DNA from: Actinomycetospora sp. TBRC 11914
GTDB taxonomy: Bacteria > Actinomycetota > Actinomycetes > Mycobacteriales > Pseudonocardiaceae
Assembly: GCF_012933465.1 (NCBI RefSeq)
Contig: NZ_JABBND010000003.1
Span: forward strand, 62,001-126,000
Reading direction: 5' to 3'
DNA: 64,000 nucleotides
Shown: piece after piece, positions 1 through 64,000 of the stretch
Layout: each line of letters starts with the position of its first letter
Position numbering within the stretch: position 1 is the first letter of the stretch
Program-made: the position numbers and the translations under genes
Notes under the pieces: model-generated
Seen by the model: the letters and a program-made list of their open reading frames with translations, nothing else
Told to the model about the DNA's origin: nothing
The model's database searches: none

Positions 1-302
1 GCCGGCTGCCCGGCGAGGCGGGTGACCCGGTCGAGCTGCGGGACCAGCCGGACGTCGCCGGACGCGTTCTCCATGCCCGGCGAGCCGAACGCGATGCCGT
101 CGTTGGTGTCGAAGACGGCGAACAGGTGGGTCACGCCGACCCCGGCCACCGCGACCTGCGGCAGCGCCGACACCGGGACGGTCCGCGACCGGGGGATGCC
201 GTTGTTGTCCGCCCACACGATCACGACGCCGGCGACGCCGTCGGCGGCCAGCGCGGCCGCGAGCTCCCGTCCGCGCTCCCGGGCGTCCTCGAGTGCAGTC
301 AC
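1..302 (-). CDS. glutamine synthetase family protein (N-terminal part, cut by window edge)
   Basis: About 100 residues of a glutamine synthetase-fold ligase; the catalytic C-terminal part lies left of the window. Such enzymes couple ATP hydrolysis to amidation of glutamate or a related gamma-glutamyl transfer in the cytoplasm. The GTG at 302 is preferred because a GAGGAGAGG Shine-Dalgarno sequence (reverse complement of 311-319) lies 8 nt upstream. The visible stretch VIVWADNNGIPRSRTVPV, followed by FAVFDTNDGIAFGSPG, is the N-terminal beta-grasp domain. The short N-terminus and this wording look more like the GlnA3/GlnA4-type polyamine or ethanolamine glutamylating branch than housekeeping GlnA1, but that is inference from a fragment. 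Confidence 0.75.
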   Translation of the reverse strand, partial: MTALEDARERGRELAAALAADGVAGVVIVWADNNGIPRSRTVPVSALPQVAVAGVGVTHLFAVFDTNDGIAFGSPGMENASGDVRLVPQLDRVTRLAGQP

Positions 303-351
303 GGCCCCCACCTCTCCTCGACGGAATCCGGCGGTCAGGCTAGCCAGCTCC

Positions 352-406
352 CCGCGCGAGGGGACCCTTCGGTCGTTCTAGTCGACCGGGGGTTCCCCTC
401 GCGCGG
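352..406. repeat. 55-bp hairpin repeat, copy 1
   Basis: Perfect 13-bp arms CCGCGCGAGGGGA (352-364) and its complement (394-406) enclose a loop that itself holds a CGGTCG/CGACCG stem around CTAG. The same element with the same arm spacing occurs at 56571-56625, and a diverged copy lies at 56649-56697. Here it overlaps the 3' end of the EamA gene, and the central CTAG supplies that gene's stop codon. It may also act as a transcription terminator. Confidence 0.85.
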
Positions 407-1298
407 ACGGGTCGTTCGACGCCGGCCCGCCGGGCTCCCGCCGCAGCGCCACCCCGCCGACGACGGCCGCGATGCCCACCGCCTCGAGCGGCGCGGGCAC
501 CTGCGCGAGCCCGACCAGCCCCACGACGGTGGCCGTGAGCGGCAGCAGCGCCAGCAGCAGCGCGAACCGCGCCCGCCCGACCCGGCGCAGCACCACCTGG
601 TCGAGCACGTAGGGCACGACCGACGACAGCACCCCGAGCGCCAGCGCCGAGCCGAGCAGCGCCGGCGAGTCCGCGACCCGGCCCACCGTCAGTGCCAGCG
701 GCGAGAGCACCACGGTCGCCACGACGAACCCGAGGGCGAGCCCGTCGATCCCCTCCCCCGCGCTGTCCGAGCCGGCCGAGACCCGCGTGCCGAGCACGAT
801 GTACCCGGCCCACAGGAGGGCGGCCCCGAGCGCGCAGAGCACCCCGACGAGCGAGCCCTCCAGCCGGACGTCGGCGATCAGCGCCACGCCCGCGACGACC
901 AGTCCCAGCGCGGACCAGTCCCGCCCGGTCCGCGAGCCGAGCGCCGCGACGAGCACCGGCCCGGAGAACTCCACGGCGACCGCGGTGCCGAGCGGCAACC
1001 GGGCGATCGCCTCGTAGAAGACGATGTTCATGGCCGCGGTGACGAGCCCGAAGGCACTCGCCAGGGCCACCCGCCGTCCGGTCCAACGCCCGCTGCTCCG
1101 TCCGGCCCGCGCCGCCACGAGCCGCCAGACGGCCAGCACCGCCGCCGCGCCCGCGAGCCGTAACCACGCGACCCCGGCCGGTGACGCCTCCGCGAACAGC
1201 CCGACGGCGAGCGCCGCGCCGGCGTACATCGAGACCCCGCCGATCACGAACAGTAACGGGGCCGGCGGACCGCTCGTCGCGGAAGATCGACTCACCAT
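378..1298 (-). CDS. EamA/RhtA-type drug-metabolite exporter
   Basis: 306-residue inner-membrane protein with about ten hydrophobic helices arranged as two EamA repeats. AVAVEFSGPVLVAAL in the first half and SSVVPYVLDQVVLRR in the second match the RhtA-like amino acid/metabolite exporter branch. ATG 1298 is chosen over the upstream in-frame ATG because the first helix then begins near residue 14, as usual in the family; no strong ribosome binding site is visible. The gene lies upstream of the glutamine synthetase-like gene on the same strand, 75 bp away. Its last residues (DPSARGEPPVD) and its TAG stop are encoded by a 55-bp hairpin repeat found again at 56.6 kb, so the C-terminus has been replaced or extended by the repeat. 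Substrate unknown. Confidence 0.85.
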   Translation of the reverse strand: MVSRSSATSGPPAPLLFVIGGVSMYAGAALAVGLFAEASPAGVAWLRLAGAAAVLAVWRLVAARAGRSSGRWTGRRVALASAFGLVTAAMNIVFYEAIARLPLGTAVAVEFSGPVLVAALGSRTGRDWSALGLVVAGVALIADVRLEGSLVGVLCALGAALLWAGYIVLGTRVSAGSDSAGEGIDGLALGFVVATVVLSPLALTVGRVADSPALLGSALALGVLSSVVPYVLDQVVLRRVGRARFALLLALLPLTATVVGLVGLAQVPAPLEAVGIAAVVGGVALRREPGGPASNDPSARGEPPVD

Positions 1299-1489
1299 CG
1301 TGTGGTTCCCAGCCGTACCCGATAACAACGGTCGCCGAACGTCGATGAGCGGTACGTGACCCACGACAAAGCAGCGTGTGAACACGAGCGGTCGTCGGTC
1401 GGGTCTGACACAGTGGAGGGGCGACGGTCACTCGGCCGGAGCCTGCGGGACCGGTTTCCCGGCCGGTTCCCGAACGGAGGGAGATGACG

Positions 1490-1678
1490 ATGCCCGGAAC
1501 CCTGACCCGGCCAGAACTCACCGCCTCGGACCGATGCGACCGCTGCGGTGCAGCGGCGAAGGTCCGCGCCATCCTGCCCTCCGGCGGGGAGCTGCTCTTC
1601 TGCGGGCACCACGCCCGTACGCACGAGGCGAAGATGAAGGAGCTCTCCATCGACGTGCAGGCCGGCGAGGTCGTCTGA
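1490..1678 (+). CDS. DUF7455 small zinc-ribbon-like protein
   Basis: 62-residue protein with a CDRCGAAAKV pair of cysteines near residue 15 and a later FCGHHARTH cluster, a spacing that suggests one structural zinc site. It matches the small actinobacterial family DUF7455, whose function is unknown. ATG 1490 is preferred to ATG 1484 because the GGAGGGA ribosome site (1476-1482) is then 7 nt away rather than overlapping. It stands alone, divergent from the EamA gene, and is followed by a strong hairpin. In related genomes this family commonly sits near sigma factor and helicase genes (recalled, not verified here). Confidence 0.8.
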   Translation: MPGTLTRPELTASDRCDRCGAAAKVRAILPSGGELLFCGHHARTHEAKMKELSIDVQAGEVV

Positions 1679-1727
1679 CGACGCCCTGACCAGCGGCGAC
1701 GAGGTCGCCGCGCGCGAGTGCTGATGG

Positions 1728-1787
1728 CCCCACACGACGGCGGGCGGGAACCGGACCGGTTCCCGCCCGCCGTCGTCGTGTGTGGGG
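1728..1787. terminator. long hairpin between convergent genes
   Basis: A 19-bp perfect stem (1736-1754 with 1756-1774) separated by a single A, plus an outer CCCCACAC/GTGTGGGG stem (1728-1735 with 1780-1787). It follows the DUF7455 gene and faces the helicase gene, so it probably terminates both directions. There is no T-tract. Confidence 0.7.
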
Positions 1788-2094
1788 TCCCGACGAGCCC
1801 CGTGAGCCGGCCGCCCACGGGTCCCGCGCCGACCGCCGTCGCGGTCGGCGGCGAGGAGGGTCCGACGGACCGACCCGCCCGGCGTGACGTCCTCGGACGG
1901 GTGGTCCGCGTGATCACCGCGTGCGACCCCTGCGCCTCGCCGCACCACGATCGTCCGGCGCCGGATCGACAACGCAGTGTGACGGCGACGTGTCCCCGGT
2001 GTCGGGCACGTATCGCGACGAGATCGACACCGGTCGTACCCGCCGGCCGCACGATGTGATCTCGACCACAGCGCTCGCGGCCGGCTGCGCGGGC
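1788..2094. other. intergenic stretch without recognised feature
   Basis: About 300 bp between the hairpin after the DUF7455 gene and the stop of the convergent helicase gene. I see no reading frame with convincing composition, no repeat shared with other parts of the window and no recognisable RNA gene. Confidence 0.5.
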
Positions 2095-3852
2095 TCACCG
2101 CCAGGAGCGCAGCGTCGCGATCCGCTCCTCGATCTGCTCGGCCGTCGCCACCGGGGTCGCCGGACCGCCGCAGGCCCGCCGGAGATCCCCGTGGATCACC
2201 CCGTGAGGCGCCCCGGTCCGGTGGTGGTGGGCGGCCACGAGGGTGTTCAGCTCGCGGCGCAACTCCTTGAGCTTCTCGGCCGCACTCGGTTTGAGCCGGA
2301 CGGGCGGCGCGGCCGGCGTCGGTTCGGCCGCCTCCTGCTTCGCCCGATCGTCGAGCTGCTCGGACTGGCGCCGGCGCAGCAGCGCCCGCACCTGGTCGGG
2401 GTCGAGCAGGCCCGGCAGGCCGAGGTAGTCCTGTTCCTCCGCGGTGCCCGAGCCCGCCGCCGTACCGAACGAGGCACCGTCGTAGATGAGCTGGTCGAGC
2501 TCGGCCTCGGCCGAGAGGGCCTCGAAGCTCTTCTCCTGCTCCCCCGGCTCGTCCTCGGTGCGGTTGGCCTGCTCGACGAGCTCGTCGTCCAGGCCCTCCT
2601 TCGGGCGGTGCGGCTCGCCGAGCACGTGGTCGCGCTGCAGCTCGAGCTCGCTGGCCAGCCCCAGCAGCGTCGGGACGCTCGGCAGGAACACCGACGCGGT
2701 CTCCCCCGCCCGCCGCGACCGCACGAAGCGGCCCACGGCCTGGGCGAAGAACAGCGGCGTGGAGGCGCTCGTGGCGTAGACCCCGACCGCGAGGCGCGGC
2801 ACGTCGACGCCCTCGCTGACCATCCGGACCGCGACCAGCCACCGCTGGTTCGTCTCCGAGAACGCCGCGATGCGCCCGGAGGCCTTGGGGTCGTCGGAGA
2901 GCACGACGACGGGCTCCTCGCCCGCCAGGCGGGTCAGGATCTTCGCGTAGGCCTTCGCGGTGGTGTGGTCGGTCGCGATGACCAGGCCCCCGGCGTCGGG
3001 CATCCCCCCGGCGCGCAGCTGGGTCAGGCGGGTGTCGGCGGCCTGCAGGACCGCGGGCATCCACTCGCCCTTGGGGTCGAGCGCCGTCTTCCACGCGCGC
3101 GAGGTCTGCTCGGCGGTGAGGGGCTCGCCGAGGCGGGCCGTCATCTCCTCGCCGGCGCTGGTCCGCCAGCTCGCCTGCCCGGAGTAGGCGAGGAAGACCA
3201 CCGGGCGCACCACGCCGTCCGCGAGCGCGTCGGCGTAGCCGTAGGAGTGGTCGGCCTTCGAGCGCAGCGCCCCCGCCGAGTCGGGCTCGTAGGTGATGAA
3301 CGGGATCGGGCTGTCGTCGGACCGGAACGGCGTCCCGGTGAGCGCGAGGCGGCGGGTGGCCCCGGCAAACGCCTCCCGCGTCGCCTCGCCCCAGCTCTTG
3401 GCGTCCCCGGCGTGGTGGATCTCGTCGAAGACCACGAGGGTGCGGCGGCCCTCGGTGCGGTTCATGTGCAGCACGGGGTGCGCGGCGACCTGCGCGTAGG
3501 TGACGGCGACGCCCTGGAAGTCGGCGGAGAGCTTCCCGACCGAGTTCGAGTACTCGGGGTCGATCGCGATCCCGGCGCGGGTGGCCGCCTGCGCCCACTG
3601 GTGCTTGAGGTGCTCGGTGGGGCAGACGATCGTCACGGTGTCGACCGTCCGGTCGCCGAGGAGCTCGGCCGCGACCTTCAGGGCGAACGTGGTCTTCCCG
3701 GCGCCGGGTGTCGCGACCGCGAGGAAGTCCTTCGGCCGGTCGGCGAGGTAGCGGGTGAGGGCGCGTCGCTGCCACTGGCGCAGGGGTGGCGCGGCCGGGA
3801 CGGGAGCGTCGGGCACGGGGGCGGGGTTCCTGCGGGGAGCGCGCGTGGTCAT
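2095..3852 (-). CDS. superfamily 2 DEAD/DEAH-box helicase
   Basis: 585-residue ATP-dependent nucleic acid helicase or translocase. Visible SF2 motifs are a Q-like LRQWQRRAL near residue 24, Walker A ATPGAGKTT at 47-55, Walker B DEIH at 143-146, motif III LTGTP at 171-175, and the RecA2 motifs SEGVDVP and QAVGRFVRS about two thirds along. The layout resembles the type III restriction/UvrB-like branch, but no methylase or nuclease partner is nearby. The start is the ATG at 3852; a GGAGGG sequence lies only 2 nt upstream of it. The DUF3039 gene is 101 bp upstream on the same strand, a pairing I recall as common in actinobacteria, which suggests a housekeeping repair or RNA-handling role. The C-terminal third is charged and low in complexity. 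Confidence 0.85.
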   Translation of the reverse strand: MTTRAPRRNPAPVPDAPVPAAPPLRQWQRRALTRYLADRPKDFLAVATPGAGKTTFALKVAAELLGDRTVDTVTIVCPTEHLKHQWAQAATRAGIAIDPEYSNSVGKLSADFQGVAVTYAQVAAHPVLHMNRTEGRRTLVVFDEIHHAGDAKSWGEATREAFAGATRRLALTGTPFRSDDSPIPFITYEPDSAGALRSKADHSYGYADALADGVVRPVVFLAYSGQASWRTSAGEEMTARLGEPLTAEQTSRAWKTALDPKGEWMPAVLQAADTRLTQLRAGGMPDAGGLVIATDHTTAKAYAKILTRLAGEEPVVVLSDDPKASGRIAAFSETNQRWLVAVRMVSEGVDVPRLAVGVYATSASTPLFFAQAVGRFVRSRRAGETASVFLPSVPTLLGLASELELQRDHVLGEPHRPKEGLDDELVEQANRTEDEPGEQEKSFEALSAEAELDQLIYDGASFGTAAGSGTAEEQDYLGLPGLLDPDQVRALLRRRQSEQLDDRAKQEAAEPTPAAPPVRLKPSAAEKLKELRRELNTLVAAHHHRTGAPHGVIHGDLRRACGGPATPVATAEQIEERIATLRSWR

Positions 3853-3953
3853 GACCCTCCGGGGCGGGACGTGGCCAGGGACGCCCGGCGGCGGGCGCCG
3901 GGCAGGGGGACCGGGTGCCGGTCCGGGCGGTGGACGACGGGGAGCGGGCGCCC

Positions 3954-4202
3954 CTAGTCGTCGTCCCCGCCGCGGGGGAGCTTCTCGAAGATCTCCTTGC
4001 AGGCCGGGCAGACGGGCGACCCCGGCTTCGGCGAGCGGGTCACCGGGAAGGTCTCCCCGCACAGCGCGACGACCATCGAGCCCATCACGGCGCTCTCGGC
4101 CACCTTGTCCTTGCGGACGTAGTGGAACATCTTCGGGTCGTCGTCGGTCGTGCGGTCCGTGCCCTCGGGACGGACGTCGGGGAGCACCGCGGTCTGGCTC
4201 AT
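3954..4202 (-). CDS. DUF3039 domain protein
   Basis: 82-residue protein. The conserved core FHYVRKDKVAESAVMGSMVV (about residues 26-45) is followed by two cysteine pairs, ALCGE and PVCPACKEIFE, likely a zinc knuckle. This is the actinobacterial DUF3039 family, function unknown. ATG at 4202. It is directly upstream of the helicase gene and downstream of the DUF3099 gene on the same strand, so it probably shares transcription and perhaps function with the helicase. Confidence 0.85.
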   Translation of the reverse strand: MSQTAVLPDVRPEGTDRTTDDDPKMFHYVRKDKVAESAVMGSMVVALCGETFPVTRSPKPGSPVCPACKEIFEKLPRGGDDD

Positions 4203-4267
4203 GGCTCCATGATGCCCCACGCGGGCGCCGCGGGCGCCGCCGCTCCCGGACGATCCGCCCGGGTGTC

Positions 4268-4690
4268 TCAGCCGTCGGTGCCGGTGCGCGGCGGGTGGTG
4301 CTCGGCGTCGTCCTGCTGCTCCTGCCGGGGCCCGTCGGTGCGGTGCGAGCGGGCGTCGAGGATCTCGGCCGCCTCGATGATCCGCGCCTCGCTGACCTCG
4401 GGCAGCGCGCGCCGGTCGGGCCGGTAGCGGTTGACGGTGCGCGCCTTCTTGGGCAGCCGGTCGTTCGCGATGAGCACGGCGACCCACGGCAGCGGGACGG
4501 AGAGCACGATCAGCGCGACGGCGATCCAGGCGTTGCCGAAGGCCAGGTAGGACAGCCCCGCCAGCAACAGGCACGGGATGCGGCACAGCATGATGATCGA
4601 GTAGCGCCGCTTCCGAGCGGCGAACTCGTCGTCGAACGAGACCTGGGCCTCGGTGATGAGGACCGGGTCGTCGTCGTGACGCCTGCTCAC
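4268..4690 (-). CDS. DUF3099 membrane protein
   Basis: 140-residue protein with the family opening DPVLITEAQVSFDDEF, a basic ARKRRYS patch, then two adjacent hydrophobic helices (about residues 35-75), and a hydrophilic tail containing DRLPKKARTVNRY. This matches actinobacterial DUF3099, probably a two-helix inner-membrane protein of unknown role. The GTG at 4690 is supported by a GGGGAGG ribosome site about 7 nt upstream. It precedes the DUF3039 and helicase genes, with 65 bp between it and DUF3039. Confidence 0.85.
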   Translation of the reverse strand: MSRRHDDDPVLITEAQVSFDDEFAARKRRYSIIMLCRIPCLLLAGLSYLAFGNAWIAVALIVLSVPLPWVAVLIANDRLPKKARTVNRYRPDRRALPEVSEARIIEAAEILDARSHRTDGPRQEQQDDAEHHPPRTGTDG

Positions 4691-4778
4691 GCCACCACCT
4701 CCCCTCGCGGACACTGTCCCACCCCGGGTCCCCGTCGGCACGTCCATCAACCGTCGGGAGACGTGTGACGGACGGACG

Positions 4779-4808
4779 ACGGCCCCCGGGGCTCTCCCCG
4801 GGGGCCGT
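4779..4808 (-). terminator. hairpin after sodA
   Basis: Perfect 13-bp stem (4779-4791 with 4796-4808) around a CTCT loop, about 50 nt downstream of the superoxide dismutase stop and before the DUF3099 start. It is a likely intrinsic terminator for sodA, without a clear T-run. Confidence 0.7.
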
Positions 4809-4861
4809 CGGCGGGCGCGGTGGACGAGCTCGGTCGGAACGACCACCGCGCGGTCGCGGGG

Positions 4862-5476
4862 TCAGACGAGCTTCGCGCCCTGGGAGGCCTCGAAGCGCTT
4901 CGCGGCGTCGGCCCAGTTGACGACGTTCCACCACGCCGCGACGTAGTCCGGCTTGACGTTGAGGTAGTCCAGGTAGAAGGCGTGCTCCCACATGTCCAGC
5001 ATGACCACCGGCACGATGCCCAGCGGCACGTTGGCCTGCTGGTCGTAGAGCTGGAAGATGCGCAGCTTCTGGGCCAGCGTGTCGAAGCCCAGGATCGCCC
5101 AGCCCGACCCCTGGATCGTCGTGGCGACGGCCGTGAAGTGCTTCTGGAACTTCTCGAACGACCCGAAGTCGCGGTCGATCGCCGACGCCAGCTCACCGGT
5201 GGGCTTGTCGCCGCCGTCCGGGGAGAGGTTCTGCCAGAAGAACGTGTGGTTGATGTGCCCGCCGTAGTTGAAGGCGAGGTTCTTCTCCCACAGCAGCGCC
5301 GTGGTCCCGATCGTGTCCTTCTCGCGGGCCTCCGCGAGGGCGTCGATCGCGGTGTTCAGGCCGGTCACGTAGGTGTTGTGGTGCTTGTCGTGGTGCAGCT
5401 GCATGATCTTGCCCGAGATGTGGGGCTCGAGGGCCCCGTAGTCGTAGGGCAGGTCGGGCAGCGTGTACTCCGCCAT
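4862..5476 (-). CDS. sodA: superoxide dismutase, Fe/Mn family
   Basis: 204-residue cytosolic enzyme that disproportionates superoxide to oxygen and hydrogen peroxide. Metal ligands are in the expected places: H28 (in QLHHDKHH), H77 (GGHINH), D161 and H165 ([11 protein letters not shown]). The length is full for the family. I do not decide between Fe and Mn from sequence alone; the [14 protein letters not shown] segment is very like mycobacterial and nocardial enzymes. ATG 5476 has a GAGGAG site about 10 nt upstream. It is monocistronic, bounded by the hairpin at 4779 and by the stop of the P-type ATPase gene. Confidence 0.95.
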
Positions 5477-5613
5477 CGCTCGCGCTCTCCTCGGATTCGA
5501 CACCACGGTCGCTGTTGCGAGCTTTCTGCAACAGGTAGGTAGGGGCAACTCGGCGGACCGAGCCGGCGCCGCGCGGTGGTGCCCCTCGCCCGCGACGACG
5601 GAAACCCCGGCCC

Positions 5614-7548
5614 TCAGGACCGCGGGCCCCGCAGCAGGCGCAGGCCGTTGAGGGCGACCAGGATCGTCGAGCCCTCGTGGCCGGCGACCCCGAGCGCGAG
5701 GGGCAGGTGGCCCACGAGGTCCCACGCCACGAGGCCGGCGATCAGGACGGCGGCGATCACCAGGTTCGCCCGCACGGTGCGCCGGGCCCGGCGGCCGAGG
5801 TCGAACAGCCACGGGAGCCGGGCCAGCCCGCCGTCGAGGACCACGACGTCGGCCGCGCGCACCGTGAGCTCCACCCCGTGCATCGCGATCCCGACGTCGC
5901 CGGCCGCGAGCGCGGGCGCGTCGTTCACCCCGTCGCCGACGACGGCGACGGTGCGGCCGCCGGCGCGGAGGCGCTCGACGACCCCGGCCTTGTCCTCGGG
6001 CAGGAGCCCCGCCCGCACGTCGGTCACCCCGAGCCGGTCCGCGATCACCCCGGCGGCGCGCGGGTGGTCGCCGGTCGCGAGCACGGGCGGCGTGGCGGTG
6101 CGGGCGGCGAGCCCGGCGACGACGTCGGGCGCCTCGTCGCGCACCGTGTCGCGCAGGACCACCACCCCGAGCGGGCGGTCGGCGACGAGGTCGGTGACGA
6201 CGACGGCGGTGTCGCCGCGGCCCTCGGCCCCGGCGACGACGGGCGCGAGCGCGCCCGGGTCGGAGTCCGGGCGGCCGACCCCGACGAGCCGGCCGTGCAC
6301 GCGGCCGCGCACCCCGGCGCCGGGCGCCGCGGCGAAGTCGAGGACCGGCGCCGCCGGCAGGCCCCGCTCGCGCGCGGCCGCCACCACCGCGCGGCCGAGC
6401 GGGTGCTCGCTCGGCCCCTCCACCGCGGCCGCGAGCGCGAGCAGCGCGTCGTCGTCGCCGTCGGTCGCGGCCACCTCCGCCACCCGCGGGGCGCCGACGG
6501 TGAGGGTGCCGGTCTTGTCGAGCACGACGGCGTCGACGGCGCCGAGCCGCTCCATCACCGGCGCCGAGCGCACGAGCAGCCCCCGGCGGCCCGCGTTCGC
6601 GATCGCCGCGAGCAGCGGCGGCATCGTCGCGAGCACCACCGCGCACGGCGAGGCGACGATCATGAAGGTCATCGCGCGCAGGAGGGCGTCGTCGAGCGAG
6701 GACCCGAGCGCCAGCGGGACCGCGAACACCGCGAGCGTCACCGCCACGACCCCCACCGAGTACCGCTGCTCGATCTTCTCGACGACGAGCTGCGCGCGGG
6801 CCTTCGTCCCCGCCGCCTCCTCGACCAGCGCCGCGATCCGCGCGACGACGGAGTCCGCCGCCGGGCGGACCACCCGCACCCGCAGCGCACCACCCCCGGC
6901 GATCGTGCCGGCGTAGACCTCGCTGCCCATGGTCTTGGCGACGGGGAGCGGCTCGCCGGTGATGCTCGCCTGGTCGACATCGGCTGCCCCCGCCACGACG
7001 ACGCCGTCGGCCGCGACGGCCTCGCCGGGCCGCACGAGCACGACGTCGCCGACGGCGAGCTCCTCGGCGGCGACGTCCTCGCCGTCGTCGTCCCCGCCGT
7101 CGTCGCCGCTCAGCCGCCGCGCCCGGGCCGGCGCGAGCGCGAGCAGCCCGCCGACCGACTCCTCGGTCCGCGCGGTCGCCCAGGCCTCGAGCGCGCCCGA
7201 CGTCGCGAAGATCACGATGAGCAGTGCCCCGTCGACCGGCTGGCCGATCGCCGCGGCCCCGAGGGCGGCGACGACCATGAGCAGGTCGACGTCGAGCGAG
7301 CGCGCCCGCAGCGCGCGCAGGCCCTCCAGCGCGGGCTCCCAGCCCCCCGCGGCGTAGCACACCGCGAGCACGGGCCCCCAGGTCCAGGCCGGGGCGCCGG
7401 CGAGGACCAGCAGGCCCCCGACCAGGAACGCGGCGAGCGCCAGCCCGGCCCAGCGGGCCTCGGCGAGCCGCACGAGCGTCGCGAGCGCGGAGCCCCGGGC
7501 GGCGGGCGGCGGGGACGCGGCGGTGGGCCGAGCCTCGGTGATCGACAC
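5614..7548 (-). CDS. P1B-4-type heavy-metal efflux ATPase (CtpD/CtpJ-like)
   Basis: 644-residue membrane ATPase. Visible parts are the actuator TGEP (197-200), the transmembrane metal site SPC (300-302), the phosphorylation site DKTGT (344-348), [10 protein letters not shown] in the hinge, and HEGST at about 624 in the last helix pair. SPC together with HEGxT and no N-terminal metal-binding domain is the signature of subgroup P1B-4, which exports Co2+, Ni2+ or Fe2+ (mycobacterial CtpD and CtpJ, CoaT, PfeT). The GTG at 7548 is a conservative start; an in-frame ATG at 7584 lies inside the operator. It is divergent from an NmtR-like sensor, so I infer nickel/cobalt efflux under metal-derepressed control. 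Confidence 0.9.
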
Positions 7549-7565
7549 GGCGCCGACGATACACA

Positions 7566-7595
7566 GACATGAAAGAGCGTTCATGCTTTCATGTC
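7566..7595. promoter_or_regulatory. ArsR/NmtR operator between divergent genes
   Basis: GACATGAAAG at 7566-7575 and its exact complement at 7586-7595 frame a second, overlapping palindrome ATGAAAGAGCGTTCAT (7569-7584). The latter has the ATGAA-N6-TTCAT form typical of ArsR/SmtB family sites. It sits between the ATPase start and the regulator start and so could control both. Confidence 0.8.
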
Positions 7596-7629
7596 TGAGC
7601 AACCGTGCAGGTGAGTAGGCTCCCCCGCC

Positions 7630-7971
7630 ATGGGCCACGGCACCGACGAGGCGATCCCCACCGTCGCCTCCCCCGCGGCCGTCGACGCCGTCGCCCGCAC
7701 CATGCACGCGCTGTCGACGTCGAGCCGGGTCCGCCTGCTCCTGCGCCTGCGCATCGGCCCGCGCACCGTCTCGGAGCTGGTCGCCGACGTCGGGATGGAG
7801 CAGTCCGCGGTGTCCCACCAGCTGCGGGTGCTGCGCCACCTCGGCCTCGTCGTCGGCGACCGCGACGGCCGCCAGATCCGCTACCGGCTCCACGACGACC
7901 ACGTCGCCCAGCTGCTCGACGAGGCCGTGCACCACGTCGAGCACCTGACGACGGGCCTCGCCGACGGCTGA
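7630..7971 (+). CDS. NmtR-like ArsR/SmtB metal-sensing repressor
   Basis: 113-residue winged-helix dimer. The recognition region MEQSAVSHQLRVLRHLGLVV is almost identical to mycobacterial NmtR. The alpha-5 metal site is preserved by spacing: D89, H91, H102 and H105, matching NmtR D91, H93, H104 and H107. The N-terminal MGHG supplies the extra His3. The C-terminal His tail of NmtR (H116) is missing because the protein ends earlier. Known NmtR senses Ni2+/Co2+ and represses the P1B-4 pump gene ctpJ, which fits the divergent ATPase here. Metal specificity remains inference. Confidence 0.9.
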   Translation: MGHGTDEAIPTVASPAAVDAVARTMHALSTSSRVRLLLRLRIGPRTVSELVADVGMEQSAVSHQLRVLRHLGLVVGDRDGRQIRYRLHDDHVAQLLDEAVHHVEHLTTGLADG

Positions 7972-7980
7972 CCCGCGGTG

Positions 7981-8742
7981 TCAGGGCAGGCGCAGCAGGT
8001 AGGTGTCCATGATCCAGCCCTTGCGCTCCCGCAGCTCGGCGCGGCGGCGGAGGATCTCGTCGCGGACGTCGGCCACCCGCCCGCTGATCAGCGCCTCGTC
8101 GGGGGTGCCGAGGTAGGCGCCCCAGTAGACGGTGGCGTCGTCGGGGGCGGCGTCGACGCCGTGGGCGTCCGCGCCGTCGAGCATGACGACCAGGTCGGCC
8201 CGCTCGGTCGGGGTGCCGGCGATGACCTGGCGCGCCGGGGTGACCGCGACCGGCCGGCCGGTGCGCGTCATCGTCACGCGGTGGGCGGCGGTGAGGGCCG
8301 CGGGCGCCGAGATGCCGGGGACGACCGACCAGGTGATCGCGACGTGGCCGCGCTCGGCGATGCGCTCGACGGTGTCGACGGTGCCGTCGTAGATGCCCGG
8401 GTCGCCCCACGCGAGGAGCGCGACCGACCCGCCGTCGGGGACCTCGGTCGCGATGAGCTCCTCGTAGAGCGCGACGCGCTCGTCGCGCCAGCTCGCCGTC
8501 GTCGCGAGGTAGCGGCCCTCCTCGGTGGTGCCCCGCTCGCGGTGGGCGTCCTGGCGGCGCACCACCCTCGCCTGCGGCGCGAACCGCTCGGCGAGCGCGG
8601 CGCGGGCGTCGGTGAGCTCGTCGGCGGCGCCGCGCTTGGCGAGCAGGAGGACGACGTCGACGGACCCGAGGGCCGCCACGGCGTCGAGGGTGAGGTGTCC
8701 CGGGGAGCCGGCGCCGATGCCGACGACGTGCACGGTGCGCAT
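7981..8742 (-). CDS. cobF: precorrin-6A synthase (deacetylating), CobF
   Basis: 253-residue SAM-dependent methyltransferase of the aerobic cobalamin pathway that methylates precorrin-5 at C-1 with loss of acetate to give precorrin-6A. The N-terminus HVVGIGAGSPGHLTLDA is the tetrapyrrole methylase fold's first strand-loop; WGDPGIYDGT and VVPGISAPAALTAAH follow in the standard order. ATG 8742. No other cob gene is nearby, so it is an isolated pathway member. It is convergent with the NmtR-like gene (9 bp) and divergent from prpB with only 35 bp between starts. The window also ends in a B12-dependent reductase gene, although the two are far apart. Confidence 0.92.
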   Translation of the reverse strand: MRTVHVVGIGAGSPGHLTLDAVAALGSVDVVLLLAKRGAADELTDARAALAERFAPQARVVRRQDAHRERGTTEEGRYLATTASWRDERVALYEELIATEVPDGGSVALLAWGDPGIYDGTVDTVERIAERGHVAITWSVVPGISAPAALTAAHRVTMTRTGRPVAVTPARQVIAGTPTERADLVVMLDGADAHGVDAAPDDATVYWGAYLGTPDEALISGRVADVRDEILRRRAELRERKGWIMDTYLLRLP

Positions 8743-8777
8743 GACGACATCCCATCACCGACGCCCCGGAGGACGAT

Positions 8778-9686
8778 GTGAGCGTGCTCCACACGACGAC
8801 GACGCCCGCCGCCCGCCGTCGCGCGTTCCGCGACGGCCTGGCCTCCGACCGGCTCCTGCGCCTGCCCGGCGCGCCGAACCCGCTGGGCGCGCGGATGATC
8901 GCCGAGGCCGGGTTCGAGGGGGTCTACGTTTCGGGTGCCGTCGTGTCGGCGGATCTGGCGCTGCCCGACGTCGGGCTCACCACGCTGTCGGAGGTCGCCG
9001 CGCGCACGGCGCAGATCGCGCGGGTGACCGACCTGCCGGTGCTCGTCGACGCCGACACCGGCTTCGGCGAGCCGCTCTCCGCCGCCCGCACCGTCCAGGT
9101 GCTCGAGGACGCCGGCGCCGCCGGCTGCCACCTCGAGGACCAGGAGAACCCGAAGCGCTGCGGGCACCTCGCGGGCAAGCGGGTCCGTCCCGTCGAGGAC
9201 GTGGTGCGCATGCTGACCGCCGCCGTGCGCGGTCGTCGGGACCCGCACTTCGTCGTGTGCGCGCGCACCGACGCGGCCGCCGTCGAGGGCCTCGACGCGG
9301 CGGTGGAGCGGGCGCGGGCGTACGTCGACGCGGGCGCCGACATGGTCTTCGCCGAGGCGGTGTCCGGACCCGCCGACATCGAGCGCTTCCGCGCGGCGAT
9401 CGAGGTGCCGCTGCTGGTCAACATGACCGAGTTCGGCCGCAGCGACCTGCTGCCGGCCTCGACGCTGGCCGACCTCGGCGTCGACGTCGTGATCTATCCC
9501 GTCACGCTCTTCCGGCTCGCGATGGGGGCGGTCGCCGACGGCCTGCGCACGCTGGCGGCCGAGGGGACGCAGGCAGGGCTGGTCGAGCGGATGCAGACCC
9601 GCGCCGAGCTCTACGAGGTCCTGGGCTACGACGCGTACGCGGCGTTCGACGAGTCCGTGGCCGGGTTCCGGTCGGAGGGCACGTAG
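8778..9686 (+). CDS. prpB: methylisocitrate lyase (PrpB-like, isocitrate lyase/PEP mutase family)
   Basis: 302-residue TIM-barrel enzyme that cleaves 2-methylisocitrate to pyruvate and succinate in the methylcitrate cycle of propionate use. The Mg-binding DADTGFGE (91-98), HLEDQ (118-122) and the catalytic loop KRCGH (126-130) are all present. GTG 8778 is supported by GGAGG about 6 nt upstream. The usual prpC and prpD partners are not adjacent, so a related lyase with another 2-hydroxy substrate cannot be excluded. Confidence 0.88.
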   Translation: MSVLHTTTTPAARRRAFRDGLASDRLLRLPGAPNPLGARMIAEAGFEGVYVSGAVVSADLALPDVGLTTLSEVAARTAQIARVTDLPVLVDADTGFGEPLSAARTVQVLEDAGAAGCHLEDQENPKRCGHLAGKRVRPVEDVVRMLTAAVRGRRDPHFVVCARTDAAAVEGLDAAVERARAYVDAGADMVFAEAVSGPADIERFRAAIEVPLLVNMTEFGRSDLLPASTLADLGVDVVIYPVTLFRLAMGAVADGLRTLAAEGTQAGLVERMQTRAELYEVLGYDAYAAFDESVAGFRSEGT

Positions 9687-9878
9687 GCCGTCGGCCTCGC
9701 CGCCCTCGGGAGCCGCGACGACACAGCGCCGACGGGGTTGACCGCGCGGACGGCGTAGCGACGTCGTCGCGCGGCGCAGGTGCCGCCCGCCCTGGGACCA
9801 ACTCGGTGCCGGTGGCGCATGCGGCGCGGACGCGCTCGGGCAGCCGTGGCTCCGCGACCGCGACGATCGAGGAGAGCC

Positions 9879-11330
9879 ATGTCCGAGGACACCATCCAGG
9901 AGCAGTCCGTCTGGGAGCCGGAGGGCGACCAGGAGGGCCGGCAGGACGGGGACGGCCGGCCGAGCAGCGCCGAGGACCAGGAGCCGGATGCGGGTGGCCA
10001 CGACTCGAGCCCGGACGTCTACCTCCACGTGCCGACCCTCGAGGTCGACGAGATCGACCTCGAGGTGGAGGACCTGCGCGCGCACGTCTCGCTGCAGGCC
10101 GAGGTGCTCGACCTGGTGAAGCTGAACGTCGGCGTCGACGCCGCCCTCGGCCGCGTCAAGCTCGGCATCCGCGGGGTCAACGCGCAGGCCACGCTCAAGG
10201 TCCGGCTCGACGAGGTGGCGGGGATCGTCGGCCGGGTGCTGGACACGATCGACCGCAACCCGCAGATCCTCGAGCAGGTGACCCGAGGGCTCGGACAGGC
10301 CGCGCAGGAGGTGGGCTCGGGCGCGGGCCAGGCCGTCGAGCAGCTCGGCGGCGGGGCGGGCGACGCCGTCTCGGAGGTGGGTTCCGGGGCCGGGACCGCG
10401 GCGGGCGAGCTGGGACGTGGGGCCGCGGACGCGGTGTCCGACGTCGGCGAGGGCGCGGGCGAGGCGGTCTCCGACGTGGGGGAAGGGGCCGGCGAGACGG
10501 TCTCGGACGTCGGCGACACGGCGAGGGGGCTGACCGGCTCGGAGACGGGCGCCGGCCGGTCGTCGCAGGGTGACACCGAGGAGCAGGGCCCGGAGGTCGA
10601 CGACTCCCACGCCGACCAGGGCGCCCTGCCGACGGTGGATGCGGGCGAGGCCGACGCCGAGGGTGCGGACGAGGACCTGGACGCGGACCTGGACGCGGAG
10701 GGCTCGGACCTGGACGCGGAGGACGCGGACCTGGACGCGGAGGCGGACGCGGTCGCCGGGTCCGGCTCCGAGGACGAGCTCGACACCGCTGCGGAGGCCG
10801 ACGACTCGGACGTGGACGACACCGACGTCGATGACGCGGATGAGACCGAGGTGGAGGACGTCGACGACGATGTCGAGTCCGGCGCCGAGGACGCCGAGGA
10901 CCTGGAGGACCTGGAGGACACGGGGAACGCCGAGTCCGAGGACGCCGACGCCGACGCCGAGATCGAGGAGACGGAGGACGCGGACGCCGAGCCCGACGCC
11001 GACGAGACGGCATCCGACGAGCCCGAGCCCGACGACCCGTCGCCGTCCGATGCCGCCGAGGTCTCCGACACGCCCGCGCCCGAGGAGGAGGCCGCACCGG
11101 TCCGGAGGGCGAGCGCACGCCGCCGCCCCCAGGAGCGGGAGTCCCAGGACGCGCCGCGGGAGCGGCAGGGCCGTCGACCGGCCCGGCAGGAGACCCGCGA
11201 GACGCCAACCCGGCGCACCGGACGGCAGGAGACGCCGGAGCGGCGGACGACCGGCCGCCGACGCAGCGACCAGGACGAGGCCCCGGCCCGCCCGCGCCGC
11301 GCCCGCCGCAGCGGCACCGCCGACCGATGA
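9879..11330 (+). CDS. hypothetical protein: conserved head, seven hendecad repeats, acidic then basic disordered tail
   Basis: 483 residues, function not recognised. Residues 46-135 form a compact, hydrophobic-patterned domain (YLHVPTLEVDEIDLEVEDLR onward, ending DRNPQILEQV) that looks conserved. Residues 144-220 are seven consecutive 11-residue repeats of the form EVGSGAGxAVx, a hendecad pattern expected to make an amphipathic helix, as in LEA-type proteins and apolipoproteins. Residues about 230-405 are extremely rich in Asp/Glu/Ala (DLDAE units). Residues 408-483 are Arg-rich (RRTGRQETPERR). There is no signal peptide or transmembrane helix. ATG 9879 has GAGGAG 4-9 nt upstream. Its stop overlaps the ATG of the next small frame (ATGA). 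The charge segregation suggests a nucleic-acid- or membrane-associated, possibly condensate-forming stress protein; that is inference only. Confidence 0.8.
   Translation: MSEDTIQEQSVWEPEGDQEGRQDGDGRPSSAEDQEPDAGGHDSSPDVYLHVPTLEVDEIDLEVEDLRAHVSLQAEVLDLVKLNVGVDAALGRVKLGIRGVNAQATLKVRLDEVAGIVGRVLDTIDRNPQILEQVTRGLGQAAQEVGSGAGQAVEQLGGGAGDAVSEVGSGAGTAAGELGRGAADAVSDVGEGAGEAVSDVGEGAGETVSDVGDTARGLTGSETGAGRSSQGDTEEQGPEVDDSHADQGALPTVDAGEADAEGADEDLDADLDAEGSDLDAEDADLDAEADAVAGSGSEDELDTAAEADDSDVDDTDVDDADETEVEDVDDDVESGAEDAEDLEDLEDTGNAESEDADADAEIEETEDADAEPDADETASDEPEPDDPSPSDAAEVSDTPAPEEEAAPVRRASARRRPQERESQDAPRERQGRRPARQETRETPTRRTGRQETPERRTTGRRRSDQDEAPARPRRARRSGTADR
10308..10538 (+). repeat. seven in-frame 33-bp repeats encoding hendecads
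   Basis: Codons 144-220 of the preceding gene repeat with a period of 33 bp, each unit reading like DVGEGAGEAVS. Units 5 and 6 are nearly identical, suggesting recent duplication; the others have drifted. Confidence 0.75.
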
Positions 11331-11533
11331 GCTGGGTGTCGTTCCACAGCACCGTCGCCGCGGAGGAGATGGCGTTCGGTGAGGTCGAGGGCGACGAGAT
11401 CGTCTTCCGGGGCGACGGCGCGGAGCGGTCGTGGTCGGGCACCCGTCGTCGGAACCTCCCGGCGGCGGTCACCCCGCACACGACCCACCACGACGTCCGG
11501 ATCGACCTCGCGGTCGAGGGCGAGCTGGGGTGA
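11327..11533 (+). CDS. small hypothetical protein overlapping the previous stop
   Basis: 68-residue frame starting MSWVSFHSTVAAEEMAFG. Its ATG overlaps the TGA of the hendecad-protein gene (ATGA), an arrangement typical of translational coupling, and this is the main support. I recognise no family. The composition (charged, with no hydrophobic core beyond the first 20 residues) could equally be chance reading of downstream DNA. Confidence 0.35.
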   Translation: MSWVSFHSTVAAEEMAFGEVEGDEIVFRGDGAERSWSGTRRRNLPAAVTPHTTHHDVRIDLAVEGELG

Positions 11534-11548
11534 CCGCCCCACGAGCGT

Positions 11549-11718
11549 CGAGTGGGCTCCCATGGCTGCCACCGCAGCCCTCAGGGTCCACTCGGTCGAC
11601 CGCCCCTTGCCGCCACCACGCCGAGTGGGCCCCCACGGCTGCCACCGCAGCCCTCAGGGTCCACTCGGTCGGCCCCCGGGCCGCCACCGCCCGCGAGTGA
11701 ACCTCCACGATCCACTCG
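11549..11718. repeat. three palindromic CGAGTGG...CCACTCG units, two nearly identical
   Basis: Units at 11549-11594 and 11622-11667 are 46 bp each, differ at only two positions and share the core GGCTGCCACCGCAGCCCTCA. A shorter, diverged unit lies at 11694-11718. Spacing is 73 and 72 bp. Each begins CGAGTG and ends TCCACTCG, so each can fold as a stem-loop. They lie between the small frame and the convergent HhH-GPD gene and may terminate transcription or be REP-like elements. Confidence 0.85.
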
Positions 11719-11757
11719 GCGGAACCCCGGCCGCTGACCCGACCGGCCCCGAGCGCC

Positions 11758-12342
11758 CTACCCCTTCGCCGGGGCCTTCTCCTTCGCCGCCCGCTTCTGG
11801 GCCTGCTTGAAGTCGCGGACCTCGGCGAGGGTGGTGGGGTCGACGACGTCGGCGATGGAGCGTCGGGAGCCCTCGTCGCCGTAGGAGCCGGCGGCGTCGC
11901 GCCAGCCATCGGCCTCCAGCCCGCACTGCTTGCCCAGCAGCGCCGTGAAGATCTGCGCCTTCATCTTCCCCCAGCCGGGGAGGGCGTTCAGCCGGCGGAA
12001 GACGTCGTCGCCGTCGGCGGCCTCGGTCCAGATCCGGGTGACGTCGCCGTCGTAGTCCTCGACGATCGCCCGGCACACCGCCTGCACCCGCTCGGCCATC
12101 GACTTCGGGTACCGGTGCAGCGCGGGCGGGCCGGTGAAGGCGGCGACGAGGGCGTCGTGGTCGTAGTCGGCGATCTTCTGCGCGGTGATCTCGCCGATCC
12201 GCTCGGTGAGCAGGGCGGGGCCGGCGAACGCGCGCTCCATCGGGAACTGCTGGTCGAGCTGCATGCCGATCAGCAGCGCGAGCGGGTTCGCCGAGAGGAC
12301 CGCGTCGGCGTCCGGGTCCTGGGCCAGGGTCAGCGTCGGCAC
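11758..12342 (-). CDS. HhH-GPD-type base excision repair family protein
   Basis: 194-residue protein with a helix-hairpin-helix reading LNALPGWGKMKAQIFTALL (about residues 118-136), preceded by a helical domain beginning PLALLIGMQLDQQFPMERAF. It matches a short actinobacterial HhH-GPD family rather than full Nth, MutY or AlkA. I see no iron-sulfur cysteine loop. The tail is Lys/Ala-rich (KRAAKEKAPAKG), a plausible DNA-contacting extension. GTG 12342. It is last in a minus-strand series (hydrolase, FAD enzyme, DUF1365, GNAT, this gene) with only 10 bp to the GNAT stop. Substrate lesion unknown. Confidence 0.8.
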   Translation of the reverse strand: MPTLTLAQDPDADAVLSANPLALLIGMQLDQQFPMERAFAGPALLTERIGEITAQKIADYDHDALVAAFTGPPALHRYPKSMAERVQAVCRAIVEDYDGDVTRIWTEAADGDDVFRRLNALPGWGKMKAQIFTALLGKQCGLEADGWRDAAGSYGDEGSRRSIADVVDPTTLAEVRDFKQAQKRAAKEKAPAKG

Positions 12343-12352
12343 GGCGGTCAGC

Positions 12353-12895
12353 CTACGACGTCGCGCCGCCCACGAGGGACTTCGTGAGCACCGCGAACCG
12401 CAGGTCGGCGTCGTGGGGGAAGCCGACGCCGGGCTCCCCGTACGGGAACGGCCGGGTCTCCCCGGTGCGCGCGTAGCCGCGGCGCTCGTACCAGGCGATG
12501 AGCTCGGCGCGGCGGTCGATCACGCACATCTCCATGGTGGTCGCGCCCCCGGCCCGCGCGTGGTCCTCGGCCGCGGACAGCAGGACCGTGCCGAGCCCGG
12601 TCCCCTGGCCGTCCGGGCGCACCGCGAACATCCCGAACGACGCCGTCGGCTCGCCCGCCCGGTGGGTCACCGCGGCGCACCCGTCGTGGGCGCCGGCGAC
12701 GAGGAGCGTGATCGCGGGGTCGGCGAGGTCGGCGGCGAGCAGCTCGCGGGTGGTGCGCGGGCCCGCGATCAGCTCGGCCTCGGTGGTCCACCCGGTCCGC
12801 CCGCCCTCGCCGCGGTAGGCGGCGTGGATGAGCTCGAGCAGGGCGTCGACATCGGCGGCGACGGCGGTCCGGATCTCCAGTGCGGAAGCGGTCAC
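12353..12895 (-). CDS. GNAT family N-acetyltransferase
   Basis: 180-residue acetyl-CoA-dependent acetyltransferase. The acetyl-CoA pyrophosphate loop is seen in VRPDGQGTGLGTVLL (motif A, Q/GxxGxG/A) and motif B in IAWYERRGYARTGETRPFPYG. The GTG at 12895 overlaps the TGA of the DUF1365 gene (GTGA), indicating translational coupling. Substrate unknown. Confidence 0.85.
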   Translation of the reverse strand: MTASALEIRTAVAADVDALLELIHAAYRGEGGRTGWTTEAELIAGPRTTRELLAADLADPAITLLVAGAHDGCAAVTHRAGEPTASFGMFAVRPDGQGTGLGTVLLSAAEDHARAGGATTMEMCVIDRRAELIAWYERRGYARTGETRPFPYGEPGVGFPHDADLRFAVLTKSLVGGATS

Positions 12896-13644
12896 ACCCG
12901 CGATTCTGCGCCCCGGGCCGCGAGCTGACCCAGTCCCGGGTCGACGTCGGCGGGCGTGCGCGCGATCACCGGCAGCCCGCGGGCCCACAGCCGGATCCCG
13001 CGCCGCCGGATCGCGAGGGACACCCGCTGGGTCACCAACGGGTGCCGCAGGAGGGCCCGCACGACGGCGGCCCGGGTCGCCGGCCGTCGTCGTCCCCGCA
13101 TGGTCGCGACGAAGGCCGTCGTCAGCACGCCGGCCTCGTCGGGACGCCGCAGCACGACGGTGGCCGCGAGCGTCTCCGCCGGCTCGGGGACCCGCATCCG
13201 GTACTCGCCGTCGACCGGGAAGAACGGCGAGACGTAGAAGTCCTTGTCGACGCGCGCCCGCCCGGCGTCGTCGACGTCGAGCAGGTAGTGGTGGCGCCCG
13301 CCGTAGGTGTTGTGGACCTCGGCGACGACGGCGGTGAGCGCGCCGTCCGCGTCGTGGCACCAGTACAGGGTGATCGGGTTGAAGACGTAGCCGAGCGTGC
13401 GCGGGTGGGCGAGCATGAGCACCCGCGCCGGCCGCGGACGGCCCTCGGCGGCCAGGAACGCGTCCAGGTTCTCGCGGATCGGGCGGTCGGGGTGGCCGAG
13501 GTGGTCGGCGCCGCGGAAGGCGATGCCCGGGAACGACGGCAGGTCGTCCAGGTCGACCAGCCACAGCACCATGCGGTGGGTGAACGCGTCGTCGAGGACC
13601 TGGGAGCGCCGGTGGCCGACCGTCACGTCGTACAGCGCGGGCAC
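12892..13644 (-). CDS. DUF1365 domain protein
   Basis: 250-residue protein. The family opening ALYDVTVGHRRSQVLDDAF is followed by MVLWLVDLDDLP, HPRTLGYVFNPITLYWCHD and VHNTYGGRHHYL, all hallmarks of DUF1365. The family regularly travels with an FAD oxidoreductase and a cyclopropane-synthase-like methyltransferase and is suspected to act in fatty acid or lipid modification; the reaction is unproven. The start is uncertain. GTG 13644 gives the normal family N-terminus, but GTG 13704 overlaps the upstream TGA and would add 20 residues encoded mostly by a 53-nt repeat (13647-13699). Confidence 0.85.
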   Translation of the reverse strand: MPALYDVTVGHRRSQVLDDAFTHRMVLWLVDLDDLPSFPGIAFRGADHLGHPDRPIRENLDAFLAAEGRPRPARVLMLAHPRTLGYVFNPITLYWCHDADGALTAVVAEVHNTYGGRHHYLLDVDDAGRARVDKDFYVSPFFPVDGEYRMRVPEPAETLAATVVLRRPDEAGVLTTAFVATMRGRRRPATRAAVVRALLRHPLVTQRVSLAIRRRGIRLWARGLPVIARTPADVDPGLGQLAARGAESRV

Positions 13645-13646
13645 GT

Positions 13647-13699
13647 CGACGGTGTGGCTTTCCGGACGTCCAGTGTCTGCGATGCGACACCGCTGACGT
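13647..13699 (-). repeat. 53-nt dispersed repeat, copy A
   Basis: On the minus strand it reads GTCAGCGGTGTCGCATCGC, then GACACTGGACGTCCGGAAA, then GCCACACCGTCG. It matches copy C (40934-40986) at 48 of 53 positions. It lies between the FAD oxidoreductase stop and the likely DUF1365 start, ending 2 nt before the GTG at 13644. Confidence 0.9.
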
Positions 13700-13700
13700 G

Positions 13701-14957
13701 TCACCAGGTCACCCCGAGCGACGCCGCCGCCCGCACCCCCGACGCGCACCCGTCCTCGTGGAACCCCCACCCGTGGTACGCCCCGGCGAACGCCACCCGG
13801 CCGTCGTTCAGCTCCGGCAGCCGGCGCTGCGCCGCCACCGAGGCCGGCGTGTAGGCGGGGTGCTCGTAGTCCATGCGCGCGATCACCCTCGCGGGGTCCA
13901 CCCGGTCGGTCGCGTTCAGCGTGACGACGTAGGTCTCGTCGCCGGGCAGCCGCATGAGCCGGGTCATGTCGTAGCTGACGAGCACGCGGTCGTCGTCGGG
14001 GACGCGCAGCAGGTTCCACGACGCCCGGGCGTCGGCCGCCCGGGGCAGCACCGAGGTGTCGGTGTGCAGCCAGGTCTCGTTCGCCGAGTAGGTGAACGCG
14101 CCCAGCAGCTCGCGCTCGGCGACGGTGGGCGCCGCCAGCTGCGAGAGCGCCGTCGGCGCGTGGGTGGCGACGACGACCCGGTCGAACCGGTGGGCGACGT
14201 CGGCGTCGTCGCGGACCTCGATCCCCTCGGCGTCGCGCACCACGGCCCGCACCGGCGTCGACACCTCCACCGCCGACAGCCCCTTCACCACGCGCTCCAC
14301 GTAGCGGGCCGACCCGCCGACCACCGTGCGCCACTGGTGCGAGCCCCCGACCGAGAGCAGCCCGTGGTTGGCCAGGAAGGCGAACAGGTAGCGCGCCGGG
14401 TACTGCATGGACAGCGCCGCCCCGGACGACCAGACCGCCGAGACCACCGGGACGGCGAAGGTGTCGACGAAGTGGCGCGAGAACCGGTGCCGGCGCAGGA
14501 ACTCGCCGAGCGTGACCTCGTCGTCGAGATCGCCCTCGGCGAGCACCCGCCGCGCCGCCCGGTGGAAGCGCAGCACCTCGGCGAGCATCGCCAGGTGCCG
14601 CGGGTTCGCGAGGTTCCGGCGCTGCGCGAACAGCCCGGCCGCCCCGCGCGCCCCGGCGTACTCCAGCCCCGTCGCGGTGTCGCGCACGCTCATCGACATC
14701 TCGGAGTCCTGGGTCGCGACGCCGAGCTCGCCGAACAGCCGGATCAGGTGCGGGTAGGTCGCCTCGTTGTGGACGATGAACCCGGAGTCGACGTTGACGG
14801 TCCCGCCGGTCGCCGTGGGCACCGCGTGCGTGTGAGCGTGGCCGCCGAGGCGGTCCTCGGCCTCGAACAGCGTGACGTCGCACTCGCGCTGCAGCACGTA
14901 GGCGGCGGTGAGGCCGGAGACGCCCGCCCCGACGACGGCGACACGGTCACGAGGCAC
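13701..14957 (-). CDS. FAD-dependent amine-oxidase-type oxidoreductase
   Basis: 418-residue flavoprotein. The dinucleotide-binding VVGAGVSGLTAAYVL is at residues 8-22, followed by the RLGGHAHTH and GTVNVDSGFIVHN motifs; the C-terminal FAD contact FAGAYHGWGFHEDGCASG is intact. This branch accompanies DUF1365 and CFA-like methyltransferases in many bacteria and is related to proteins needed for unusual (methylated or furan) fatty acids. I infer a lipid desaturation or oxidation role. The start is the ATG at 14957, 39 bp after the upstream hydrolase stop on the same strand. Confidence 0.88.
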   Translation of the reverse strand: MPRDRVAVVGAGVSGLTAAYVLQRECDVTLFEAEDRLGGHAHTHAVPTATGGTVNVDSGFIVHNEATYPHLIRLFGELGVATQDSEMSMSVRDTATGLEYAGARGAAGLFAQRRNLANPRHLAMLAEVLRFHRAARRVLAEGDLDDEVTLGEFLRRHRFSRHFVDTFAVPVVSAVWSSGAALSMQYPARYLFAFLANHGLLSVGGSHQWRTVVGGSARYVERVVKGLSAVEVSTPVRAVVRDAEGIEVRDDADVAHRFDRVVVATHAPTALSQLAAPTVAERELLGAFTYSANETWLHTDTSVLPRAADARASWNLLRVPDDDRVLVSYDMTRLMRLPGDETYVVTLNATDRVDPARVIARMDYEHPAYTPASVAAQRRLPELNDGRVAFAGAYHGWGFHEDGCASGVRAAASLGVTW

Positions 14958-14996
14958 GGGCTGCTCCTGGGGTGCGGGCCGACAGCACGGCCGGGT

Positions 14997-15728
14997 TCAC
15001 AGCGGCACCGACAGGCCCTCGGGGGCGCCGGCCGCCATGGCGTTCGCGACGGCATCCTCGAACGGTTCGAGGCCGAGCGCACCCAGCGTGAACCGGGCGA
15101 CGAGCCGGTGCCACTCCCCCGCGCGGCGCAGCATCGCGTGGCCGTCCCCGTGGACGTCGAAGCGGGCGACGCGGTCGCTGATCCGCGCCACCCGGTCGGC
15201 GAACGCCAGCGACGCCCGCGGGTCGGTCATCCGCTCGCGGTCGCCGTGCGCGATCAGCAGCGTCTGCCCGGCGAGGTGCTCGGTGGGCTCGCCCGGGCCG
15301 ATCCACGGCGCGAGGGCCGCGACCCCGACGACGTTCGGGTCCCCGCCCACCCGCAGCGCCGCGCGGGCGCCCATGGAGTGGCCGACGAGGACGACCGGGA
15401 CGTCGTCGCCGTGCCGCCGGCGGACGTCGTCGAGGGCCCAGCGGGCGTCGCGCACGGGGTCCAACTGCGGCTCGTTCCACCCCCGCACCCGGTAGCGCAG
15501 CAGCGCCGTCTCCACCCCGCGCGACGCCCCGGCGCGGGCGATCGCCTGCCCGAACGGCACCATCCGCACGTGGGAGAGCAGGAAGCCCCCGGCCGCCTGC
15601 TGCCCGTCGGGCCGGCCGCCGTGCAGGACGAGCGCGACGCCGCCGGCGCCGCTGCCGTGCGGGGAGGCCGGTTCGAGGCGGGGCAGGGTGGACGCACCAC
15701 GCGTCGGGGACGAGGTCACCCCATCCAT
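14997..15728 (-). CDS. alpha/beta-hydrolase
   Basis: 243 residues with nucleophile elbow GHSMG, preceded by VPVVLV, an acid residue in LLIAHGDRERM and a histidine in GDGHAML, i.e. a complete Ser-Asp-His triad order. The oxyanion-side HGG motif (LVLHGGRPDG) is near residue 35. It is a cytosolic esterase or lipase of unknown substrate. ATG 15728 is chosen because the residues before it lack family resemblance. As first gene of the FAD/DUF1365 series, it may hydrolyse a lipid or ester. Confidence 0.85.
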   Translation of the reverse strand: MDGVTSSPTRGASTLPRLEPASPHGSGAGGVALVLHGGRPDGQQAAGGFLLSHVRMVPFGQAIARAGASRGVETALLRYRVRGWNEPQLDPVRDARWALDDVRRRHGDDVPVVLVGHSMGARAALRVGGDPNVVGVAALAPWIGPGEPTEHLAGQTLLIAHGDRERMTDPRASLAFADRVARISDRVARFDVHGDGHAMLRRAGEWHRLVARFTLGALGLEPFEDAVANAMAAGAPEGLSVPL

Positions 15729-15847
15729 CCTGCAACCGGATCCGCGCCGACGGCGGGTGGTGAGGGTCGCTGAACCACCGAGGTCACATCGACGAACGCC
15801 CCCCGACACCCGCCGACTCCGGGCCCCGACCCGGGAAGGGACCACAC

Positions 15848-16309
15848 ATGAAGGCCGGCGACCTCGCCCCCGACTTCACCCTCGCCGACGACCAGGGCCG
15901 CGAGCGCACCCTCTCGGGTCTGCTCGCCGACGGGCCGGTGGTGCTGTTCTTCTACCCGCTCGCCTCCTCGGGCGGCTGCACCCAGGAGAGCTGCCACTTC
16001 CGCGACCTGGCCGGCGAGTTCGCCGCGGTGGGTGCGCAGCGGGTCGGCATCAGCGCCGACTCCGTCGAGAAGCAGCACACGTTCTCGGTGAACAACTCGT
16101 TCGACTACCCGCTGCTCTCCGACCCGGGCGGCGCCGTCGCCAAGCAGTTCGACGCGAAGCGGTCCTGGTTGCCGGTGCTGCCGATCAAGCGGAAGACGTT
16201 CGTCATCGACACCGACCGGCGCGTGCTCGAGGTGATCACCGGCGAGATGCGCTTCGACGAGCACGCGGACTCGGCGCTGGCCGTGCTCCGCAAGCGCGCC
16301 GAGGCCTGA
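15848..16309 (+). CDS. peroxiredoxin (BCP/PrxQ type)
   Basis: 153-residue thiol peroxidase reducing hydrogen peroxide and organic hydroperoxides. Peroxidatic and resolving cysteines are five residues apart in GGCTQESCHF, the BCP/PrxQ arrangement; the preceding Thr of the usual PxxxTxxC motif is replaced (PLASSGGC). ATG 15848 follows GGGAAGGG. It is convergent with the PPOX gene. Confidence 0.9.
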   Translation: MKAGDLAPDFTLADDQGRERTLSGLLADGPVVLFFYPLASSGGCTQESCHFRDLAGEFAAVGAQRVGISADSVEKQHTFSVNNSFDYPLLSDPGGAVAKQFDAKRSWLPVLPIKRKTFVIDTDRRVLEVITGEMRFDEHADSALAVLRKRAEA

Positions 16310-16324
16310 GCCGACGGCCGGGCC

Positions 16325-16729
16325 TCACCACTCCGGCGTGTGGGCGAAGGAGTCGACGGCGATCCGGATGATCAGCCGGGCGCCGTTGCCGCCCCCGAAG
16401 TTCGGGTAGGGACGGCCGAGGTAGCGCTGCGAGAGCTCCTCGATGTGCTCCGCACCGCCCTCGGTCGTCGTCTCCACCACGTGGCCCCGCAGGCCCCAGT
16501 AGCGCGCGGGCTGGTCGGGGTCGACGACGTTCACGGCCACCCGCGGGTCCCGCGCGACGTTGCGCGCCTTCTGCATCCCCTCGACGACGTTGACGACGAC
16601 GTGCTCGCCGTCGGTGTCCACCCAGGTCTCGGTCAGCTGCGGTGACCCGTCGGGCATCACGGTCGCGACGAAGCAGGGGGCGGGGCGGCGCAGCAGGGCG
16701 GCGAGGTCGTCGGGGAGCGGCTCGGTCAC
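16325..16729 (-). CDS. PPOX-class flavin/F420-dependent oxidoreductase
   Basis: 134-residue split-beta-barrel protein. CFVATVMPDGSPQLTETWVD is the typical start of the pyridoxamine-phosphate-oxidase fold, and KARNVARDPRVAVNVVD the second signature. Actinobacterial members this short usually bind F420 or FMN. The GTG at 16729 has GAGGAGG 9 nt upstream. It follows the DUF1295 gene by 14 bp in the same operon as the CFA-like methyltransferase, so it may supply a reduction step in lipid modification; that is inference. Confidence 0.85.
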   Translation of the reverse strand: MTEPLPDDLAALLRRPAPCFVATVMPDGSPQLTETWVDTDGEHVVVNVVEGMQKARNVARDPRVAVNVVDPDQPARYWGLRGHVVETTTEGGAEHIEELSQRYLGRPYPNFGGGNGARLIIRIAVDSFAHTPEW

Positions 16730-16743
16730 GGGGGTGGTCCTCC

Positions 16744-17568
16744 TCAGGTGGCGCGGGCGGGCGCGGTGTCGGGGGGCAGCGGGAAGAACCCGGAGGTCCG
16801 GCGGACGTAGTCGTCGTAGCCGGGCCGCCCGGACATCGACTTCTCGGTGAGCTCCTTGCCGGTGACCCCGATCAGCAGGTAGCTCATCAGCAGCGGTCCT
16901 ACGACGCTCACCAGCGCCGCCGGGTGCCCCGCCGCGACCACGAAGATGCCCCACCACACGCAGAAGTCGCCGAAGTAGTTCGGGTGGCGCGTCCAGCGCC
17001 AGAGCCCGGAGTCGAGGACCTTCCCCCGGTTGTCCGGGTCGGCCTTGAAGCGGGCCAGCTGGGCGTCGCCGACGGACTCGAAGACGATCCCGACCAGCCA
17101 GACCACTCCCCCGACGACGAGCACCGCAGGCACGGTCGAGGCGCGGACCATCGCGGCGAGGACGGGCAGCGCCACGACGAGCATGACGCCGGCCTGGGTC
17201 AGGTAGACCTTGCGCACGACGGTCCAGGTGATCGCGCCGGCGGGTTGGTCGTCGCCCAGCATCGCGGTGTAGCGCGGGTCCTCGCCCTTGCCCCGGTTGC
17301 GCCACCCGATGTAGACCGCGAGCCGCAGCCCCCAGATCACCGGGAGGAGCAGCGCGACCAGCCGCACCGTCGGGTTCCCGACGCCGAGCGCCCCCGACGT
17401 CAGGTACGCGGCCACCGCGATCAGCACGAAGCCGAGGCCCCAGGTCACGTCGACGACCGAGTGCTTCCCCACCGCCCGCGCGACGAGCAGCGTCACCGCG
17501 AAGGTCACGACGACGACCGCCGCGGCGACCGCCAGCAGGAGCCCGGCGGCCGCCCAGGAGAAGCTCAT
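16744..17568 (-). CDS. DUF1295 membrane protein (steroid 5-alpha-reductase-like)
   Basis: 274-residue membrane protein with about seven helices. The NADPH-site-like motif GLWRWTRHPNYFGDFCVWWG and GKHSVVDVTWGLGF near the N-terminus identify DUF1295, related to steroid 5-alpha reductases and isoprenylcysteine methyltransferases. Its ATG overlaps the TGA of the CFA-like gene (ATGA), so the two are translationally coupled. The family is a recurrent partner of CFA-type methyltransferases and is probably a reductase acting on the modified acyl chain. Confidence 0.9.
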   Translation of the reverse strand: MSFSWAAAGLLLAVAAAVVVVTFAVTLLVARAVGKHSVVDVTWGLGFVLIAVAAYLTSGALGVGNPTVRLVALLLPVIWGLRLAVYIGWRNRGKGEDPRYTAMLGDDQPAGAITWTVVRKVYLTQAGVMLVVALPVLAAMVRASTVPAVLVVGGVVWLVGIVFESVGDAQLARFKADPDNRGKVLDSGLWRWTRHPNYFGDFCVWWGIFVVAAGHPAALVSVVGPLLMSYLLIGVTGKELTEKSMSGRPGYDDYVRRTSGFFPLPPDTAPARAT

Positions 17569-18944
17569 GGCGCCGGAGTACCCGCCTTCTGCCCCTCCGG
17601 CTCGAAGGTGGCCCGTGTCGCGGGCATCCCGGACCGGCCGGTCGCGGTCGGGCGCACCAGCAGGATCTGGTCGACGCCCATCCGGTTCTCCTCGAACGCG
17701 AGCGCGCCCCCGGCGAGGTAGAGCCGCCACATCCGGGCGCCGCGGACCCCGGCGAGGCGCACGGCCTCGTCCCAGTGGGCCTCGAGCGTGGCGAGCCACG
17801 CGCGGATCGTCGGGACGTAGTGCTCGCGCATGACGTGGACGTCCCGGACCTCGAGCCCGGCCCGCTGCAGCAGCGTCAGCGTGTCCCCGACCGGCCGCAT
17901 CACCATGTCCGGCGTCACGTAGGTCTCGATGAAGGCTCCGCCGCCCGGGTGGTTGGCGCCGCGGCTCATCTGCTGGACCAGCGCGCGTCCCCCGGGCTTG
18001 AGGGCGCCCTGGAGGATGGCGGCGAAGGTCGGGTAGTTCTCGTCACCGACGTGCTCGCCCATCTCGATGCTCGACACCGCGTCGAAGGAGCCGTACTCCT
18101 CGATGCGGGTGGGGACGTCGCGGTAGTCGACGAGGTCGACCTGGACCCGGTCGGCGAGCCCCTCGGCCCGGATGCGCTGGTTGATGTGGTCGCGCTGCTC
18201 GGTCGCGATCGTCACGCCGCGGACCTGCGCCCCGAAGTGCTTGGCCGCGTGGATCGGCAGCGAGCCCCAGCCGCACCCGACGTCGAGCAGCGTCGAGCCC
18301 GGCCCGAGCCCGAGCTTGCGGCAGACCATGTCGAGCTTGGCGTCCTGCGCGGCCCGCAGGTCCTCGGGGGTCAGCGGGGCGTCGAGGTCGGCCCAGTAGC
18401 CCGAGGAGTAGGCCATGTTCGCGTCGAGAATGAGCTCGTAGAAGGCGTTGCCGGCGTCGTAGTGGTGGTGGATGACCGCCCGGTCGCGCAGCTTCGAGTG
18501 CAGGCGCGCGAACCGCGGGAGCCGGATCGCCTCGGGCGGCGGCGCCGGCTTCGGGCCGAGCAGCCCGAGCCGCGCGGCGTTCCCGACGACGCCGGGCAGC
18601 TCGCCGAGCCGGGGCCGGCGCGGCGTCACGGCGCCGTCGCGGACGAGCCCCCACATCGCGGCGAGGCCCTCGCCGAGGTCGCCCTCGACGTCGAGGTCCC
18701 CGGAGACGTACGCGTGCGCCAGCCCCATCTCGCCGGGCTGCCACAGCAGGCGGCGCAGCGCCCGCCGGTGGTTCAGCACGACGACGGGCGCGCCCGAGTC
18801 GGCGGGCGCGCCGGCCTCGCTGCCGTCCCAGGCGCGGAGGCGCACGGGGAGCCGCCCGTCCACATCCGCGGGTCGAGCTCCGCTGCGCGTCGTCTCCACG
18901 AACACACCGACCGCGCGCGCCACCCGTGCTGCTGCCTGACCCAT
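17565..18944 (-). CDS. cyclopropane-fatty-acyl-phospholipid synthase family methyltransferase
   Basis: 459 residues. HHYD at 160-163, the MAYSSGYW segment at 177-184, the SAM-binding DVGCGWGS at 221-228 and SIEMGEHVG further on are diagnostic of CFA/MMA synthases. The enzyme transfers a methyl group from SAM to the double bond of a phospholipid acyl chain; the branch found next to DUF1295 includes UfaM/BfaB-like enzymes making methyl-branched rather than cyclopropane chains. ATG 18944. It is first gene of the CFA-DUF1295-PPOX operon, and its promoter region carries the second 53-nt repeat. Confidence 0.92.
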   Translation of the reverse strand: MGQAAARVARAVGVFVETTRSGARPADVDGRLPVRLRAWDGSEAGAPADSGAPVVVLNHRRALRRLLWQPGEMGLAHAYVSGDLDVEGDLGEGLAAMWGLVRDGAVTPRRPRLGELPGVVGNAARLGLLGPKPAPPPEAIRLPRFARLHSKLRDRAVIHHHYDAGNAFYELILDANMAYSSGYWADLDAPLTPEDLRAAQDAKLDMVCRKLGLGPGSTLLDVGCGWGSLPIHAAKHFGAQVRGVTIATEQRDHINQRIRAEGLADRVQVDLVDYRDVPTRIEEYGSFDAVSSIEMGEHVGDENYPTFAAILQGALKPGGRALVQQMSRGANHPGGGAFIETYVTPDMVMRPVGDTLTLLQRAGLEVRDVHVMREHYVPTIRAWLATLEAHWDEAVRLAGVRGARMWRLYLAGGALAFEENRMGVDQILLVRPTATGRSGMPATRATFEPEGQKAGTPAP

Positions 18945-18957
18945 GGGCCGTCCTCTC

Positions 18958-19010
18958 GTGTCAGCGGTGCGACTCCGCAGACACTGGGTGTCCGGAAATC
19001 CACACCGTCG
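18958..19010 (+). repeat. 53-nt dispersed repeat, copy B
   Basis: It matches copy C at 44 of 53 positions. The differences keep folding potential: GACAC-TGG-GTGTC is a perfect small palindrome here. It lies between the divergent CFA-like and PlsC-like genes, 14 bp from the CFA start codon and oriented toward the acyltransferase. Confidence 0.9.
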
Positions 19011-19123
19011 CGGCGCACCGCCGCGGCGTCGCCCGGATCATCGCGGCGGGAGCCCCCGCGGTTCGCCCGACGCGGAGAACTACTCATGCGGGCGGGGCGG
19101 AGGACTTGCCATGATCTGCGGCC

Positions 19124-20104
19124 ATGAGCTCGCAGCCCGAGGACGCGCCTCCCGCCGGCTCCCCCCTGGCGCCGCCGCCGCCGGAGCCGGCCGCGGCGCC
19201 CGCCACTCCCGCCGCGCCCGCCGCTCCCGAGACGAACGGCGCCACGCGGCCCGCGCCGCGGACCCGGCCGGCCGACGCCCCCGCACCCGAGGGCCCGCCC
19301 GCCCCACGGCCGCACCCGCGGGTGCGCCGTATCGCCCAGGCCCACGACGCCCGGCCCCCGGGACGGGCGATGCGGCTCTGGCGGAAGCTGGCGATCTGGG
19401 TGCTCTACGCCCGGCGGGACCGCGGGTTCGGCTACGGGTTCGCGATCGACCTGCTGTGGCCGATCCTCATGGCGGTCGCCCGCTGGGACTTCCGGGGTGG
19501 CAGGAACGTGCCCGCGACCGGCGGGGCGCTGCTGGCGGTCAACCACCTCACGCACGTCGACCCGATCGTGCTCGTCGCGTACTGCATGGCTCAGGGCCGG
19601 GTGCCGCGGTTCCTCGCGATGAAGGAGCTGTGGGCGATGCGGGTCGTCGGCTCGCCGCTGCGCGGGGGCCGCCACATCCCGGTGGACCGGAAGGCCTCGG
19701 GCATCGAGGCCTACCGGGCCGCCGTGGACGCGGTGAACCGTGGCGAGCTCGTCGTGGTCTACCCCGAGGGCGGGTTCCCCTACGAGTCCGACGGCTGGCC
19801 GCAGAAGTCGCACACCGGGATCGCGCGGATGGCGCTCGCGACGGGCGCGCCGGTCATCCCGGTCGGCCAGTGGGGCGCGAACCACCTGCTGCCCCCGAAG
19901 GCCACGCGGCCCGTGCTCGTCCCCCGCGCCACGCTCGGCGTGCTCGCCGGCGAGCCGGTCGACCTCTCCGACCTCGTCGGCAAGCAGGGGCAGCGCAAGG
20001 CCCTGGCCGCCGCCACCGACCGCATCATGGACCGGGTGACCGACGAGCTCGCCGTCCTGCGCGGCGAGACCCCGCCGGCCGTCGAGGACCGCCCGCGTGC
20101 CTAG
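19124..20104 (+). CDS. 1-acyl-sn-glycerol-3-phosphate acyltransferase family (PlsC-like)
   Basis: 326 residues. After a Pro/Ala-rich, probably disordered head of about 80 residues comes the acyltransferase domain: NHLTHVDP (the HX4D catalytic block), PLRGGRHIPVDR, and YPEGGFPYE in place of the common EGTRS. It acylates lysophosphatidate or a related lyso-lipid at the inner membrane. It is divergent from the CFA-like gene, consistent with a lipid cluster. ATG 19124 has only a weak ribosome site, so a start within the Pro/Ala head is possible. Confidence 0.85.
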   Translation: MSSQPEDAPPAGSPLAPPPPEPAAAPATPAAPAAPETNGATRPAPRTRPADAPAPEGPPAPRPHPRVRRIAQAHDARPPGRAMRLWRKLAIWVLYARRDRGFGYGFAIDLLWPILMAVARWDFRGGRNVPATGGALLAVNHLTHVDPIVLVAYCMAQGRVPRFLAMKELWAMRVVGSPLRGGRHIPVDRKASGIEAYRAAVDAVNRGELVVVYPEGGFPYESDGWPQKSHTGIARMALATGAPVIPVGQWGANHLLPPKATRPVLVPRATLGVLAGEPVDLSDLVGKQGQRKALAAATDRIMDRVTDELAVLRGETPPAVEDRPRA

Positions 20105-20116
20105 GTGGCCTTCGGC

Positions 20117-20162
20117 CTCGTGAGCAGAAAGTGTCGGTATACCGACACTTTCTGCTCACGAG
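20117..20162. terminator. 46-nt perfect loopless palindrome
   Basis: Exact inverted repeat centred on GGTATACC, with arms CTCGTGAGCAGAAAGTGTC and complement, 12 nt after the stops of two convergent genes (PlsC-like and acs). A bidirectional terminator is the obvious role. No T-tract; cruciform-capable. Confidence 0.8.
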
Positions 20163-20174
20163 CGCGGAGCGCAC

Positions 20175-22121
<1,947 letters not shown>

Positions 22122-22188
22122 CCGCTGGCCTCCCGTAGATCGACGTACGGAACTGCTGGCCGGCCCCCCGACGCTGCGCCGCACCAGG

Positions 22189-22204
22189 TGTGCACAGCGT
22201 CACG
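22189..22204. promoter_or_regulatory. candidate CRP-like site, acs-proximal
   Basis: TGTGC-ACAGCG-TCACG, two mismatches to the TGTGA-N6-TCACA consensus, 68 nt upstream of the acs start. It is exactly 100 bp from a better match at 22289. Confidence 0.4.
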
Positions 22205-22288
22205 TGCCGTCCTCGATCAGGCAACCCTGCCACGGTCCGCGCGGCACGGTCCCCTCTCGTCGGACGGGCTGTTTCCCCATCGGCACGC

Positions 22289-22304
22289 TGTGCTACACGT
22301 CACA
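22289..22304. promoter_or_regulatory. candidate CRP-like site
   Basis: TGTGC-TACACG-TCACA, one mismatch to the CRP consensus used by actinobacterial cAMP receptor proteins. It lies between divergent acs and the methyltransferase gene, 56 nt before the latter's start. Confidence 0.5.
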
Positions 22305-22359
22305 AACGTCCCGATGGCCGGTGAACCGATCCCGGGGAGTCTGGCCGACACTGTCCGGC

Positions 22360-23952
22360 GTGATCGAATCGACCCCGGACGTCGACGCCCCGGGCCTCGA
22401 CGCCGCGCTCCTCCCGGCGCTCGCCGGGCGCCTCGCCGAGCCGTTCCGCCGCGCCGGGTTCACCGTCGACGGCGTCGCCGGCGCACTCGGGGCGGACGCG
22501 GGCGCGGCGCTGGACCGCGGGGAGCCGGAACCGGCGGCGCGGGCCGTCGGCGAGGACGGGCCGCTCGCGACGCTCGTCCGGCTGTTCCTGCTCGGCGAGG
22601 CGCGCCCGGCTCCCGACGTCGCCGCCGCGCTCGACCCGGTGGACCTCGACGACGCCGTCGTCGGCGGGCTGCTGCGCCGCGACGGCGCCTCGGTGGCGGC
22701 GGCGCTCGACCTGCGCCCGCACGCCGACGAGCACGGGTCGTGGTGGGTGCTCTCCGACCTCGAGATCCGCCCGGAGGACGACGCGGACCGGGCCCGCGAG
22801 CACGTGCTGGGCACCGGCGCCGCGTCGCTCTCGCTGGCCCGCGCCACCGTGCGCCGGCCCGTGGCGACGCTGCTCGACCTGGGCGCCGGGTGCGGCGTCC
22901 AGACGCTGCACGCCTCCGGGCACGCCGCCGCGCTCACCGCCACCGACGTCTCCGCGCGGGCCCTGACCCTGGCCCGGGCGACGTTCGCGGTCTCCGGGAT
23001 CGACGTGGAGGTCCTCGCCGGGCCGTGGTGGGAGCCGGTGGAGGACCGCCGCTTCGACCAGGTCGTCTGCAACCCGCCGTTCGTGCCCGGACCACCGGAG
23101 GTCGAGCACGTCTACCGGGACGCCGGGCTCGGGGGCGACGGCGCCAGCGCGCTGCTCGTCTCGACGCTGCCCGCCCACCTGGCCGAGGGCGGGGTCGGGC
23201 AGCTGTTGGCCTCCTGGCTGGTGACGCGTCCCGACGTCGAGGCCGCGCGGCGGGCGGGCGACGCGCACGACGGGTGGGACGCGCGGCCCCGGCGGTGGCT
23301 CGCGGCGGCCGTCGAGGCGGCCGGCCCGGGCGGGCTCGACGCGTGGGTGGTGCAGCGCGACGTCGCCGACCCCGCGCTGCACGTCGGCACCTGGCTGCGC
23401 GACGCCGGCGTCGACCCCGCCTCCCCCGCCGGGCGCGCCCGCGCCGCGCGCTGGCTCGACTTCTTCGCCGAGCACGACGTCGTGGGGATCGGGTTCGGGT
23501 TCGTGACGCTGCGCCGGACCGCGCCGGGCGTGGCGGGCACCGTCGTGTGCGAGGACATGCGCCAGGCCCACGGCGACCCGCTGGGCCCGGAGGTCGAGGC
23601 GTGGCTGGACCGGGTCGCGTGGCTGCGGCGGCACGACCTGCTCGACGAGGCCCTCGTCGTCCCCCCGACGACGGCCCTCGAGCGCGGCTTCACGCCCGTT
23701 TCCCCCGAGCACTCCGACGACGCGTGGCAGCGGATCGGCGGGACGCTGGTGCGCCTCGACGGCCCGCAGTGGCGCCACGACCTCGACGAGCTCGGCGAGG
23801 CCCTGCTCGCCGGGTTCCGGGGCCACCTGCCGCTGCGCGACCTCACCGAGCTCCTCGCGCTGGCCCACGGCCGCGACCCCGACGAGCTCACCGCGGCCGC
23901 CCTGCCCGTCGTCCGGGAGCTCTTCCTGCACGGGATGGTGGTGCCGGCGTGA
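22360..23952 (+). CDS. class I SAM-dependent methyltransferase with NPPF motif
   Basis: 530 residues. An N-terminal alpha-helical domain (about 1-150) precedes a Rossmann methyltransferase: LLDLGAGCGVQTLHA is motif I, and VVCNPPFVPGPP carries the (N/D)PPF signature of N-methyltransferases acting on glutamine or adenine. The C-terminal 200 residues are an additional domain of unknown role. The overall layout matches a conserved actinobacterial HemK-like family distinct from PrmC. GTG 22360 is chosen for length and lack of overlap with acs; the ribosome site is weak. The stop overlaps the dtd start (GTGA). Substrate unknown. Confidence 0.8.
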   Translation: MIESTPDVDAPGLDAALLPALAGRLAEPFRRAGFTVDGVAGALGADAGAALDRGEPEPAARAVGEDGPLATLVRLFLLGEARPAPDVAAALDPVDLDDAVVGGLLRRDGASVAAALDLRPHADEHGSWWVLSDLEIRPEDDADRAREHVLGTGAASLSLARATVRRPVATLLDLGAGCGVQTLHASGHAAALTATDVSARALTLARATFAVSGIDVEVLAGPWWEPVEDRRFDQVVCNPPFVPGPPEVEHVYRDAGLGGDGASALLVSTLPAHLAEGGVGQLLASWLVTRPDVEAARRAGDAHDGWDARPRRWLAAAVEAAGPGGLDAWVVQRDVADPALHVGTWLRDAGVDPASPAGRARAARWLDFFAEHDVVGIGFGFVTLRRTAPGVAGTVVCEDMRQAHGDPLGPEVEAWLDRVAWLRRHDLLDEALVVPPTTALERGFTPVSPEHSDDAWQRIGGTLVRLDGPQWRHDLDELGEALLAGFRGHLPLRDLTELLALAHGRDPDELTAAALPVVRELFLHGMVVPA

Positions 23953-24392
23953 GGGCCGTCGTGGCGCGGGTGACGCGGGCGTCCGTGACCGTGGACGACG
24001 ACGTCGTCGGGTCGCTCGACGGGCCCGGGCTGCTGGTCCTGCTCGGCGTGCACCACGACGACCCGGCCCGCGTCGGGACGACCGACGACCCGGTGCCGGT
24101 GATGGCCCGGAAGCTGCACGAGCTGCGGGTGCTGCGAGAGGAGCGGTCCTGCGCCGAGAGCGGCGCCGGCCTGCTCGTGGTGAGTCAGTTCACGCTTTAC
24201 GGCGAGACCCGCAAGGGACGACGACCATCGTGGTCGGCGGCGGCACCCGGCGCCGAGGCCGAGCGGCTCGTGGGCGCGGTCGTCGAGGCCCTGCGTGGAC
24301 GGGGCGCCGACGTCGCGACCGGCGCGTTCGGGGCGGACATGGCGGTCGCGTCGGTCAACGACGGACCGTTCACGGTGATCGTCGAGGTGTGA
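23949..24392 (+). CDS. dtd: D-aminoacyl-tRNA deacylase
   Basis: 147-residue enzyme that hydrolyses D-aminoacyl-tRNA (and glycyl-tRNA-Ala) as translation proofreading. The two signature stretches are present: LLVVSQFTLYGETRKGRRP and the Gly-cisPro-bearing ASVNDGPFTVIVEV at the end. GTG start overlaps the preceding TGA. Confidence 0.92.
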   Translation: MRAVVARVTRASVTVDDDVVGSLDGPGLLVLLGVHHDDPARVGTTDDPVPVMARKLHELRVLREERSCAESGAGLLVVSQFTLYGETRKGRRPSWSAAAPGAEAERLVGAVVEALRGRGADVATGAFGADMAVASVNDGPFTVIVEV

Positions 24393-24469
24393 GGCCCGGT
24401 TGCCTCGGCATGGCCCGGAACACGCGTCGGCACCGTCACAAGCGGTTAACCGGTCGGTGCGCGGCGGTC

Positions 24470-24496
24470 GGGAACGATCGCGTGCTGCCGTGCGTT
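24470..24496 (+). promoter_or_regulatory. SigR/SigH-type promoter for sigB
   Basis: GGGAAC (24470-24475), an 18-bp spacer, then GTT (24494-24496) followed by CG. This fits the GGGAAY-N18-GTT consensus of oxidative/heat-stress ECF sigma factors SigR/SigH and lies 50 bp before the sigB start. Confidence 0.6.
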
Positions 24497-24545
24497 CGAC
24501 CAAGTGACGCGGCGCGCCAGACCAACGCCGCGCAGGGAGGATTCC

Positions 24546-25589
24546 ATGACGGCGACACTCGCCCCGCAGCAGTCTCGTGACGCCGAGGCCGTCCTGCCCG
24601 AGTCGACCCCCGACGTCGTCCCCGAGACTACTGCGCTCCAGACCGAGGCGGAGGCCCAGAGCGACCTCGACGCCCAGAGCCCGGCTGCCGACCTCGTGCG
24701 CGTCTACCTCAACGGTATCGGAAAGACCGCACTGCTGACGGCCGCCGACGAGGTGGAGCTCGCGAAGCGCATCGAGGCCGGTGTGTACGCAGCGCACCTG
24801 CTCGAAGACGACACGCTGGACGCCGACCGGGCCCGCGACCTCCGGGCGGTCGCCCGTGACGGCCGGCGCGCACGCGCCCACCTGCTCGAGGCCAACCTGC
24901 GGCTCGTCGTCTCGCTGGCCAAGCGCTACACCGGCCGCGGGATGCCGCTGCTCGACCTCATCCAGGAGGGCAACCTCGGCCTCATCCGGGCCGTGGAGAA
25001 GTTCGACTACTCCAAGGGCTTCAAGTTCTCGACCTACGCCACGTGGTGGATCCGCCAGGCCATCACCCGCGGCATGGCCGACCAGGCCCGCACCATCCGC
25101 CTGCCCGTCCACCTGGTCGAGCAGGTCAACAAGCTGGCCCGCATCAAGCGCGACCTGCACCAGACCCTCGGCCGCGAGGCCACCAACGAGGAGCTGGCCG
25201 AGGAGTCGGGCCTGCCCGTCGAGAAGGTCGCCGACCTGCTCGACCACAGCCGCGACCCGGTGAGCCTGGACATGCCGGTCGGGTCCGAGGAGGAGGCCCC
25301 GCTCGGGGACTTCATCGAGGACGCCGAGGCCACGGACGCCGAGTCGACGGTGATCTCGGGTCTGCTCCACGACGACATGCGCCGCGTGATCGCGACGCTC
25401 GACGACCGCGAGCAGAACGTCATCCGGCTGCGCTACGGCCTCGACGACGGCCAGCCGCGCACGCTGGACCAGATCGGCAAGCAGTTCGGTCTGTCCCGTG
25501 AGCGGGTCCGCCAGATCGAGCGCGAGGTCATGGCGAAGCTGCGCGAGGGCGACCGCGCCCGCCGGCTCAAGGCGTACGCCGCCAGTTAG
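24546..25589 (+). CDS. sigB: principal-like RNA polymerase sigma factor SigB/HrdB family
   Basis: 347-residue group 1/2 sigma-70. Region 1.2 ([21 protein letters not shown]) begins near residue 49. Region 2 reads [20 protein letters not shown], then [17 protein letters not shown] and [11 protein letters not shown]. Region 4 ends in the helix-turn-helix [18 protein letters not shown]. The short N-terminus without a long region 1.1 favours the SigB-type stress/stationary factor over primary SigA. ATG 24546 has GGGAGGA 6 nt upstream. The candidate SigR/SigH promoter suggests it is switched on by thiol or heat stress. Confidence 0.92.
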
Positions 25590-25628
25590 GGCTGCCGCGA
25601 GCTGGCTGACGCACCGCATCCCTCCCGG

Positions 25629-25666
25629 CGTGGCCGGGACCCCGTCCGGGGTCCCGGCCACGTTTT
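25629..25666 (+). terminator. intrinsic terminator after sigB
   Basis: A 15-bp stem CGTGGCCGGGACCCC with its complement around GTCC, followed directly by TTTT. It is one of the few terminators here with a T-run. Confidence 0.85.
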
Positions 25667-25777
25667 CGTGACGGGGACGGCCACCCGTCGTGGTCACCTG
25701 CCGTGACGGAATCGGTACGGAGGCGAACGATCCTCACCGCCCGGTCGACTGCTTGACCCCTCCGTTCGGAGGGCGGC

Positions 25778-26074
25778 ATGCTCTACCTGAGCGCAGGCGG
25801 TGTGACCACGGGCACGCCGGAACGGCGGTACCGCCGGCGCGTCTCCGACGGGGCGACCACGACGGTCGTCGGCGACGAGGGACCGGGACGGCCGGGGGCC
25901 GGCCCGGTCTCTCGGCTTCTCCGGGCCCGTTCCGCGATCCTCAGCGCACCTCGCCGGTCAGGACGACGCGGCGCGTCCCCAGGTCCTGCGCCAGCGTCAC
26001 CTCCAGCGGCGGGTAGCGCAGCTCGCGGGTGCACGGGCCCGTCGAGGTCGTCGTCTGCAGCACGTGCACGGTGA
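25778..26074 (+). CDS. possible small open reading frame
   Basis: 98-codon frame beginning MLYLSAGGVTTGTPERRYRR, with a GGAGGG ribosome site 4 nt before the ATG, itself part of a CCCTCCG/CGGAGGG inverted repeat. The last 45 codons run antisense through the lipoprotein gene, so at most the first half is plausible. No family recognised. It may be only an accident of the inverted repeat. Confidence 0.2.
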   Translation: MLYLSAGGVTTGTPERRYRRRVSDGATTTVVGDEGPGRPGAGPVSRLLRARSAILSAPRRSGRRGASPGPAPASPPAAGSAARGCTGPSRSSSAARAR

Positions 26075-26429
26075 CCTCCTGCGCGGTCTGCTCCACCACC
26101 TGCGCGCTCGCCTCCGTGCAGCCGCCGGCGCGGCCGTAGACGCCGAGCGTGCGGGGCCCGCGGGTCCACACGAGCGTGGGGAACCCCGGCGGGAGGCCGC
26201 GGGCCTCGACGCGCGAGGGGTCGAGCGCCGTCGTCCCGTCCGGCGGGTCGGCGGTCAGGGGGTCCGGCGGCACCGGGGGCGTCGAGGTGCCGCCCGGCGG
26301 GGCGCCCGTCGCCACCGTCGGCGGGGTGCTCGGGTCCGGCGGCGGCGGGGAGGTCCCCCCGCACGCGGCGAGCAGCAGGGCGACCCCGACCAGGGCCGGG
26401 AACAGCAGGGACAGCGGGGCGGCTCGCAT
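25941..26429 (-). CDS. secreted lipoprotein, hypothetical
   Basis: 162 residues. The signal peptide MRAAPLSLLFPALVGVALLL ends in lipobox LAAC (Cys at about 23), so the mature protein is anchored to the outer face of the membrane. A Pro/Thr/Gly linker (PPPPDPSTPPTVATGAPPGG) follows, then a small domain with a cysteine pair (GGCTEAS and TGPCTREL) that could form a disulfide. Function unknown. ATG 26429. Confidence 0.7.
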   Translation of the reverse strand: MRAAPLSLLFPALVGVALLLAACGGTSPPPPDPSTPPTVATGAPPGGTSTPPVPPDPLTADPPDGTTALDPSRVEARGLPPGFPTLVWTRGPRTLGVYGRAGGCTEASAQVVEQTAQEVTVHVLQTTTSTGPCTRELRYPPLEVTLAQDLGTRRVVLTGEVR

Positions 26430-26485
26430 CGCCGGGCATTCTGGACGGGATCCGCCGCCCCGAGGGCGGATTCCGCTCACATGGG

Positions 26486-29242
26486 CTACGCCCCGAGCCG
26501 CCGCGGCCCGGCGTCGCGGGGGCCCGGCGGCGGCCCCAGGACCGCGCGCATCGAGGTCGGGTAGACGCCCTGCTCGGCGACGAGGATCGGGTCGAGCGCC
26601 AGCGAGCGCAGCTCCGGGACGTGGTCGGCGAGCTGCCCGACGCGCAGCAGCAGGTCCTCCAGCGCCGCCAGGTCCATCGGACGGCTCCCGCGGTAGCCGT
26701 CGAGCAGCGGGGCGGCCCGCGGGGCCCGGACCAGGGTGTGGGCGTCCATCGTCGAGAGCGGCGTCGCGCAGTAGGCGCGGTCGCCCAGCAGCTCGGTGAC
26801 CACGCCGGCGAGGCCGAACGACACCAGTGAGCCGAACGACGGGTCGTCGCGCAGCTCCACCACCACCGGCAGCCCCGGCGGGACCTGGGCCTGCACGTCC
26901 ACCTCCGGCGAGCCGGAGAGCTGGGCGAGCTGCTGGTAGGCCGACGTGACCGCGTCGGGGTCGGTGAGCCCGAGGCGCACCCCCGCGAGGTCGCTGCGGT
27001 GGCGCCACGTGCGGACCACGGTCTTCAGCACCACCGGGCCGCCGAGCTCCGCGGCCGCGTCCACCGCCTCCTGCGCCGAGCGGGCCCGGCGGAACGGCGC
27101 CACCCGAATGCCGACGGCGCGCAGCAGCGCGTCGGTCTGCTCGTCGGAGAGCACCGTCGCCGTCTCCTGCGGCCCCCACCCGTCGACCAGCGCCCGCGCT
27201 GCGGTGAGGTCGCAGCCCGGCGGGACGACGAAGTCGCCGACCGGGCGCTCGAGCCACTGCGTGTACCGCACGACGCGGGCCAGGGCGAGCACCGCCCGTT
27301 CCGGCGACGGGTAGGACGGGACGCTGCCGCGGGCCGGCACGTCCGCGCCGCCCGCCTCGGGGGGCGAGGGCACGACGAGGTGCTCGGGCACCCCGGCCGA
27401 GGCGAGGAACGTGGTCGCCACCGGCTTGTCCGCCCCGGTCACGACCTCGGCGAGCGCGTCGGCGTGCTCGTTCCCCTCGGTGGACACCGGCGGCGAGAAC
27501 ACGATCACCAGCGCGTCGCAGCCGTCGTCCTCCAGGGCGCGCGCCGCCGCGTCGGCCAGCTCGGCCGGCTCGGCCATCGCGCCGACGTCGATCGGTGGGA
27601 ACGCCAGGTGCATCCCGTGGGCGAGCGCGACGTCAGCGGCGAGCACCCCGAGCGCGCTGGAGTTCCCGACGACGCCGATGCGCGGACCGGCCGGCAGCGG
27701 CTGGTTCGCCACGAGCAGGGCCACGTCGAAGAGCTCGTCGACCGAGCTCACCCGGATCACGCCGGACTGGTCGAACACCGCCGCGACCGAGGCCTCCTCC
27801 AGCGGCGACGTCGACGCGGCGAGCCCGGGCGTCGCGTGCCGCCCGCTCGCGACCGCGACCACCGGCTTGCGGCGCGCGAGACGGCGGGCCACCCGGGCGA
27901 ACTTGCGCGGGTTGCCGAAGCTCTCCAGGTAGAGCAGCACCACGTCGGTGGCCGGGTCGGTGTCCCAGTACTGCATGAGGTCGTTGCCCGAGAGGTCCGC
28001 GCGGTTCCCGGCCGAGACGAACGTCGAGAGACCCAGCCGGCGCTGGGCCGCCGTCGCGAGGATCTGGATGCCCAGGGCGCCGGACTGGCAGAAGAACCCC
28101 ACCCGACCCGCGGGCGGCAGCTGCGGCGCGAGCGTGGCGTTGAGGCGGTAGCCCGGGTCGAGGTTGACGACGCCGAGGGCGCTCGGCCCGACGACGCGCA
28201 TCCCGCGCGACCGCGCGAGGGTGACCAGCTCGCGCTGCGCGGCGACGCCCTCGTCGCCGGTCTCGCCGAACCCGGAAGTGACGACGACGAGGGCCTTGAC
28301 CCCCTTGGCCAGGCTGCCGTCGACGACGTCGGAGACCTCGGGGGCGGGCACGGCGACGACGGCGAGGTCGACGTCGTCGGGGATGTCGAGCACCGTCGGA
28401 TACGCGCGGACCCCGCGGACCGACCGGTGGTCGGGGTTCACCGGGTAGACCGGCCCGGTGAAGCCCCCGCGCAGCAGGTTCGCGAGCACGACGTGGCCGA
28501 GCTTGCCCGGATCGGTCGACGCGCCGACCACGGCCACCGAGCGCGGGTGCAGGACGTTCGCGACGCTGCGGGCCTCCGCGGCCTGCTCGCGGGCCAGGCG
28601 GACCTCGGTGGAGCGCTCGGTGGCGGCCACGTCGAACTCGAGGTGCAGCGTCGAGCCCTCCATGGCCCGGGTCACGTCGTACCCGGCCTGCCGGAAGGTG
28701 CGGATCATGCCGCGGTTCTCGGTGAGCACCTCGGCGACGAACCGGGTGATCCCCACCTCCTCGGCCGCCGCGGCGAGGTGCTCGAGCAGGATCGAGCCGA
28801 GGCCGCGACCCTGGTGGTCGTCGCGGACGACGAACGCCACCTCGGCGGAGTCGCTCTTCCCGCCGTCCCCGTTCGGCCCCAGCCGGACGTACCGGCCGAT
28901 CGCGATGATCTCCCCGCCCAGCCAGAGCACGAGGGCCACCGAGTCGTGGTGGTCGACCTCGACGAAGCGCTTGAGGTCGCGGGCGGGGATCGTCGGGTAG
29001 GGGCTGAAGTAGCGGTAGTAGCGGGTGCGCTCGGAGAGCCGGGAGTGGAACGCCACGACGGCGTCGGCGTCGTCCGGGCTGATGGGCCGCAGGTGGGCGG
29101 TGGCGCCGTCGGCGGCGACGACGTCGGCCTCCCAGTGCTGCGGGTAGGGCGCGTCGGGGGCGGCCCGCATCGGCACGGTGTCGGCCTCGAGGGCGGCGTG
29201 GCCGTCGGTGTCCTGCGCGGTCCCGGCAGGCTGGGTGCTCAT
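26486..29242 (-). CDS. GNAT acetyltransferase fused to NDP-forming acyl-CoA synthetase (PatA-like protein acetyltransferase)
   Basis: 918 residues. Residues about 20-195 are a GNAT domain (VVRDDHQGRGLGSILLEHLA is the acetyl-CoA loop). The rest is an acetate-CoA ligase (NDP-forming) homologue: a CoA-binding Rossmann domain (SVAVVGASTDPGKLGHVVLA), a ligase domain, and a C-terminal ATP-grasp part. The GNAT-first order resembles Streptomyces lividans PatA, the reverse of enterobacterial Pat. Such proteins acetylate and inactivate AMP-forming acyl-CoA synthetases, with the ligase part as a sensor. The start is 3 bp after the acuC stop, so deacetylase and acetyltransferase are co-transcribed. The probable target is Acs (K611), encoded at 20175-22121. 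Confidence 0.9.
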   Translation of the reverse strand: MSTQPAGTAQDTDGHAALEADTVPMRAAPDAPYPQHWEADVVAADGATAHLRPISPDDADAVVAFHSRLSERTRYYRYFSPYPTIPARDLKRFVEVDHHDSVALVLWLGGEIIAIGRYVRLGPNGDGGKSDSAEVAFVVRDDHQGRGLGSILLEHLAAAAEEVGITRFVAEVLTENRGMIRTFRQAGYDVTRAMEGSTLHLEFDVAATERSTEVRLAREQAAEARSVANVLHPRSVAVVGASTDPGKLGHVVLANLLRGGFTGPVYPVNPDHRSVRGVRAYPTVLDIPDDVDLAVVAVPAPEVSDVVDGSLAKGVKALVVVTSGFGETGDEGVAAQRELVTLARSRGMRVVGPSALGVVNLDPGYRLNATLAPQLPPAGRVGFFCQSGALGIQILATAAQRRLGLSTFVSAGNRADLSGNDLMQYWDTDPATDVVLLYLESFGNPRKFARVARRLARRKPVVAVASGRHATPGLAASTSPLEEASVAAVFDQSGVIRVSSVDELFDVALLVANQPLPAGPRIGVVGNSSALGVLAADVALAHGMHLAFPPIDVGAMAEPAELADAAARALEDDGCDALVIVFSPPVSTEGNEHADALAEVVTGADKPVATTFLASAGVPEHLVVPSPPEAGGADVPARGSVPSYPSPERAVLALARVVRYTQWLERPVGDFVVPPGCDLTAARALVDGWGPQETATVLSDEQTDALLRAVGIRVAPFRRARSAQEAVDAAAELGGPVVLKTVVRTWRHRSDLAGVRLGLTDPDAVTSAYQQLAQLSGSPEVDVQAQVPPGLPVVVELRDDPSFGSLVSFGLAGVVTELLGDRAYCATPLSTMDAHTLVRAPRAAPLLDGYRGSRPMDLAALEDLLLRVGQLADHVPELRSLALDPILVAEQGVYPTSMRAVLGPPPGPRDAGPRRLGA

Positions 29243-29245
29243 CGG

Positions 29246-30412
29246 TCAGTCCAGGACGTTCTGGGGTTCCAGGCCGTGCAGCGGGAACACCGCGCGGCGG
29301 GTCTCGAGGACGAAGCGGTCCACGTCGATCTCGGTGTACCCGCCCCACGGCGTCCAGTCCGTGGGTGAGTCCTCCGTCATGGAGGTCGGCAGCGGCCGCG
29401 TCGAGAGCTCCGCGGCGTAGGAGGTCCAGGAGGCGGGGATGGGGCGCTGCGGGTCGAGGTCGCGGTCGAGCACCGTGGCGAGCAGGTGGGTCCAGGAGCG
29501 CGGGACCCCGCGGACCAGGTTGTAGCCCCCGCCCCCCAGCGCCAGCCACTTCCCGCCCGCGTACTCGGCGGCGAGGTCCCGGCACGCCCGGTAGATCGCC
29601 CGGTGCCCGTCGACGGACAGCGCGAGCTCGGCCAGCGGGTCCTCGTGGTGGGTGTCCGCGCCGCACTGGGTGACGAGGATCTGCGGCTCGAACGCCCGCA
29701 GCAGACCGGGCACGACGGCGTGGAACGCGCGCAGCCACTCGCGGTCGCGCGTGCCCGGTGGGAGCGGCAGGTTCACCGCGGTGCCGGCGGCGGCCCCCTC
29801 GCCGAGCTCGGAGGCGAACCCGGTGCCCGGCCACAGGGTGCGCGGGTGCTGGTGGACCGAGACCGTGAGCACCCGCGGGTCGTCGACGAACGCCGCCTGG
29901 ACCCCGTCGCCGTGGTGGACGTCGGTGTCGAGGTAGGCGATGCGGGTGTAGCCGTGGTCGAGCAGCCACGAGATGGCGATCGCGCAGTCGTTGTAGATGC
30001 AGAAGCCCCACGCGTGGTCGCGCATGGCGTGGTGCAGGCCGCCGGAGAGGTTGACCGCGCGGTCGGCGCGGCCCTCGGCGATCTCCCGCGCCGCCGCGAT
30101 CGAGCCGCCCGCGACGAGCGCGGCCGCGTCGTGCATGCCCTCGAAGATCGGGTTGTCCATGGTGCCGAGCTGGTGGACCGGGTCGTCGCCCTCGCGCGGG
30201 GCGCGGCGCACCGCCTCCAGGTAGGACGCGACGTGGACCCGCTCGAGCTCGGCGTCGGGTGCCGGGTCCGGGATCAGCGGTTCGATGCCCTCGAGCACAC
30301 CCAGCGACCGGGCCAGGCGCATCGTCAGGTCGAGGCGCACCGGGTGCAGCGGGTGGTCCGAGGACAACTTGTAGGCGAGCAGGGCCTCGTCCCAGACCAC
30401 GGTGGTGCGCAT
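29246..30412 (-). CDS. acuC: AcuC-like class I/II histone-deacetylase-fold protein
   Basis: 388-residue Zn-dependent lysine deacetylase. Catalytic features present: the His pair in SGGLHHAMRDHAWGFCIYND, the zinc-binding YLDTDVHHGDG, the second aspartate in VTQCGADTHHEDPL, and LALGGGGYN. In Bacillus AcuC reactivates acetylated AcsA; here it is immediately upstream of the PatA-like gene, forming an opposing enzyme pair in one operon. ATG 30412 gives the usual MRTTVVWDEALLAYK start. Confidence 0.92.
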   Translation of the reverse strand: MRTTVVWDEALLAYKLSSDHPLHPVRLDLTMRLARSLGVLEGIEPLIPDPAPDAELERVHVASYLEAVRRAPREGDDPVHQLGTMDNPIFEGMHDAAALVAGGSIAAAREIAEGRADRAVNLSGGLHHAMRDHAWGFCIYNDCAIAISWLLDHGYTRIAYLDTDVHHGDGVQAAFVDDPRVLTVSVHQHPRTLWPGTGFASELGEGAAAGTAVNLPLPPGTRDREWLRAFHAVVPGLLRAFEPQILVTQCGADTHHEDPLAELALSVDGHRAIYRACRDLAAEYAGGKWLALGGGGYNLVRGVPRSWTHLLATVLDRDLDPQRPIPASWTSYAAELSTRPLPTSMTEDSPTDWTPWGGYTEIDVDRFVLETRRAVFPLHGLEPQNVLD

Positions 30413-30449
30413 GGGCCCGACGCTACCGAGGACCACGTCCCGCGCGAGG

Positions 30450-31367
30450 TCAGGCGCCGGTGGCCACCGGCCGCTTGGTGGCGCACCAGTTCGACCACGA
30501 GCCGACGTAGAGCGCCACCGGGTCCTCCGGCGGGCGGACCCCGGCGATCTCCGCGGCGAGCACGAGCATCGCCGCGCTCACGCCCGACCCGCAGTAGGCG
30601 CCGACCGGCCCGGCCTCCCCCACCACCGGCCGCAGGGCCTCGGCCAGCTCCTCCGGGGCGCGCCACCGGCCGTCCCCGTCGAGCAACGACCCGGCCGGGA
30701 GGTTGGCCGCGCCGGGGACGTGGCCCGCCACCGGGTCGATCGGCTCGGTCTCGCCGCGGAAGCGCTCGGGGGCGCGGGCGTCGAGCAGCACCCCGCGGTC
30801 CGCGACGTCGACCGCGGCGTCGGCGGTGAGCACCGGCATGGCGCCCGCCGTGATCGCGATCTCGCCCGGGGTGCGGGCGCCCCCGGACTCGGTCGAGGTC
30901 GGGCCGCCGGCCGTGGTCCAGGCGTCGAACCCGCCGTCGAGCACGCGGACCCGCTCCGGGGCGAGCCCGGCCCAGCGCAGCACCCACCAGGCCCGCGCGG
31001 CGGCCATGCCGTCGCCCGCGCCGACCCCGTCGTGGACGACGACGCTGGTCGCCGCGTCGATCCCGGCGCGGCGCAACGTGGTCTGCAGGTCGTCGGGGTC
31101 GGGCAGCGGGTGGCGGCCGGCCGGGCCGGGCGGGCCCGCGAGGTCGGTGTCGATGTCGAGGAACACCGCCCCCGGCACGTGCCCGGCGTCGAAGTCGGGC
31201 TCGCCGACCGGGTCGGGACGCCGGCGCGGCTTGCGTCCCTTGGGCGGCGGGACCAGCCGCCAGCGGACGTCCAGCACGACCGGACGCCCGCCGGTCCCGG
31301 CCGGGCCGTCGGCGAGCTCGGAGATCAGGTCCGGGGCGGCGACGAGCGGTGCAGCGGTGGTCGGCAC
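30450..31367 (-). CDS. sseA: thiosulfate/3-mercaptopyruvate sulfurtransferase
   Basis: 305-residue tandem rhodanese: an inactive N-terminal domain (VVLDVRWRLVPP, FDAGHVPGAVFLDID) and a catalytic C-terminal domain with the six-residue loop CGSGVS. The CGSGV(S/T)A loop is characteristic of 3-mercaptopyruvate sulfurtransferases. It transfers sulfane sulfur to cyanide or thiols in the cytoplasm. GTG 31367. It is upstream of acuC on the same strand with 37 bp between, possibly the first gene of that operon. Confidence 0.9.
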   Translation of the reverse strand: MPTTAAPLVAAPDLISELADGPAGTGGRPVVLDVRWRLVPPPKGRKPRRRPDPVGEPDFDAGHVPGAVFLDIDTDLAGPPGPAGRHPLPDPDDLQTTLRRAGIDAATSVVVHDGVGAGDGMAAARAWWVLRWAGLAPERVRVLDGGFDAWTTAGGPTSTESGGARTPGEIAITAGAMPVLTADAAVDVADRGVLLDARAPERFRGETEPIDPVAGHVPGAANLPAGSLLDGDGRWRAPEELAEALRPVVGEAGPVGAYCGSGVSAAMLVLAAEIAGVRPPEDPVALYVGSWSNWCATKRPVATGA

Positions 31368-31424
31368 GTCCCCATCGTGCCCCTGCCGTCGCCGCGCCGC
31401 GGTCCACGGTGTCGCCCCCCTCGG

Positions 31425-31430
31425 TAGGAT
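31425..31430 (+). promoter_or_regulatory. candidate -10 box of ideR
   Basis: TAGGAT fits TANNNT and lies 26 bp before the ideR ATG; no convincing -35 is visible. Confidence 0.35.
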
Positions 31431-31456
31431 CGGGTACGGGACCGGAAGGGGTGGGG

Positions 31457-32170
31457 ATGAACGACCTCATCGACACCACGGAGATGTACCTGCGCACGGT
31501 GTACGAGCTCGAGGAAGAGGGCGTCACGCCGCTGCGCGCGCGCATCGCCGAGCGCCTCGAGCAGAGCGGCCCGACGGTGAGCCAGACGGTCGCCCGGATG
31601 GAGCGCGACGGGCTGGTGCAGGTGGCGGGCGACCGTCACCTCGAGCTCACCCCCGAGGGCCGCGCCAAGGCCGTCTCCGTCATGCGCAAGCACCGTCTCG
31701 CCGAGCTCCTGCTGGTCAACGTCATCGGCCTGGAGTGGGAGCACGTGCACACCGAGGCGTGCCGGTGGGAGCACGTGATGAGCGAGGCCGTCGAGAAGAA
31801 GGTCTTCGCGCTCCTCGGTGAGCCCTCGGTGTCCCCGTACGGCAACCCGATCCCCGGGCTGGACGAGCTGCGCGGCGGCCTCAACGAGCTGCCCACCCGC
31901 ACCCCGACGCCCGACGAGGCCGGCCTGGTCCGGCTCGACGAGTTCGCGCGCTCGGGCGGCGGCAAGGTCGTCATCCGCCGGATCGCCGAGCACGTGCAGC
32001 TCAACGAGTCGCTGATGGCGGGGCTGAAGTCGGCGGGCGTGCTGCCGGGCAGCGACGTCGAGGTCGTGGGCATCCCCCGCTTCGGCGACGCGGTGAACGT
32101 CGGCCACGGCGGCCAGCGCTCCGAGGTCGACCCCCTGGTGGCGCACGCGGTGCTGGTCCGCGCCGTCTAG
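31457..32170 (+). CDS. ideR: iron-dependent regulator IdeR/DtxR
   Basis: 237-residue metal-activated repressor of iron uptake. DtxR ligands fall at their classical numbers: M10, C102, E105 and H106 for the primary site, and H79, E83 and H98 for the ancillary one. The winged helix-turn-helix SGPTVSQTVARMERDGLV and a C-terminal SH3-like domain are both present. GGAAGGGG precedes ATG 31457. This is the housekeeping iron regulator in the usual neighbourhood of sigB and galE. Confidence 0.96.
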   Translation: MNDLIDTTEMYLRTVYELEEEGVTPLRARIAERLEQSGPTVSQTVARMERDGLVQVAGDRHLELTPEGRAKAVSVMRKHRLAELLLVNVIGLEWEHVHTEACRWEHVMSEAVEKKVFALLGEPSVSPYGNPIPGLDELRGGLNELPTRTPTPDEAGLVRLDEFARSGGGKVVIRRIAEHVQLNESLMAGLKSAGVLPGSDVEVVGIPRFGDAVNVGHGGQRSEVDPLVAHAVLVRAV

Positions 32171-32200
32171 GGGCCGCCCGCCGTCGTCCCGGCCCGGCGA

Positions 32201-32250
32201 GGGGCACATGTCGCACGTCCGCGACCTCCCCGGCCCGCCTGATGTGCCCC
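32201..32250. terminator. stem-loop after ideR
   Basis: GGGGCACAT (32201-32209) pairs with ATGTGCCCC (32242-32250), and a GTCGC/GCGAC stem lies inside the loop. It is about 30 nt after the ideR stop. The structure is composite, so terminator function is only likely. Confidence 0.5.
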
Positions 32251-32338
32251 GGGATCATGGGGTGGGCGGAGCTCCCGGACCCCCGGTCCCGGCGCCGCGC
32301 TGATCGGCCGCACAGCGACGTACGCCAGACTCGTGCTC

Positions 32339-33334
32339 ATGAAGCTGCTCGTCACCGGAGGCGCCGGCTACGTCGGCAGTGTGTGCACCGCCCACCTGCT
32401 CGCCGCCGGCCACGAGGTCACCGTCCTCGACGACCTCTCCACCGGGCACCGTGACGCCGTGCCCGCCGCCGCGGCGTTCGTGGAGGGCGACGTCGCCGCC
32501 GCGGCTGCGGACGTCCTGGGCTCCGGCGCGTTCGACGGGGTGCTGCACTTCGCGGCGCGCTCGCTGGTCGGCGAGTCCGTCGTGGACCCGGCGAAGTACT
32601 GGCACGGCAACGTGGTCACCTCGCTCGCGCTCCTCGACGCCGTGCGCGCCCACCGGGTGCCGCGGCTGGTGTTCTCGTCCACGGCCGCCACCTACGGCGA
32701 GCCCGAGACCAGCCCGATCACCGAGGACTCCCCCACCCGCCCGACCAACCCCTACGGCGCGACGAAGCTCGCCATCGACCACGCGATCACGTCCTACGCC
32801 GCGGCCTCGCACGGGGAGCTCGGCGCGGTGTCGCTGCGCTACTTCAACGTCGCCGGCGCCCACCGCCCCGCCGACGGCCCGATGCTCGGCGAGCGGCACA
32901 CCACCGAGACGCACCTCATCCCGCTCGTGCTGCAGGTCGCCCTCGGCGTGCGCGAGCACGTCTCGATGTTCGGCGACGACTGGCCGACCCCGGACGGCAC
33001 CTGCGTGCGCGACTACATCCACGTCGACGACCTCGCCGCCGCCCACCTGCTCGCCCTCGATGCCGCCGAGGCCGACGGGCACCTGGTGTGCAACCTCGGC
33101 AACGGCACCGGGTTCTCGGTCCGCGAGGTGGTCGAGGCCTGCCGGCGGGTGACCGGCCACCCGATCCCCGCGGTGGTGGCGCCGCGCCGCGCGGGTGACC
33201 CGGCCGTGCTGGTCGCCTCCGCCGAGCGCGCACGGACCCGGCTGGGCTGGGCACCGCGGCGCGGCGACCTCGACGGGATCGTCGCCGACGCCTGGGCCTT
33301 CGCCCAGGCCGGGCGGGTCGGGGTGGGCGCCTGA
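32339..33334 (+). CDS. galE: UDP-glucose 4-epimerase
   Basis: 331-residue extended short-chain dehydrogenase interconverting UDP-glucose and UDP-galactose for envelope polysaccharide. TGGAGYVGS (NAD binding) at 6-14, [10 protein letters not shown] with the catalytic Thr/Ser, YGATK (Tyr-x3-Lys), and [13 protein letters not shown] are all intact. ATG 32339 rather than the GTG six bases upstream. The stop shares an A with the next ATG (TGATG). Confidence 0.93.
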
Positions 33335-34020
33335 TGCCGTCGCCCACGGCCCGCTCCGACTCCCGGCTGGTGCTGTTCGACCTCGACGGCACCCTCGTCG
33401 ACTCCGGCCCGGGCATCCGCGCGTCGATCCGCCACGCCACCACCGCCGTCGGGCTCCCGGAGCCCACCCCGGAGCAGCTGCGCGACCTCATCGGGCCGCC
33501 GTTCCCGGCGGCCTTCCGCGACGTGCTCGGCGTCGACGTCGAGACGGCCGAGGTCATGATGGCGGCCTACCGGCAGCACTACGGCGGCGGCGCCATGTTC
33601 GACGTCGAGCCCTACGAGGGCATCCCCGAGGCGCTCGAGGACCTCGCCGCCCGGGGGGACGTCCTCGCCGTCACCACCAGCAAGCCCGCCGGCTACGCCC
33701 GCGAGATCGTCGAGCACCTCGGGCTCACCGCGCTGTTCGCGGGCGGGGTCCACGGGGCCGCGCACGACGGCAGCGTCGAGGGCAAGGCCGCCGTCGTCGG
33801 GCTCGCCCTGACCCAGCACGCGAACCGGCACGCCGACGGGTCGATGGCGGGGCTGGTCGGCGACCGCCACCACGACGTCGAGGGCGCCCGCCACCACGAC
33901 CTGCCCTGCGTGGGCGTGTCCTGGGGCTTCGGGGGCCGCGCCGAGCTCGAGGCGGCGGGCGCGGTGGCCGTGGTCGACAAGCCCGCCGAGATCGCGGCCG
34001 CCCTCGACGACCTGGGCTGA
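33334..34020 (+). CDS. HAD-family phosphatase (phosphoglycolate phosphatase-like)
   Basis: 228 residues. Motif I FDLDGTLVDS at 15-24 supplies the nucleophilic and acid/base aspartates, motif II is TTSK, and motif IV GDRHHDVEGA binds Mg2+. The cap domain is the alpha-helical type of Gph/PGMB proteins. Translation is probably coupled to galE (TGATG overlap), so a sugar phosphate is a reasonable substrate guess. Confidence 0.88.
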   Translation: MPSPTARSDSRLVLFDLDGTLVDSGPGIRASIRHATTAVGLPEPTPEQLRDLIGPPFPAAFRDVLGVDVETAEVMMAAYRQHYGGGAMFDVEPYEGIPEALEDLAARGDVLAVTTSKPAGYAREIVEHLGLTALFAGGVHGAAHDGSVEGKAAVVGLALTQHANRHADGSMAGLVGDRHHDVEGARHHDLPCVGVSWGFGGRAELEAAGAVAVVDKPAEIAAALDDLG

Positions 34021-34027
34021 CCGCCCG

Positions 34028-35146
34028 TCACGCCACCAGCCGCGCGGCCGACTCGGCCGCCGCCCCGGCGATCATCTCCCGGACCGTGGCGGGGTCGATC
34101 CCGGCCGCGACGATGCTGCCGAGCAGCCGGCTGAGCTGGTGGCCCGGGTCGGCGTCCATGGCGCGGACGAGGGCCGTCGTCAGGGCCGCGCCGCCGCCGT
34201 GGTCGAGGGTGGCGAACGCCAGGAGTGTGGCCGGCTCCGCGACCTCCGGCGCGGGCACCGCCCGCGCGAGCAGTGTCCACAGCTGCTCGGCGTGGGCCGG
34301 GTCGACGGCGTCGTCGTGGCCGGCGGCGAAGCCCAGGCAGACGTCGCGCACCCGCGGGTCGCACAGCGCGACCGCGAGCCGGGCGATCTCCTCCTCCGCG
34401 AGCACCACGCCCCGCCCGACCTCCGCCACCGCGTGCCGGACCGCCTCGAGGTCCCGCCGCGCGGCGGTGACGCCCGACAGTTCCCGGTCGGTGAGGGCGG
34501 CCTCGTGGGCGTCGTCGACGAGCTCGCGACGACGCGGGCTGTTCGCCGCCGGGTCGGGGGCGAGGACCGCCTCCGCCTCGGAGCGGGACCCGTAGGTGAC
34601 CCGCCCGGCCGCCGCGGTCTCGGCGGCGGCGAGGGTGCCGGTCGGGTCGGACACGGTGCCCGTGCACCCGCAGTCGTCGTAACAGGCCCAGGGGGCGCCC
34701 TCGGCGACGCGGGCGGCCCACACGGCCCCGGTCACCGGCACCCCGATCTCGTCGAAGGACTCCCGCAGGGCCGCGACGAGCGCCCGGTGCGGTGGCTCGC
34801 CGTCGGGGTCGGTGTCGGCGACGACGACCACCACGAGCGAGTCGGGCGCCGCCGGCTCGAGGCGCTGGCGCACCGCCGCGACGAGCACCCGGTCGACCTC
34901 GGCGCGCTCGTGCGGCTCGGCCCGCGGCACCAGGTCGACCCGGGCCATCCCCCCGACGCGGCTGCGCCCGCCATGGCGGTGCATCGCGACGACCACGAAC
35001 GAGTCCTCGGGGACGAACCCGAGCATCGACGGCAGCGAGGCGACGAGGTCCTGCGGGCCCGCGAGCCGGACCACCACCTCCTCCCCCGACGACGGTGAGG
35101 AGGACGCTCGGGACGGCCGGCGGCGGGTGCGCTTGCGGGAGCTCAT
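34028..35146 (-). CDS. DUF4192 family protein
   Basis: 372 residues. LAGPQDLVASLPSMLGFVPEDSFVVVAM is the family hallmark, followed by GMARVDL and, further on, a cysteine motif (ACYDDCGCTG) that may bind metal. DUF4192 is an actinobacterial cytosolic family without assigned function. ATG 35146 starts with a basic head (MSSRKRTRRRPSR). It is convergent with the HAD gene with only 7 bp between stops. Confidence 0.88.
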   Translation of the reverse strand: MSSRKRTRRRPSRASSSPSSGEEVVVRLAGPQDLVASLPSMLGFVPEDSFVVVAMHRHGGRSRVGGMARVDLVPRAEPHERAEVDRVLVAAVRQRLEPAAPDSLVVVVVADTDPDGEPPHRALVAALRESFDEIGVPVTGAVWAARVAEGAPWACYDDCGCTGTVSDPTGTLAAAETAAAGRVTYGSRSEAEAVLAPDPAANSPRRRELVDDAHEAALTDRELSGVTAARRDLEAVRHAVAEVGRGVVLAEEEIARLAVALCDPRVRDVCLGFAAGHDDAVDPAHAEQLWTLLARAVPAPEVAEPATLLAFATLDHGGGAALTTALVRAMDADPGHQLSRLLGSIVAAGIDPATVREMIAGAAAESAARLVA

Positions 35147-35205
35147 GCCGCTTCGACTCCGGGCGCCGCGCCTCGGCTCCACGGATCACCCGAAAGGCCG
35201 CAGGC

Positions 35206-35251
35206 CATGTGAACGGATTTGGTCGCCTGGACGACCAAATCCGTTCACATG
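35206..35251 (-). terminator. 20-bp perfect-stem hairpin
   Basis: Arms 35206-35225 and 35232-35251 around loop CCTGGA, starting 2 nt after the baeRF2 stop. It is a terminator separating that gene from DUF4192; no T-tract. Confidence 0.8.
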
Positions 35252-35253
35252 CG

Positions 35254-36381
35254 TCAGCTCCCCGTCGGGAACCGCAGGAGCGCGCCCACGTTGTCCTGCA
35301 GCTCCGCGCCGGCCCCCAGGACCGCGACGTCGCCACCCAGCGCGCCGGTCGCCCGGACCAGGACCTGCTCGGCCGGCCGCTTGACCGGCTCGGCGTCCGA
35401 GATCGAGCTCAGGTTCGCGGGGTCGGTGGACAGCGCCTCCGGGCTGTCGCCGACGTAGAGCTCCCCCGCCACCGGGTGGGCGTCGACGAGGATCAGCGTC
35501 GCGATCGCCCCGGTGCGGGCCGCCTCGAGGACCGGCTCGAGGCCCTCGGCGGCGTTGGCGTGGCCCTTGGCCTCCCGGAACTGCTGGTCGATCGCGGTCT
35601 CGCGCTCGGTCGCGAACCGCCCGACCTCGGTGAGCAGGGCGTCCTCGAGCGCGTCCTCGCTGGCGCCCGCCGCCCGGCTGCCCGCCTCGATCTCGCGGGT
35701 GATCTCCAGGAGCCCCTTCGGCATCTCGGTGCGGACGACCTCGCGTCCGTTCACCTCGCCGGCGAGCACGATCAGCTCGGGCCGGAACGACGAGACCGCC
35801 GACTCGACGCCCTTCACGACGTCGGCCGCGTTCTGGTACGCGGCCTCCGCGTGGCGGCGCTGGCGGTGCTTGTGGGCGTTCCCGCCCTCGCGCGGCTTGT
35901 GCACCGACTCGACCGCCGAGCCCTTGATGGTCTCCTCGGAGACCTCCCGGGCGCCCTCGACGTTCGAGGCGACCACCTGGTAGACGTCACCGCCGGTCTG
36001 GTCGGCCACGACGAGCACGACGCGCACCGAGCCCGACTGGGAGCGGAAGTAGGTGCCGAGCTCGGGCAGCGGGGACCACGTGGCCGAGTCGCCGGACCGG
36101 TCGACGCCCTCGACGGGCTCGTCGAACAGCACGCCGTCCGACGACGCCACGACGACGCGCCCGTAGGCGTTGAGGTCGCCGGGGGCGGTCGAGGAGAACA
36201 GGTCGTCCAGGGCCGCGATCGTCTTGTCGTCGGCACCCTGCTCCGAGAGCGAGTCCGACAGCCCCCGCCAGCGCAGTTCGGTCTGCTTCGCGGCGTTCTC
36301 GCCGGGGTTCGTCGCTTCCAGGTAGACCGTCGCGAACGGCCCCTGCCGTTCGAAGAGATCCCGCGTGCGCGACAGGTCCAT
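35254..36381 (-). CDS. baeRF2-type (Rv2629-like) release-factor-fold protein
   Basis: 375 residues. The N-terminus RTRDLFERQGPFATVYLEATNP and the central HKHRQRRHAEAAYQNAADVV segment match the bacterial archaeo-eukaryotic release factor 1 homologues (family 2, including mycobacterial Rv2629). The C-terminal GxL-rich half (ATLILVDAHPVAGELYVGD; VLGAGAELQDNVGALLRF) has the Pelota/eRF1 domain 3-like pattern. Such proteins are linked to ribosome hibernation or rescue under stress, but the biochemical role is unsettled. ATG 36381 with an AAGGAGGA site 6 nt upstream. Monocistronic. Confidence 0.85.
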   Translation of the reverse strand: MDLSRTRDLFERQGPFATVYLEATNPGENAAKQTELRWRGLSDSLSEQGADDKTIAALDDLFSSTAPGDLNAYGRVVVASSDGVLFDEPVEGVDRSGDSATWSPLPELGTYFRSQSGSVRVVLVVADQTGGDVYQVVASNVEGAREVSEETIKGSAVESVHKPREGGNAHKHRQRRHAEAAYQNAADVVKGVESAVSSFRPELIVLAGEVNGREVVRTEMPKGLLEITREIEAGSRAAGASEDALEDALLTEVGRFATERETAIDQQFREAKGHANAAEGLEPVLEAARTGAIATLILVDAHPVAGELYVGDSPEALSTDPANLSSISDAEPVKRPAEQVLVRATGALGGDVAVLGAGAELQDNVGALLRFPTGS

Positions 36382-36501
36382 CCGGTGTTCCTCCTTCTCG
36401 CCGCGCCCGCTCGGGGTCGGGGCGCGGATTCGTCCAATGCCTCGCCCGCAGCGGTACCCCGTCGACCCGGTCCGGCATGCGTGTCCGCCCCCGACGGAGC
36501 G

Positions 36502-37521
36502 TCACCACCCGCGGAGGTCCACCGGCCAGGTGTCGAGGACCTCACCGTCGCGCACGAGGTGCATCCGCTCGTGCAGCGCGACGGTGGGATCGACGTGGGC
36601 GGGCACGACGAGCACGTGGTCGCCCACGCGCACCGGGGCACCGTCGTCGGGCGCGAACGTCACGTGCTCGTCCGAGCAGAACCACACCTGGCCGCCCGGG
36701 ATCGAGGGGTTCCCGTGGTCCATCCCCAGCGCCTTGAGCCCGACGTCGGCCACGGCGTAGGCGGGCATGTCCGGGCGCGCCGCCGACGTCGAGACCACCG
36801 TGCTGAGCACGTGCAGCGCCTGCCGGTACCCGACGCCGGCCGCCGCGTAGGCCGAGTCCATCAGCGCGTAGGAGCCGGCCTGCATCTCGGTGACCCAGGT
36901 GTTCAGCGCCGAGGTCCCGGTGCCGCCGCCGGAGACGACGTCCCCGCCGACCTCGGCGTGCGCGGCGAGCAGCCGCGCCATGCACTCCTCGGTGAGGCGG
37001 GCCCGCTCGGCGAGGTCGGGCAGGGCCTGCAGGTGGCCCTCGTAGCCCATGACGCCGCGCACCGCGAGGCCCGCGGCCCGCGCCTTGTCCGCCAGGGCAC
37101 CGGCCCCGTCGGGCTGGACCCCGCAGCGCGGCAGGCCCACGTTGACGTCGACGAGCACCTCGCGCACCCCGCCGGCCGCCGCCGCCTCGACCGTCTCCGG
37201 GGAGTCGACCGCCACCGTCACCCGCGCGCCGTCGGCGACGAGCGCCCCGAGCCGCCGGGTGTCGAGCACCTCGTTGGCCAGCAGCAGGTCCCCTCCGAGG
37301 CCGGCCGCGACCATGCCCTCGACCTCGCGGATCGTCGCGCACGTGAAGCCCGGCGAGCCGTGCGCGGCCTGCCGGTGGGCCAGCGCCGTCGTCTTGTGCG
37401 CCTTCACGTGCGGGCGCAGCGTCGCGCCCGGCCAGCGGGCGGCCATGTCCGCGAGGTTGGCCTCGAGCGCGTCGGCGTCGACGACGAGGGCGGGGGTCTG
37501 CAGGTCAGCGAGGTGGCGCAC
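36502..37521 (-). CDS. PLP-dependent D-threonine aldolase/alanine racemase-fold enzyme
   Basis: 339 residues, fold type III PLP enzyme. RPHVKAHKT places the PLP lysine at about K40; a TIM barrel follows with VDVNVGLPRCGV and SGGGTGTS (phosphate grip), and a C-terminal beta domain with VVPAHVDPTVALHERM holding the metal-ligand His of the D-threonine aldolase/D-serine dehydratase (DSD1) family. Probable reaction: retro-aldol or dehydration of a D-beta-hydroxy amino acid. The GTG start overlaps the end of the lactone oxidase gene by 17 bp. Confidence 0.85.
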   Translation of the reverse strand: MRHLADLQTPALVVDADALEANLADMAARWPGATLRPHVKAHKTTALAHRQAAHGSPGFTCATIREVEGMVAAGLGGDLLLANEVLDTRRLGALVADGARVTVAVDSPETVEAAAAGGVREVLVDVNVGLPRCGVQPDGAGALADKARAAGLAVRGVMGYEGHLQALPDLAERARLTEECMARLLAAHAEVGGDVVSGGGTGTSALNTWVTEMQAGSYALMDSAYAAAGVGYRQALHVLSTVVSTSAARPDMPAYAVADVGLKALGMDHGNPSIPGGQVWFCSDEHVTFAPDDGAPVRVGDHVLVVPAHVDPTVALHERMHLVRDGEVLDTWPVDLRGW

Positions 37522-38806
37522 CGAGGATCCGTTCCAGGTGGGCGTTGTGGAAGAGGCCGGCAGGGTCGAGCCGGTCGCGCAGCGCGACGAACGCCCCGAA
37601 CTCCGGGTACGACGCGGCCAGCTGGGCCGCCGTCCGCGTGTGCAGCTTCCCCCAGTGCGGGCGTCCGCCCAGCGCGGTCATCACCGATTCGACCGCGGCG
37701 AAGTACGCCTCGTGAGGCCGGCCGCGGTAGACGTGGACGGCGAGGTAGGCCGAGTCGCGCCCGCTCGCCGTCGACAGCGGCACGTCGTCCGCGCCCGCGA
37801 CCCGCACCTCGACCGGGAAGGTCACGTCGGCGGCGTGCCGGGCCGCCGCGGCCCGCAGGCCGGCGAACGCCTCGGGCAGCGCGTCCCGCGGCACCGCGTA
37901 CTCCATCTCGAGGAAGCGCACCCGGCGCGGGCTGGTGAACACCCGGTAGGAGCGGTCGACGTACTCGGCGTTGGCCATCCGGGCGGCCATGACGCGGTTG
38001 AGGGCCGGCACCGCGCGCGGCACCGCCGCCCCGAGCCGGCACACCGCGGCGAACCCGCCGTTGCCGAGCAGCTCGTCCCCGACCCACTCCGCGACCCGGC
38101 CCCGGGCCGGACCGGGAGCCTCGTCGGACACCCGGTCGTTGATCTTCGTGGCGGCGACGTCGGTGTGCGGGAACCAGTAGAACTCCACGTGGTCGTGGGC
38201 CGCCGCGAGCTCGTCGAAGGACTCGAGGACCTCCCCGAGCGGGCGCGCGGACTCCCGCGCGTGGAGCGCGAAGGCAGGCACCGTCTCGAGCTCGACCGCC
38301 GTCACCACCCCGAGCGCGCCGAGCCCGACGCGGCCGTGGCGGAAGAGCTCCGGGTGCTCGGTGGCGGTCGCGGTGACCACGCTGCCGTCGGCGAGCACCA
38401 TCTCGAGGCCGCGGATGCCCGCGGCGATCCCCTGGTGGCGGGCCCCGGTGCCGTGGGTGCCGGTGGCGACCGCGCCCGCGATCGTCTGGGCGTCGATGTC
38501 GCCGAGGTTCGGCAGCGCGCGGCCGTGTTCGGCCAGCAGGGCGTTCAGCGTCCGGATCGTCATGCCCGCGGGGACGGTGACGCGGTCTCCGGCCACGGCC
38601 AGCAGCTCCGGCGAGGACGGCGTCGCGAGCGCGATCCCGTCGGGCACCCCGATGCCGGTGAACGAGTGGCCGGACCCGGTCGCCTTGACCCGCAGCCCGT
38701 CGCGCGCGGCCGCCTTCACCGTGGCGACGACGTCGTCGGTGTCCTTCGCGGTCACGGTCCGCGCCGGGGCGGTCCGCTGGTTCGCGGCCCAGTTGGTCCA
38801 CGTCAC
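37505..38806 (-). CDS. D-arabinono-1,4-lactone oxidase/L-gulonolactone oxidase family
   Basis: 433-residue FAD enzyme of the VAO family. The covalent-FAD type segment KATGSGHSFTGIG (H47) and GAVATGTHGTGARHQG are in the FAD domain; the C-terminal ALO domain ends HWGKLHTRT and RLDPAGLFHNAHLERILG, the family hallmark. It oxidises an aldonolactone or polyol (alditol) using oxygen. The GTG at 38806 overlaps the permease TGA (GTGA). The operon suggests the substrate is imported by the permease, but neither is known. Confidence 0.88.
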   Translation of the reverse strand: MTWTNWAANQRTAPARTVTAKDTDDVVATVKAAARDGLRVKATGSGHSFTGIGVPDGIALATPSSPELLAVAGDRVTVPAGMTIRTLNALLAEHGRALPNLGDIDAQTIAGAVATGTHGTGARHQGIAAGIRGLEMVLADGSVVTATATEHPELFRHGRVGLGALGVVTAVELETVPAFALHARESARPLGEVLESFDELAAAHDHVEFYWFPHTDVAATKINDRVSDEAPGPARGRVAEWVGDELLGNGGFAAVCRLGAAVPRAVPALNRVMAARMANAEYVDRSYRVFTSPRRVRFLEMEYAVPRDALPEAFAGLRAAAARHAADVTFPVEVRVAGADDVPLSTASGRDSAYLAVHVYRGRPHEAYFAAVESVMTALGGRPHWGKLHTRTAAQLAASYPEFGAFVALRDRLDPAGLFHNAHLERILGAPPR

Positions 38807-40275
38807 GAGCTCTCCAGGGCCTTCCCGACGGCGGGTGTGGTGTCGGGCGCCGGCAGGCCGGCGGTCCCGTCGCGCAGGCGGCGCCGCAGCACCGCGAGGT
38901 ACCAGAGCCCGGTCAGTGCGAGGCCCCCGAGCACGACGTAGTCGGCGGAGCGGAAGGCGTCGGGCAGCGTCAGGGCGGCGACGACCACCACCAGCCACAC
39001 CATCGCCAGCCCGGCCACCGGCAGCGCCGCCCGACCCAGTGAGAAGCCGACCTGCCCGGTCTCGCGCAGCCGGCGGCGCCGGGCGAGGTAGCCGCCGAGG
39101 GTGAGCAGGTAGATCAGGTAGGGCACGAGGGCGGTGGCGCCGACGAGGATCGTGAACGCGGCCCCGTCGAGGGTGCCGTAGGCCAGCAGCACCAGGCAGA
39201 TCACCAGCGAGGTCAGCAGGGCGGGCACCGGCGTCGCGGTGGTCGCGTTCACCCGCCGCAGCAGGCCGGACCCGGGCAGGAGCCGGTCGCGGGCCATCGC
39301 GAAGAGCAGCCGGGAGTTCGACGCCGCCGCGACCACGAGCAGCGCGAACATCGAGAACACGACGATCACGAGGAAGACGCGGGTGAGCACCGGCCCGAGC
39401 CAGTACTGCGCGATGTCGGCGAGCGGGACGGGCGAGGCCTCGACGGCGCGCAGGTCCGGGATGGCGACGGTGAACCCGATCAGCGCGACGAGCCCGAGCA
39501 CCCCCGAGATCACCGCGGCGGCGATCATCGCGCGCGGGACCGTGCGGCGGGCGTCGACGGCCTCCTCGGCCATGTCGGCGGCGGCCTCGAACCCGACGAG
39601 CGTGAAGATCCCGATGAGCGCGCCCCCGACGACGGCGTCGCCGGCCGGGGTGCCCGGGTTCACCGCGGTGAGGAAGCCGAGCCCGTGCCCGCCGTCGGGC
39701 GTGCCCGCGTGGCCGTGCGCCCACAGGCCCAACAGCAGCAGCGAGAGCACCACCGTGCCCGCGATCTCGGCGAACACCGCGAGGTTGTTGACCCGCGCCG
39801 CCCACTGCACCCGCACCAGGTTGACCCCGAAGGCCAGCAGGAGGGCCACGACGGCGATGACGAGCAGCGTCGTCGGGTCGGCGGCGTCGAGCCCCAGCAC
39901 GGTGGCGGTGAGCGGGGCGAGCCCGACGAGCGCGATCCCGGGGAGCCCGACCGCGCTGTAGAGCAGGCCCAGCGACCCGACGGTGTAGCCGAACCGCGTC
40001 CCGACCAGCCGCGCGGTCCACTGGTAGTTCGCGCCGGCCAGCGGCATGTGCCCGGCCAGCTCGGCGAGCACGAGCACCACGAGGACCTGCCCGACCGCCG
40101 CCACCGGCCAGAGCCACACCGCGGCCGGGCCCATGGTGGTGAGGCCGTAGGCGTAGTTGACGAAGATCCCCGTGGTGATCGAGACGACGGAGAACGCGAT
40201 CGCGAAGAGCGCGAACCGGCGCAGCACCCGCGGGAACGCGGTCGCGTAGCCGCCCTCCGCGCTCGTCCCCTCCAC
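38803..40275 (-). CDS. APC family permease
   Basis: 490 residues with about 12 hydrophobic helices, of the amino acid-polyamine-organocation superfamily. Helix 1 reads FSVVSITTGIFVNYAYGL, and ELAGHMPLAGANYQWTARL and GFEAAADMAEEAVDARRTVPRA are the conserved family stretches. It probably imports an amino acid or amine. GTG 40275. It heads a permease-lactone oxidase-D-threonine-aldolase-like operon divergent from a TetR gene, 73 bp apart. Confidence 0.9.
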   Translation of the reverse strand: MEGTSAEGGYATAFPRVLRRFALFAIAFSVVSITTGIFVNYAYGLTTMGPAAVWLWPVAAVGQVLVVLVLAELAGHMPLAGANYQWTARLVGTRFGYTVGSLGLLYSAVGLPGIALVGLAPLTATVLGLDAADPTTLLVIAVVALLLAFGVNLVRVQWAARVNNLAVFAEIAGTVVLSLLLLGLWAHGHAGTPDGGHGLGFLTAVNPGTPAGDAVVGGALIGIFTLVGFEAAADMAEEAVDARRTVPRAMIAAAVISGVLGLVALIGFTVAIPDLRAVEASPVPLADIAQYWLGPVLTRVFLVIVVFSMFALLVVAAASNSRLLFAMARDRLLPGSGLLRRVNATTATPVPALLTSLVICLVLLAYGTLDGAAFTILVGATALVPYLIYLLTLGGYLARRRRLRETGQVGFSLGRAALPVAGLAMVWLVVVVAALTLPDAFRSADYVVLGGLALTGLWYLAVLRRRLRDGTAGLPAPDTTPAVGKALESS

Positions 40276-40348
40276 GCGCGTCAGCCTGTGGCGTGGGCCA
40301 TACTATGTCAAGCGTCTGGGACAACTGACCAACTTCGGGAGGTGCGCC
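40276..40348. promoter_or_regulatory. divergent promoter region of permease operon and TetR gene
   Basis: 73 bp between start codons. The minus strand holds TTGACATAGTAT, with a TAGTAT that could be a -10 box for the permease operon. The stretch from 40309 (GTCAAGCGTCTGGGACAACTGAC) is a partial inverted repeat, a plausible TetR operator. Confidence 0.4.
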
Positions 40349-40957
40349 GTGGCCCGGGTGTCCGCGTCCGAGCGCCGCCGCCAGCTGGTCGAGGCGGCCT
40401 TCCGCGTGATCGGCGCCGAGGGGTTCGCGGCGGCCACCACCCGGCGGATCTGTGCCGAGGCGGGCGCGCCGGTCGCGGCGTTCCACTACTGCTTCGCCTC
40501 GAAGGAGGAGCTCCTGGTCGAGCTGACCGAGGCGACGGTCGCGGCGCTCGTCGACGCGCAGGCCGGCGGCGTGCTGGTCCGCGGCTCGGTGGCCGAGTCG
40601 CTGCGGGCGACGCTTCACGAGTACTGGGCGACGGTGGAGGCCGACCCGAACCGGGAGGTCGTGCTGACCGGGCTGACGCAGTACGCGCTGCACGAGCCGT
40701 CGCTCGCCGGGGTGGCCGCCCGCCAGTACGAGGCCTACCACCGCACCGCGCGGCTGACCCTGGAGTCGCTGGCGGCGGGGTGCGGGGTGTCCTGGACGCT
40801 GCCCGTCACCGAGCTGGCCCGGATGCTCGTCGTCGTCACCGACGGCGTGGTGATCGCGTGGCTGGTGGACCGCGACGGCGACGCGGCGCGGGCGGCCCTG
40901 GACGCGTTCGCGGATGCGCTGTCCGGCTTCGCGGTGTCAGCGGTGTCGCACCGCTGA
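40349..40957 (+). CDS. TetR/AcrR family regulator
   Basis: 202 residues. The N-terminal helix-turn-helix is RRRQLVEAAFRVIGAEGFAA, ATTRRICAEAGAPVAAFHYC, FASKEELLVEL; the rest is the variable ligand-binding domain. A GGGAGG ribosome site precedes GTG 40349. It probably controls the divergent permease operon. The last seven codons (VSAVSHR) and the stop are provided by the 53-nt repeat copy C, so the native C-terminus may have been changed by that element. Confidence 0.88.
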   Translation: MARVSASERRRQLVEAAFRVIGAEGFAAATTRRICAEAGAPVAAFHYCFASKEELLVELTEATVAALVDAQAGGVLVRGSVAESLRATLHEYWATVEADPNREVVLTGLTQYALHEPSLAGVAARQYEAYHRTARLTLESLAAGCGVSWTLPVTELARMLVVVTDGVVIAWLVDRDGDAARAALDAFADALSGFAVSAVSHR

Positions 40958-40986
40958 CGCTGGACGTCCGGAAAGCCACACCGTCG
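40934..40986 (+). repeat. 53-nt dispersed repeat, copy C
   Basis: It contains the best stem of the family: GTCAGCGGTG-TCG-CACCGCTGAC (40936-40958), perfect 10-bp arms. It overlaps the TetR stop codon and lies 47 bp before the fumarase alpha start. Confidence 0.9.
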
Positions 40987-41033
40987 GCCGCTTCCACGGT
41001 GCACGACGACGCCGGGTGCGGTACGCCTGACCG

Positions 41034-41897
41034 GTGACCGTCGCACCCGAGCTGCGCACCGTCGACGTCGCCGAGGTCGAGGCCGTCGTCGCCAAGCTCT
41101 GCGTCGAGGCCAACCACGCGCTGCGCGAGGACCACGTGGCGGCGCTGGAGCGCGGGCGGCTCGCCGAGGAGTCGCCGATCGGCCGGGAGGTGTTCGACCG
41201 GCTGCTCGAGAACGCCCGCGTCTCGGCGGCCGAGCGGATCGCGTTCTGCCAGGACACCGGGTACGCGGTGCTGTTCCTGACGATCGGGCAGGACGTGCAC
41301 TTCACCGGCGGCTCGCTCGCCGAGGCGCTCGACCGCGGGGTCGCGCAGGGCTACCGCGACGGCTACCTGCGCGCGTCGCTCGTCCGCTCCCCCGTCGACC
41401 GCGTCAACACCGGGGACAACACCCCGGCGATGGTCCACTACGACCTCGTCCCCGGCACCGGCATCGAGCTGACGCTGCTGGTCAAGGGCGCCGGGTGCGA
41501 CAACATGAGCGCGCTGCGGATGCTCACGCCGGCCGCCGGCGTCGAGGGCATGCGCCGGTTCGTCGTGGAGACCATCGAGAAGGCGGGGCCGTCCGCCAGC
41601 CCGCCGGTGACCGTCGGCATCGGGATGGGCGGCACGTTCGACCGCGCGGCGGTGCTGGCCAAGCGGGCGCTCACCCGCGACCCCACCGGCTCGCCCTCGC
41701 CCGACCCGAAGCTCGCCGAGCTGGAGGCCGAGCTGGTCGACGCGATCAACGCGACCGGGATCGGGCCGGCGGGGTTCGGCGGGACGGTGACGACGGTGGC
41801 CGTGCACGTCGAGGCCTTCCCGACCCACATCGCGGCCTTCCCCGTGGCGATCAACCTCGACTGCCACTCCCACCGCGTGCGGAGCGTGACCCTGTGA
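41034..41897 (+). CDS. class I fumarate hydratase (or tartrate dehydratase) alpha subunit
   Basis: 287 residues. The alpha-subunit hallmarks FCQDTGYAVLFLTIGQ, GDNTPAMVHYDLVPG and LLVKGAGCDNMS include cysteines expected to bind the catalytic [4Fe-4S] cluster; GIGMGGTFDRAAVLAKRAL follows. With the beta subunit it hydrates fumarate to malate, or dehydrates a related hydroxyacid such as L-tartrate; sequence alone does not separate these. GTG 41034. It is coupled to the beta gene by a GTGA overlap. Confidence 0.88.
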   Translation: MTVAPELRTVDVAEVEAVVAKLCVEANHALREDHVAALERGRLAEESPIGREVFDRLLENARVSAAERIAFCQDTGYAVLFLTIGQDVHFTGGSLAEALDRGVAQGYRDGYLRASLVRSPVDRVNTGDNTPAMVHYDLVPGTGIELTLLVKGAGCDNMSALRMLTPAAGVEGMRRFVVETIEKAGPSASPPVTVGIGMGGTFDRAAVLAKRALTRDPTGSPSPDPKLAELEAELVDAINATGIGPAGFGGTVTTVAVHVEAFPTHIAAFPVAINLDCHSHRVRSVTL

Positions 41898-42442
41898 CGG
41901 CGACGGCGGTCAGGCTCCCCCTCACCGACCCGGCGTCGCTGCACGCCGGCGACTCGGTGCTCCTCTCCGGGGTCGTGTACACCGCCCGCGACGCCGCCCA
42001 CGCCCGGTTCGCCGAGGCGATCGACGCCGGCGAGGAGCTCCCGTTCGACGTCGAGGGCGCCACCATCTACTTCGTCGGTCCCACCCCGGCCCGCCCCGGC
42101 CACGTCATCGGCTCCGCCGGGCCCACCACCGCCAGCCGGTGCGACGCGTACTCCCCGATGCTCGTCGAGCGGGGCCTGCGGTCGATGATCGGGAAGGGAC
42201 GGCGCAACGACGCCGTGAAGGAGTCGATGCGCACCCACGGCTGCGTCTACTTCGGCGCGATCGAGGGCACCGCCGCGCTGCTCTCCCGGTGCATCACGAG
42301 CGCCGAGATCGTGGCCTACGACGACCTGGGCGCGGAGGCGGTCCGCCGGCTGACCATCGAGGACTTCCCGGCCCTCGTCGTGAACGACCTGCACGGCGCC
42401 GACCTGTACGACGACGGCCCGGCCCGCTGGCGGCGCTCCTAG
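41894..42442 (+). CDS. class I fumarate hydratase (or tartrate dehydratase) beta subunit
   Basis: 182 residues. IYFVGPTPARPGHVIGSAGPTTASRCD and GLRSMIGKGRRNDAV (substrate-binding loop with the conserved GKG) are typical of the beta domain that in single-chain enzymes forms the C-terminus. It completes the alpha/beta heterodimer. Confidence 0.88.
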   Translation: MTATAVRLPLTDPASLHAGDSVLLSGVVYTARDAAHARFAEAIDAGEELPFDVEGATIYFVGPTPARPGHVIGSAGPTTASRCDAYSPMLVERGLRSMIGKGRRNDAVKESMRTHGCVYFGAIEGTAALLSRCITSAEIVAYDDLGAEAVRRLTIEDFPALVVNDLHGADLYDDGPARWRRS

Positions 42443-42577
42443 CGCCGGGCCCGGTGGTCATCGTCCCGAGCACGCAAACGGGACGTGCGTCGCCCCGGCA
42501 CCCCGCCGCCGTCCCGGAAGTGCTCGGATGGGTGCGAGCGGCGCGCTCCCGCGCGCCGGCGAGGAGGGAGTGCACGC

Positions 42578-43342
42578 ATGCGCTACGACGCCGTCCTGGC
42601 CGAGACGGTCGGCATCCGGGGCCACGGGGGCGACCTCATCGAGGCCTACACCGCACGACCGCTGGACCCCGGACCGCATCCCGGCATGATCGTGATCCAC
42701 CACATGCCCGGGTACGACGCCGGAACCAAGGAGATCACCCGCCGCTTCGCGACGATGGGCTACTCCGCGATCTGCCCGAACCTCTACACCCGTGAGGCGC
42801 CCGACGCCGATCCCGACGACGCCGCCGCCACCGCCCGCGCGAACGGCGGGGTCCCGGACGAGCGCTTCGTCGGCGACGCGGCCGGCGCCGCGGCCTGGCT
42901 GCGCACCCTGGCCAACGCGACCGGCGCCGTCGGGGTCATCGGCTACTGCTCCGGCGGCCGCCAGGCGGTGCTCACCGGCATCGAGGTCGACGTCCAGGCG
43001 GCCGTCGACTGCTACGGCGCCTTCGTCGTCGGCACCCCGCCCGAGGGGTTCCCGCTCAAGGTCCAGCCGCTGACCGACCGCATCGGCGAGCTGGGCGCGC
43101 CCCTGCTGGGCCTGTTCGGCAACGACGACTCCTACCCCTCGCCCGACCAGGTCGACGAGCTGGAGAAGCTGCTGCAGCACCACGGCAAGACCTACGAGTT
43201 CCACCGCTACGACGGCGCCGGGCACGCCTTCTTCTCGGTCGACCGGCCCTCCTACCGCCCCGAGGCCGCCGTCGACGCCTGGCAGAAGATCGAGGCCTTC
43301 CTCGACACCCACCTCGTCCGGGACCCCGTGGGAGCCGCCTGA
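42578..43342 (+). CDS. dienelactone hydrolase family protein
   Basis: 254-residue alpha/beta hydrolase with a cysteine nucleophile in GYCSGG, an acid residue in GNDDSYPS and histidine in GAGHAFFS, the Cys-Asp-His triad of carboxymethylenebutenolidases. It opens a lactone or cleaves a polar ester in the cytoplasm. GAGGAGGGAG 7 nt before ATG 42578. TGATG overlap with the DUF6295 gene. Confidence 0.9.
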   Translation: MRYDAVLAETVGIRGHGGDLIEAYTARPLDPGPHPGMIVIHHMPGYDAGTKEITRRFATMGYSAICPNLYTREAPDADPDDAAATARANGGVPDERFVGDAAGAAAWLRTLANATGAVGVIGYCSGGRQAVLTGIEVDVQAAVDCYGAFVVGTPPEGFPLKVQPLTDRIGELGAPLLGLFGNDDSYPSPDQVDELEKLLQHHGKTYEFHRYDGAGHAFFSVDRPSYRPEAAVDAWQKIEAFLDTHLVRDPVGAA

Positions 43343-43599
43343 TGTGCACCTACTCCACCGAGAAGGTCGCCCTCGAACGCTCGTCGGGGAAGACCCGTGA
43401 CGGCTGGCGGGCCATGTCCGAGGCGACGGTCTACTACGACCACCCGGTGCACGCCCCCGACGCGCACACCGTGAACATCGACTTCCTGGCGCCGGAGCAG
43501 GGCCCGGCGTCGCGGATCGCGGTCGAGCTCTCGCTCGACTCGGCCCGCGAGCTCCTCGCCGCCCTGCAGACGACGGTGGAGCGCGCCGCCTTCCACTAG
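43342..43599 (+). CDS. DUF6295 family protein
   Basis: 85 residues: MCTYSTEKVALERSSGKTRD head, a YYDHPVHAP block and a DSARELLAALQ amphipathic tail. It belongs to a small actinobacterial family (DUF6295) with no assigned role. Translationally coupled to the dienelactone hydrolase, which suggests it assists or regulates that enzyme. Confidence 0.8.
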   Translation: MCTYSTEKVALERSSGKTRDGWRAMSEATVYYDHPVHAPDAHTVNIDFLAPEQGPASRIAVELSLDSARELLAALQTTVERAAFH

Positions 43600-43810
43600 C
43601 GGGCCCGCGCCACCCGTTCGAGGACGGCGGCCGGGCTGGGCCGGGTGGCCATCTCCGCCCGGACCTGCCCGGCCGCCGTCGCGAACGCCTCCAGGAAACC
43701 CACCGATCAGACGTTGCCGGGCAGGGCGCCGAGCTCCGGGAGGTCCGCGGTCCCGAGTGATCACCCCACGGGCGTCCGCGCGCCACTGACCAGCAGATCC
43801 ACGACGTTCG
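43596..43810 (-). pseudogene. possible decayed gene remnant
   Basis: Read on the minus strand in one frame, the sequence gives VDLLVSGARTPVG, stop, SLGTADLPELGALPGNV, stop, then SVGFLEAFATAAGQVRA to a final stop at 43596. The protein-like composition interrupted by two in-frame stops suggests the 3' end of a dead gene. I do not recognise the family. It overlaps the DUF6295 stop by a few bases. Confidence 0.3.
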
Positions 43811-43963
43811 GTCCTCGATCCCGCACGTCTCGTCACTCGGCCGGTCGGCGGCTGCGCCGCTCGACGGGGGTGCTCCACCCTGTGGCCGGGGGACGTCGGG
43901 TGAGGCGGACGTCCGGGACACACGCCCGCGACGGGGCGGGCACGACGCACGGGGAGCAGCGGC

Positions 43964-45292
43964 ATGCGTGCTGGAGCTCGGCGATCCCCGCTCGTGCGGG
44001 GTGTCGGGCTCCTCGCCGGCCTGGTCCTCGCCGGCTGCTCCGCGGCCGTCCCGACCGGCGGTTCGGCGGGCGGCTCGGCCGTGGTCCCCGTCGCGGCGAC
44101 CGGGGCCACGACCCCACCACACGGACCGTCCGTCGTGAAGACGATCGACCCCGCCGCGCTCCGGGCCGCGGTGCAGGCCACCGCCACCGAGCTCCGGATC
44201 CCGGGTGCCGTGGTCGAGGTGCACACGCCGCGGGGAGCCGTCACCGCCGCCGTCGGGACCACCGAGCGGGGGGCGCAGGTGCCGCCGGACGGCGCCACCC
44301 ACGTCCGGATCGCGTCGATCACCAAGACGATGACGTCGGCGGTGGTCCTCCAGCTCGTGGGGCAGGGCAGGCTGCGGCTGTCCGACCCGGTGGCGGCGTA
44401 CGTGCCGGGCGTGCCGAACGGCGGGAACATCACCGTCGAGCAGCTGCTGACCATGCGCAGCGGCCTGTACGGCTACACGAACGACCCCGCGTTCGCGGCG
44501 ACCCTCGACGCCGACCCGGCGAAGGTGTGGACGCCCCAGGAGGTGCTGGCGATCGCCTTCCGGCACCCACCGGAGTTCCCGCCGGGCGCCGGGTACGACT
44601 ACAGCAACACCAACTACGCGCTGCTCGGCCTCGTCGTCGAGAAGGTGTGCGGGAAGCCGCTGGACCAGGCGTTCCGGGACCGTCTCTTCGGCCCGCGAGG
44701 ACTGACCCGGACGAGCCTCCCGGCGACGACGGACAGCTCGATCCCCGCGCCGTCGTCGCACGGCTACATGTACGGCGGCTCCCGCTACGCCCTCGTGACG
44801 ACGCCCTATCCGCCCGAGGTCCGCGCCGCGGCCGAGTCCGGGACGCTCGCCCCCGTCGACTACACCCGCCAGAGTCCCTCCTACGCCATGGCGGCCGGCG
44901 GAGCCATCTCGACCGCCGACGACCTCGGGACCTGGATCCGGGCGCTGGTCGGTGGGCAGGTCATCGGCCGCCCGGACCTCCAGCGGCAGTGGCTGGACAG
45001 CCCGATGCCCACCGAGCCGGGGGCACCGGCCGGGGCACCGCAGTACGGGTACGGCATCGAACGGCAGATGCTCGCGCCGACCGTGCCGCTGTACTTCCAC
45101 TTCGGGGAGATGCCGGGCTACGACGCCTTCGCCGGCCACGACCCCGTCAACCACGTGACGATCGTGATCTGGAGCAACCTGACCGTGGGCCTCGACAGCC
45201 GACAGACGGCCAACGCCCTGCTGAGCAGGGTGGTCGAACAGGTCTACGCGTTGCCCTCACCGGAGCCCGCCGCACCGGTCCCGACGGGATGA
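43964..45292 (+). CDS. beta-lactamase-fold serine hydrolase lipoprotein (class C/DD-carboxypeptidase type)
   Basis: 442 residues. A signal peptide ends in lipobox LAGC (Cys about 25). The catalytic SxxK is in RIASITKTM, YxN in YDYSNTNYALLG, and the third motif position is HFGEMPGY. This is the penicillin-binding-protein/AmpC-like family that includes D-Ala-D-Ala carboxypeptidases and esterases, acting outside the membrane. GGGGAG precedes ATG 43964. Single gene. Confidence 0.9.
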   Translation: MRAGARRSPLVRGVGLLAGLVLAGCSAAVPTGGSAGGSAVVPVAATGATTPPHGPSVVKTIDPAALRAAVQATATELRIPGAVVEVHTPRGAVTAAVGTTERGAQVPPDGATHVRIASITKTMTSAVVLQLVGQGRLRLSDPVAAYVPGVPNGGNITVEQLLTMRSGLYGYTNDPAFAATLDADPAKVWTPQEVLAIAFRHPPEFPPGAGYDYSNTNYALLGLVVEKVCGKPLDQAFRDRLFGPRGLTRTSLPATTDSSIPAPSSHGYMYGGSRYALVTTPYPPEVRAAAESGTLAPVDYTRQSPSYAMAAGGAISTADDLGTWIRALVGGQVIGRPDLQRQWLDSPMPTEPGAPAGAPQYGYGIERQMLAPTVPLYFHFGEMPGYDAFAGHDPVNHVTIVIWSNLTVGLDSRQTANALLSRVVEQVYALPSPEPAAPVPTG

Positions 45293-45359
45293 TCGCCTGG
45301 TCGCCTCCGGGGCCCGATCCCGACGCCGAGCCGGCGACCGATCCCGCGTCGCCCTCGGC

Positions 45360-45692
45360 TCACGGGGACCGGACGACGGTGAGGAGCACGACGCTCGTCT
45401 CGAGGGCCTGGAGGGTGTGACGCGCCGTCGGGACGATGAGGAGGTCCCCGGTGCGGCCGTCCCAGGTATCGGCCCCCGCGACGAGGCGGACCCGGCCGCG
45501 GCGCACCTCGAGGGTGGCCTCGGCCGGACCGTCGTGCTCGGAGAGCGAGCTCCCGGCCATCAGCGTGATCATGGTCTGCCGGAGGACGTGCTCGTGGCCG
45601 CCGTAGACGGTGTCGGCCGCGCGTCCACTGCTCGAGTCGGCAGCGCGCTCGAGCTGCTGCCGCGCGAGGGCGTCGAGGGAGAGCTTGCGCAT
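45360..45692 (-). CDS. small cupin-domain protein
   Basis: 110 residues. A single cupin beta-barrel: QTMITLMAGSSLSEHDGPAEATLEVRRG with only one clear metal-type His (SEHDGP), and GDLLIVPTARHTLQALE forming motif 2. It is a family often described as stress-related LuxR-type cupins. ATG 45692 with GGAAGG upstream. Convergent with the serine hydrolase gene. Confidence 0.8.
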   Translation of the reverse strand: MRKLSLDALARQQLERAADSSSGRAADTVYGGHEHVLRQTMITLMAGSSLSEHDGPAEATLEVRRGRVRLVAGADTWDGRTGDLLIVPTARHTLQALETSVVLLTVVRSP

Positions 45693-45919
45693 CAGGTGTC
45701 CTTCCGTCCCGGGATGGTCCCCGAGTCCGGCCGGGCGCGACAGGGTCGAGGGCCCCGAAGGCAGCGAGGTCGACGAGTCGATCACCGACCCGACGAGGCC
45801 GTCGGCGAACGCCCGCACCCACCACGCGGCAACGGCACGTTCCTGGCGTCCGACGCCCGGGCGGCGCCGCTCACCCATGGGTCAGACGTGACCGGCATCA
45901 CGTTGCACCCGACAGTTAG

Positions 45920-45929
45920 CGATATATCG
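45920..45929. promoter_or_regulatory. PadR-type operator CGATATATCG
   Basis: A perfect palindrome in an otherwise GC-rich region, 50 bp upstream of the PadR gene. ATATATCG-type palindromes are typical PadR autoregulatory sites in actinobacteria. Confidence 0.65.
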
Positions 45930-45979
45930 TTGAAGCATCGCCGACAGTCGGCGGTACTTCGACGAAGGGAACACAGAAC

Positions 45980-46876
45980 ATGTTCACCAACCACGAGCGC
46001 CCCGAGTGGGCGCAGCAGCGCGGCCCGGGTGGGCCGCACCAGCACCGCGGCGAGCCCGGACGGCCGCATCGCGGTGCCCGCCGGCGGGGAGGCCCGTTCG
46101 GCAAGGACTTCGCCGACTTCGGCCCGCCCTTCGGCGGCCCGTTCGGCCCCGGGGGTCCCCGGGGGCGCGGACGCGGGCGGGGACGCGGCCCGGAGGAGGA
46201 GGGACCGCAGGACGGTCCCGAGGGCGGCTTCCCAGGTCCCTGGGGCCCGGGTGGGCCGCGGGGTCGCCGCGGTGGCGGCCCGGGTGGCCGCGGCTTCGGC
46301 GGTCCCGGTGGTCGCGGACGCGGCGGCCGGGGTGGCCCGGGTCGGCGCTCGCGCGGCGACGTCCGCCTCGCGATCCTCGCCCTCCTCCGGGAGGAGCCCC
46401 GCCACGGATACCAGATCATCCAGGAGATCGCCGAGCGTTCGGGCGGCTCCTGGAAGCCCAGCCCCGGGTCGGTCTACCCGACCGTCTCGCAGCTGGCCGA
46501 CGAGGGCCTCGTCCACACCGAGAAGGAGTCCGGCCGCACGGTCGTGCACCTCACCGAGGCGGGCACGAAGTACACCGAGGAGCACGCCGCCGAGCTCGAC
46601 GCGGTGTGGTCGCAGGTGGAGGCCGCCGCGGACGACGGGTTCACCGATCTCCGCACGGCGGGTCGCGGGCTGGCCGGCGCGGTCGCGCAGGTCGCCCAGG
46701 TCGGCAGCGCCGAGCAGGTGACGCAGGCGACGGGCATCCTCGACGAGGCCCGGCGCCGGCTCTACCTGCTGCTCGCCGAGGTCGACGCCACCGGCGCGAC
46801 CGGGACCGGCGTCACCGACGGGCCGGACGGCTCCGACGACGACGGGTCGGAGGACCCGGTCGACGAGACGACGTGA
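45980..46876 (+). CDS. PadR family regulator with Arg/Gly-rich N-terminal extension
   Basis: 298 residues. Residues 1-125 are low-complexity Gly/Arg/Pro with repeats like GRGRGRGRG and GGRGFGGPGGRGRGG, a possible nucleic-acid-binding or phase-separating segment. Residues about 126-200 form the PadR winged helix (GDVRLAILALLREEPRHGYQ, PSPGSVYPTVSQLADEGLV). The rest is a helical dimerisation domain and an acidic tail. A CGATATATCG site upstream suggests autorepression. GAAGGGAA precedes ATG 45980. Ligand unknown. Confidence 0.9.
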   Translation: MFTNHERPEWAQQRGPGGPHQHRGEPGRPHRGARRRGGPFGKDFADFGPPFGGPFGPGGPRGRGRGRGRGPEEEGPQDGPEGGFPGPWGPGGPRGRRGGGPGGRGFGGPGGRGRGGRGGPGRRSRGDVRLAILALLREEPRHGYQIIQEIAERSGGSWKPSPGSVYPTVSQLADEGLVHTEKESGRTVVHLTEAGTKYTEEHAAELDAVWSQVEAAADDGFTDLRTAGRGLAGAVAQVAQVGSAEQVTQATGILDEARRRLYLLLAEVDATGATGTGVTDGPDGSDDDGSEDPVDETT

Positions 46877-46993
46877 CCGCCGGTCGCGTCGCGATGCCGG
46901 TGAAACCTCCCCGTCACCGGGCGTCACACGGCGCTCCTACGCTCGATCTCCGATGGCCCGCAACCGATCGGGCCCGGAAGAAAGAGGTGCAGG

Positions 46994-48067
46994 GTGCTGG
47001 GTCGACGTCCGGGGCGGGGAGCCCCGCCGGCCCCCGGACCGGTCGCGCGTCCCGTCGCCGGCGAGCGCTGGGCACTGCAGCACCGGACCGTGCACGGGTA
47101 CCGACGGGCCTTCCGGATGGCCGGGTCCGGGCCGGTCCTGCTGCTGATCCACGGGATCGGCGACGACTCCTCCACGTGGGGCCCGGTCCTCGACGACCTC
47201 GCGCGTGACCACACCGTCCTCGCCCCCGACCTCCTCGGCCACGGCGGCTCCGACAAGCCCCGCGGCGACTACTCGATCGGCGCCTACGCCAACGGCATGC
47301 GGGACCTGCTCTCGGTCCTCGACATCGACCGCGCGACCCTCGTCGGGCACTCCCTCGGCGGGGGCGTCGCCATGCAGTTCGCCTACCAGTACCCCGAGCG
47401 CACCGAGCGGCTCGTGCTCATCGGTGCCGGCGGCGTCGCCCAGGCCGTGACCCCCGCGCTGCGGGCCGCGTCGCTGCCGTTCGCCGACCTCGTGCTGCCG
47501 ATGCTGCGCTGGCCCGGCGTCCGCTTCCAGACCGAGCTGGTGCTCCGCACCCTGCAGGCCCTCGACACCTCGCTCGGCCGCGACGCCGAGGACCTCGTCC
47601 GGCTCGTCGACGCGCTGCCCGACGCCACGAGCCGCTCGGCCTTCCTGCGCACCCTGCGCGCCGTCGTCGACTGGCGCGGGCAGGTCGTCACCATGCTCGA
47701 CCGCTGCTACCTGACCGCGGGGATGCCGACCCTGCTGGTGTGGGGCGCCGACGACCTCGTCGTCCCGGTCGAGCACGGCCGCACCGCGCACGAGGCGATG
47801 CCGGAGAGCCGGCTCGAGGTGTTCGAGCGGGCGGGCCACTTCCCGTTCCACTCGCACCCGCAACGGTTCCTCGGGGTGCTGCGCGAGTTCCTCGCCGACA
47901 CCGAGCCCGCGCACTGGAGCCCGGCCGAGTGGCGTGAGCTGCTGCGGACCGGACGGGCGAAGGCTCCCGACGACGAGCCCGCCCCTGCCGCCGCTCCTCC
48001 CCCGGCCTGGGAGATCCCCGAGGCCCGATCCGGGACGCTGGCCGGTCGCAACGGGTACGGCCGCTGA
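46994..48067 (+). CDS. alpha/beta-fold hydrolase
   Basis: 357 residues. HGIGDDSSTW near residue 53 is the oxyanion region; the nucleophile is in LVGHSLGGGVAM; the acid lies in VWGADDLVVP, and histidine in FERAGHFPFHSHP. This is a complete triad of the haloalkane dehalogenase/epoxide hydrolase-like superfamily. The C-terminal 50 residues are Pro/Ala-rich. GTG 46994 with AAAGAGGTG upstream. Substrate unknown. Confidence 0.88.
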   Translation: MLGRRPGRGAPPAPGPVARPVAGERWALQHRTVHGYRRAFRMAGSGPVLLLIHGIGDDSSTWGPVLDDLARDHTVLAPDLLGHGGSDKPRGDYSIGAYANGMRDLLSVLDIDRATLVGHSLGGGVAMQFAYQYPERTERLVLIGAGGVAQAVTPALRAASLPFADLVLPMLRWPGVRFQTELVLRTLQALDTSLGRDAEDLVRLVDALPDATSRSAFLRTLRAVVDWRGQVVTMLDRCYLTAGMPTLLVWGADDLVVPVEHGRTAHEAMPESRLEVFERAGHFPFHSHPQRFLGVLREFLADTEPAHWSPAEWRELLRTGRAKAPDDEPAPAAAPPPAWEIPEARSGTLAGRNGYGR

Positions 48068-48416
48068 CCTCGCGGGGGTCCTGCCCAGGCGCGTCGGCGG
48101 CCCGCTCGACGTTCGTCCCAACGCTGCCCGCTCATGGCGAGACGTCCGTGCGCGCCACTGTCGACGGCGTGCGCAAGGAATTTCGGCCCACGCTTCGTCC
48201 CGACGAGGAGGGGCAGCGGCCGGCGTCTACGACGCCGAGTACGAGCACCTCGGGCGGCACGGCGCCGACGACCCTTTCCAGCTACTCAACTACTGCCGGC
48301 GTCTCCACTGCACGCGCGGGTGTGCGTGGTCCTGGGCGCGCCGAGGGCTCGATCGTCGCGATGGGTGAGGGGGCGATCGGATCCGCGCGGCCTGCCGGGT
48401 TCTGAGGATGGGGATG
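48068..48416. other. non-coding stretch bordering a degraded mobile region
   Basis: About 350 bp after the hydrolase stop. Possible frames (for example 48148-48405) lack any recognisable domain and have Ser/Thr-rich shifted composition, so I call no gene. It borders the DUF222/HNH and IS110 remnants and may be debris from the same insertion history. Confidence 0.5.
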
Positions 48417-49731
48417 TCAGGGTCCGGCGCGGCTGGTGTAGGTGTGGCCGGTCGGAGTGGTGGTCCGCACGGTGTGGGGGTGCTCGCCGTGCCCGTCGTG
48501 GACGGTCTCGACGTCCCAGCCGGGCATCTCGCGGACGTAGTTGCCGCGGGCGCAGACCCCGCGGCCGTTGGCGAGGCTGGCGGGGCCGCCAGCGCGGGAC
48601 TGGACGATGTGGTCGTGGTGCCTGATCGCCGCGTCGCAGTAGGGGTCGCGGCAGCGGCCGTGGTCGCGGAGGTCGATCAGCCGGGCGAGGAACCCGTCGA
48701 AGCGCCGCTTCTGCGGGTCACCGCCGAGCAGGCCGCCGTGGCCGGGGTGGGCGAACAACCGCCGCCACCACCTTTTCCCGCCGGTGGCGCGCAGCAGGTC
48801 GCGCACGATCCCGGCGGGTAGCGGCCCGTGCCCGACCAGCTCGCCGGTGGCGGGGCTGTCGGGGTCGAGCAGCGCGTCGATCGGCAGCACGATCCCGACC
48901 TCGACATCCACGTCCTCGGGCGCGGGCCTGTCCGGTGACCCGTTCGACGAGGGTGTCGGCCATGACCTGGTCGCGGCTGCGGCCGCCGGTGTCACCGGTG
49001 GCGATCAACCCGTCAGCGTGGGTGCGCAGCGCGGCCAGGTAGGCCACGCCTTGTTCGACCGGCAGCAGCGCCGAGAGGACGCTCATGGTGTCCGGGGCGG
49101 GGCGCACCGTGACCCGGCGGTCCTTGCGGGCGGTGCGGCCGCGCTGGGTGTAGCCGGCGGGGTCGGTCTCGTAGGCGGTCTTCTTCACCGTCGCTTCGGC
49201 CCGCCGGAATGCCAACTCGCCGAGGCGAGCGTCTCCGAGTTCCTTGTCCACCGCGCGCCGCGCCGCCGCGTCGAGGTGGCTGGTCTGGGCGACCACGGTC
49301 TCGGCCAGCCGTTCGCTGATCCGCCCGGCCGTCAACAGGCGCCGGGTCTCGGGCAGGTCGGTGGCCAGGGTGCTGGCGATGGTCAGCCGCCGTGAGCCCT
49401 GCCACGGCGAGACGTGGGCGGCGAGGGCGATCTGGTCGGCGATGCCCTTCCCCAGCTTCTCCGGGTCCAACTGCCCGGCGGCGACCAGCTGGGCCTGCGC
49501 TTCGACCTGGGCACGTCCGAAGGCGACCATGGCGGTGTGCTGGGCCACGGCGAGCGCGGCGCGCATCTGTTCCAGCACCGCGACCCGGTCGATCAGAGCG
49601 GCGCCACCGTCGCCGTCACGCTCACCATCACCGGTCGGGTCGGTGGGGGCCTGCGCGAGTTCGCCGAGGCGGGCGAGCATCGCGGTCAGCTCATCGCTGA
49701 CCGCATCACCCACTGCCTCGTTCGAACGCAT
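48417..49731 (-). pseudogene. DUF222 HNH endonuclease-type gene (13E12 family), frameshifted
   Basis: The N-terminal part, from ATG 49731 (MRSNEAVGDAVSDELTAM), is an intact DUF222 helical domain through DQVMADTLVERVTG. The C-terminal part continues in another frame from about 48935 (RPAPEDVDVEVG) to the HNH region CRDPYCDAAIRHHDHIV. The total span is 1315 nt, one base over a multiple of three, so a single frameshift near 48935 accounts for the break. The second zinc-type cysteine pair is also damaged (CARGN where CxRCN is usual). Intact relatives are multicopy genes often carried by mobile DNA. Confidence 0.85.
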
Positions 49732-49852
49732 GTTCGCACGATAACTCAACCCCCCGACAACCAGGTTCGGCGTCGCTCCAGCGGGGGCTGGATGGGGCTC
49801 GCGGCTCGGGTGTCGAGGCTGCCACCGACGCGTTGGCCGAGGAGGGCGGCAG

Positions 49853-50235
49853 ACACTCGAGCTGCTGCGCCCGGCCTGGACCGCGGTGCTGGGCACCGAC
49901 CCCGGCAACGTCCAGGCAGCCTGCAGCGTGCTCGAGTACTACGCCGACCGGCACGCCCGGCAACGTCCTGGCCGGGCCCTTCTGAGCCGGCTGCTGATCC
50001 GCACCAGCCGCGGGCGGTGGCGCGGGGACAAGGCCGACGCGCTGCTCGCCGCCGCCCGCGGAACCCTCGCGCTCTGGCCCTCGCCGACCGATACCAACGC
50101 CTCCGTGACCGCGGCAAGCAACACAAGAGCGCGCTGGGCACCCTCGCCGCAGCACGGGTCCCCCGCGTCACCGTCTGCTGGTGGCGCAGGCAGCACCACC
50201 CAGCTGCGTGACCTCGACGGCCGCCCGACACTCTG
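49853..50235 (+). mobile_element. IS110-family transposase remnant
   Basis: One frame gives LELLRPAWTAVLGTDPGNVQ and then KADALLAAARGTLALWP, matching the middle of IS110 transposases. A second frame gives RYQRLRDRGKQHKSALGTLA and a third TQLRDLDGRP, matching the C-terminus. The DEDD/active-site regions at both ends and about 150 residues between the pieces are missing. It is therefore a deleted, frameshifted relic; I see no terminal repeats. Confidence 0.7.
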
Positions 50236-50282
50236 GCGCGCCTCCTCGACGCCCCCCGCTCGCCGGTAGGCAGACTGGACGG

Positions 50283-52406
50283 GTGACCTCCACGCCTGCC
50301 ACGACCGAGACGAGCACCGACGACCCCTACCTCTGGCTCGAGGACGTCACCGGCGACGAGGCCCTGGCCTGGGTCCGCGCCCGCAACGGCGAGAGCCTGG
50401 GCGTGCTCGCCGAGGGCGACCGGTTCACGTCCCTGCGCGACGGGCTGCGCGCGGTCCTCGACTCCGACGACCGCATCCCCTACACCCGCCGCCGCGGCGA
50501 GCTGCTCTACAACTTCTGGCAGGACGCCGAGCACCCCCGCGGCCTGTGGCGCCGCACCACGCTCGACTCGTACCGCACGGGCGACCCCGACTGGGAGCTC
50601 CTGCTCGACGTCGACGCGCTCGCCACCGCCGAGGACGAGAACTGGGTGTGGGCCGGGGCGGCGGCGCGCTGGCCGGACTACACCCGCGCGCTCGTGCAGC
50701 TCTCCCGCGGTGGCGCGGACGCGACCGTGGTCCGCGAGTTCGACCTCGGGGCCAAGCGCTTCGTGCCCGAGGCCGAGGGCGGCTTCGCCCTGCCCGAGGC
50801 GAAGAGCCGGATCTCGTGGATCGACGACGACACGGTGTTCGTCGGGACCGACCTCGGACCGGGGTCGATGACGACGTCGGGCTACCCGCGCGTGATGCGC
50901 CGGTGGACGCGCGGCACGCCGGTCGCCGAGGCGCCGGTGGTGTTCGAGGCCGAGGAGAGCGACGTCTCGGCCTTCGCGGGGCACGACCACACCGTCGGGT
51001 TCGAGCGCGACATCGTCGGGCGCAGCCCCGACTTCCACACCAGCGAGGAGTTCGTGCTGCGCCCGGACGGCACCCGCGTGCTGCTCGACGTGCCGCCCGA
51101 CGCCGACACCGAGATCGAGCGGGCCTGGCTGCTGGTGCGCACCCGCTCGCCGTGGACGGTGGCCGGCACGGAGTACGCCGCGGGCACCCTGCTCGCCTTC
51201 GGGATCGAGGACTACCTCGACGGGCGCCGGGAGCACACGGTGCTCTTCACCCCGACGCCGAGCCGCTCGCTGTCGGGCTGGGCGTGGACGAAGCACCACC
51301 TGATCCTGACCCTGCTCGACGACGTCGCGACCCGGCTCGAGGTCCTGACCCCGCCCGGCCCGGACGGTGGGCTCGGCCCAGAGCGGGCGACGCCCGGGGA
51401 CTGGAGCCGCCGCGAGCTGCCCACCGGGGACGACTTCTCGGTGGTCGGCGTGGTCGGGGTCGACCCCGACGAGAGCGACGAGGTCTTCCTCGACACCGAC
51501 GGCTTCACCCGGCCCTCGACGTTCGTGCGTACGGTGCTCGGCGACACCGCCGACCAGGACGCGCCGCTCGAGACGCTGCGCTCGGCCCCGGAGTTCTTCG
51601 ACGCCACCGGGGTCACCGTCCGGCAGTTCTTCGCGACCTCCGACGACGGCACCGAGGTGCCCTACTTCGTCGTCGGGAAGGAGCGCCCGACGCCGGGCCC
51701 GGTGCTGATGACCGGGTACGGCGGGTTCGAGATCTCCCGGACACCGGCCTACTCCGGGGTGATGGGACGCGGCTGGATCGAGGAGTCGCCGGAGCAGGGC
51801 TGGGACGGCGGGATCTACGTCGTCGCGAACATCCGCGGCGGCGGGGAGTACGGCCCGGAGTGGCACACCTCGGCGCTGCGCGAGCACCGGCACCGGGCCT
51901 ACGAGGACTTCGCCGCGGTCGCGCGGGACCTCGTCGCGCGCGGGATCACCACGCCGGACCGGCTGGCGATCCACGGCGGCTCCAACGGTGGGCTGCTCAT
52001 GGGCGTGATGATCACCCGCTACCCGGAGCTGTTCGGCGCCGTCGTCGTCATGGTGCCGCTGCTGGACATGCGGCGGTTCCACCTGCTGCTGGCCGGGGCC
52101 TCGTGGATGGCCGAGTACGGCGACCCCGACGACCCGGACGACTGGGCCTTCCTCTCGACCTACTCGCCGTACCAGAAGCTCGCGCGGGCGGCCTCCTACC
52201 CGCCGATCCTGGTGACGACCTCCACCCGCGACGACCGCGTGCACCCCGGGCACGCCCGGAAGTTCGTCGCCCGGCTGCAGGAGTACGGGCACCCGGTGGA
52301 GTACTACGAGAACGTCGAGGGCGGGCACGGCGGCGCCGCCGACAACGCCCAGCGCGCCTTCCAGTGGGCGCTCGTCCTGGAGTTCTGCCGCCGCCGGGTG
52401 GGCTAG
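50283..52406 (+). CDS. S9 family prolyl oligopeptidase
   Basis: 707-residue serine peptidase. An N-terminal beta-propeller (about 30-430) is followed by the catalytic domain with GGSNGG (nucleophile S567), TRDDRVHPGH (acid at D650/D651) and EGGHGG (H682). It cleaves short peptides after proline or a related residue, probably in the cytoplasm since no signal peptide is seen. GTG 50283 follows directly after the IS110 debris. Its TAG overlaps the stop of the convergent DUF3037 gene (CTAG shared). Confidence 0.92.
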   Translation: MTSTPATTETSTDDPYLWLEDVTGDEALAWVRARNGESLGVLAEGDRFTSLRDGLRAVLDSDDRIPYTRRRGELLYNFWQDAEHPRGLWRRTTLDSYRTGDPDWELLLDVDALATAEDENWVWAGAAARWPDYTRALVQLSRGGADATVVREFDLGAKRFVPEAEGGFALPEAKSRISWIDDDTVFVGTDLGPGSMTTSGYPRVMRRWTRGTPVAEAPVVFEAEESDVSAFAGHDHTVGFERDIVGRSPDFHTSEEFVLRPDGTRVLLDVPPDADTEIERAWLLVRTRSPWTVAGTEYAAGTLLAFGIEDYLDGRREHTVLFTPTPSRSLSGWAWTKHHLILTLLDDVATRLEVLTPPGPDGGLGPERATPGDWSRRELPTGDDFSVVGVVGVDPDESDEVFLDTDGFTRPSTFVRTVLGDTADQDAPLETLRSAPEFFDATGVTVRQFFATSDDGTEVPYFVVGKERPTPGPVLMTGYGGFEISRTPAYSGVMGRGWIEESPEQGWDGGIYVVANIRGGGEYGPEWHTSALREHRHRAYEDFAAVARDLVARGITTPDRLAIHGGSNGGLLMGVMITRYPELFGAVVVMVPLLDMRRFHLLLAGASWMAEYGDPDDPDDWAFLSTYSPYQKLARAASYPPILVTTSTRDDRVHPGHARKFVARLQEYGHPVEYYENVEGGHGGAADNAQRAFQWALVLEFCRRRVG

Positions 52407-52777
52407 ACCAGGCGCTCGAGCAGACGGTCGGCCTCGGCCTCGGGGTCGGCCGTCAGCCCGGTGTGCACCGGCCCGGCCTGCACCACGGTGGAGCGCGGCG
52501 CGGTGAGCCAGCGGAACCGCTCGCCCACCGAGAGGACCCCGGCCGGCCCCTCCCCCGCCACGGTCCGCTCCCAGGCCGCCACCGCGGTGGCGACCTCCTC
52601 GACGTCGAGGTCGGGCGCCAGCGCCGCCAGCCGCCCGGCGTCGAGCGCGAGCCGGATCGTCAGGTGCACCTCGAAGCGGCAGTAGAGCAGCACGCCGACG
52701 TTGAGGCACTCCCCCCGGTCGACCCGGGGCACCACCCGCAGCGGCGCCCACTCGTACTCGTTCCACCCCGCGGTCAC
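52403..52777 (-). CDS. DUF3037 family protein
   Basis: 124 residues. YEWAPLRVVPRVDRGECLNVGVLLYC is the family hallmark; the rest is a small alpha/beta domain. DUF3037 has no established biochemical function but is repeatedly found next to HipA-like kinase genes. The GTG at 52777 overlaps the TGA of the HipA-like gene, so both are made together. Confidence 0.88.
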   Translation of the reverse strand: MTAGWNEYEWAPLRVVPRVDRGECLNVGVLLYCRFEVHLTIRLALDAGRLAALAPDLDVEEVATAVAAWERTVAGEGPAGVLSVGERFRWLTAPRSTVVQAGPVHTGLTADPEAEADRLLERLV

Positions 52778-53574
52778 GGCACCCACGTCCGCTCCGCCAG
52801 CCGCGCGAGCAGGTGCGCGACGTAGGCCTCCCGCGCCTCGCCGACCGAGGCGAAGAAGGTGTCCTCGGCCAGCCACTCGGCGGGCACCGCGGCCACCACG
52901 GTTTCGAGCAGCGGCCGCGTCACCAGCTCGCCCAGCGCGGCGTCGGCGGCCGCGCGTGCACCCGCCGTCGTGAAGGGCAGGAGCACGTGGTCGGACGCGT
53001 CGTAGGCCCGCCCGACGACGCCCGCGGCCCGGGCCCACGAGTGGTGGAAGTACAGGCAGGCGCCGTGGTCGATGCACCACAGGTCACTGTGGCGAGCGGA
53101 GCGACGGGGGAAGAACGTGGGCCAGCGCAGCAGGTTGGGGTTGCGCCAGGTGCGGTCCACGTTCTCGACGAGGGCGTCGAACCACAGCACCCGCGCGGCC
53201 TCGTCGGGCTCCACGCGATGGGCGACCGGGTCGAACCCGATCGCGCCGGGCAGGAAGTCCAGGCCGAGGTTCGGGCCGCCGGAGCGGGCGAGCAGCTCCT
53301 GGACCTCCCAGTCCGGCTCCGAGCGCGCGACGACCGGGTCGAGGTCGACGACGACGAGGTCGGGCACCCGCAGCCCGAGCGCGCGGCCGAGCCCGCCCGC
53401 GACGACCTCCGCGACCAGCGCCTTCACCCCCTGGCCCGCGCCGGTGAACTTCACGACGTAGGTGCCGAGGTCGTCGGCCTCGACGATCCCGGGCAGCGAG
53501 CCGCCCTCGCGCAGCGGCGTCACGTAGCGGGTCGCGGTCACGCGCCGCAGCGTCGCGACGGGACCCGCCGTCAC
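52774..53574 (-). CDS. HipA-like kinase
   Basis: 266 residues. The N-terminal lobe has TYVVKFTGAGQGVKALVAE, with K42 as the likely ATP lysine. The catalytic loop ENVDRTWRNPN has the HipA pattern DRxxxN (D140, N145) and the metal aspartate is in WCIDHGA (D169). It is shorter than HipA of E. coli and no HipB-type antitoxin is nearby; instead it sits between a GNAT gene and DUF3037, each overlapping by GTGA. Substrate unknown: HipA itself phosphorylates GltX, but this clade has no known target. Confidence 0.85.
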   Translation of the reverse strand: MTAGPVATLRRVTATRYVTPLREGGSLPGIVEADDLGTYVVKFTGAGQGVKALVAEVVAGGLGRALGLRVPDLVVVDLDPVVARSEPDWEVQELLARSGGPNLGLDFLPGAIGFDPVAHRVEPDEAARVLWFDALVENVDRTWRNPNLLRWPTFFPRRSARHSDLWCIDHGACLYFHHSWARAAGVVGRAYDASDHVLLPFTTAGARAAADAALGELVTRPLLETVVAAVPAEWLAEDTFFASVGEAREAYVAHLLARLAERTWVP

Positions 53575-54080
53575 CGCAGGTCCAGCGCGTACCAGACCTG
53601 GGCGTGGGGGTTGACGTTGTAGGGCTCGACCTCGACGAACCCGGCGCGCTCGTAGAGCGTGCGGGCCTCGACGAGGTCGGCGCGCGAGTCGAGCACGAGC
53701 CGCGCGCACCCGGCGTCGCGGGCGCGGCGCACCACCTCGTCGAGCAGCAGCTTGCCCACGCCGCGGCCGCGCACCGCCGGCGAGGTCCACATCCGCTTGA
53801 TCTCGGCGGCGTCGGCGGGCACGTCGTCGCCGCGCCAGCGCAGCCCCACGCAGCCCACCGCCGACCCGTCGTCCTCGAGCGCGACGAGGAAGGTCCCGAG
53901 CGGCGGGACCAGGCCGTCGGTCGGGCTCTGCGCGGCGAAGGCCGCCACCTCGTCGTCGGTGGCGGGCCGGCCCTCCATGCGGCCGATGACGTCGTGCAGG
54001 TAGCCGTGCAGCGCGCCGAGCGCGGGCTCGACGTCGGGATGGGCCTCGCGCAGGACGATCGTCGTGCTCACGCCGGCCAT
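53571..54080 (-). CDS. GNAT family N-acetyltransferase
   Basis: 169 residues. The acetyl-CoA loop is MWTSPAVRGRGVGKLLLDEV, and the C-terminal motif LYERAGFVEVEPYN is typical of small-molecule or peptide N-acetyltransferases. ATG 54080 is chosen; GTG 54071 is an alternative, and neither has a strong ribosome site. It is first gene of the GNAT-HipA-like-DUF3037 string. Confidence 0.85.
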   Translation of the reverse strand: MAGVSTTIVLREAHPDVEPALGALHGYLHDVIGRMEGRPATDDEVAAFAAQSPTDGLVPPLGTFLVALEDDGSAVGCVGLRWRGDDVPADAAEIKRMWTSPAVRGRGVGKLLLDEVVRRARDAGCARLVLDSRADLVEARTLYERAGFVEVEPYNVNPHAQVWYALDLR

Positions 54081-54122
54081 TCTGCGGTGGACACGCACCG
54101 TGCGGGCACGGGGCCCCCGCGC

Positions 54123-55187
54123 TCAGTACCCGGGGCTGGAGAGCACCTCGGTCATCACCTCGCCGATGCGCGCGACGTCCTGCTCGCGCAGGCCGAACAT
54201 CGCGAAGTGGCCCGCCGGGGTGTCGATCACCCGCAGCTCCCCGTGGGGGAGGTGGCCGGCCTCGATCTCGCAGTCCTCGACGGGGAAGAAGTTGTCGCCG
54301 CCGAAGGGCACGACGAAGAAGTGGCCGGTGATCCGGCCCAGCGCCGCGGGCAGCGAGCCGCCGCCGTGTGGGGAGATGTCGCCGGCCCACCACTTGCGCG
54401 CCTGGGTGATCAGGTTGTTCGGGTCCATCCGCGCGAAGTAGCCGCGCACGAAGTGCTGCCGGAAGTCGTCCGCGCTCGCGTAGCCGAGCCCGCGCCAGTG
54501 CTCGCCGCGGTACCACTCGTGCGTGAAGCCCTCCAGCGAGAACGCGAGCGCGTGGCGGGTCAGGCCGAGGCGGACGTCGGCCGCGTCGGTGTAGAAGCCG
54601 TCGGCGAAGGCCGGGTCGGAGCGCAGCAGCTCGAGGTGCAGGTCGATGAAGACCTGGTTGTGCGCGGGGGTCTTCGCGGTGCCGGCGAACGCGGCGGCGC
54701 GCGGGACCATGTCGGGGTGGCGCGCCGCCCACTCGTAGGTCTGCTGGGCCCCCATCGACCACCCCAGCACGGCGTGGGTCTCCTCGGCCCCGAAGTGGTC
54801 GGTGACGAGGCGGTACTGGGCGGCGACGTCGTCGGCGATCGCGACCGGCGGGAACTGCCCCCGGTCGAACGGCGCGGGGGTGTTCGACGGCGACGACGAC
54901 AGCCCGCCGCCGAGCTGGCCGGGGCACACCACGAAGTACTTCTCGGTGTCGAGCGGCTTGCCCGGGCCGATGTAGAGGTCGAGCGACGACGGCGTCCCCG
55001 AGTACATGTGCGGGAAGAGGACGAGGTTGTCCTTGCGGCCGTTCAGCGTGCCGTGGGTGCGGTAGGCGAGCCTCGCGTCCGGCAGCGTGTAGCCCGAGGC
55101 GAGGACGAACGACCCGAGGTCGAGGTACTCGTGCTCGCCGTGCTCGGCGTGGGTGTAGTAGCCCTGCCGGTCGGTGCCCACTGCCAT
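54123..55187 (-). CDS. MetX-like alpha/beta hydrolase (homoserine O-acetyltransferase fold)
   Basis: 354 residues. FVLASGYTLPDARLAYRTHG is the MetX family N-terminus, the nucleophile is in LGWSMGAQQTYEWA and histidine in DTPAGHFAMFG. The usual MetX nucleophile motif is GGSMGGMQ, so this GWSMGAQQ branch is probably a hydrolase rather than a homoserine acetyltransferase. ATG 55187 with GGGAGG 8 nt upstream. No methionine genes are adjacent. Confidence 0.8.
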   Translation of the reverse strand: MAVGTDRQGYYTHAEHGEHEYLDLGSFVLASGYTLPDARLAYRTHGTLNGRKDNLVLFPHMYSGTPSSLDLYIGPGKPLDTEKYFVVCPGQLGGGLSSSPSNTPAPFDRGQFPPVAIADDVAAQYRLVTDHFGAEETHAVLGWSMGAQQTYEWAARHPDMVPRAAAFAGTAKTPAHNQVFIDLHLELLRSDPAFADGFYTDAADVRLGLTRHALAFSLEGFTHEWYRGEHWRGLGYASADDFRQHFVRGYFARMDPNNLITQARKWWAGDISPHGGGSLPAALGRITGHFFVVPFGGDNFFPVEDCEIEAGHLPHGELRVIDTPAGHFAMFGLREQDVARIGEVMTEVLSSPGY

Positions 55188-55233
55188 GCCGTTGACCTCC
55201 CGCGATCGACCTGATCGCTGCGGAGCGTAGTGC

Positions 55234-56718
55234 TCAGTCGGCGGCGGGCCAGCGCACGGCGAGCCGGGCCCCGCCGTCGGGGGACTCCGCCGCGCGCACC
55301 GTGCCGCCGCGGCCCTCGACGAGGCGGGCGACCAGCGCGAGACCCAGCCCGGCCCTGGTCGCGCCGCCGGTGGCGTCGAGCCGGGTGAAGCGGTCGAAGA
55401 CCCGCTCGCGGTCGGCGGGCGGGATGCCGGGCCCGTCGTCGTCGACGAGCACCCGCACCCACCGCCCGGCCGGCACCGCCGAGACGTGCACGACGCTGCG
55501 CGCGTGGCGGCGGGCGTTGGCGAGCAGGTTGTCGAGCACCAGCCCGACCTCGGCGGCGGTCGCCGCGGCCCGGACCGCGACGGGGACCCAGACGGTGACG
55601 GCGACGCCACCGTCGTCGGGGGTTCGCGCCAGGGCCTCCCCCAGCGCCTCGGCGAGGTCGACCGGCGTCGGGTCGCCGCGGGTGCCGCCCTCGGCCCGGG
55701 CGAGCGCGAGCAGGTCGCCGACGACGCCGGAGAGCCGCTCCGCGTCCCGGGCGACCGACCGCCACGCCTCCCGCTCCTCCCCCGAGGAACCCGGCGACGG
55801 GTGCGCGACCGCGACCTCGGCCTGCGCCCGCACCGACGCGATCGGCGAGCGCAGCTCGTGGGCCGCGTCGTCGGAGAAGCGCCGGAGCCGCTCGACGGCG
55901 TCGTCGCGGCGGGCGAGCAGGCCGTTGATCTCGACGGCGAGCGCGGCCAGCTCGTCGGCGGCCGGTGGCACCGGGAGCCGCTGACCGGTGCCGAGGTGGC
56001 GCGCGGCGGCGCGCAGCCGGTCGACGGGTCGCAGCGCCGCCCGGCTCGCCGCCCAGGCCGCCAGGGTGAGCGCCGCCGCGGCGACGAGCACCCCGGGCAG
56101 GAACCAGCGCGCGGCTCCGCCGAGCAGGACCACCGCGCCCAGGAGGTCGCGGGAGGCGAGCACGAGGCGGCGGGACCCGTCGGGCAGCGTCACCGGGACG
56201 GCCACCCAGCGGGTGAGGGGCACGGCGGACTCGCGGGGTGCGCCGCCGGCGGTCACCGGCTCGCCGGCCGCCAGGGTGCGGATCTCGACGGGGTCGAGCG
56301 GGAGCGGGCCGCGGCCGTCGGTCGGGGTGCCGGCCACGTCGGTCACCCGGACCCCCGGCGGCAGGGGCACCCCGGCCGTCACCGCGACACCCGCCGTCGT
56401 CGCCCGCTCCCGCAGCTCGCCGTCCCCCGCCGTGATCACCGCCGAGAGCAGCAGGCCGGCCCCGAGGCGGGCGAGCCCGGCCAGCACGACGACGGCCACG
56501 ACCGCGACGACGAGCGTGATCCGGGTCCGCAGCCCGCGGCGGGCCCACCAGCCGCGGAGCCCGCCCCCACCCGCGCGAGGGGACCCCTCGGTCGCTCTAG
56601 TCGACTGATCCTTCCCCTCGCGCGGGAGGGGTGCCGCCGCGTCCTCGTCGCGAGGGGAGGATTCGGCCGCTCTTGTCGCCCGAGGGTTCCCCTCGCGCCG
56701 GAGGGAGGAGCGGCTCAC
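55234..56718 (-). CDS. sensor histidine kinase
   Basis: 494 residues. After a hydrophilic N-terminal extension, transmembrane helix 1 (ITLVVAVVAVVVLAGLARLG), an extracytoplasmic loop, transmembrane helix 2 and HAMP come the phospho-acceptor FSDDAAHELRSPIASVRAQ and the ATPase boxes NLLANARRHA, DDGPGIPPADRERVF and GLGLALVARLV. GTG 56718, 13 bp after the response regulator stop. The first 50 or so residues come mostly from two copies of the 55-bp hairpin repeat (RREGNPRATRAAESSPRD and PREGKDQSTRATEGSPRA), an unusual acquired cytoplasmic head. Confidence 0.92.
   Translation of the reverse strand: MSRSSLRREGNPRATRAAESSPRDEDAAAPLPREGKDQSTRATEGSPRAGGGGLRGWWARRGLRTRITLVVAVVAVVVLAGLARLGAGLLLSAVITAGDGELRERATTAGVAVTAGVPLPPGVRVTDVAGTPTDGRGPLPLDPVEIRTLAAGEPVTAGGAPRESAVPLTRWVAVPVTLPDGSRRLVLASRDLLGAVVLLGGAARWFLPGVLVAAAALTLAAWAASRAALRPVDRLRAAARHLGTGQRLPVPPAADELAALAVEINGLLARRDDAVERLRRFSDDAAHELRSPIASVRAQAEVAVAHPSPGSSGEEREAWRSVARDAERLSGVVGDLLALARAEGGTRGDPTPVDLAEALGEALARTPDDGGVAVTVWVPVAVRAAATAAEVGLVLDNLLANARRHARSVVHVSAVPAGRWVRVLVDDDGPGIPPADRERVFDRFTRLDATGGATRAGLGLALVARLVEGRGGTVRAAESPDGGARLAVRWPAAD
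56571..56625. repeat. 55-bp hairpin repeat, copy 2
   Basis: Arms CCGCGCGAGGGGA (56571-56583) and complement (56613-56625), identical to copy 1 at 352-406, with a CTAG at the centre. Here it is read in frame as part of the histidine kinase N-terminus. Confidence 0.9.
56649..56697. repeat. 55-bp hairpin repeat, copy 3 (diverged)
   Basis: Core arms CGCGAGGGGA (56649-56658) and complement (56688-56697), with the same arm spacing as the other copies; the centre reads CTTGTC rather than CTAGTC. It also lies in the kinase N-terminal coding region, 23 bp from copy 2. Confidence 0.85.
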
Positions 56719-56731
56719 GACAGGATCCGAT

Positions 56732-57409
56732 TCAGCACGCCGACGGCGGGTCGAGCCGGTAGCCGCGCCCGCGCACCGTCGTGACGAGCTCGCCGGCCCC
56801 GACCGCGGCCAGCTTGCGGCGCAGGTAGCCGACGTAGACCTCGACGACGTTGCGCGCGGCCGCGCCGTCGCCCCACACGACGGCGAGCAGCTCGTCCTTG
56901 GTCATCGCCCGCCCCGGCCGGCTCGCGAGCGCGTGCAGCAGGGCGGCCTCCCGGCCCGAGAGCTCGACCTCGCGGCCCTCCCAGCTCGCCGTCCCCGCCC
57001 CCGGGTCGACGGCCAGCGGCCCGAGGACCACCCGCGCCGGCGCCGGGCCGCGGCGGCGCAGCAGCGCGCGGAGCTGGGCCACGAGCACCACGAAGGAGAA
57101 CGGCTTGACCAGGTAGCCGTCGGCCCCGAGGTCGAGCCCGTCGGCCTGGTCGACCTCGCCGTCCTTGGCCGAGAGCATGAGCACCGGGGTCTCGACCCCG
57201 CCCGCCCGCAGCCGCTCGAGGACCCGGTAGCCGGAGAGCCCGGGCAGCACGACGTCGAGCACGACGACGTCGAACGCCCCCGTCTCGGCCTGCGCCAGCC
57301 CGGCCGGACCGTCGGCGACCGCCACGACGTCCATCCCCTCGGCGCCCAGGCCGCGGGAGAGGGCCGCACGCACGCCCGGCTCGTCGTCGACGACCAGCAC
57401 GCGCGGCAT
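56732..57409 (-). CDS. OmpR-family response regulator
   Basis: 225 residues. The receiver domain has D9/D10, phospho-acceptor D52 and K102; a winged-helix OmpR-type DNA-binding domain follows, ending NVVEVYVGYLRRKL and TVRGRGYRLD. ATG 57409. It pairs with the downstream histidine kinase and is divergent from the LolA-like/ABC operon, its likely target. Confidence 0.93.
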   Translation of the reverse strand: MPRVLVVDDEPGVRAALSRGLGAEGMDVVAVADGPAGLAQAETGAFDVVVLDVVLPGLSGYRVLERLRAGGVETPVLMLSAKDGEVDQADGLDLGADGYLVKPFSFVVLVAQLRALLRRRGPAPARVVLGPLAVDPGAGTASWEGREVELSGREAALLHALASRPGRAMTKDELLAVVWGDGAAARNVVEVYVGYLRRKLAAVGAGELVTTVRGRGYRLDPPSAC

Positions 57410-57444
57410 GGGAGCGACCGTAGCCGCGACGAGGCTGTGGGCGT

Positions 57445-57463
57445 CTCAGGGAAGAACCCTGAG
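57445..57463. promoter_or_regulatory. inverted repeat CTCAGGG-N5-CCCTGAG
   Basis: A perfect 7-bp palindrome between the divergent response regulator and LolA-like genes, ending 10 bp before ATG 57474. Likely the response regulator's operator. Confidence 0.6.
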
Positions 57464-57473
57464 GATGGCGGCC

Positions 57474-58523
57474 ATGGGCAAGGGAAAGCGCTGGGGGCTG
57501 GGCCTCGCGGGGATCGTCGCGGCCGGAGCGGTCGCCGTCGGGGTGGCCGTCGCGCCGAGCGCCGCCGCCGCGCCGCCGCTGCCGCCGGTGAGCCCCGAAG
57601 CCCTCGTCGCCTCGGTCATCACCGCGCAGCCGGGACCGCTGAACGGCACCGTCACCGTCGACAACGAGCTCGGGCTGCCGGCGCTGCCGAACGCCCCGCA
57701 GCTCGGCAACGGCACCCAGACCGCGCGGGTGTGGTCGGGCGGCGACGGCAAGGGCCGCGTCGCGCTGCCCTCCTCTGACGGCGAGCGCACGCTCGTCTCC
57801 GACGGCACCACGCGGTGGACGTACGACTCGACCGACCGCACCGCGACGAAGGCCCCCGCGCACCGGGACGGCGCCGGACAGCCCGGCCACCCCGGCGGGA
57901 CCGACCCGCAGACCGATCCCGCGGGCGCGGCCACGCAGCTGATCGCCGACCTGCGCCGGACCAGCACCGTCTCCGTCGACGGCACCGCCGACGTCGCGGG
58001 CCGGTCGGCCTACCAGCTCGTCCTCACGCCGCTGCCGACCGAGCGCACCCTGCTGCGGGAGGTCCGCGTCGCCGTGGACGCCGAGAAGCGCATCCCGCTG
58101 CAGCTCACGGTGCTCGCGACCGGGCAGCCGCAGCCGGCGCTGACGATCGGCTTCTCCGACCTCACGTTCGGCCCCCAGGACCCGTCGCTGTTCACCTTCA
58201 CCCCGCCCCCGGGCACGACGGTGAAGGACGCGCCCGCCCCCGGGCAGCGCCCCGGACCGCCCGTGGGCGCACAGGCGCCGAAGACGGTCGGTGACGGGTG
58301 GGACCGCGTCGTGATCGCGCAGAAGCCCGCGACCCCGCCCAACCAGAACCGCGACGAGGGCGACGCACCGGACCTCTCCCGGCTCGGCACGCCGGTCAGC
58401 GGTCCGTGGGGCCAGGGCAGGCTGATCACGACCGCCGTCGCGACCGCGATCGTGACGAACGACGGCCGCATCGCCGCCGGCGCCGTGCCCGAGCAGGTCC
58501 TCTCCGAGGCCCTCGGGCAGTGA
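57474..58523 (+). CDS. exported LolA/RseB-like protein
   Basis: 349 residues with a Sec signal peptide (KRWGLGLAGIVAAGAVAVGV, then ASAAAAP), probably secreted or tethered. The body (LVASVITAQPGPLNGTVTV to GFSDLTFGPQDPSLFTFTPP) has the LolA-like beta-barrel pattern. In diderms LolA carries lipoproteins; in this monoderm-type lineage the fold more likely senses or binds a lipid. The stop overlaps the ABC ATPase start (GTGA). ATG 57474 is chosen with GAGG 9 nt upstream; ATG 57465 is an alternative. Confidence 0.82.
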   Translation: MGKGKRWGLGLAGIVAAGAVAVGVAVAPSAAAAPPLPPVSPEALVASVITAQPGPLNGTVTVDNELGLPALPNAPQLGNGTQTARVWSGGDGKGRVALPSSDGERTLVSDGTTRWTYDSTDRTATKAPAHRDGAGQPGHPGGTDPQTDPAGAATQLIADLRRTSTVSVDGTADVAGRSAYQLVLTPLPTERTLLREVRVAVDAEKRIPLQLTVLATGQPQPALTIGFSDLTFGPQDPSLFTFTPPPGTTVKDAPAPGQRPGPPVGAQAPKTVGDGWDRVVIAQKPATPPNQNRDEGDAPDLSRLGTPVSGPWGQGRLITTAVATAIVTNDGRIAAGAVPEQVLSEALGQ

Positions 58524-59521
58524 CCCCGACGACGACGGCGCCTGGGACGCTCGACCTCGTGCCGTCCTCCGAGCCCGACGGGCCCGCCCCCGCGGCCCGC
58601 GCGCGGGGGCTCCGCAAGACGTTCGGCCGGGTGGTGGCCGTCGACGGCGTGGACCTGGACCTGCCGTCGGGGGCCGTGGTCGGGATGCTCGGACCCAACG
58701 GCTCCGGCAAGACCACCCTGATCCGGATGCTGCTGGGGCTCACCCGGCCGACCGCTGGTCACGTCGAGCTCCTCGGCCGCACCGGCGCCGATCTGCCGGC
58801 CGCACTGCCCGACGTCGGCGCGCTCGTCGAGGGCCCCGGCTTCCACCCGTTCCTCTCCGGGCGCGACAACCTGCTCCGGGCGGCGGCGACCGAGCCGCGG
58901 CTCGACGGCGACCTCCGGGCGCCGGTCGACGCGGCCCTGGAGCGGGTCGGGCTCGCAGGTGGGGCGAGCGGAGCGACGGGGGGTGGTGACGCCGCCCGGC
59001 GCCGTTACCGCGGCTACTCGCTGGGGATGAAGCAGCGCCTCGGCCTCGCCGCCGCGCTGCTGGTCCCGCGGCGGCTCGTGGTGCTCGACGAGCCCACCAA
59101 CGGCCTCGACCCGGCGGGCACCCGCGACGTCCGGGGGGTCATCGCCGAGCTGCACGACGCCGGCACGACGGTGCTGCTCTCCTCCCACCTGCTCGCCGAG
59201 GTGGAGGCGGTGTGCACGCACGTCGCGGTGCTGCAGCGCGGCTCGCTGCTGGTCTCCGGGGAGCTCACCGCCCTGCTCGACGGCGGGTCGGGCGAGCTCG
59301 TGCTCACGACCGACGATCCCGACGCGGCCCTGGGCGCGCTGCGGGCGGCGGGTGCCGGCCCGTACCTGCGCGACGGCGGAGTGGTCGTCCCCGCCGGCCC
59401 GCTGGAGCCGCCCGAGGTGGTCGCGGCGCTGGTCGCCGCGGGGGTCGGGGTGTGGGAGGTCCGCCGGCGGCGGGCGCACCTCGAGGAGCTCTTCGCCCGG
59501 CTGACCGAGGAGGACGAGTGA
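58520..59521 (+). CDS. ABC transporter ATP-binding protein
   Basis: 333 residues. Walker A GPNGSGKTT, signature YSLGMKQRL (in place of LSGGQ), Walker B LVVLDEPTNGLD and the switch HLLAEVEAVCTHV. YSLGMKQRL belongs to the DrrA/BcrA/CcmA-like drug and lipid export family. A small Gly/Arg insert (ASGATGGGDAARRR) precedes the signature. It works with the permease encoded next. Confidence 0.93.
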   Translation: MTPTTTAPGTLDLVPSSEPDGPAPAARARGLRKTFGRVVAVDGVDLDLPSGAVVGMLGPNGSGKTTLIRMLLGLTRPTAGHVELLGRTGADLPAALPDVGALVEGPGFHPFLSGRDNLLRAAATEPRLDGDLRAPVDAALERVGLAGGASGATGGGDAARRRYRGYSLGMKQRLGLAAALLVPRRLVVLDEPTNGLDPAGTRDVRGVIAELHDAGTTVLLSSHLLAEVEAVCTHVAVLQRGSLLVSGELTALLDGGSGELVLTTDDPDAALGALRAAGAGPYLRDGGVVVPAGPLEPPEVVAALVAAGVGVWEVRRRRAHLEELFARLTEEDE

Positions 59522-60369
59522 CCACCTCGACGGCCGCCGCCACCCGGACCACCGCCCCCCTGGGACGGCTGCTGGGGGCCGAGCTGCGGTGGGTGCTGCG
59601 CCGGCCGCGGACGCTCGTGGTGCTCGGGCTGCTCGGCCTGGTGCCGCTGGCGATCGCGATCGGGATCGCCACCACCGGCGGGCCGTCCGCCGGCCGCGGG
59701 CCGGGGCTCGTCGCGCAGGTGGCGGGCAACGGGTTCGTGCTGCCGGTCGTCGCGCTCGGGCTCTCGCTGGCGCTGCTGCTGCCGCTCGCCGTCGCGAGCG
59801 CCGGCGCCGACGCGATCGCGGGCGAGGCCGCCACCGGCACGTTGCGAGGCCTGCTGCTCGCCCCGGTCGGGCGGCTGCGGCTCGTCGTCATGAAGTCGGC
59901 CGGGGTGGTGACGGTGGCCGTGCTCGCGGTGCTCGTCGTCGCGGTGGTCGGGATGGTGGCGGGCACCGTCGTCGTCGGCGGCGCCCAGGGCACGCTGGTG
60001 ACGCTGTCGGGCACCACGCTCGGCGTCGGCGAGGCGCTCGGCCGGATCGGGCTGGTCGCGGTGTGGACGGTAGGGCAGCTGCTGGCCGTGGGCGCGGTGG
60101 CGCTCGCGATCTCGACGCTCACCGAGCACCCGCTGGTGGTGCTCGCCTGTGTGCTCGGCGGGCTCATCGTGTTCGGGGTGCTCTCCGCGATCCCCTCCCT
60201 CGACTGGTTGCAGCCGGTGCTGCTGACGACGGGCTTCTCGGCCGGGACCGACGTGCTGCGCGACCCGATGCCCCTCGACGGGCTGGGGTCCTCGACGGTG
60301 CGCGCGCTGGTCTACGTCGTGCTCGGGCTCGCGGTCACCGCGTGGCGGATGCGCCGCCGGGACGCCTGA
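59518..60369 (+). CDS. ABC transporter permease (ABC-2 type)
   Basis: 283 residues with six predicted transmembrane helices; the AGADAIAGEAATGTLRGLLLAPV segment is typical of ABC-2 permeases. GTG 59518 overlaps the ATPase TGA. Together they probably export a lipid, peptide antibiotic or envelope component under control of the divergent two-component system. Confidence 0.9.
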   Translation: MTTSTAAATRTTAPLGRLLGAELRWVLRRPRTLVVLGLLGLVPLAIAIGIATTGGPSAGRGPGLVAQVAGNGFVLPVVALGLSLALLLPLAVASAGADAIAGEAATGTLRGLLLAPVGRLRLVVMKSAGVVTVAVLAVLVVAVVGMVAGTVVVGGAQGTLVTLSGTTLGVGEALGRIGLVAVWTVGQLLAVGAVALAISTLTEHPLVVLACVLGGLIVFGVLSAIPSLDWLQPVLLTTGFSAGTDVLRDPMPLDGLGSSTVRALVYVVLGLAVTAWRMRRRDA

Positions 60370-60382
60370 GGCCTCCGGCCTC

Positions 60383-60422
60383 GTGCGTGCGTTCCCGTGC
60401 TCCGGCACGGGAACGCACGCAC
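60383..60422 (+). terminator. 18-bp perfect-stem hairpin
   Basis: Arms 60383-60400 and 60405-60422 around loop TCCG, 13 nt after the permease stop. Probable terminator, no T-tract. Confidence 0.8.
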
Positions 60423-60519
60423 ACGTCCGCAGGACCAACGGTCCTTGATGCGGATCACCGGGTCCCACTACCGTACGGCGCTGTCCAGCACCCGGTCCCC
60501 CAGACCCCGGAGCCACGCG

Positions 60520-60927
60520 ATGAGCACCCCCACCGACGCGCCGACCACCGTCACCAGCCTCGCCGTCGTCATGTTCACGGTGTCCGACGTCGACGCCGCC
60601 ATCGCCTTCTACCGCGACCGCCTCGGCTGGGAGCTGCGCGGGGACATGCGCTTCGGTGAGAACGGCGAGAACCGCTGGGTGGAGGTGGCGCCGCCCGGCT
60701 CGGTCGCGCGGCTCGCCCTCAACCCGCCGATGTTCGACCAGCCCGGCGGCGGCTCGATCGGCGTCGAGACCGCCGACGTGCTCGGCGAGCACCGCCGGCT
60801 CTCGGCGATCGGGGGCATCGACCTCGACGCCGAGCCGATGCAGACCCCCGGCGCCCCGCTGATGTTCATGCTGCGCGACCCGGACGCCAACCACGTCGTC
60901 GTCGTCGAGGCCCCTCCGGCCGGCTGA
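60520..60927 (+). CDS. VOC (glyoxalase/dioxygenase-fold) family protein
   Basis: 135 residues. One vicinal-oxygen-chelate module: FTVSDVDAAIAFYRDRLGWE, RWVEVAPPGSVARLAL, and MFMLRDPDANHVVVVE with a probable metal Glu at the end. Function unassigned. Confidence 0.85.
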   Translation: MSTPTDAPTTVTSLAVVMFTVSDVDAAIAFYRDRLGWELRGDMRFGENGENRWVEVAPPGSVARLALNPPMFDQPGGGSIGVETADVLGEHRRLSAIGGIDLDAEPMQTPGAPLMFMLRDPDANHVVVVEAPPAG

Positions 60928-60942
60928 GGCCGGACGCGGGAT

Positions 60943-60975
60943 GGGGTGGGGAGGGTGGTGCACCCTCCCCACCCC
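60943..60975. terminator. 15-bp perfect-stem hairpin between convergent genes
   Basis: GGGGTGGGGAGGGTG (60943-60957), loop GTG, then its complement (60961-60975). It lies between the stops of the VOC gene and the fatty acid hydroxylase gene. Confidence 0.8.
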
Positions 60976-61005
60976 GACCCACGTCGTCCGGTACCCGCCC
61001 CGGGG

Positions 61006-61881
61006 TCAGGCCTGCGACACCGGCGGGTTCCCGGCCGGCCGCCAGCCGGGCGGACCGACGACGTGGCCGAGCTTCGCGCGCAGCCCCCGGGCGGCCCGGA
61101 CGTCGGCGATCATCGCCGCGTACTCGCCGTACTGGAGGCGGAAGACGTTGTAGGTGTCCACCGGCTTCGTCAGCCCGTAGCGCGGCCGCTGCCGCTCCTC
61201 GACGAACGTGCCGAAGAGGCGGTCCCAGACGATCAGGATGCCGCCGTAGTTGCTGTCCAGGTACTCGGGATCGCTGCCGTGGTGCACCCGGTGGTGCGAC
61301 GGGGTGTTCATGACGAGCTCGACCACGCGCGGCAGCCGGTCGACGGTCTCGGTGTGGATGAAGAACTGGTAGACGAGGTTCACCGAGAACGCGATGTAGA
61401 TCGTCCACGGCGTGAAGCCGAGCAGGGGCAGCGGAGCCCAGAAGACGCCCTCCACCCAGGGGTTCCACTTCTGGCGCACGGCCGTGCTGAGGTTGAAGTA
61501 CTCGCTGGAGTGGTGGGCCTGGTGCCCCGCCCACGCGAACCGCACCCGGTGGGAGAACCGGTGGGTCACGTACCAGGCCAGGTCGACCGCCACGAGGAGC
61601 AGCGCCCAGCTCCACCAGGTGTCCGCGGGGAGGTGCCACGGCGCGACGTAGGTCCACAGGACGACGAAGACGACGAGCGACACCGCCTTGAGCAGCCCCG
61701 AGAAGAGCAGGGAGCCGGCGCCCATCCCGATGCTGGTGCGCGCGTCGCGGGCGTCATAGCCGCGGAGGTCCTCGCGGGCGGCGTGCCGGACGGCGACGAC
61801 CTCGACCGCGATGAACAGCACGAAGAACGGCAGGGCGTAGAGCAGCGGGGTGTTGATCTGGTCCCAGACCGCGGTCGACAT
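61006..61881 (-). CDS. sterol desaturase/fatty acid hydroxylase family protein
   Basis: 291-residue membrane di-iron enzyme. His-cluster motifs: THRFSH, HQAHHSS, and HHRVHHGSD, plus HTETVD between, the eight-histidine pattern of the family. It hydroxylates or desaturates a lipid chain or sterol-like ring using oxygen. ATG 61881. A TetR gene 65 bp upstream on the same strand and a palindrome between them suggest control by that regulator. Confidence 0.9.
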   Translation of the reverse strand: MSTAVWDQINTPLLYALPFFVLFIAVEVVAVRHAAREDLRGYDARDARTSIGMGAGSLLFSGLLKAVSLVVFVVLWTYVAPWHLPADTWWSWALLLVAVDLAWYVTHRFSHRVRFAWAGHQAHHSSEYFNLSTAVRQKWNPWVEGVFWAPLPLLGFTPWTIYIAFSVNLVYQFFIHTETVDRLPRVVELVMNTPSHHRVHHGSDPEYLDSNYGGILIVWDRLFGTFVEERQRPRYGLTKPVDTYNVFRLQYGEYAAMIADVRAARGLRAKLGHVVGPPGWRPAGNPPVSQA

Positions 61882-61913
61882 GGCGCTCCCTTCCCGTGAC
61901 CGACCGGTAAGTT

Positions 61914-61923
61914 ACCGCGCGGT
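61914..61923. promoter_or_regulatory. candidate TetR operator ACCGCGCGGT
   Basis: A perfect palindrome inside TTACCGCGCGGTCA, between the TetR and hydroxylase genes, with a second ACCGGT palindrome 9 bp away. Typical TetR-type spacing. Confidence 0.55.
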
Positions 61924-61946
61924 CATATCGGTGGTCGAGCCCCCGC

Positions 61947-62546
61947 TCAGATCGGGTTGCCCATCGCGACGAGGACCCGGGCGCACCGCGCGACCATCGC
62001 GTCGGCCCCCAGCTCGGGGTGCTCGGCCCACCAGGTCACGACGGCGCTGACCGACTGCTGCCACACGCGGGCGAGCAGGTCGTGGTCGAGCGGGTCGGTG
62101 TTGCCGGCCCGGCGCAGCACGTCGGCCGTGCCCGCGGCGCCCATCGCGGCGAGCTCGCCGCGGTATCCGCGGGCCAGCGCGTGGACCTCGCCGCCGCGCG
62201 GGATGGTGGGGTCGTAGAGCACCGACCAGGCGGGGCGGCAGTCGTCGAGCACCGCGAAGATCGCGGCGAGGGTGTCCAGCGCCCGCCGTCCGGCCTGCGG
62301 GTCGGTGGGCGCCGCCGCCACGCCGGCGACCAGCAGCTCGCCCGCGCGGCGCACGCACGCCGAGGCGAGACCGTCCCGCGAGCCGAAGTAGCTGTAGATC
62401 AGCGGCTTGGAGATGTCGGCCCGGCGGGCGACGTCGGCGACCGAGACGTGGGCGTGGCCGCGCGCCCCGAACTCCGCCATCGCGACGCCGAGGATCTGCT
62501 CCTCGCGCTCGGCGCGGGAGACCCCCTTCGTGCCCGCCTTCGCCAC
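61947..62546 (-). CDS. TetR family regulator
   Basis: 199 residues. Helix-turn-helix: REEQILGVAMAEFGARGHAH, VSVADVARRADISKPLIYSYF. The rest is a ligand-binding helical domain. GTG 62546. It is upstream of the fatty acid hydroxylase gene in the same direction and probably represses it and itself. Confidence 0.88.
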   Translation of the reverse strand: MAKAGTKGVSRAEREEQILGVAMAEFGARGHAHVSVADVARRADISKPLIYSYFGSRDGLASACVRRAGELLVAGVAAAPTDPQAGRRALDTLAAIFAVLDDCRPAWSVLYDPTIPRGGEVHALARGYRGELAAMGAAGTADVLRRAGNTDPLDHDLLARVWQQSVSAVVTWWAEHPELGADAMVARCARVLVAMGNPI

Positions 62547-62659
62547 GACGGGCGAGCCTACGGCGCTGTCCGCCCGACGATGTCCGCACGCGTGTCGAAA
62601 CGCGGTGCCGCCGTTCGACGTGTCGGTGTCCGAACCCCCGACCGCACCGGAGCCCCGAG

Positions 62660-63088
62660 ATGGACTGGACCCTGGAAGTCGTCATCCTCCCCGTCGCCGA
62701 CCTCGACCGTGCCGTCGCGTTCTACCGCGACCAGGTCGGCTTCGAGCTCGACCACCGCACGACGAACGAGCACATGGATGTCGCACAGCTGACCCCGGTG
62801 GGCTCCGGCTGCTCGATCGTGATCGGCACGCTGCCCGCGCAGCGGGAGATGGCCCCCGGCTCGATGCGCGGCCTGCAGCTCTGCGTCGCCGACGCCACCC
62901 GGGCCCGCGCCGAGCTCGCCGGGCGCGGCGTGGAGGTCAGCGAGCTGCAGACGTTCAGCCCCGACGACGGCGGAACGTTCTTCGGGTTCGCGGACCCGGA
63001 CGGCAACACCTGGGCGGTCCAGGAGCTGCGCGTCCGGGCCGAGCGGCCCCTCATTCCGCCGGCGGCGCGCGGCCGCTTCACCGACTGA
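62660..63088 (+). CDS. VOC family protein
   Basis: 142 residues: VVILPVADLDRAVAFYRDQVGFELD, GLQLCVADATRARAEL, and GFADPDGNTWAVQEL, the glyoxalase/bleomycin-resistance-like fold with the metal Glu in the last motif. Function unassigned. Divergent from the TetR gene. Confidence 0.85.
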   Translation: MDWTLEVVILPVADLDRAVAFYRDQVGFELDHRTTNEHMDVAQLTPVGSGCSIVIGTLPAQREMAPGSMRGLQLCVADATRARAELAGRGVEVSELQTFSPDDGGTFFGFADPDGNTWAVQELRVRAERPLIPPAARGRFTD

Positions 63089-63097
63089 CGGCCGGCC

Positions 63098-63123
63098 GCC
63101 CGGACCCCGCACGGGGCCCGGGC
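63098..63123. terminator. hairpin between convergent VOC and nrdJ genes
   Basis: GCCCGGACCCCG pairs with CGGGGCCCGGGC across a CA loop, with one A-C mismatch; 10 nt after the VOC stop. Confidence 0.65.
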
Positions 63124-63145
63124 GACCCGGGGAGCGTCCTCTCCG

Positions 63146-64000
63146 TCAGCTGCAGCCGCTGGTGGAGCCGCAGCCCTCGCAGACGTAGCAGGACCCGGCC
63201 GGGCGCATCTTCGTCCCGCAGGTCAGGCACAGCGGCGCGTCGGCCGCCTTGCCCAGCTGCAGCTCGAGGAGCTCGGTCGAGCTGCCCACCGAGACGTCGG
63301 CCTTCCGGCTGCCGGGGGGCTCGGTGCTCGTCTCAGCCGGCGCGTCGACCGTGGCGCGCAGCTCCTCGATGTCGACCGGCCCCTCGGCGGCGGGCGCCGG
63401 GGCCGGCGCCGACCCGTAGTCGGCCTCGACCTGGGCCGAGCGCTCGTCGGCGGAGAAGATGCCGAGCTGCGCCCGCTTCTCGTAGGGCAGGTGGTCGAGC
63501 GCGATCCGGCGGAACAGGTAGTCGACGATGCTCGTCGCCATCCGCACGTCCGGGTCGTCGGTCATGCCCGCGGGCTCGAACCGCATGTTCACGAACTTCG
63601 ACACGTAGGTCTCCAGCGGCACCCCGTACTGCAGCGCGATGGAGATCGCCATCGAGAACGCGTCCATGACGCCGGCCAGGGTCGACCCCTGCTTCGACAT
63701 CTTGACGAAGATCTCGCCGAGGCCGTCGTCGGGGTAGGAGCCCGCCGTCATGTAGCCCTCGGCGCCCGCGACCGCGAACGACACGGTCTCGCTCGGCCGC
63801 TTCTTCGGCAGCCGCTTGCGCACCGGGCGGTGGTCGGTGGTGGCCACCTCGGCGCCGGTGGTCGACTCGGTGGTCGAGCCGCCCGTCTTGCCCGTGGAGA
63901 GGGGCTGGCCGACCTTGCAGTTGTCGCGGTAGATCGCGAGCGCCTTGAGGCCCATCTTCCAGGACTCGAAGTAGATCTCCTCGACGTCGGAGACGGTGGC
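63146..64000 (-). CDS. nrdJ: adenosylcobalamin-dependent (class II) ribonucleotide reductase, C-terminal part
   Basis: The frame is open to the window edge and covers the last 285 residues. SETVSFAVAGAEGYMTAGSY, DVRMATSIVDYLFRRIALDHLP and the Cys-rich tail CLTCGTKMRPAGSCYVCEGCG, ending SGCS, match NrdJ of actinobacteria. The tail holds the thiol pair that re-reduces the active site. The enzyme converts ribonucleotides to deoxyribonucleotides using coenzyme B12, independent of oxygen. Confidence 0.95.
   Translation of the reverse strand, partial: ATVSDVEEIYFESWKMGLKALAIYRDNCKVGQPLSTGKTGGSTTESTTGAEVATTDHRPVRKRLPKKRPSETVSFAVAGAEGYMTAGSYPDDGLGEIFVKMSKQGSTLAGVMDAFSMAISIALQYGVPLETYVSKFVNMRFEPAGMTDDPDVRMATSIVDYLFRRIALDHLPYEKRAQLGIFSADERSAQVEADYGSAPAPAPAAEGPVDIEELRATVDAPAETSTEPPGSRKADVSVGSSTELLELQLGKAADAPLCLTCGTKMRPAGSCYVCEGCGSTSGCS

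Follow-up and report, generated by a model that had tools for sequence, protein, structure and literature searches.

A conserved head, hendecad repeats and a small partner gene in Actinomycetospora: a candidate amphipathic surface scaffold

What could be the role of a protein made of a conserved head, a run of 11-residue repeats, a long acidic block and an Arg-rich end? The question is raised by a locus of Actinomycetospora sp. TBRC 11914, found in the window analyzed here (the whole stretch of 64,000 nucleotides, to which all positions refer). What appeared to be an odd single open reading frame proved to be part of a conserved two-gene module, a head domain with a small partner, and no description was found for either of them. 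The features of the locus are as follows.

9869 to 9876, forward strand: likely ribosome-binding site GAGGAGAG of the hendecad gene (sequence)
9879 to 11330, forward strand: hendecad gene, encoding the candidate scaffold of 483 amino acids, with an acidic N-terminus, head, hendecads, acidic block and Arg-rich end
10011 to 10292, forward strand: conserved head, residues 45-138, a predicted amphipathic beta hairpin followed by a helix (alignment, AlphaFold2, dN/dS)
10314 to 10544, forward strand: seven gap-free 11-residue units, residues 146-222, the last degenerate (lag-11 identity, helical moment, dN/dS)
10533 to 11078, forward strand: acidic low-complexity block, residues 219-400 (composition, dN/dS)
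11079 to 11330, forward strand: Arg-rich C-terminal end, residues 401-483, and stop codon (composition; a basic end is common in relatives)
11327 to 11533, forward strand: small partner gene, 68 amino acids (conserved family, synteny, co-occurrence, model)

The hendecad gene was read from the ATG at 9879; an alternative in-frame GTG lies at 9780. The 'MSEDT' start at this ATG is also found in the nearest relative (locus L002), start codons of relatives being assigned mechanically. The ATG of the small gene sits in an ATGA and overlaps the stop of the hendecad gene by 4 bp.

The head (residues 45-138) was conserved in an alignment of 35 sequences. Between the window protein and L002, the one pair on which all dN/dS values given here were calculated, it displayed a dN of 0.036 and a dS of 0.281, and by this measure is under purifying selection in this single close pair. 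One scan of genome contigs detected the head in 69 loci, from Actinomycetospora, Saccharopolyspora, Saccharomonospora, Prauserella, Streptomyces, Rubrobacteraceae, Asanoa and MAGs. It was present in 11 of 18 Actinomycetospora genomes and absent from all 23 other genomes of the family or order searched alongside. In an even sample of the phylum, 24 of 396 genomes carried it; 20 of these belong to a single family, apparently that including Rubrobacter marinus. Among 72,556 plasmid records, four contained the head (two Deinococcus, one Nonomuraea, one Streptomyces), and no match was obtained in 50,697 phage records. The head therefore spans Actinomycetota and Deinococcus, where it is carried by plasmids of D. 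deserti and D. taeanensis, the latter from coastal dune soil. Of the four plasmid relatives, three carry the annotation 'hypothetical protein' and the fourth has no feature there.

The seven 11-residue repeats that the initial annotation had described after the head are indeed present. Residues 146-222 consist of seven consecutive 11-mers without gaps, six fitting a fixed residue-class pattern and the seventh being degenerate. Lag-11 identity reached 0.488 over residues 129-225, a value attained by none of 2000 composition shuffles at any lag from 5 to 25. The helical hydrophobic moment of the 77 repeat residues was maximal at 98.4 degrees, against 98.2 for an 11/3 helix, and the moment at 98.18 degrees was matched by none of 2000 shuffles. 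On such a helix one face is mainly G/A/V/L and the opposite face is acidic and polar; the repeat region (residues 131-218) has a net charge of -12. Glycine occupies positions 1, 3 and 5 in 7, 6 and 5 of the 7 units, respectively, and positions 4, 7, 8 and 11 are mainly Ala/Val/Leu, as in an a-d-e-h pattern. A gap-free 11-mer repeat with one apolar face places the protein beside the perilipin-like 11-mer amphipathic helix proteins, as a working likeness only.

The repeats differ from those of L002 with a dN of 0.070 and a dS of 0.598, and so, as far as substitution rates tell, are under purifying selection in the single pair compared. At least three pattern-fitting hendecads were found in 62 of 70 rows (69 loci and the window); of the other eight, three end at a contig edge. 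The number of units ranged from 3 to 28 in these 62 rows (28 in R. marinus, 24 in the Rubrobacter-type relative L067), and none of these counts was reached by any of 50 shuffles each. Loss of the repeats in orthologues, which the initial annotation had named as the mark of neutral drift, is thus not what the relatives display.

The composition also bears out the acidic run followed by an Arg-rich tail. The block at residues 219-400 contains 80 D/E and 1 K/R in 182 residues, and the end at residues 401-483 contains 26 K/R and 15 D/E in 83 residues. Judged by dN 0.636 and dS 0.806, the acidic block appears weakly constrained, evolving nearly freely in the single pair compared; the corresponding values for the basic end were 0.265 and 0.756. 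A strong tail, that is, a 60-aa stretch with a net charge of -20 or below followed by a basic stretch, was found in 6 of 67 complete proteins: the window protein, Actinomycetospora L014, A. cinnamomea L021, two from Prauserella and one from Saccharomonospora. A 60-aa stretch with a net charge of -15 or below was more common (23/67, Rubrobacter-type proteins included), and 52 of the 67 have a basic end. In Rubrobacter-type proteins a different C-terminal region takes the place of the charged tail, and the basic end is missing from eight such loci.

The same tail recurs in the gas-vesicle (gvp) cluster of this genome, which lies on another contig than the hendecad gene (C1 versus C23). Besides a 354-aa and an SRPBCC protein, this cluster encodes GvpA-type proteins, GvpG, GvpO and GvpJ according to Pfam, to which our own reading adds GvpF-, GvpL- and GvpK-like proteins. 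The 354-aa and SRPBCC pair may be the counterparts of GvpY/GvpZ, as named for S. coelicolor in PMC5839063. Acid-then-basic tails were found in three of the nine cluster proteins examined (GvpJ, the SRPBCC protein and the 354-aa protein); GvpO has long acidic and Arg-rich modules, yet misses the threshold. As a control, all stop-to-stop ORFs of at least 100 aa were scored, because a crude ORF caller had missed two gvp-cluster genes; in several loci it also chose the antisense frame of the hendecad gene. Four of the 107 ORFs in the gvp region showed the arrangement, one of these not being a gvp gene. Elsewhere the counts were 1 of 341 ORFs in the window (the hendecad protein itself), 0 of 125 near two solitary gvpA genes and 2 of 2114 in a 400 kb background from the single contig C1, both at the weakest threshold. 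Rarity in the genome sample together with recurrence in gvp-cluster proteins indicates that the tail is more than mere drift in its own genome. The suspicion of drift holds in part, for the weakly constrained acidic block, strong in so few relatives. By eye, 11-mers also seemed to occur in the 354-aa protein, encoded upstream of the gvp SRPBCC gene; since 3167 of 5000 shuffles were equally good, they were discarded.

Does the overlapping small frame, which the initial annotation suspected to encode a partner, belong to the same unit? An alignment of 45 sequences defined a conserved stretch some 65 residues long, whose C-terminal part resembles '..NLP..V....Y.D..V.Y'. In a profile search, with a profile built from members of the same loci, this family was found downstream of the head, in the same orientation, in 59 of the 66 loci that could be tested, four further loci lacking enough sequence. 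The gap was within about 400 nt in most of the 59; in six Rubrobacter-type loci the small gene lies further downstream, behind another gene. In Streptomyces misionensis (L041), the large protein is naturally fused in frame to part of the small partner. The seven loci with no small partner are L013, L071, L074, L076, L077, L078 and L079. L013 is the second copy of A. cinnamomea, and a transposase-like remnant was read by eye downstream of it; only 299 nt of sequence follow L071.

Co-occurrence was also seen at the genome level. In the 396-genome sample, 16 genomes contained the small partner and all 16 were among the 24 head carriers, three draws of this sample having been matched by handle and assumed identical; the other eight carriers gave no small match. 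In two genomes (G137 and G299) small partner and head are on separate contigs. Near the two Deinococcus head copies no small partner was found. The suspected partner is thus a conserved, co-occurring gene, with only mild constraint in the one pair compared (dN 0.174, dS 0.280 over 65 codons). It can escape annotation: in Streptomyces sp. WAC00288 the DNA of the small gene is present, and no feature is listed for it in the PLSDB gene table, which is incomplete.

Structures were predicted with AlphaFold2, as monomers for the hendecad protein. The model of head and repeats had low overall confidence (mean pLDDT 63.6, pTM 0.30), the head being the better part: it consists of strands at 3-32 and 36-64 with helices from 66, and its pLDDT, averaged by tens, was about 69-90. 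In the repeats, pLDDT was mostly under 50 with no confident coil. Such low values fit the expectation for helices that form only on a surface. A hairpin of 30 residues that stands alone and is apolar on one side points to an oligomer or a hetero-complex. The small protein was modeled as three strands, two of them of 15 residues, with a mean pLDDT of 83.6. Comparison with the PDB by Foldseek gave best E values of 0.18 for the head and 1.8 for the small protein, and VIA-align a best Z of 4.2 for each, the beta part of the head being barely covered. No named fold family was acceptable for either protein, long-hairpin pore stems having just a hairpin in common. The best sequence match to a solved structure (E 0.088) was likewise unacceptable as a relative, and no homology between the small protein and the head was found.

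Family searches gave no name. Neither protein of the locus meets any Pfam or NCBIfam cut-off, so that the domain search of the head proposed in the initial annotation returned no family. For the hendecad protein, the best weak Pfam match was Senescence (E 0.029; 14.7 bits against a cut-off of 24.6), and a weak NCBIfam match to pneumo_PspA (E 0.072) was far under its cut-off. It had no match at E<=1 to PF01442 (Apolipoprotein A1/A4/E), none to PF09361 (phasin), and none to any lipid-binding Pfam family. The small protein had no match in Pfam or NCBIfam, nor did one of its relatives in NCBIfam. Among the relatives of the hendecad protein, L067 passes the Pfam Apolipoprotein cut-off (100.3 against 90 bits) and that of Phasin_2 (31.4 against 24.9), and scores 92 bits against a lipoprotein model with a cut-off of 100; L072 (59.2 bits) and L039 (45 bits) stay under the Apolipoprotein cut-off. 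Since such models respond to amphipathic repeats generally, the matches of L067 indicate likeness and not membership. A role in anti-phage defense was dropped, PADLOC giving no match. A literature search found no paper naming either family, which does not prove that none exists.

The best single reading of these data is an amphipathic scaffold or coat on a hydrophobic surface, acting with a beta-rich partner. We put its probability at roughly 0.37, that is, under even odds. On this view, the products of the two overlapping genes would be the two parts of a conserved scaffold. Its assembly unit, probably oligomeric, would be formed by the head, with its long amphipathic beta hairpin and helix, in contact with the small beta-rich protein. 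The hendecads would be an 11/3-type amphipathic helix, loose in solution and folding on a hydrophobic surface or beside other copies, while the acid-then-Arg tail would project as a rapidly evolving charged brush. Such a scaffold could serve as a coat or spacer on a membrane or inclusion, as perilipin 4, apolipoproteins, phasins or GvpC do, possibly under water stress.

The likeness to perilipin 4 and apolipoproteins lies in the gap-free 11-mers, the 11/3 helix with a weak apolar face of small residues, and repeats that are modeled with low confidence alone and are likely disordered; for apolipoproteins there is in addition the giant relative L067, which passes PF01442. Unlike these proteins, the window protein is bacterial, acidic rather than slightly basic, has far fewer units, and carries a different head and a partner. 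According to PMC5889406, the perilipin 4 helix is unfolded in solution; making it net negative abolished droplet binding, more hydrophobicity rescued it, and 66 residues of the helix remained cytosolic. Lateral packing of helices on the surface is proposed in PMC8064757. The perilipin 4 results make it doubtful that a helix both short and acidic could bind droplets on its own, and the 77 residues of the window protein are close to that length limit.

As to the surface itself, several candidates were considered. Ala-rich, amphipathic repeats recall phasins, and one relative exceeds the PF09361 cut-off; unlike phasins, the window protein itself has no match, and PhaC_N, present in its own genome, is lacking in 6 of the 14 carrier handles, of which two appear to be the same genome. 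A role at PHA granules, suggested by thiolase- and reductase-type genes upstream of the R. marinus copy (our own reading), was rejected, PhaC_N lying about 90-100 kb away. TAG or wax-ester droplets were rejected as well: WS/DGAT is missing from 8 of 22 carriers and from all seven genomes tested in the Rubrobacter-type family. Since genes for gas vesicles, for PHA and for lipid droplets are in each case lacking from some carriers, no single inclusion type explains the module.

Two close rivals must be weighed against the scaffold reading. In the main one, the protein would be a water-stress protectant of the LEA type, whose mostly disordered hydrophilic repeats become helical on drying and shield membranes or proteins, no dedicated inclusion being involved. 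Membrane association under stress, one of the suggestions of the initial annotation, is likewise a live alternative. Repeats of 11 residues are known from LEA group proteins, and the amphipathic 11-mers, likely disorder and charge of this family resemble them. Deinococcus and Rubrobacter groups resist drying and radiation; the head is found on the plasmids of D. deserti and D. taeanensis and in 20 genomes of the apparent R. marinus family. The best weak Pfam match, Senescence, points the same way, far under its cut-off as it is. So do a PspA/IM30 gene about 5 kb upstream of L067, with other genes between, and CsbD-like and PRC-barrel-like genes in Rubrobacter-type loci, by our own reading of the sequences. 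However, no LEA family in Pfam matched the window protein at E<=1, including LEA group 3 (11-mer LEA, PF02987). Moreover, the strongly conserved head and coupled partner, features unlike LEA proteins, exceed what a protectant needs, and many carriers are ordinary Streptomyces. WHy/LEA5C proteins are reported in Deinococcus in PMC5570939. On balance a protectant is conceivable and somewhat unlikely.

The second rival takes the hendecads as a coiled coil, in which the a-d-e-h positions would build a straight multi-stranded stalk, serving as a filament or spacer with no lipid contact. The Ala/Val/Leu at positions 4, 7, 8 and 11 and the variable unit number, 3 to 28 in 62 rows, are what such a stalk would have. 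However, glycine at positions 1, 3 and 5 is unfavorable, and AlphaFold2, run on the monomer only, gave no confident coil. We regard a stalk as unlikely.

The tail type calls for a third possibility, in which the protein coats gas vesicles or helps to assemble them, as GvpC does. The neighborhood of the head in other genera speaks for it. The SRPBCC domain of the gvp cluster is single-copy in its own genome at high identity, the second match having 31%, and a gene of this type is found no more than about 1.2 kb from the head in nine loci of four genera (Saccharopolyspora, Prauserella, Saccharomonospora and Asanoa). The encoded proteins are 60-64% identical to the gvp-cluster copy; weaker matches in six Streptomyces loci (31-38%) were left uncounted. 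The gene is divergent upstream in eight loci and convergent downstream in Asanoa, with one called ORF between it and the head gene in L027 and L075. The acidic part of the tail is seen in six of the nine proteins and the full acid-then-basic tail in two. In addition, gvpA was found in 23 of 32 carriers searched, a set chosen from known carriers with no background rate and with genome completeness not given.

The distribution of gvpA speaks against this role. All 18 Actinomycetospora genomes have gvpA-type genes, including the seven with no head, while gvpA is missing at E<=1e-5 from 21 of the 24 head carriers of the phylum sample, and from seven of the nine genomes with a head-adjacent SRPBCC gene. 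An obligatory gas-vesicle role was rejected on this distribution, and a general one is already weakened. Hendecad gene and gvp cluster are, moreover, on different contigs. Nor does the head show a relation to GvpA/J. A pattern noticed by eye around 'AEVLDL...VDA...GVEA' was ruled out by hhalign (probabilities of 2.5% and 3.1%, the second GvpA alignment being made without L089, L091 (wrong-frame row) and L097), and PF00741 (GvpA/J) had no match in the window protein at E<=1. An accessory role in gas vesicles is thus improbable. Instead, SRPBCC and tail type being common to both and gvpA often missing, the module seems to share parts with gas vesicles without needing them, and in genomes with no gvpA match some components of the gvp toolkit may function in a different structure or in stress. 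The module offers a handle on why many actinomycetes keep gvp clusters; disruption of gvp in Streptomyces is reported in PMC5839063 to leave buoyancy unchanged.

An equally improbable variant of the scaffold would have head and small partner co-polymerize through their long amphipathic strands into a shell or ribbon, gas-vesicle-like but GvpA-independent, with the hendecads as outer coat and the gvp-type SRPBCC and acid-then-Arg tails as assembly parts common to gas vesicles. Finally, a charge-driven condensate or a binder of DNA or polyphosphate, which the initial annotation had read from the long acidic block and Arg-rich end, is very improbable, as the strong acidic block occurs in just 6 of 67 proteins and evolves almost freely in the pair compared, eight Rubrobacter-type loci lack the basic end, neither genomic context nor any domain supports binding of DNA or polyphosphate, and no nucleic-acid-binding family in Pfam or NCBIfam matched either protein.

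Returning to the amphipathic scaffold, its location may depend on the lineage. Read by eye, the two Deinococcus homologues have a signal-peptide-like start and no 11-mer run, so that a cytosolic inclusion is not required in Deinococcus. The highest 15-residue N-terminal hydropathy was 1.11 among 64 actinobacterial stretches, against 1.98 in D. taeanensis, indicating that cellular location probably differs between the lineages.

In Streptomyces misionensis, the scaffold gene and part of its small partner are joined in a single reading frame.

L041 (S. misionensis locus), 5785-6672: head and repeats fused in frame to the C-terminal portion of the small partner

The surroundings of the pair in the window comprise two flanking genes and a direct repeat.

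8778-9686, + strand: gene for a methylisocitrate-lyase-type protein (TIGR02317)
11546-11604 and 11619-11677: 59-nt direct repeat, shortly 3' of the small gene
11758-12342, - strand: gene for an HhH-GPD DNA repair protein (TIGR03252)

The copy in another Actinomycetospora (L014) is flanked by relatives of both neighbouring genes. The two copies of the 59-nt repeat are 92% identical with a spacing of 73 nt, and a third, shorter and weaker copy lies near 11706-11730. Searching the window with the 31-nt core, allowing up to 3 mismatches, revealed no additional copy.

More helical proteins appear to surround the scaffold and small genes in the Rubrobacter-type loci (L064, L067, L069, L070, L072 and L081), an assignment based on our own reading except for the proteins tested against Pfam. 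E3_binding was detected by Pfam in the three helical proteins tested from L067 and L069, one of them scoring below the cut-off and cut by the end of the locus; in another of these proteins, the domain was found in three stretches. At the C-terminus, the head proteins of L074, L076 and L079 resemble E3_binding, with a match to Pfam in the case of L074. Here the head gene is followed by a gene of about 110-130 residues and then by a further gene, which we read as putatively glutamate-synthase-like.

PF00741 (GvpA/J family) matches were compared among 15 of the 18 Actinomycetospora genomes, with completeness of at least 90%. The nine head-positive genomes each contained 4-5 matches, whereas the six head-negative genomes contained 3 (five genomes) or 4 (G015), a difference that may merely mirror clades. 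The genome of the window contains the following gas-vesicle-type genes.

L156 4536-4994 (contig C13) and L157 6115-6561 (contig C45): one solitary GvpA-type gene each, not part of the gvp cluster
L155 8778-10022, - strand: GvpO

The solitary gene on C45 lies about 0.5 kb downstream of an ORF that, judged from its sequence, is possibly ParA-like. In GvpO, the GvpO domain is preceded by a long N-terminal extension, with alternating acidic and Arg-rich modules.
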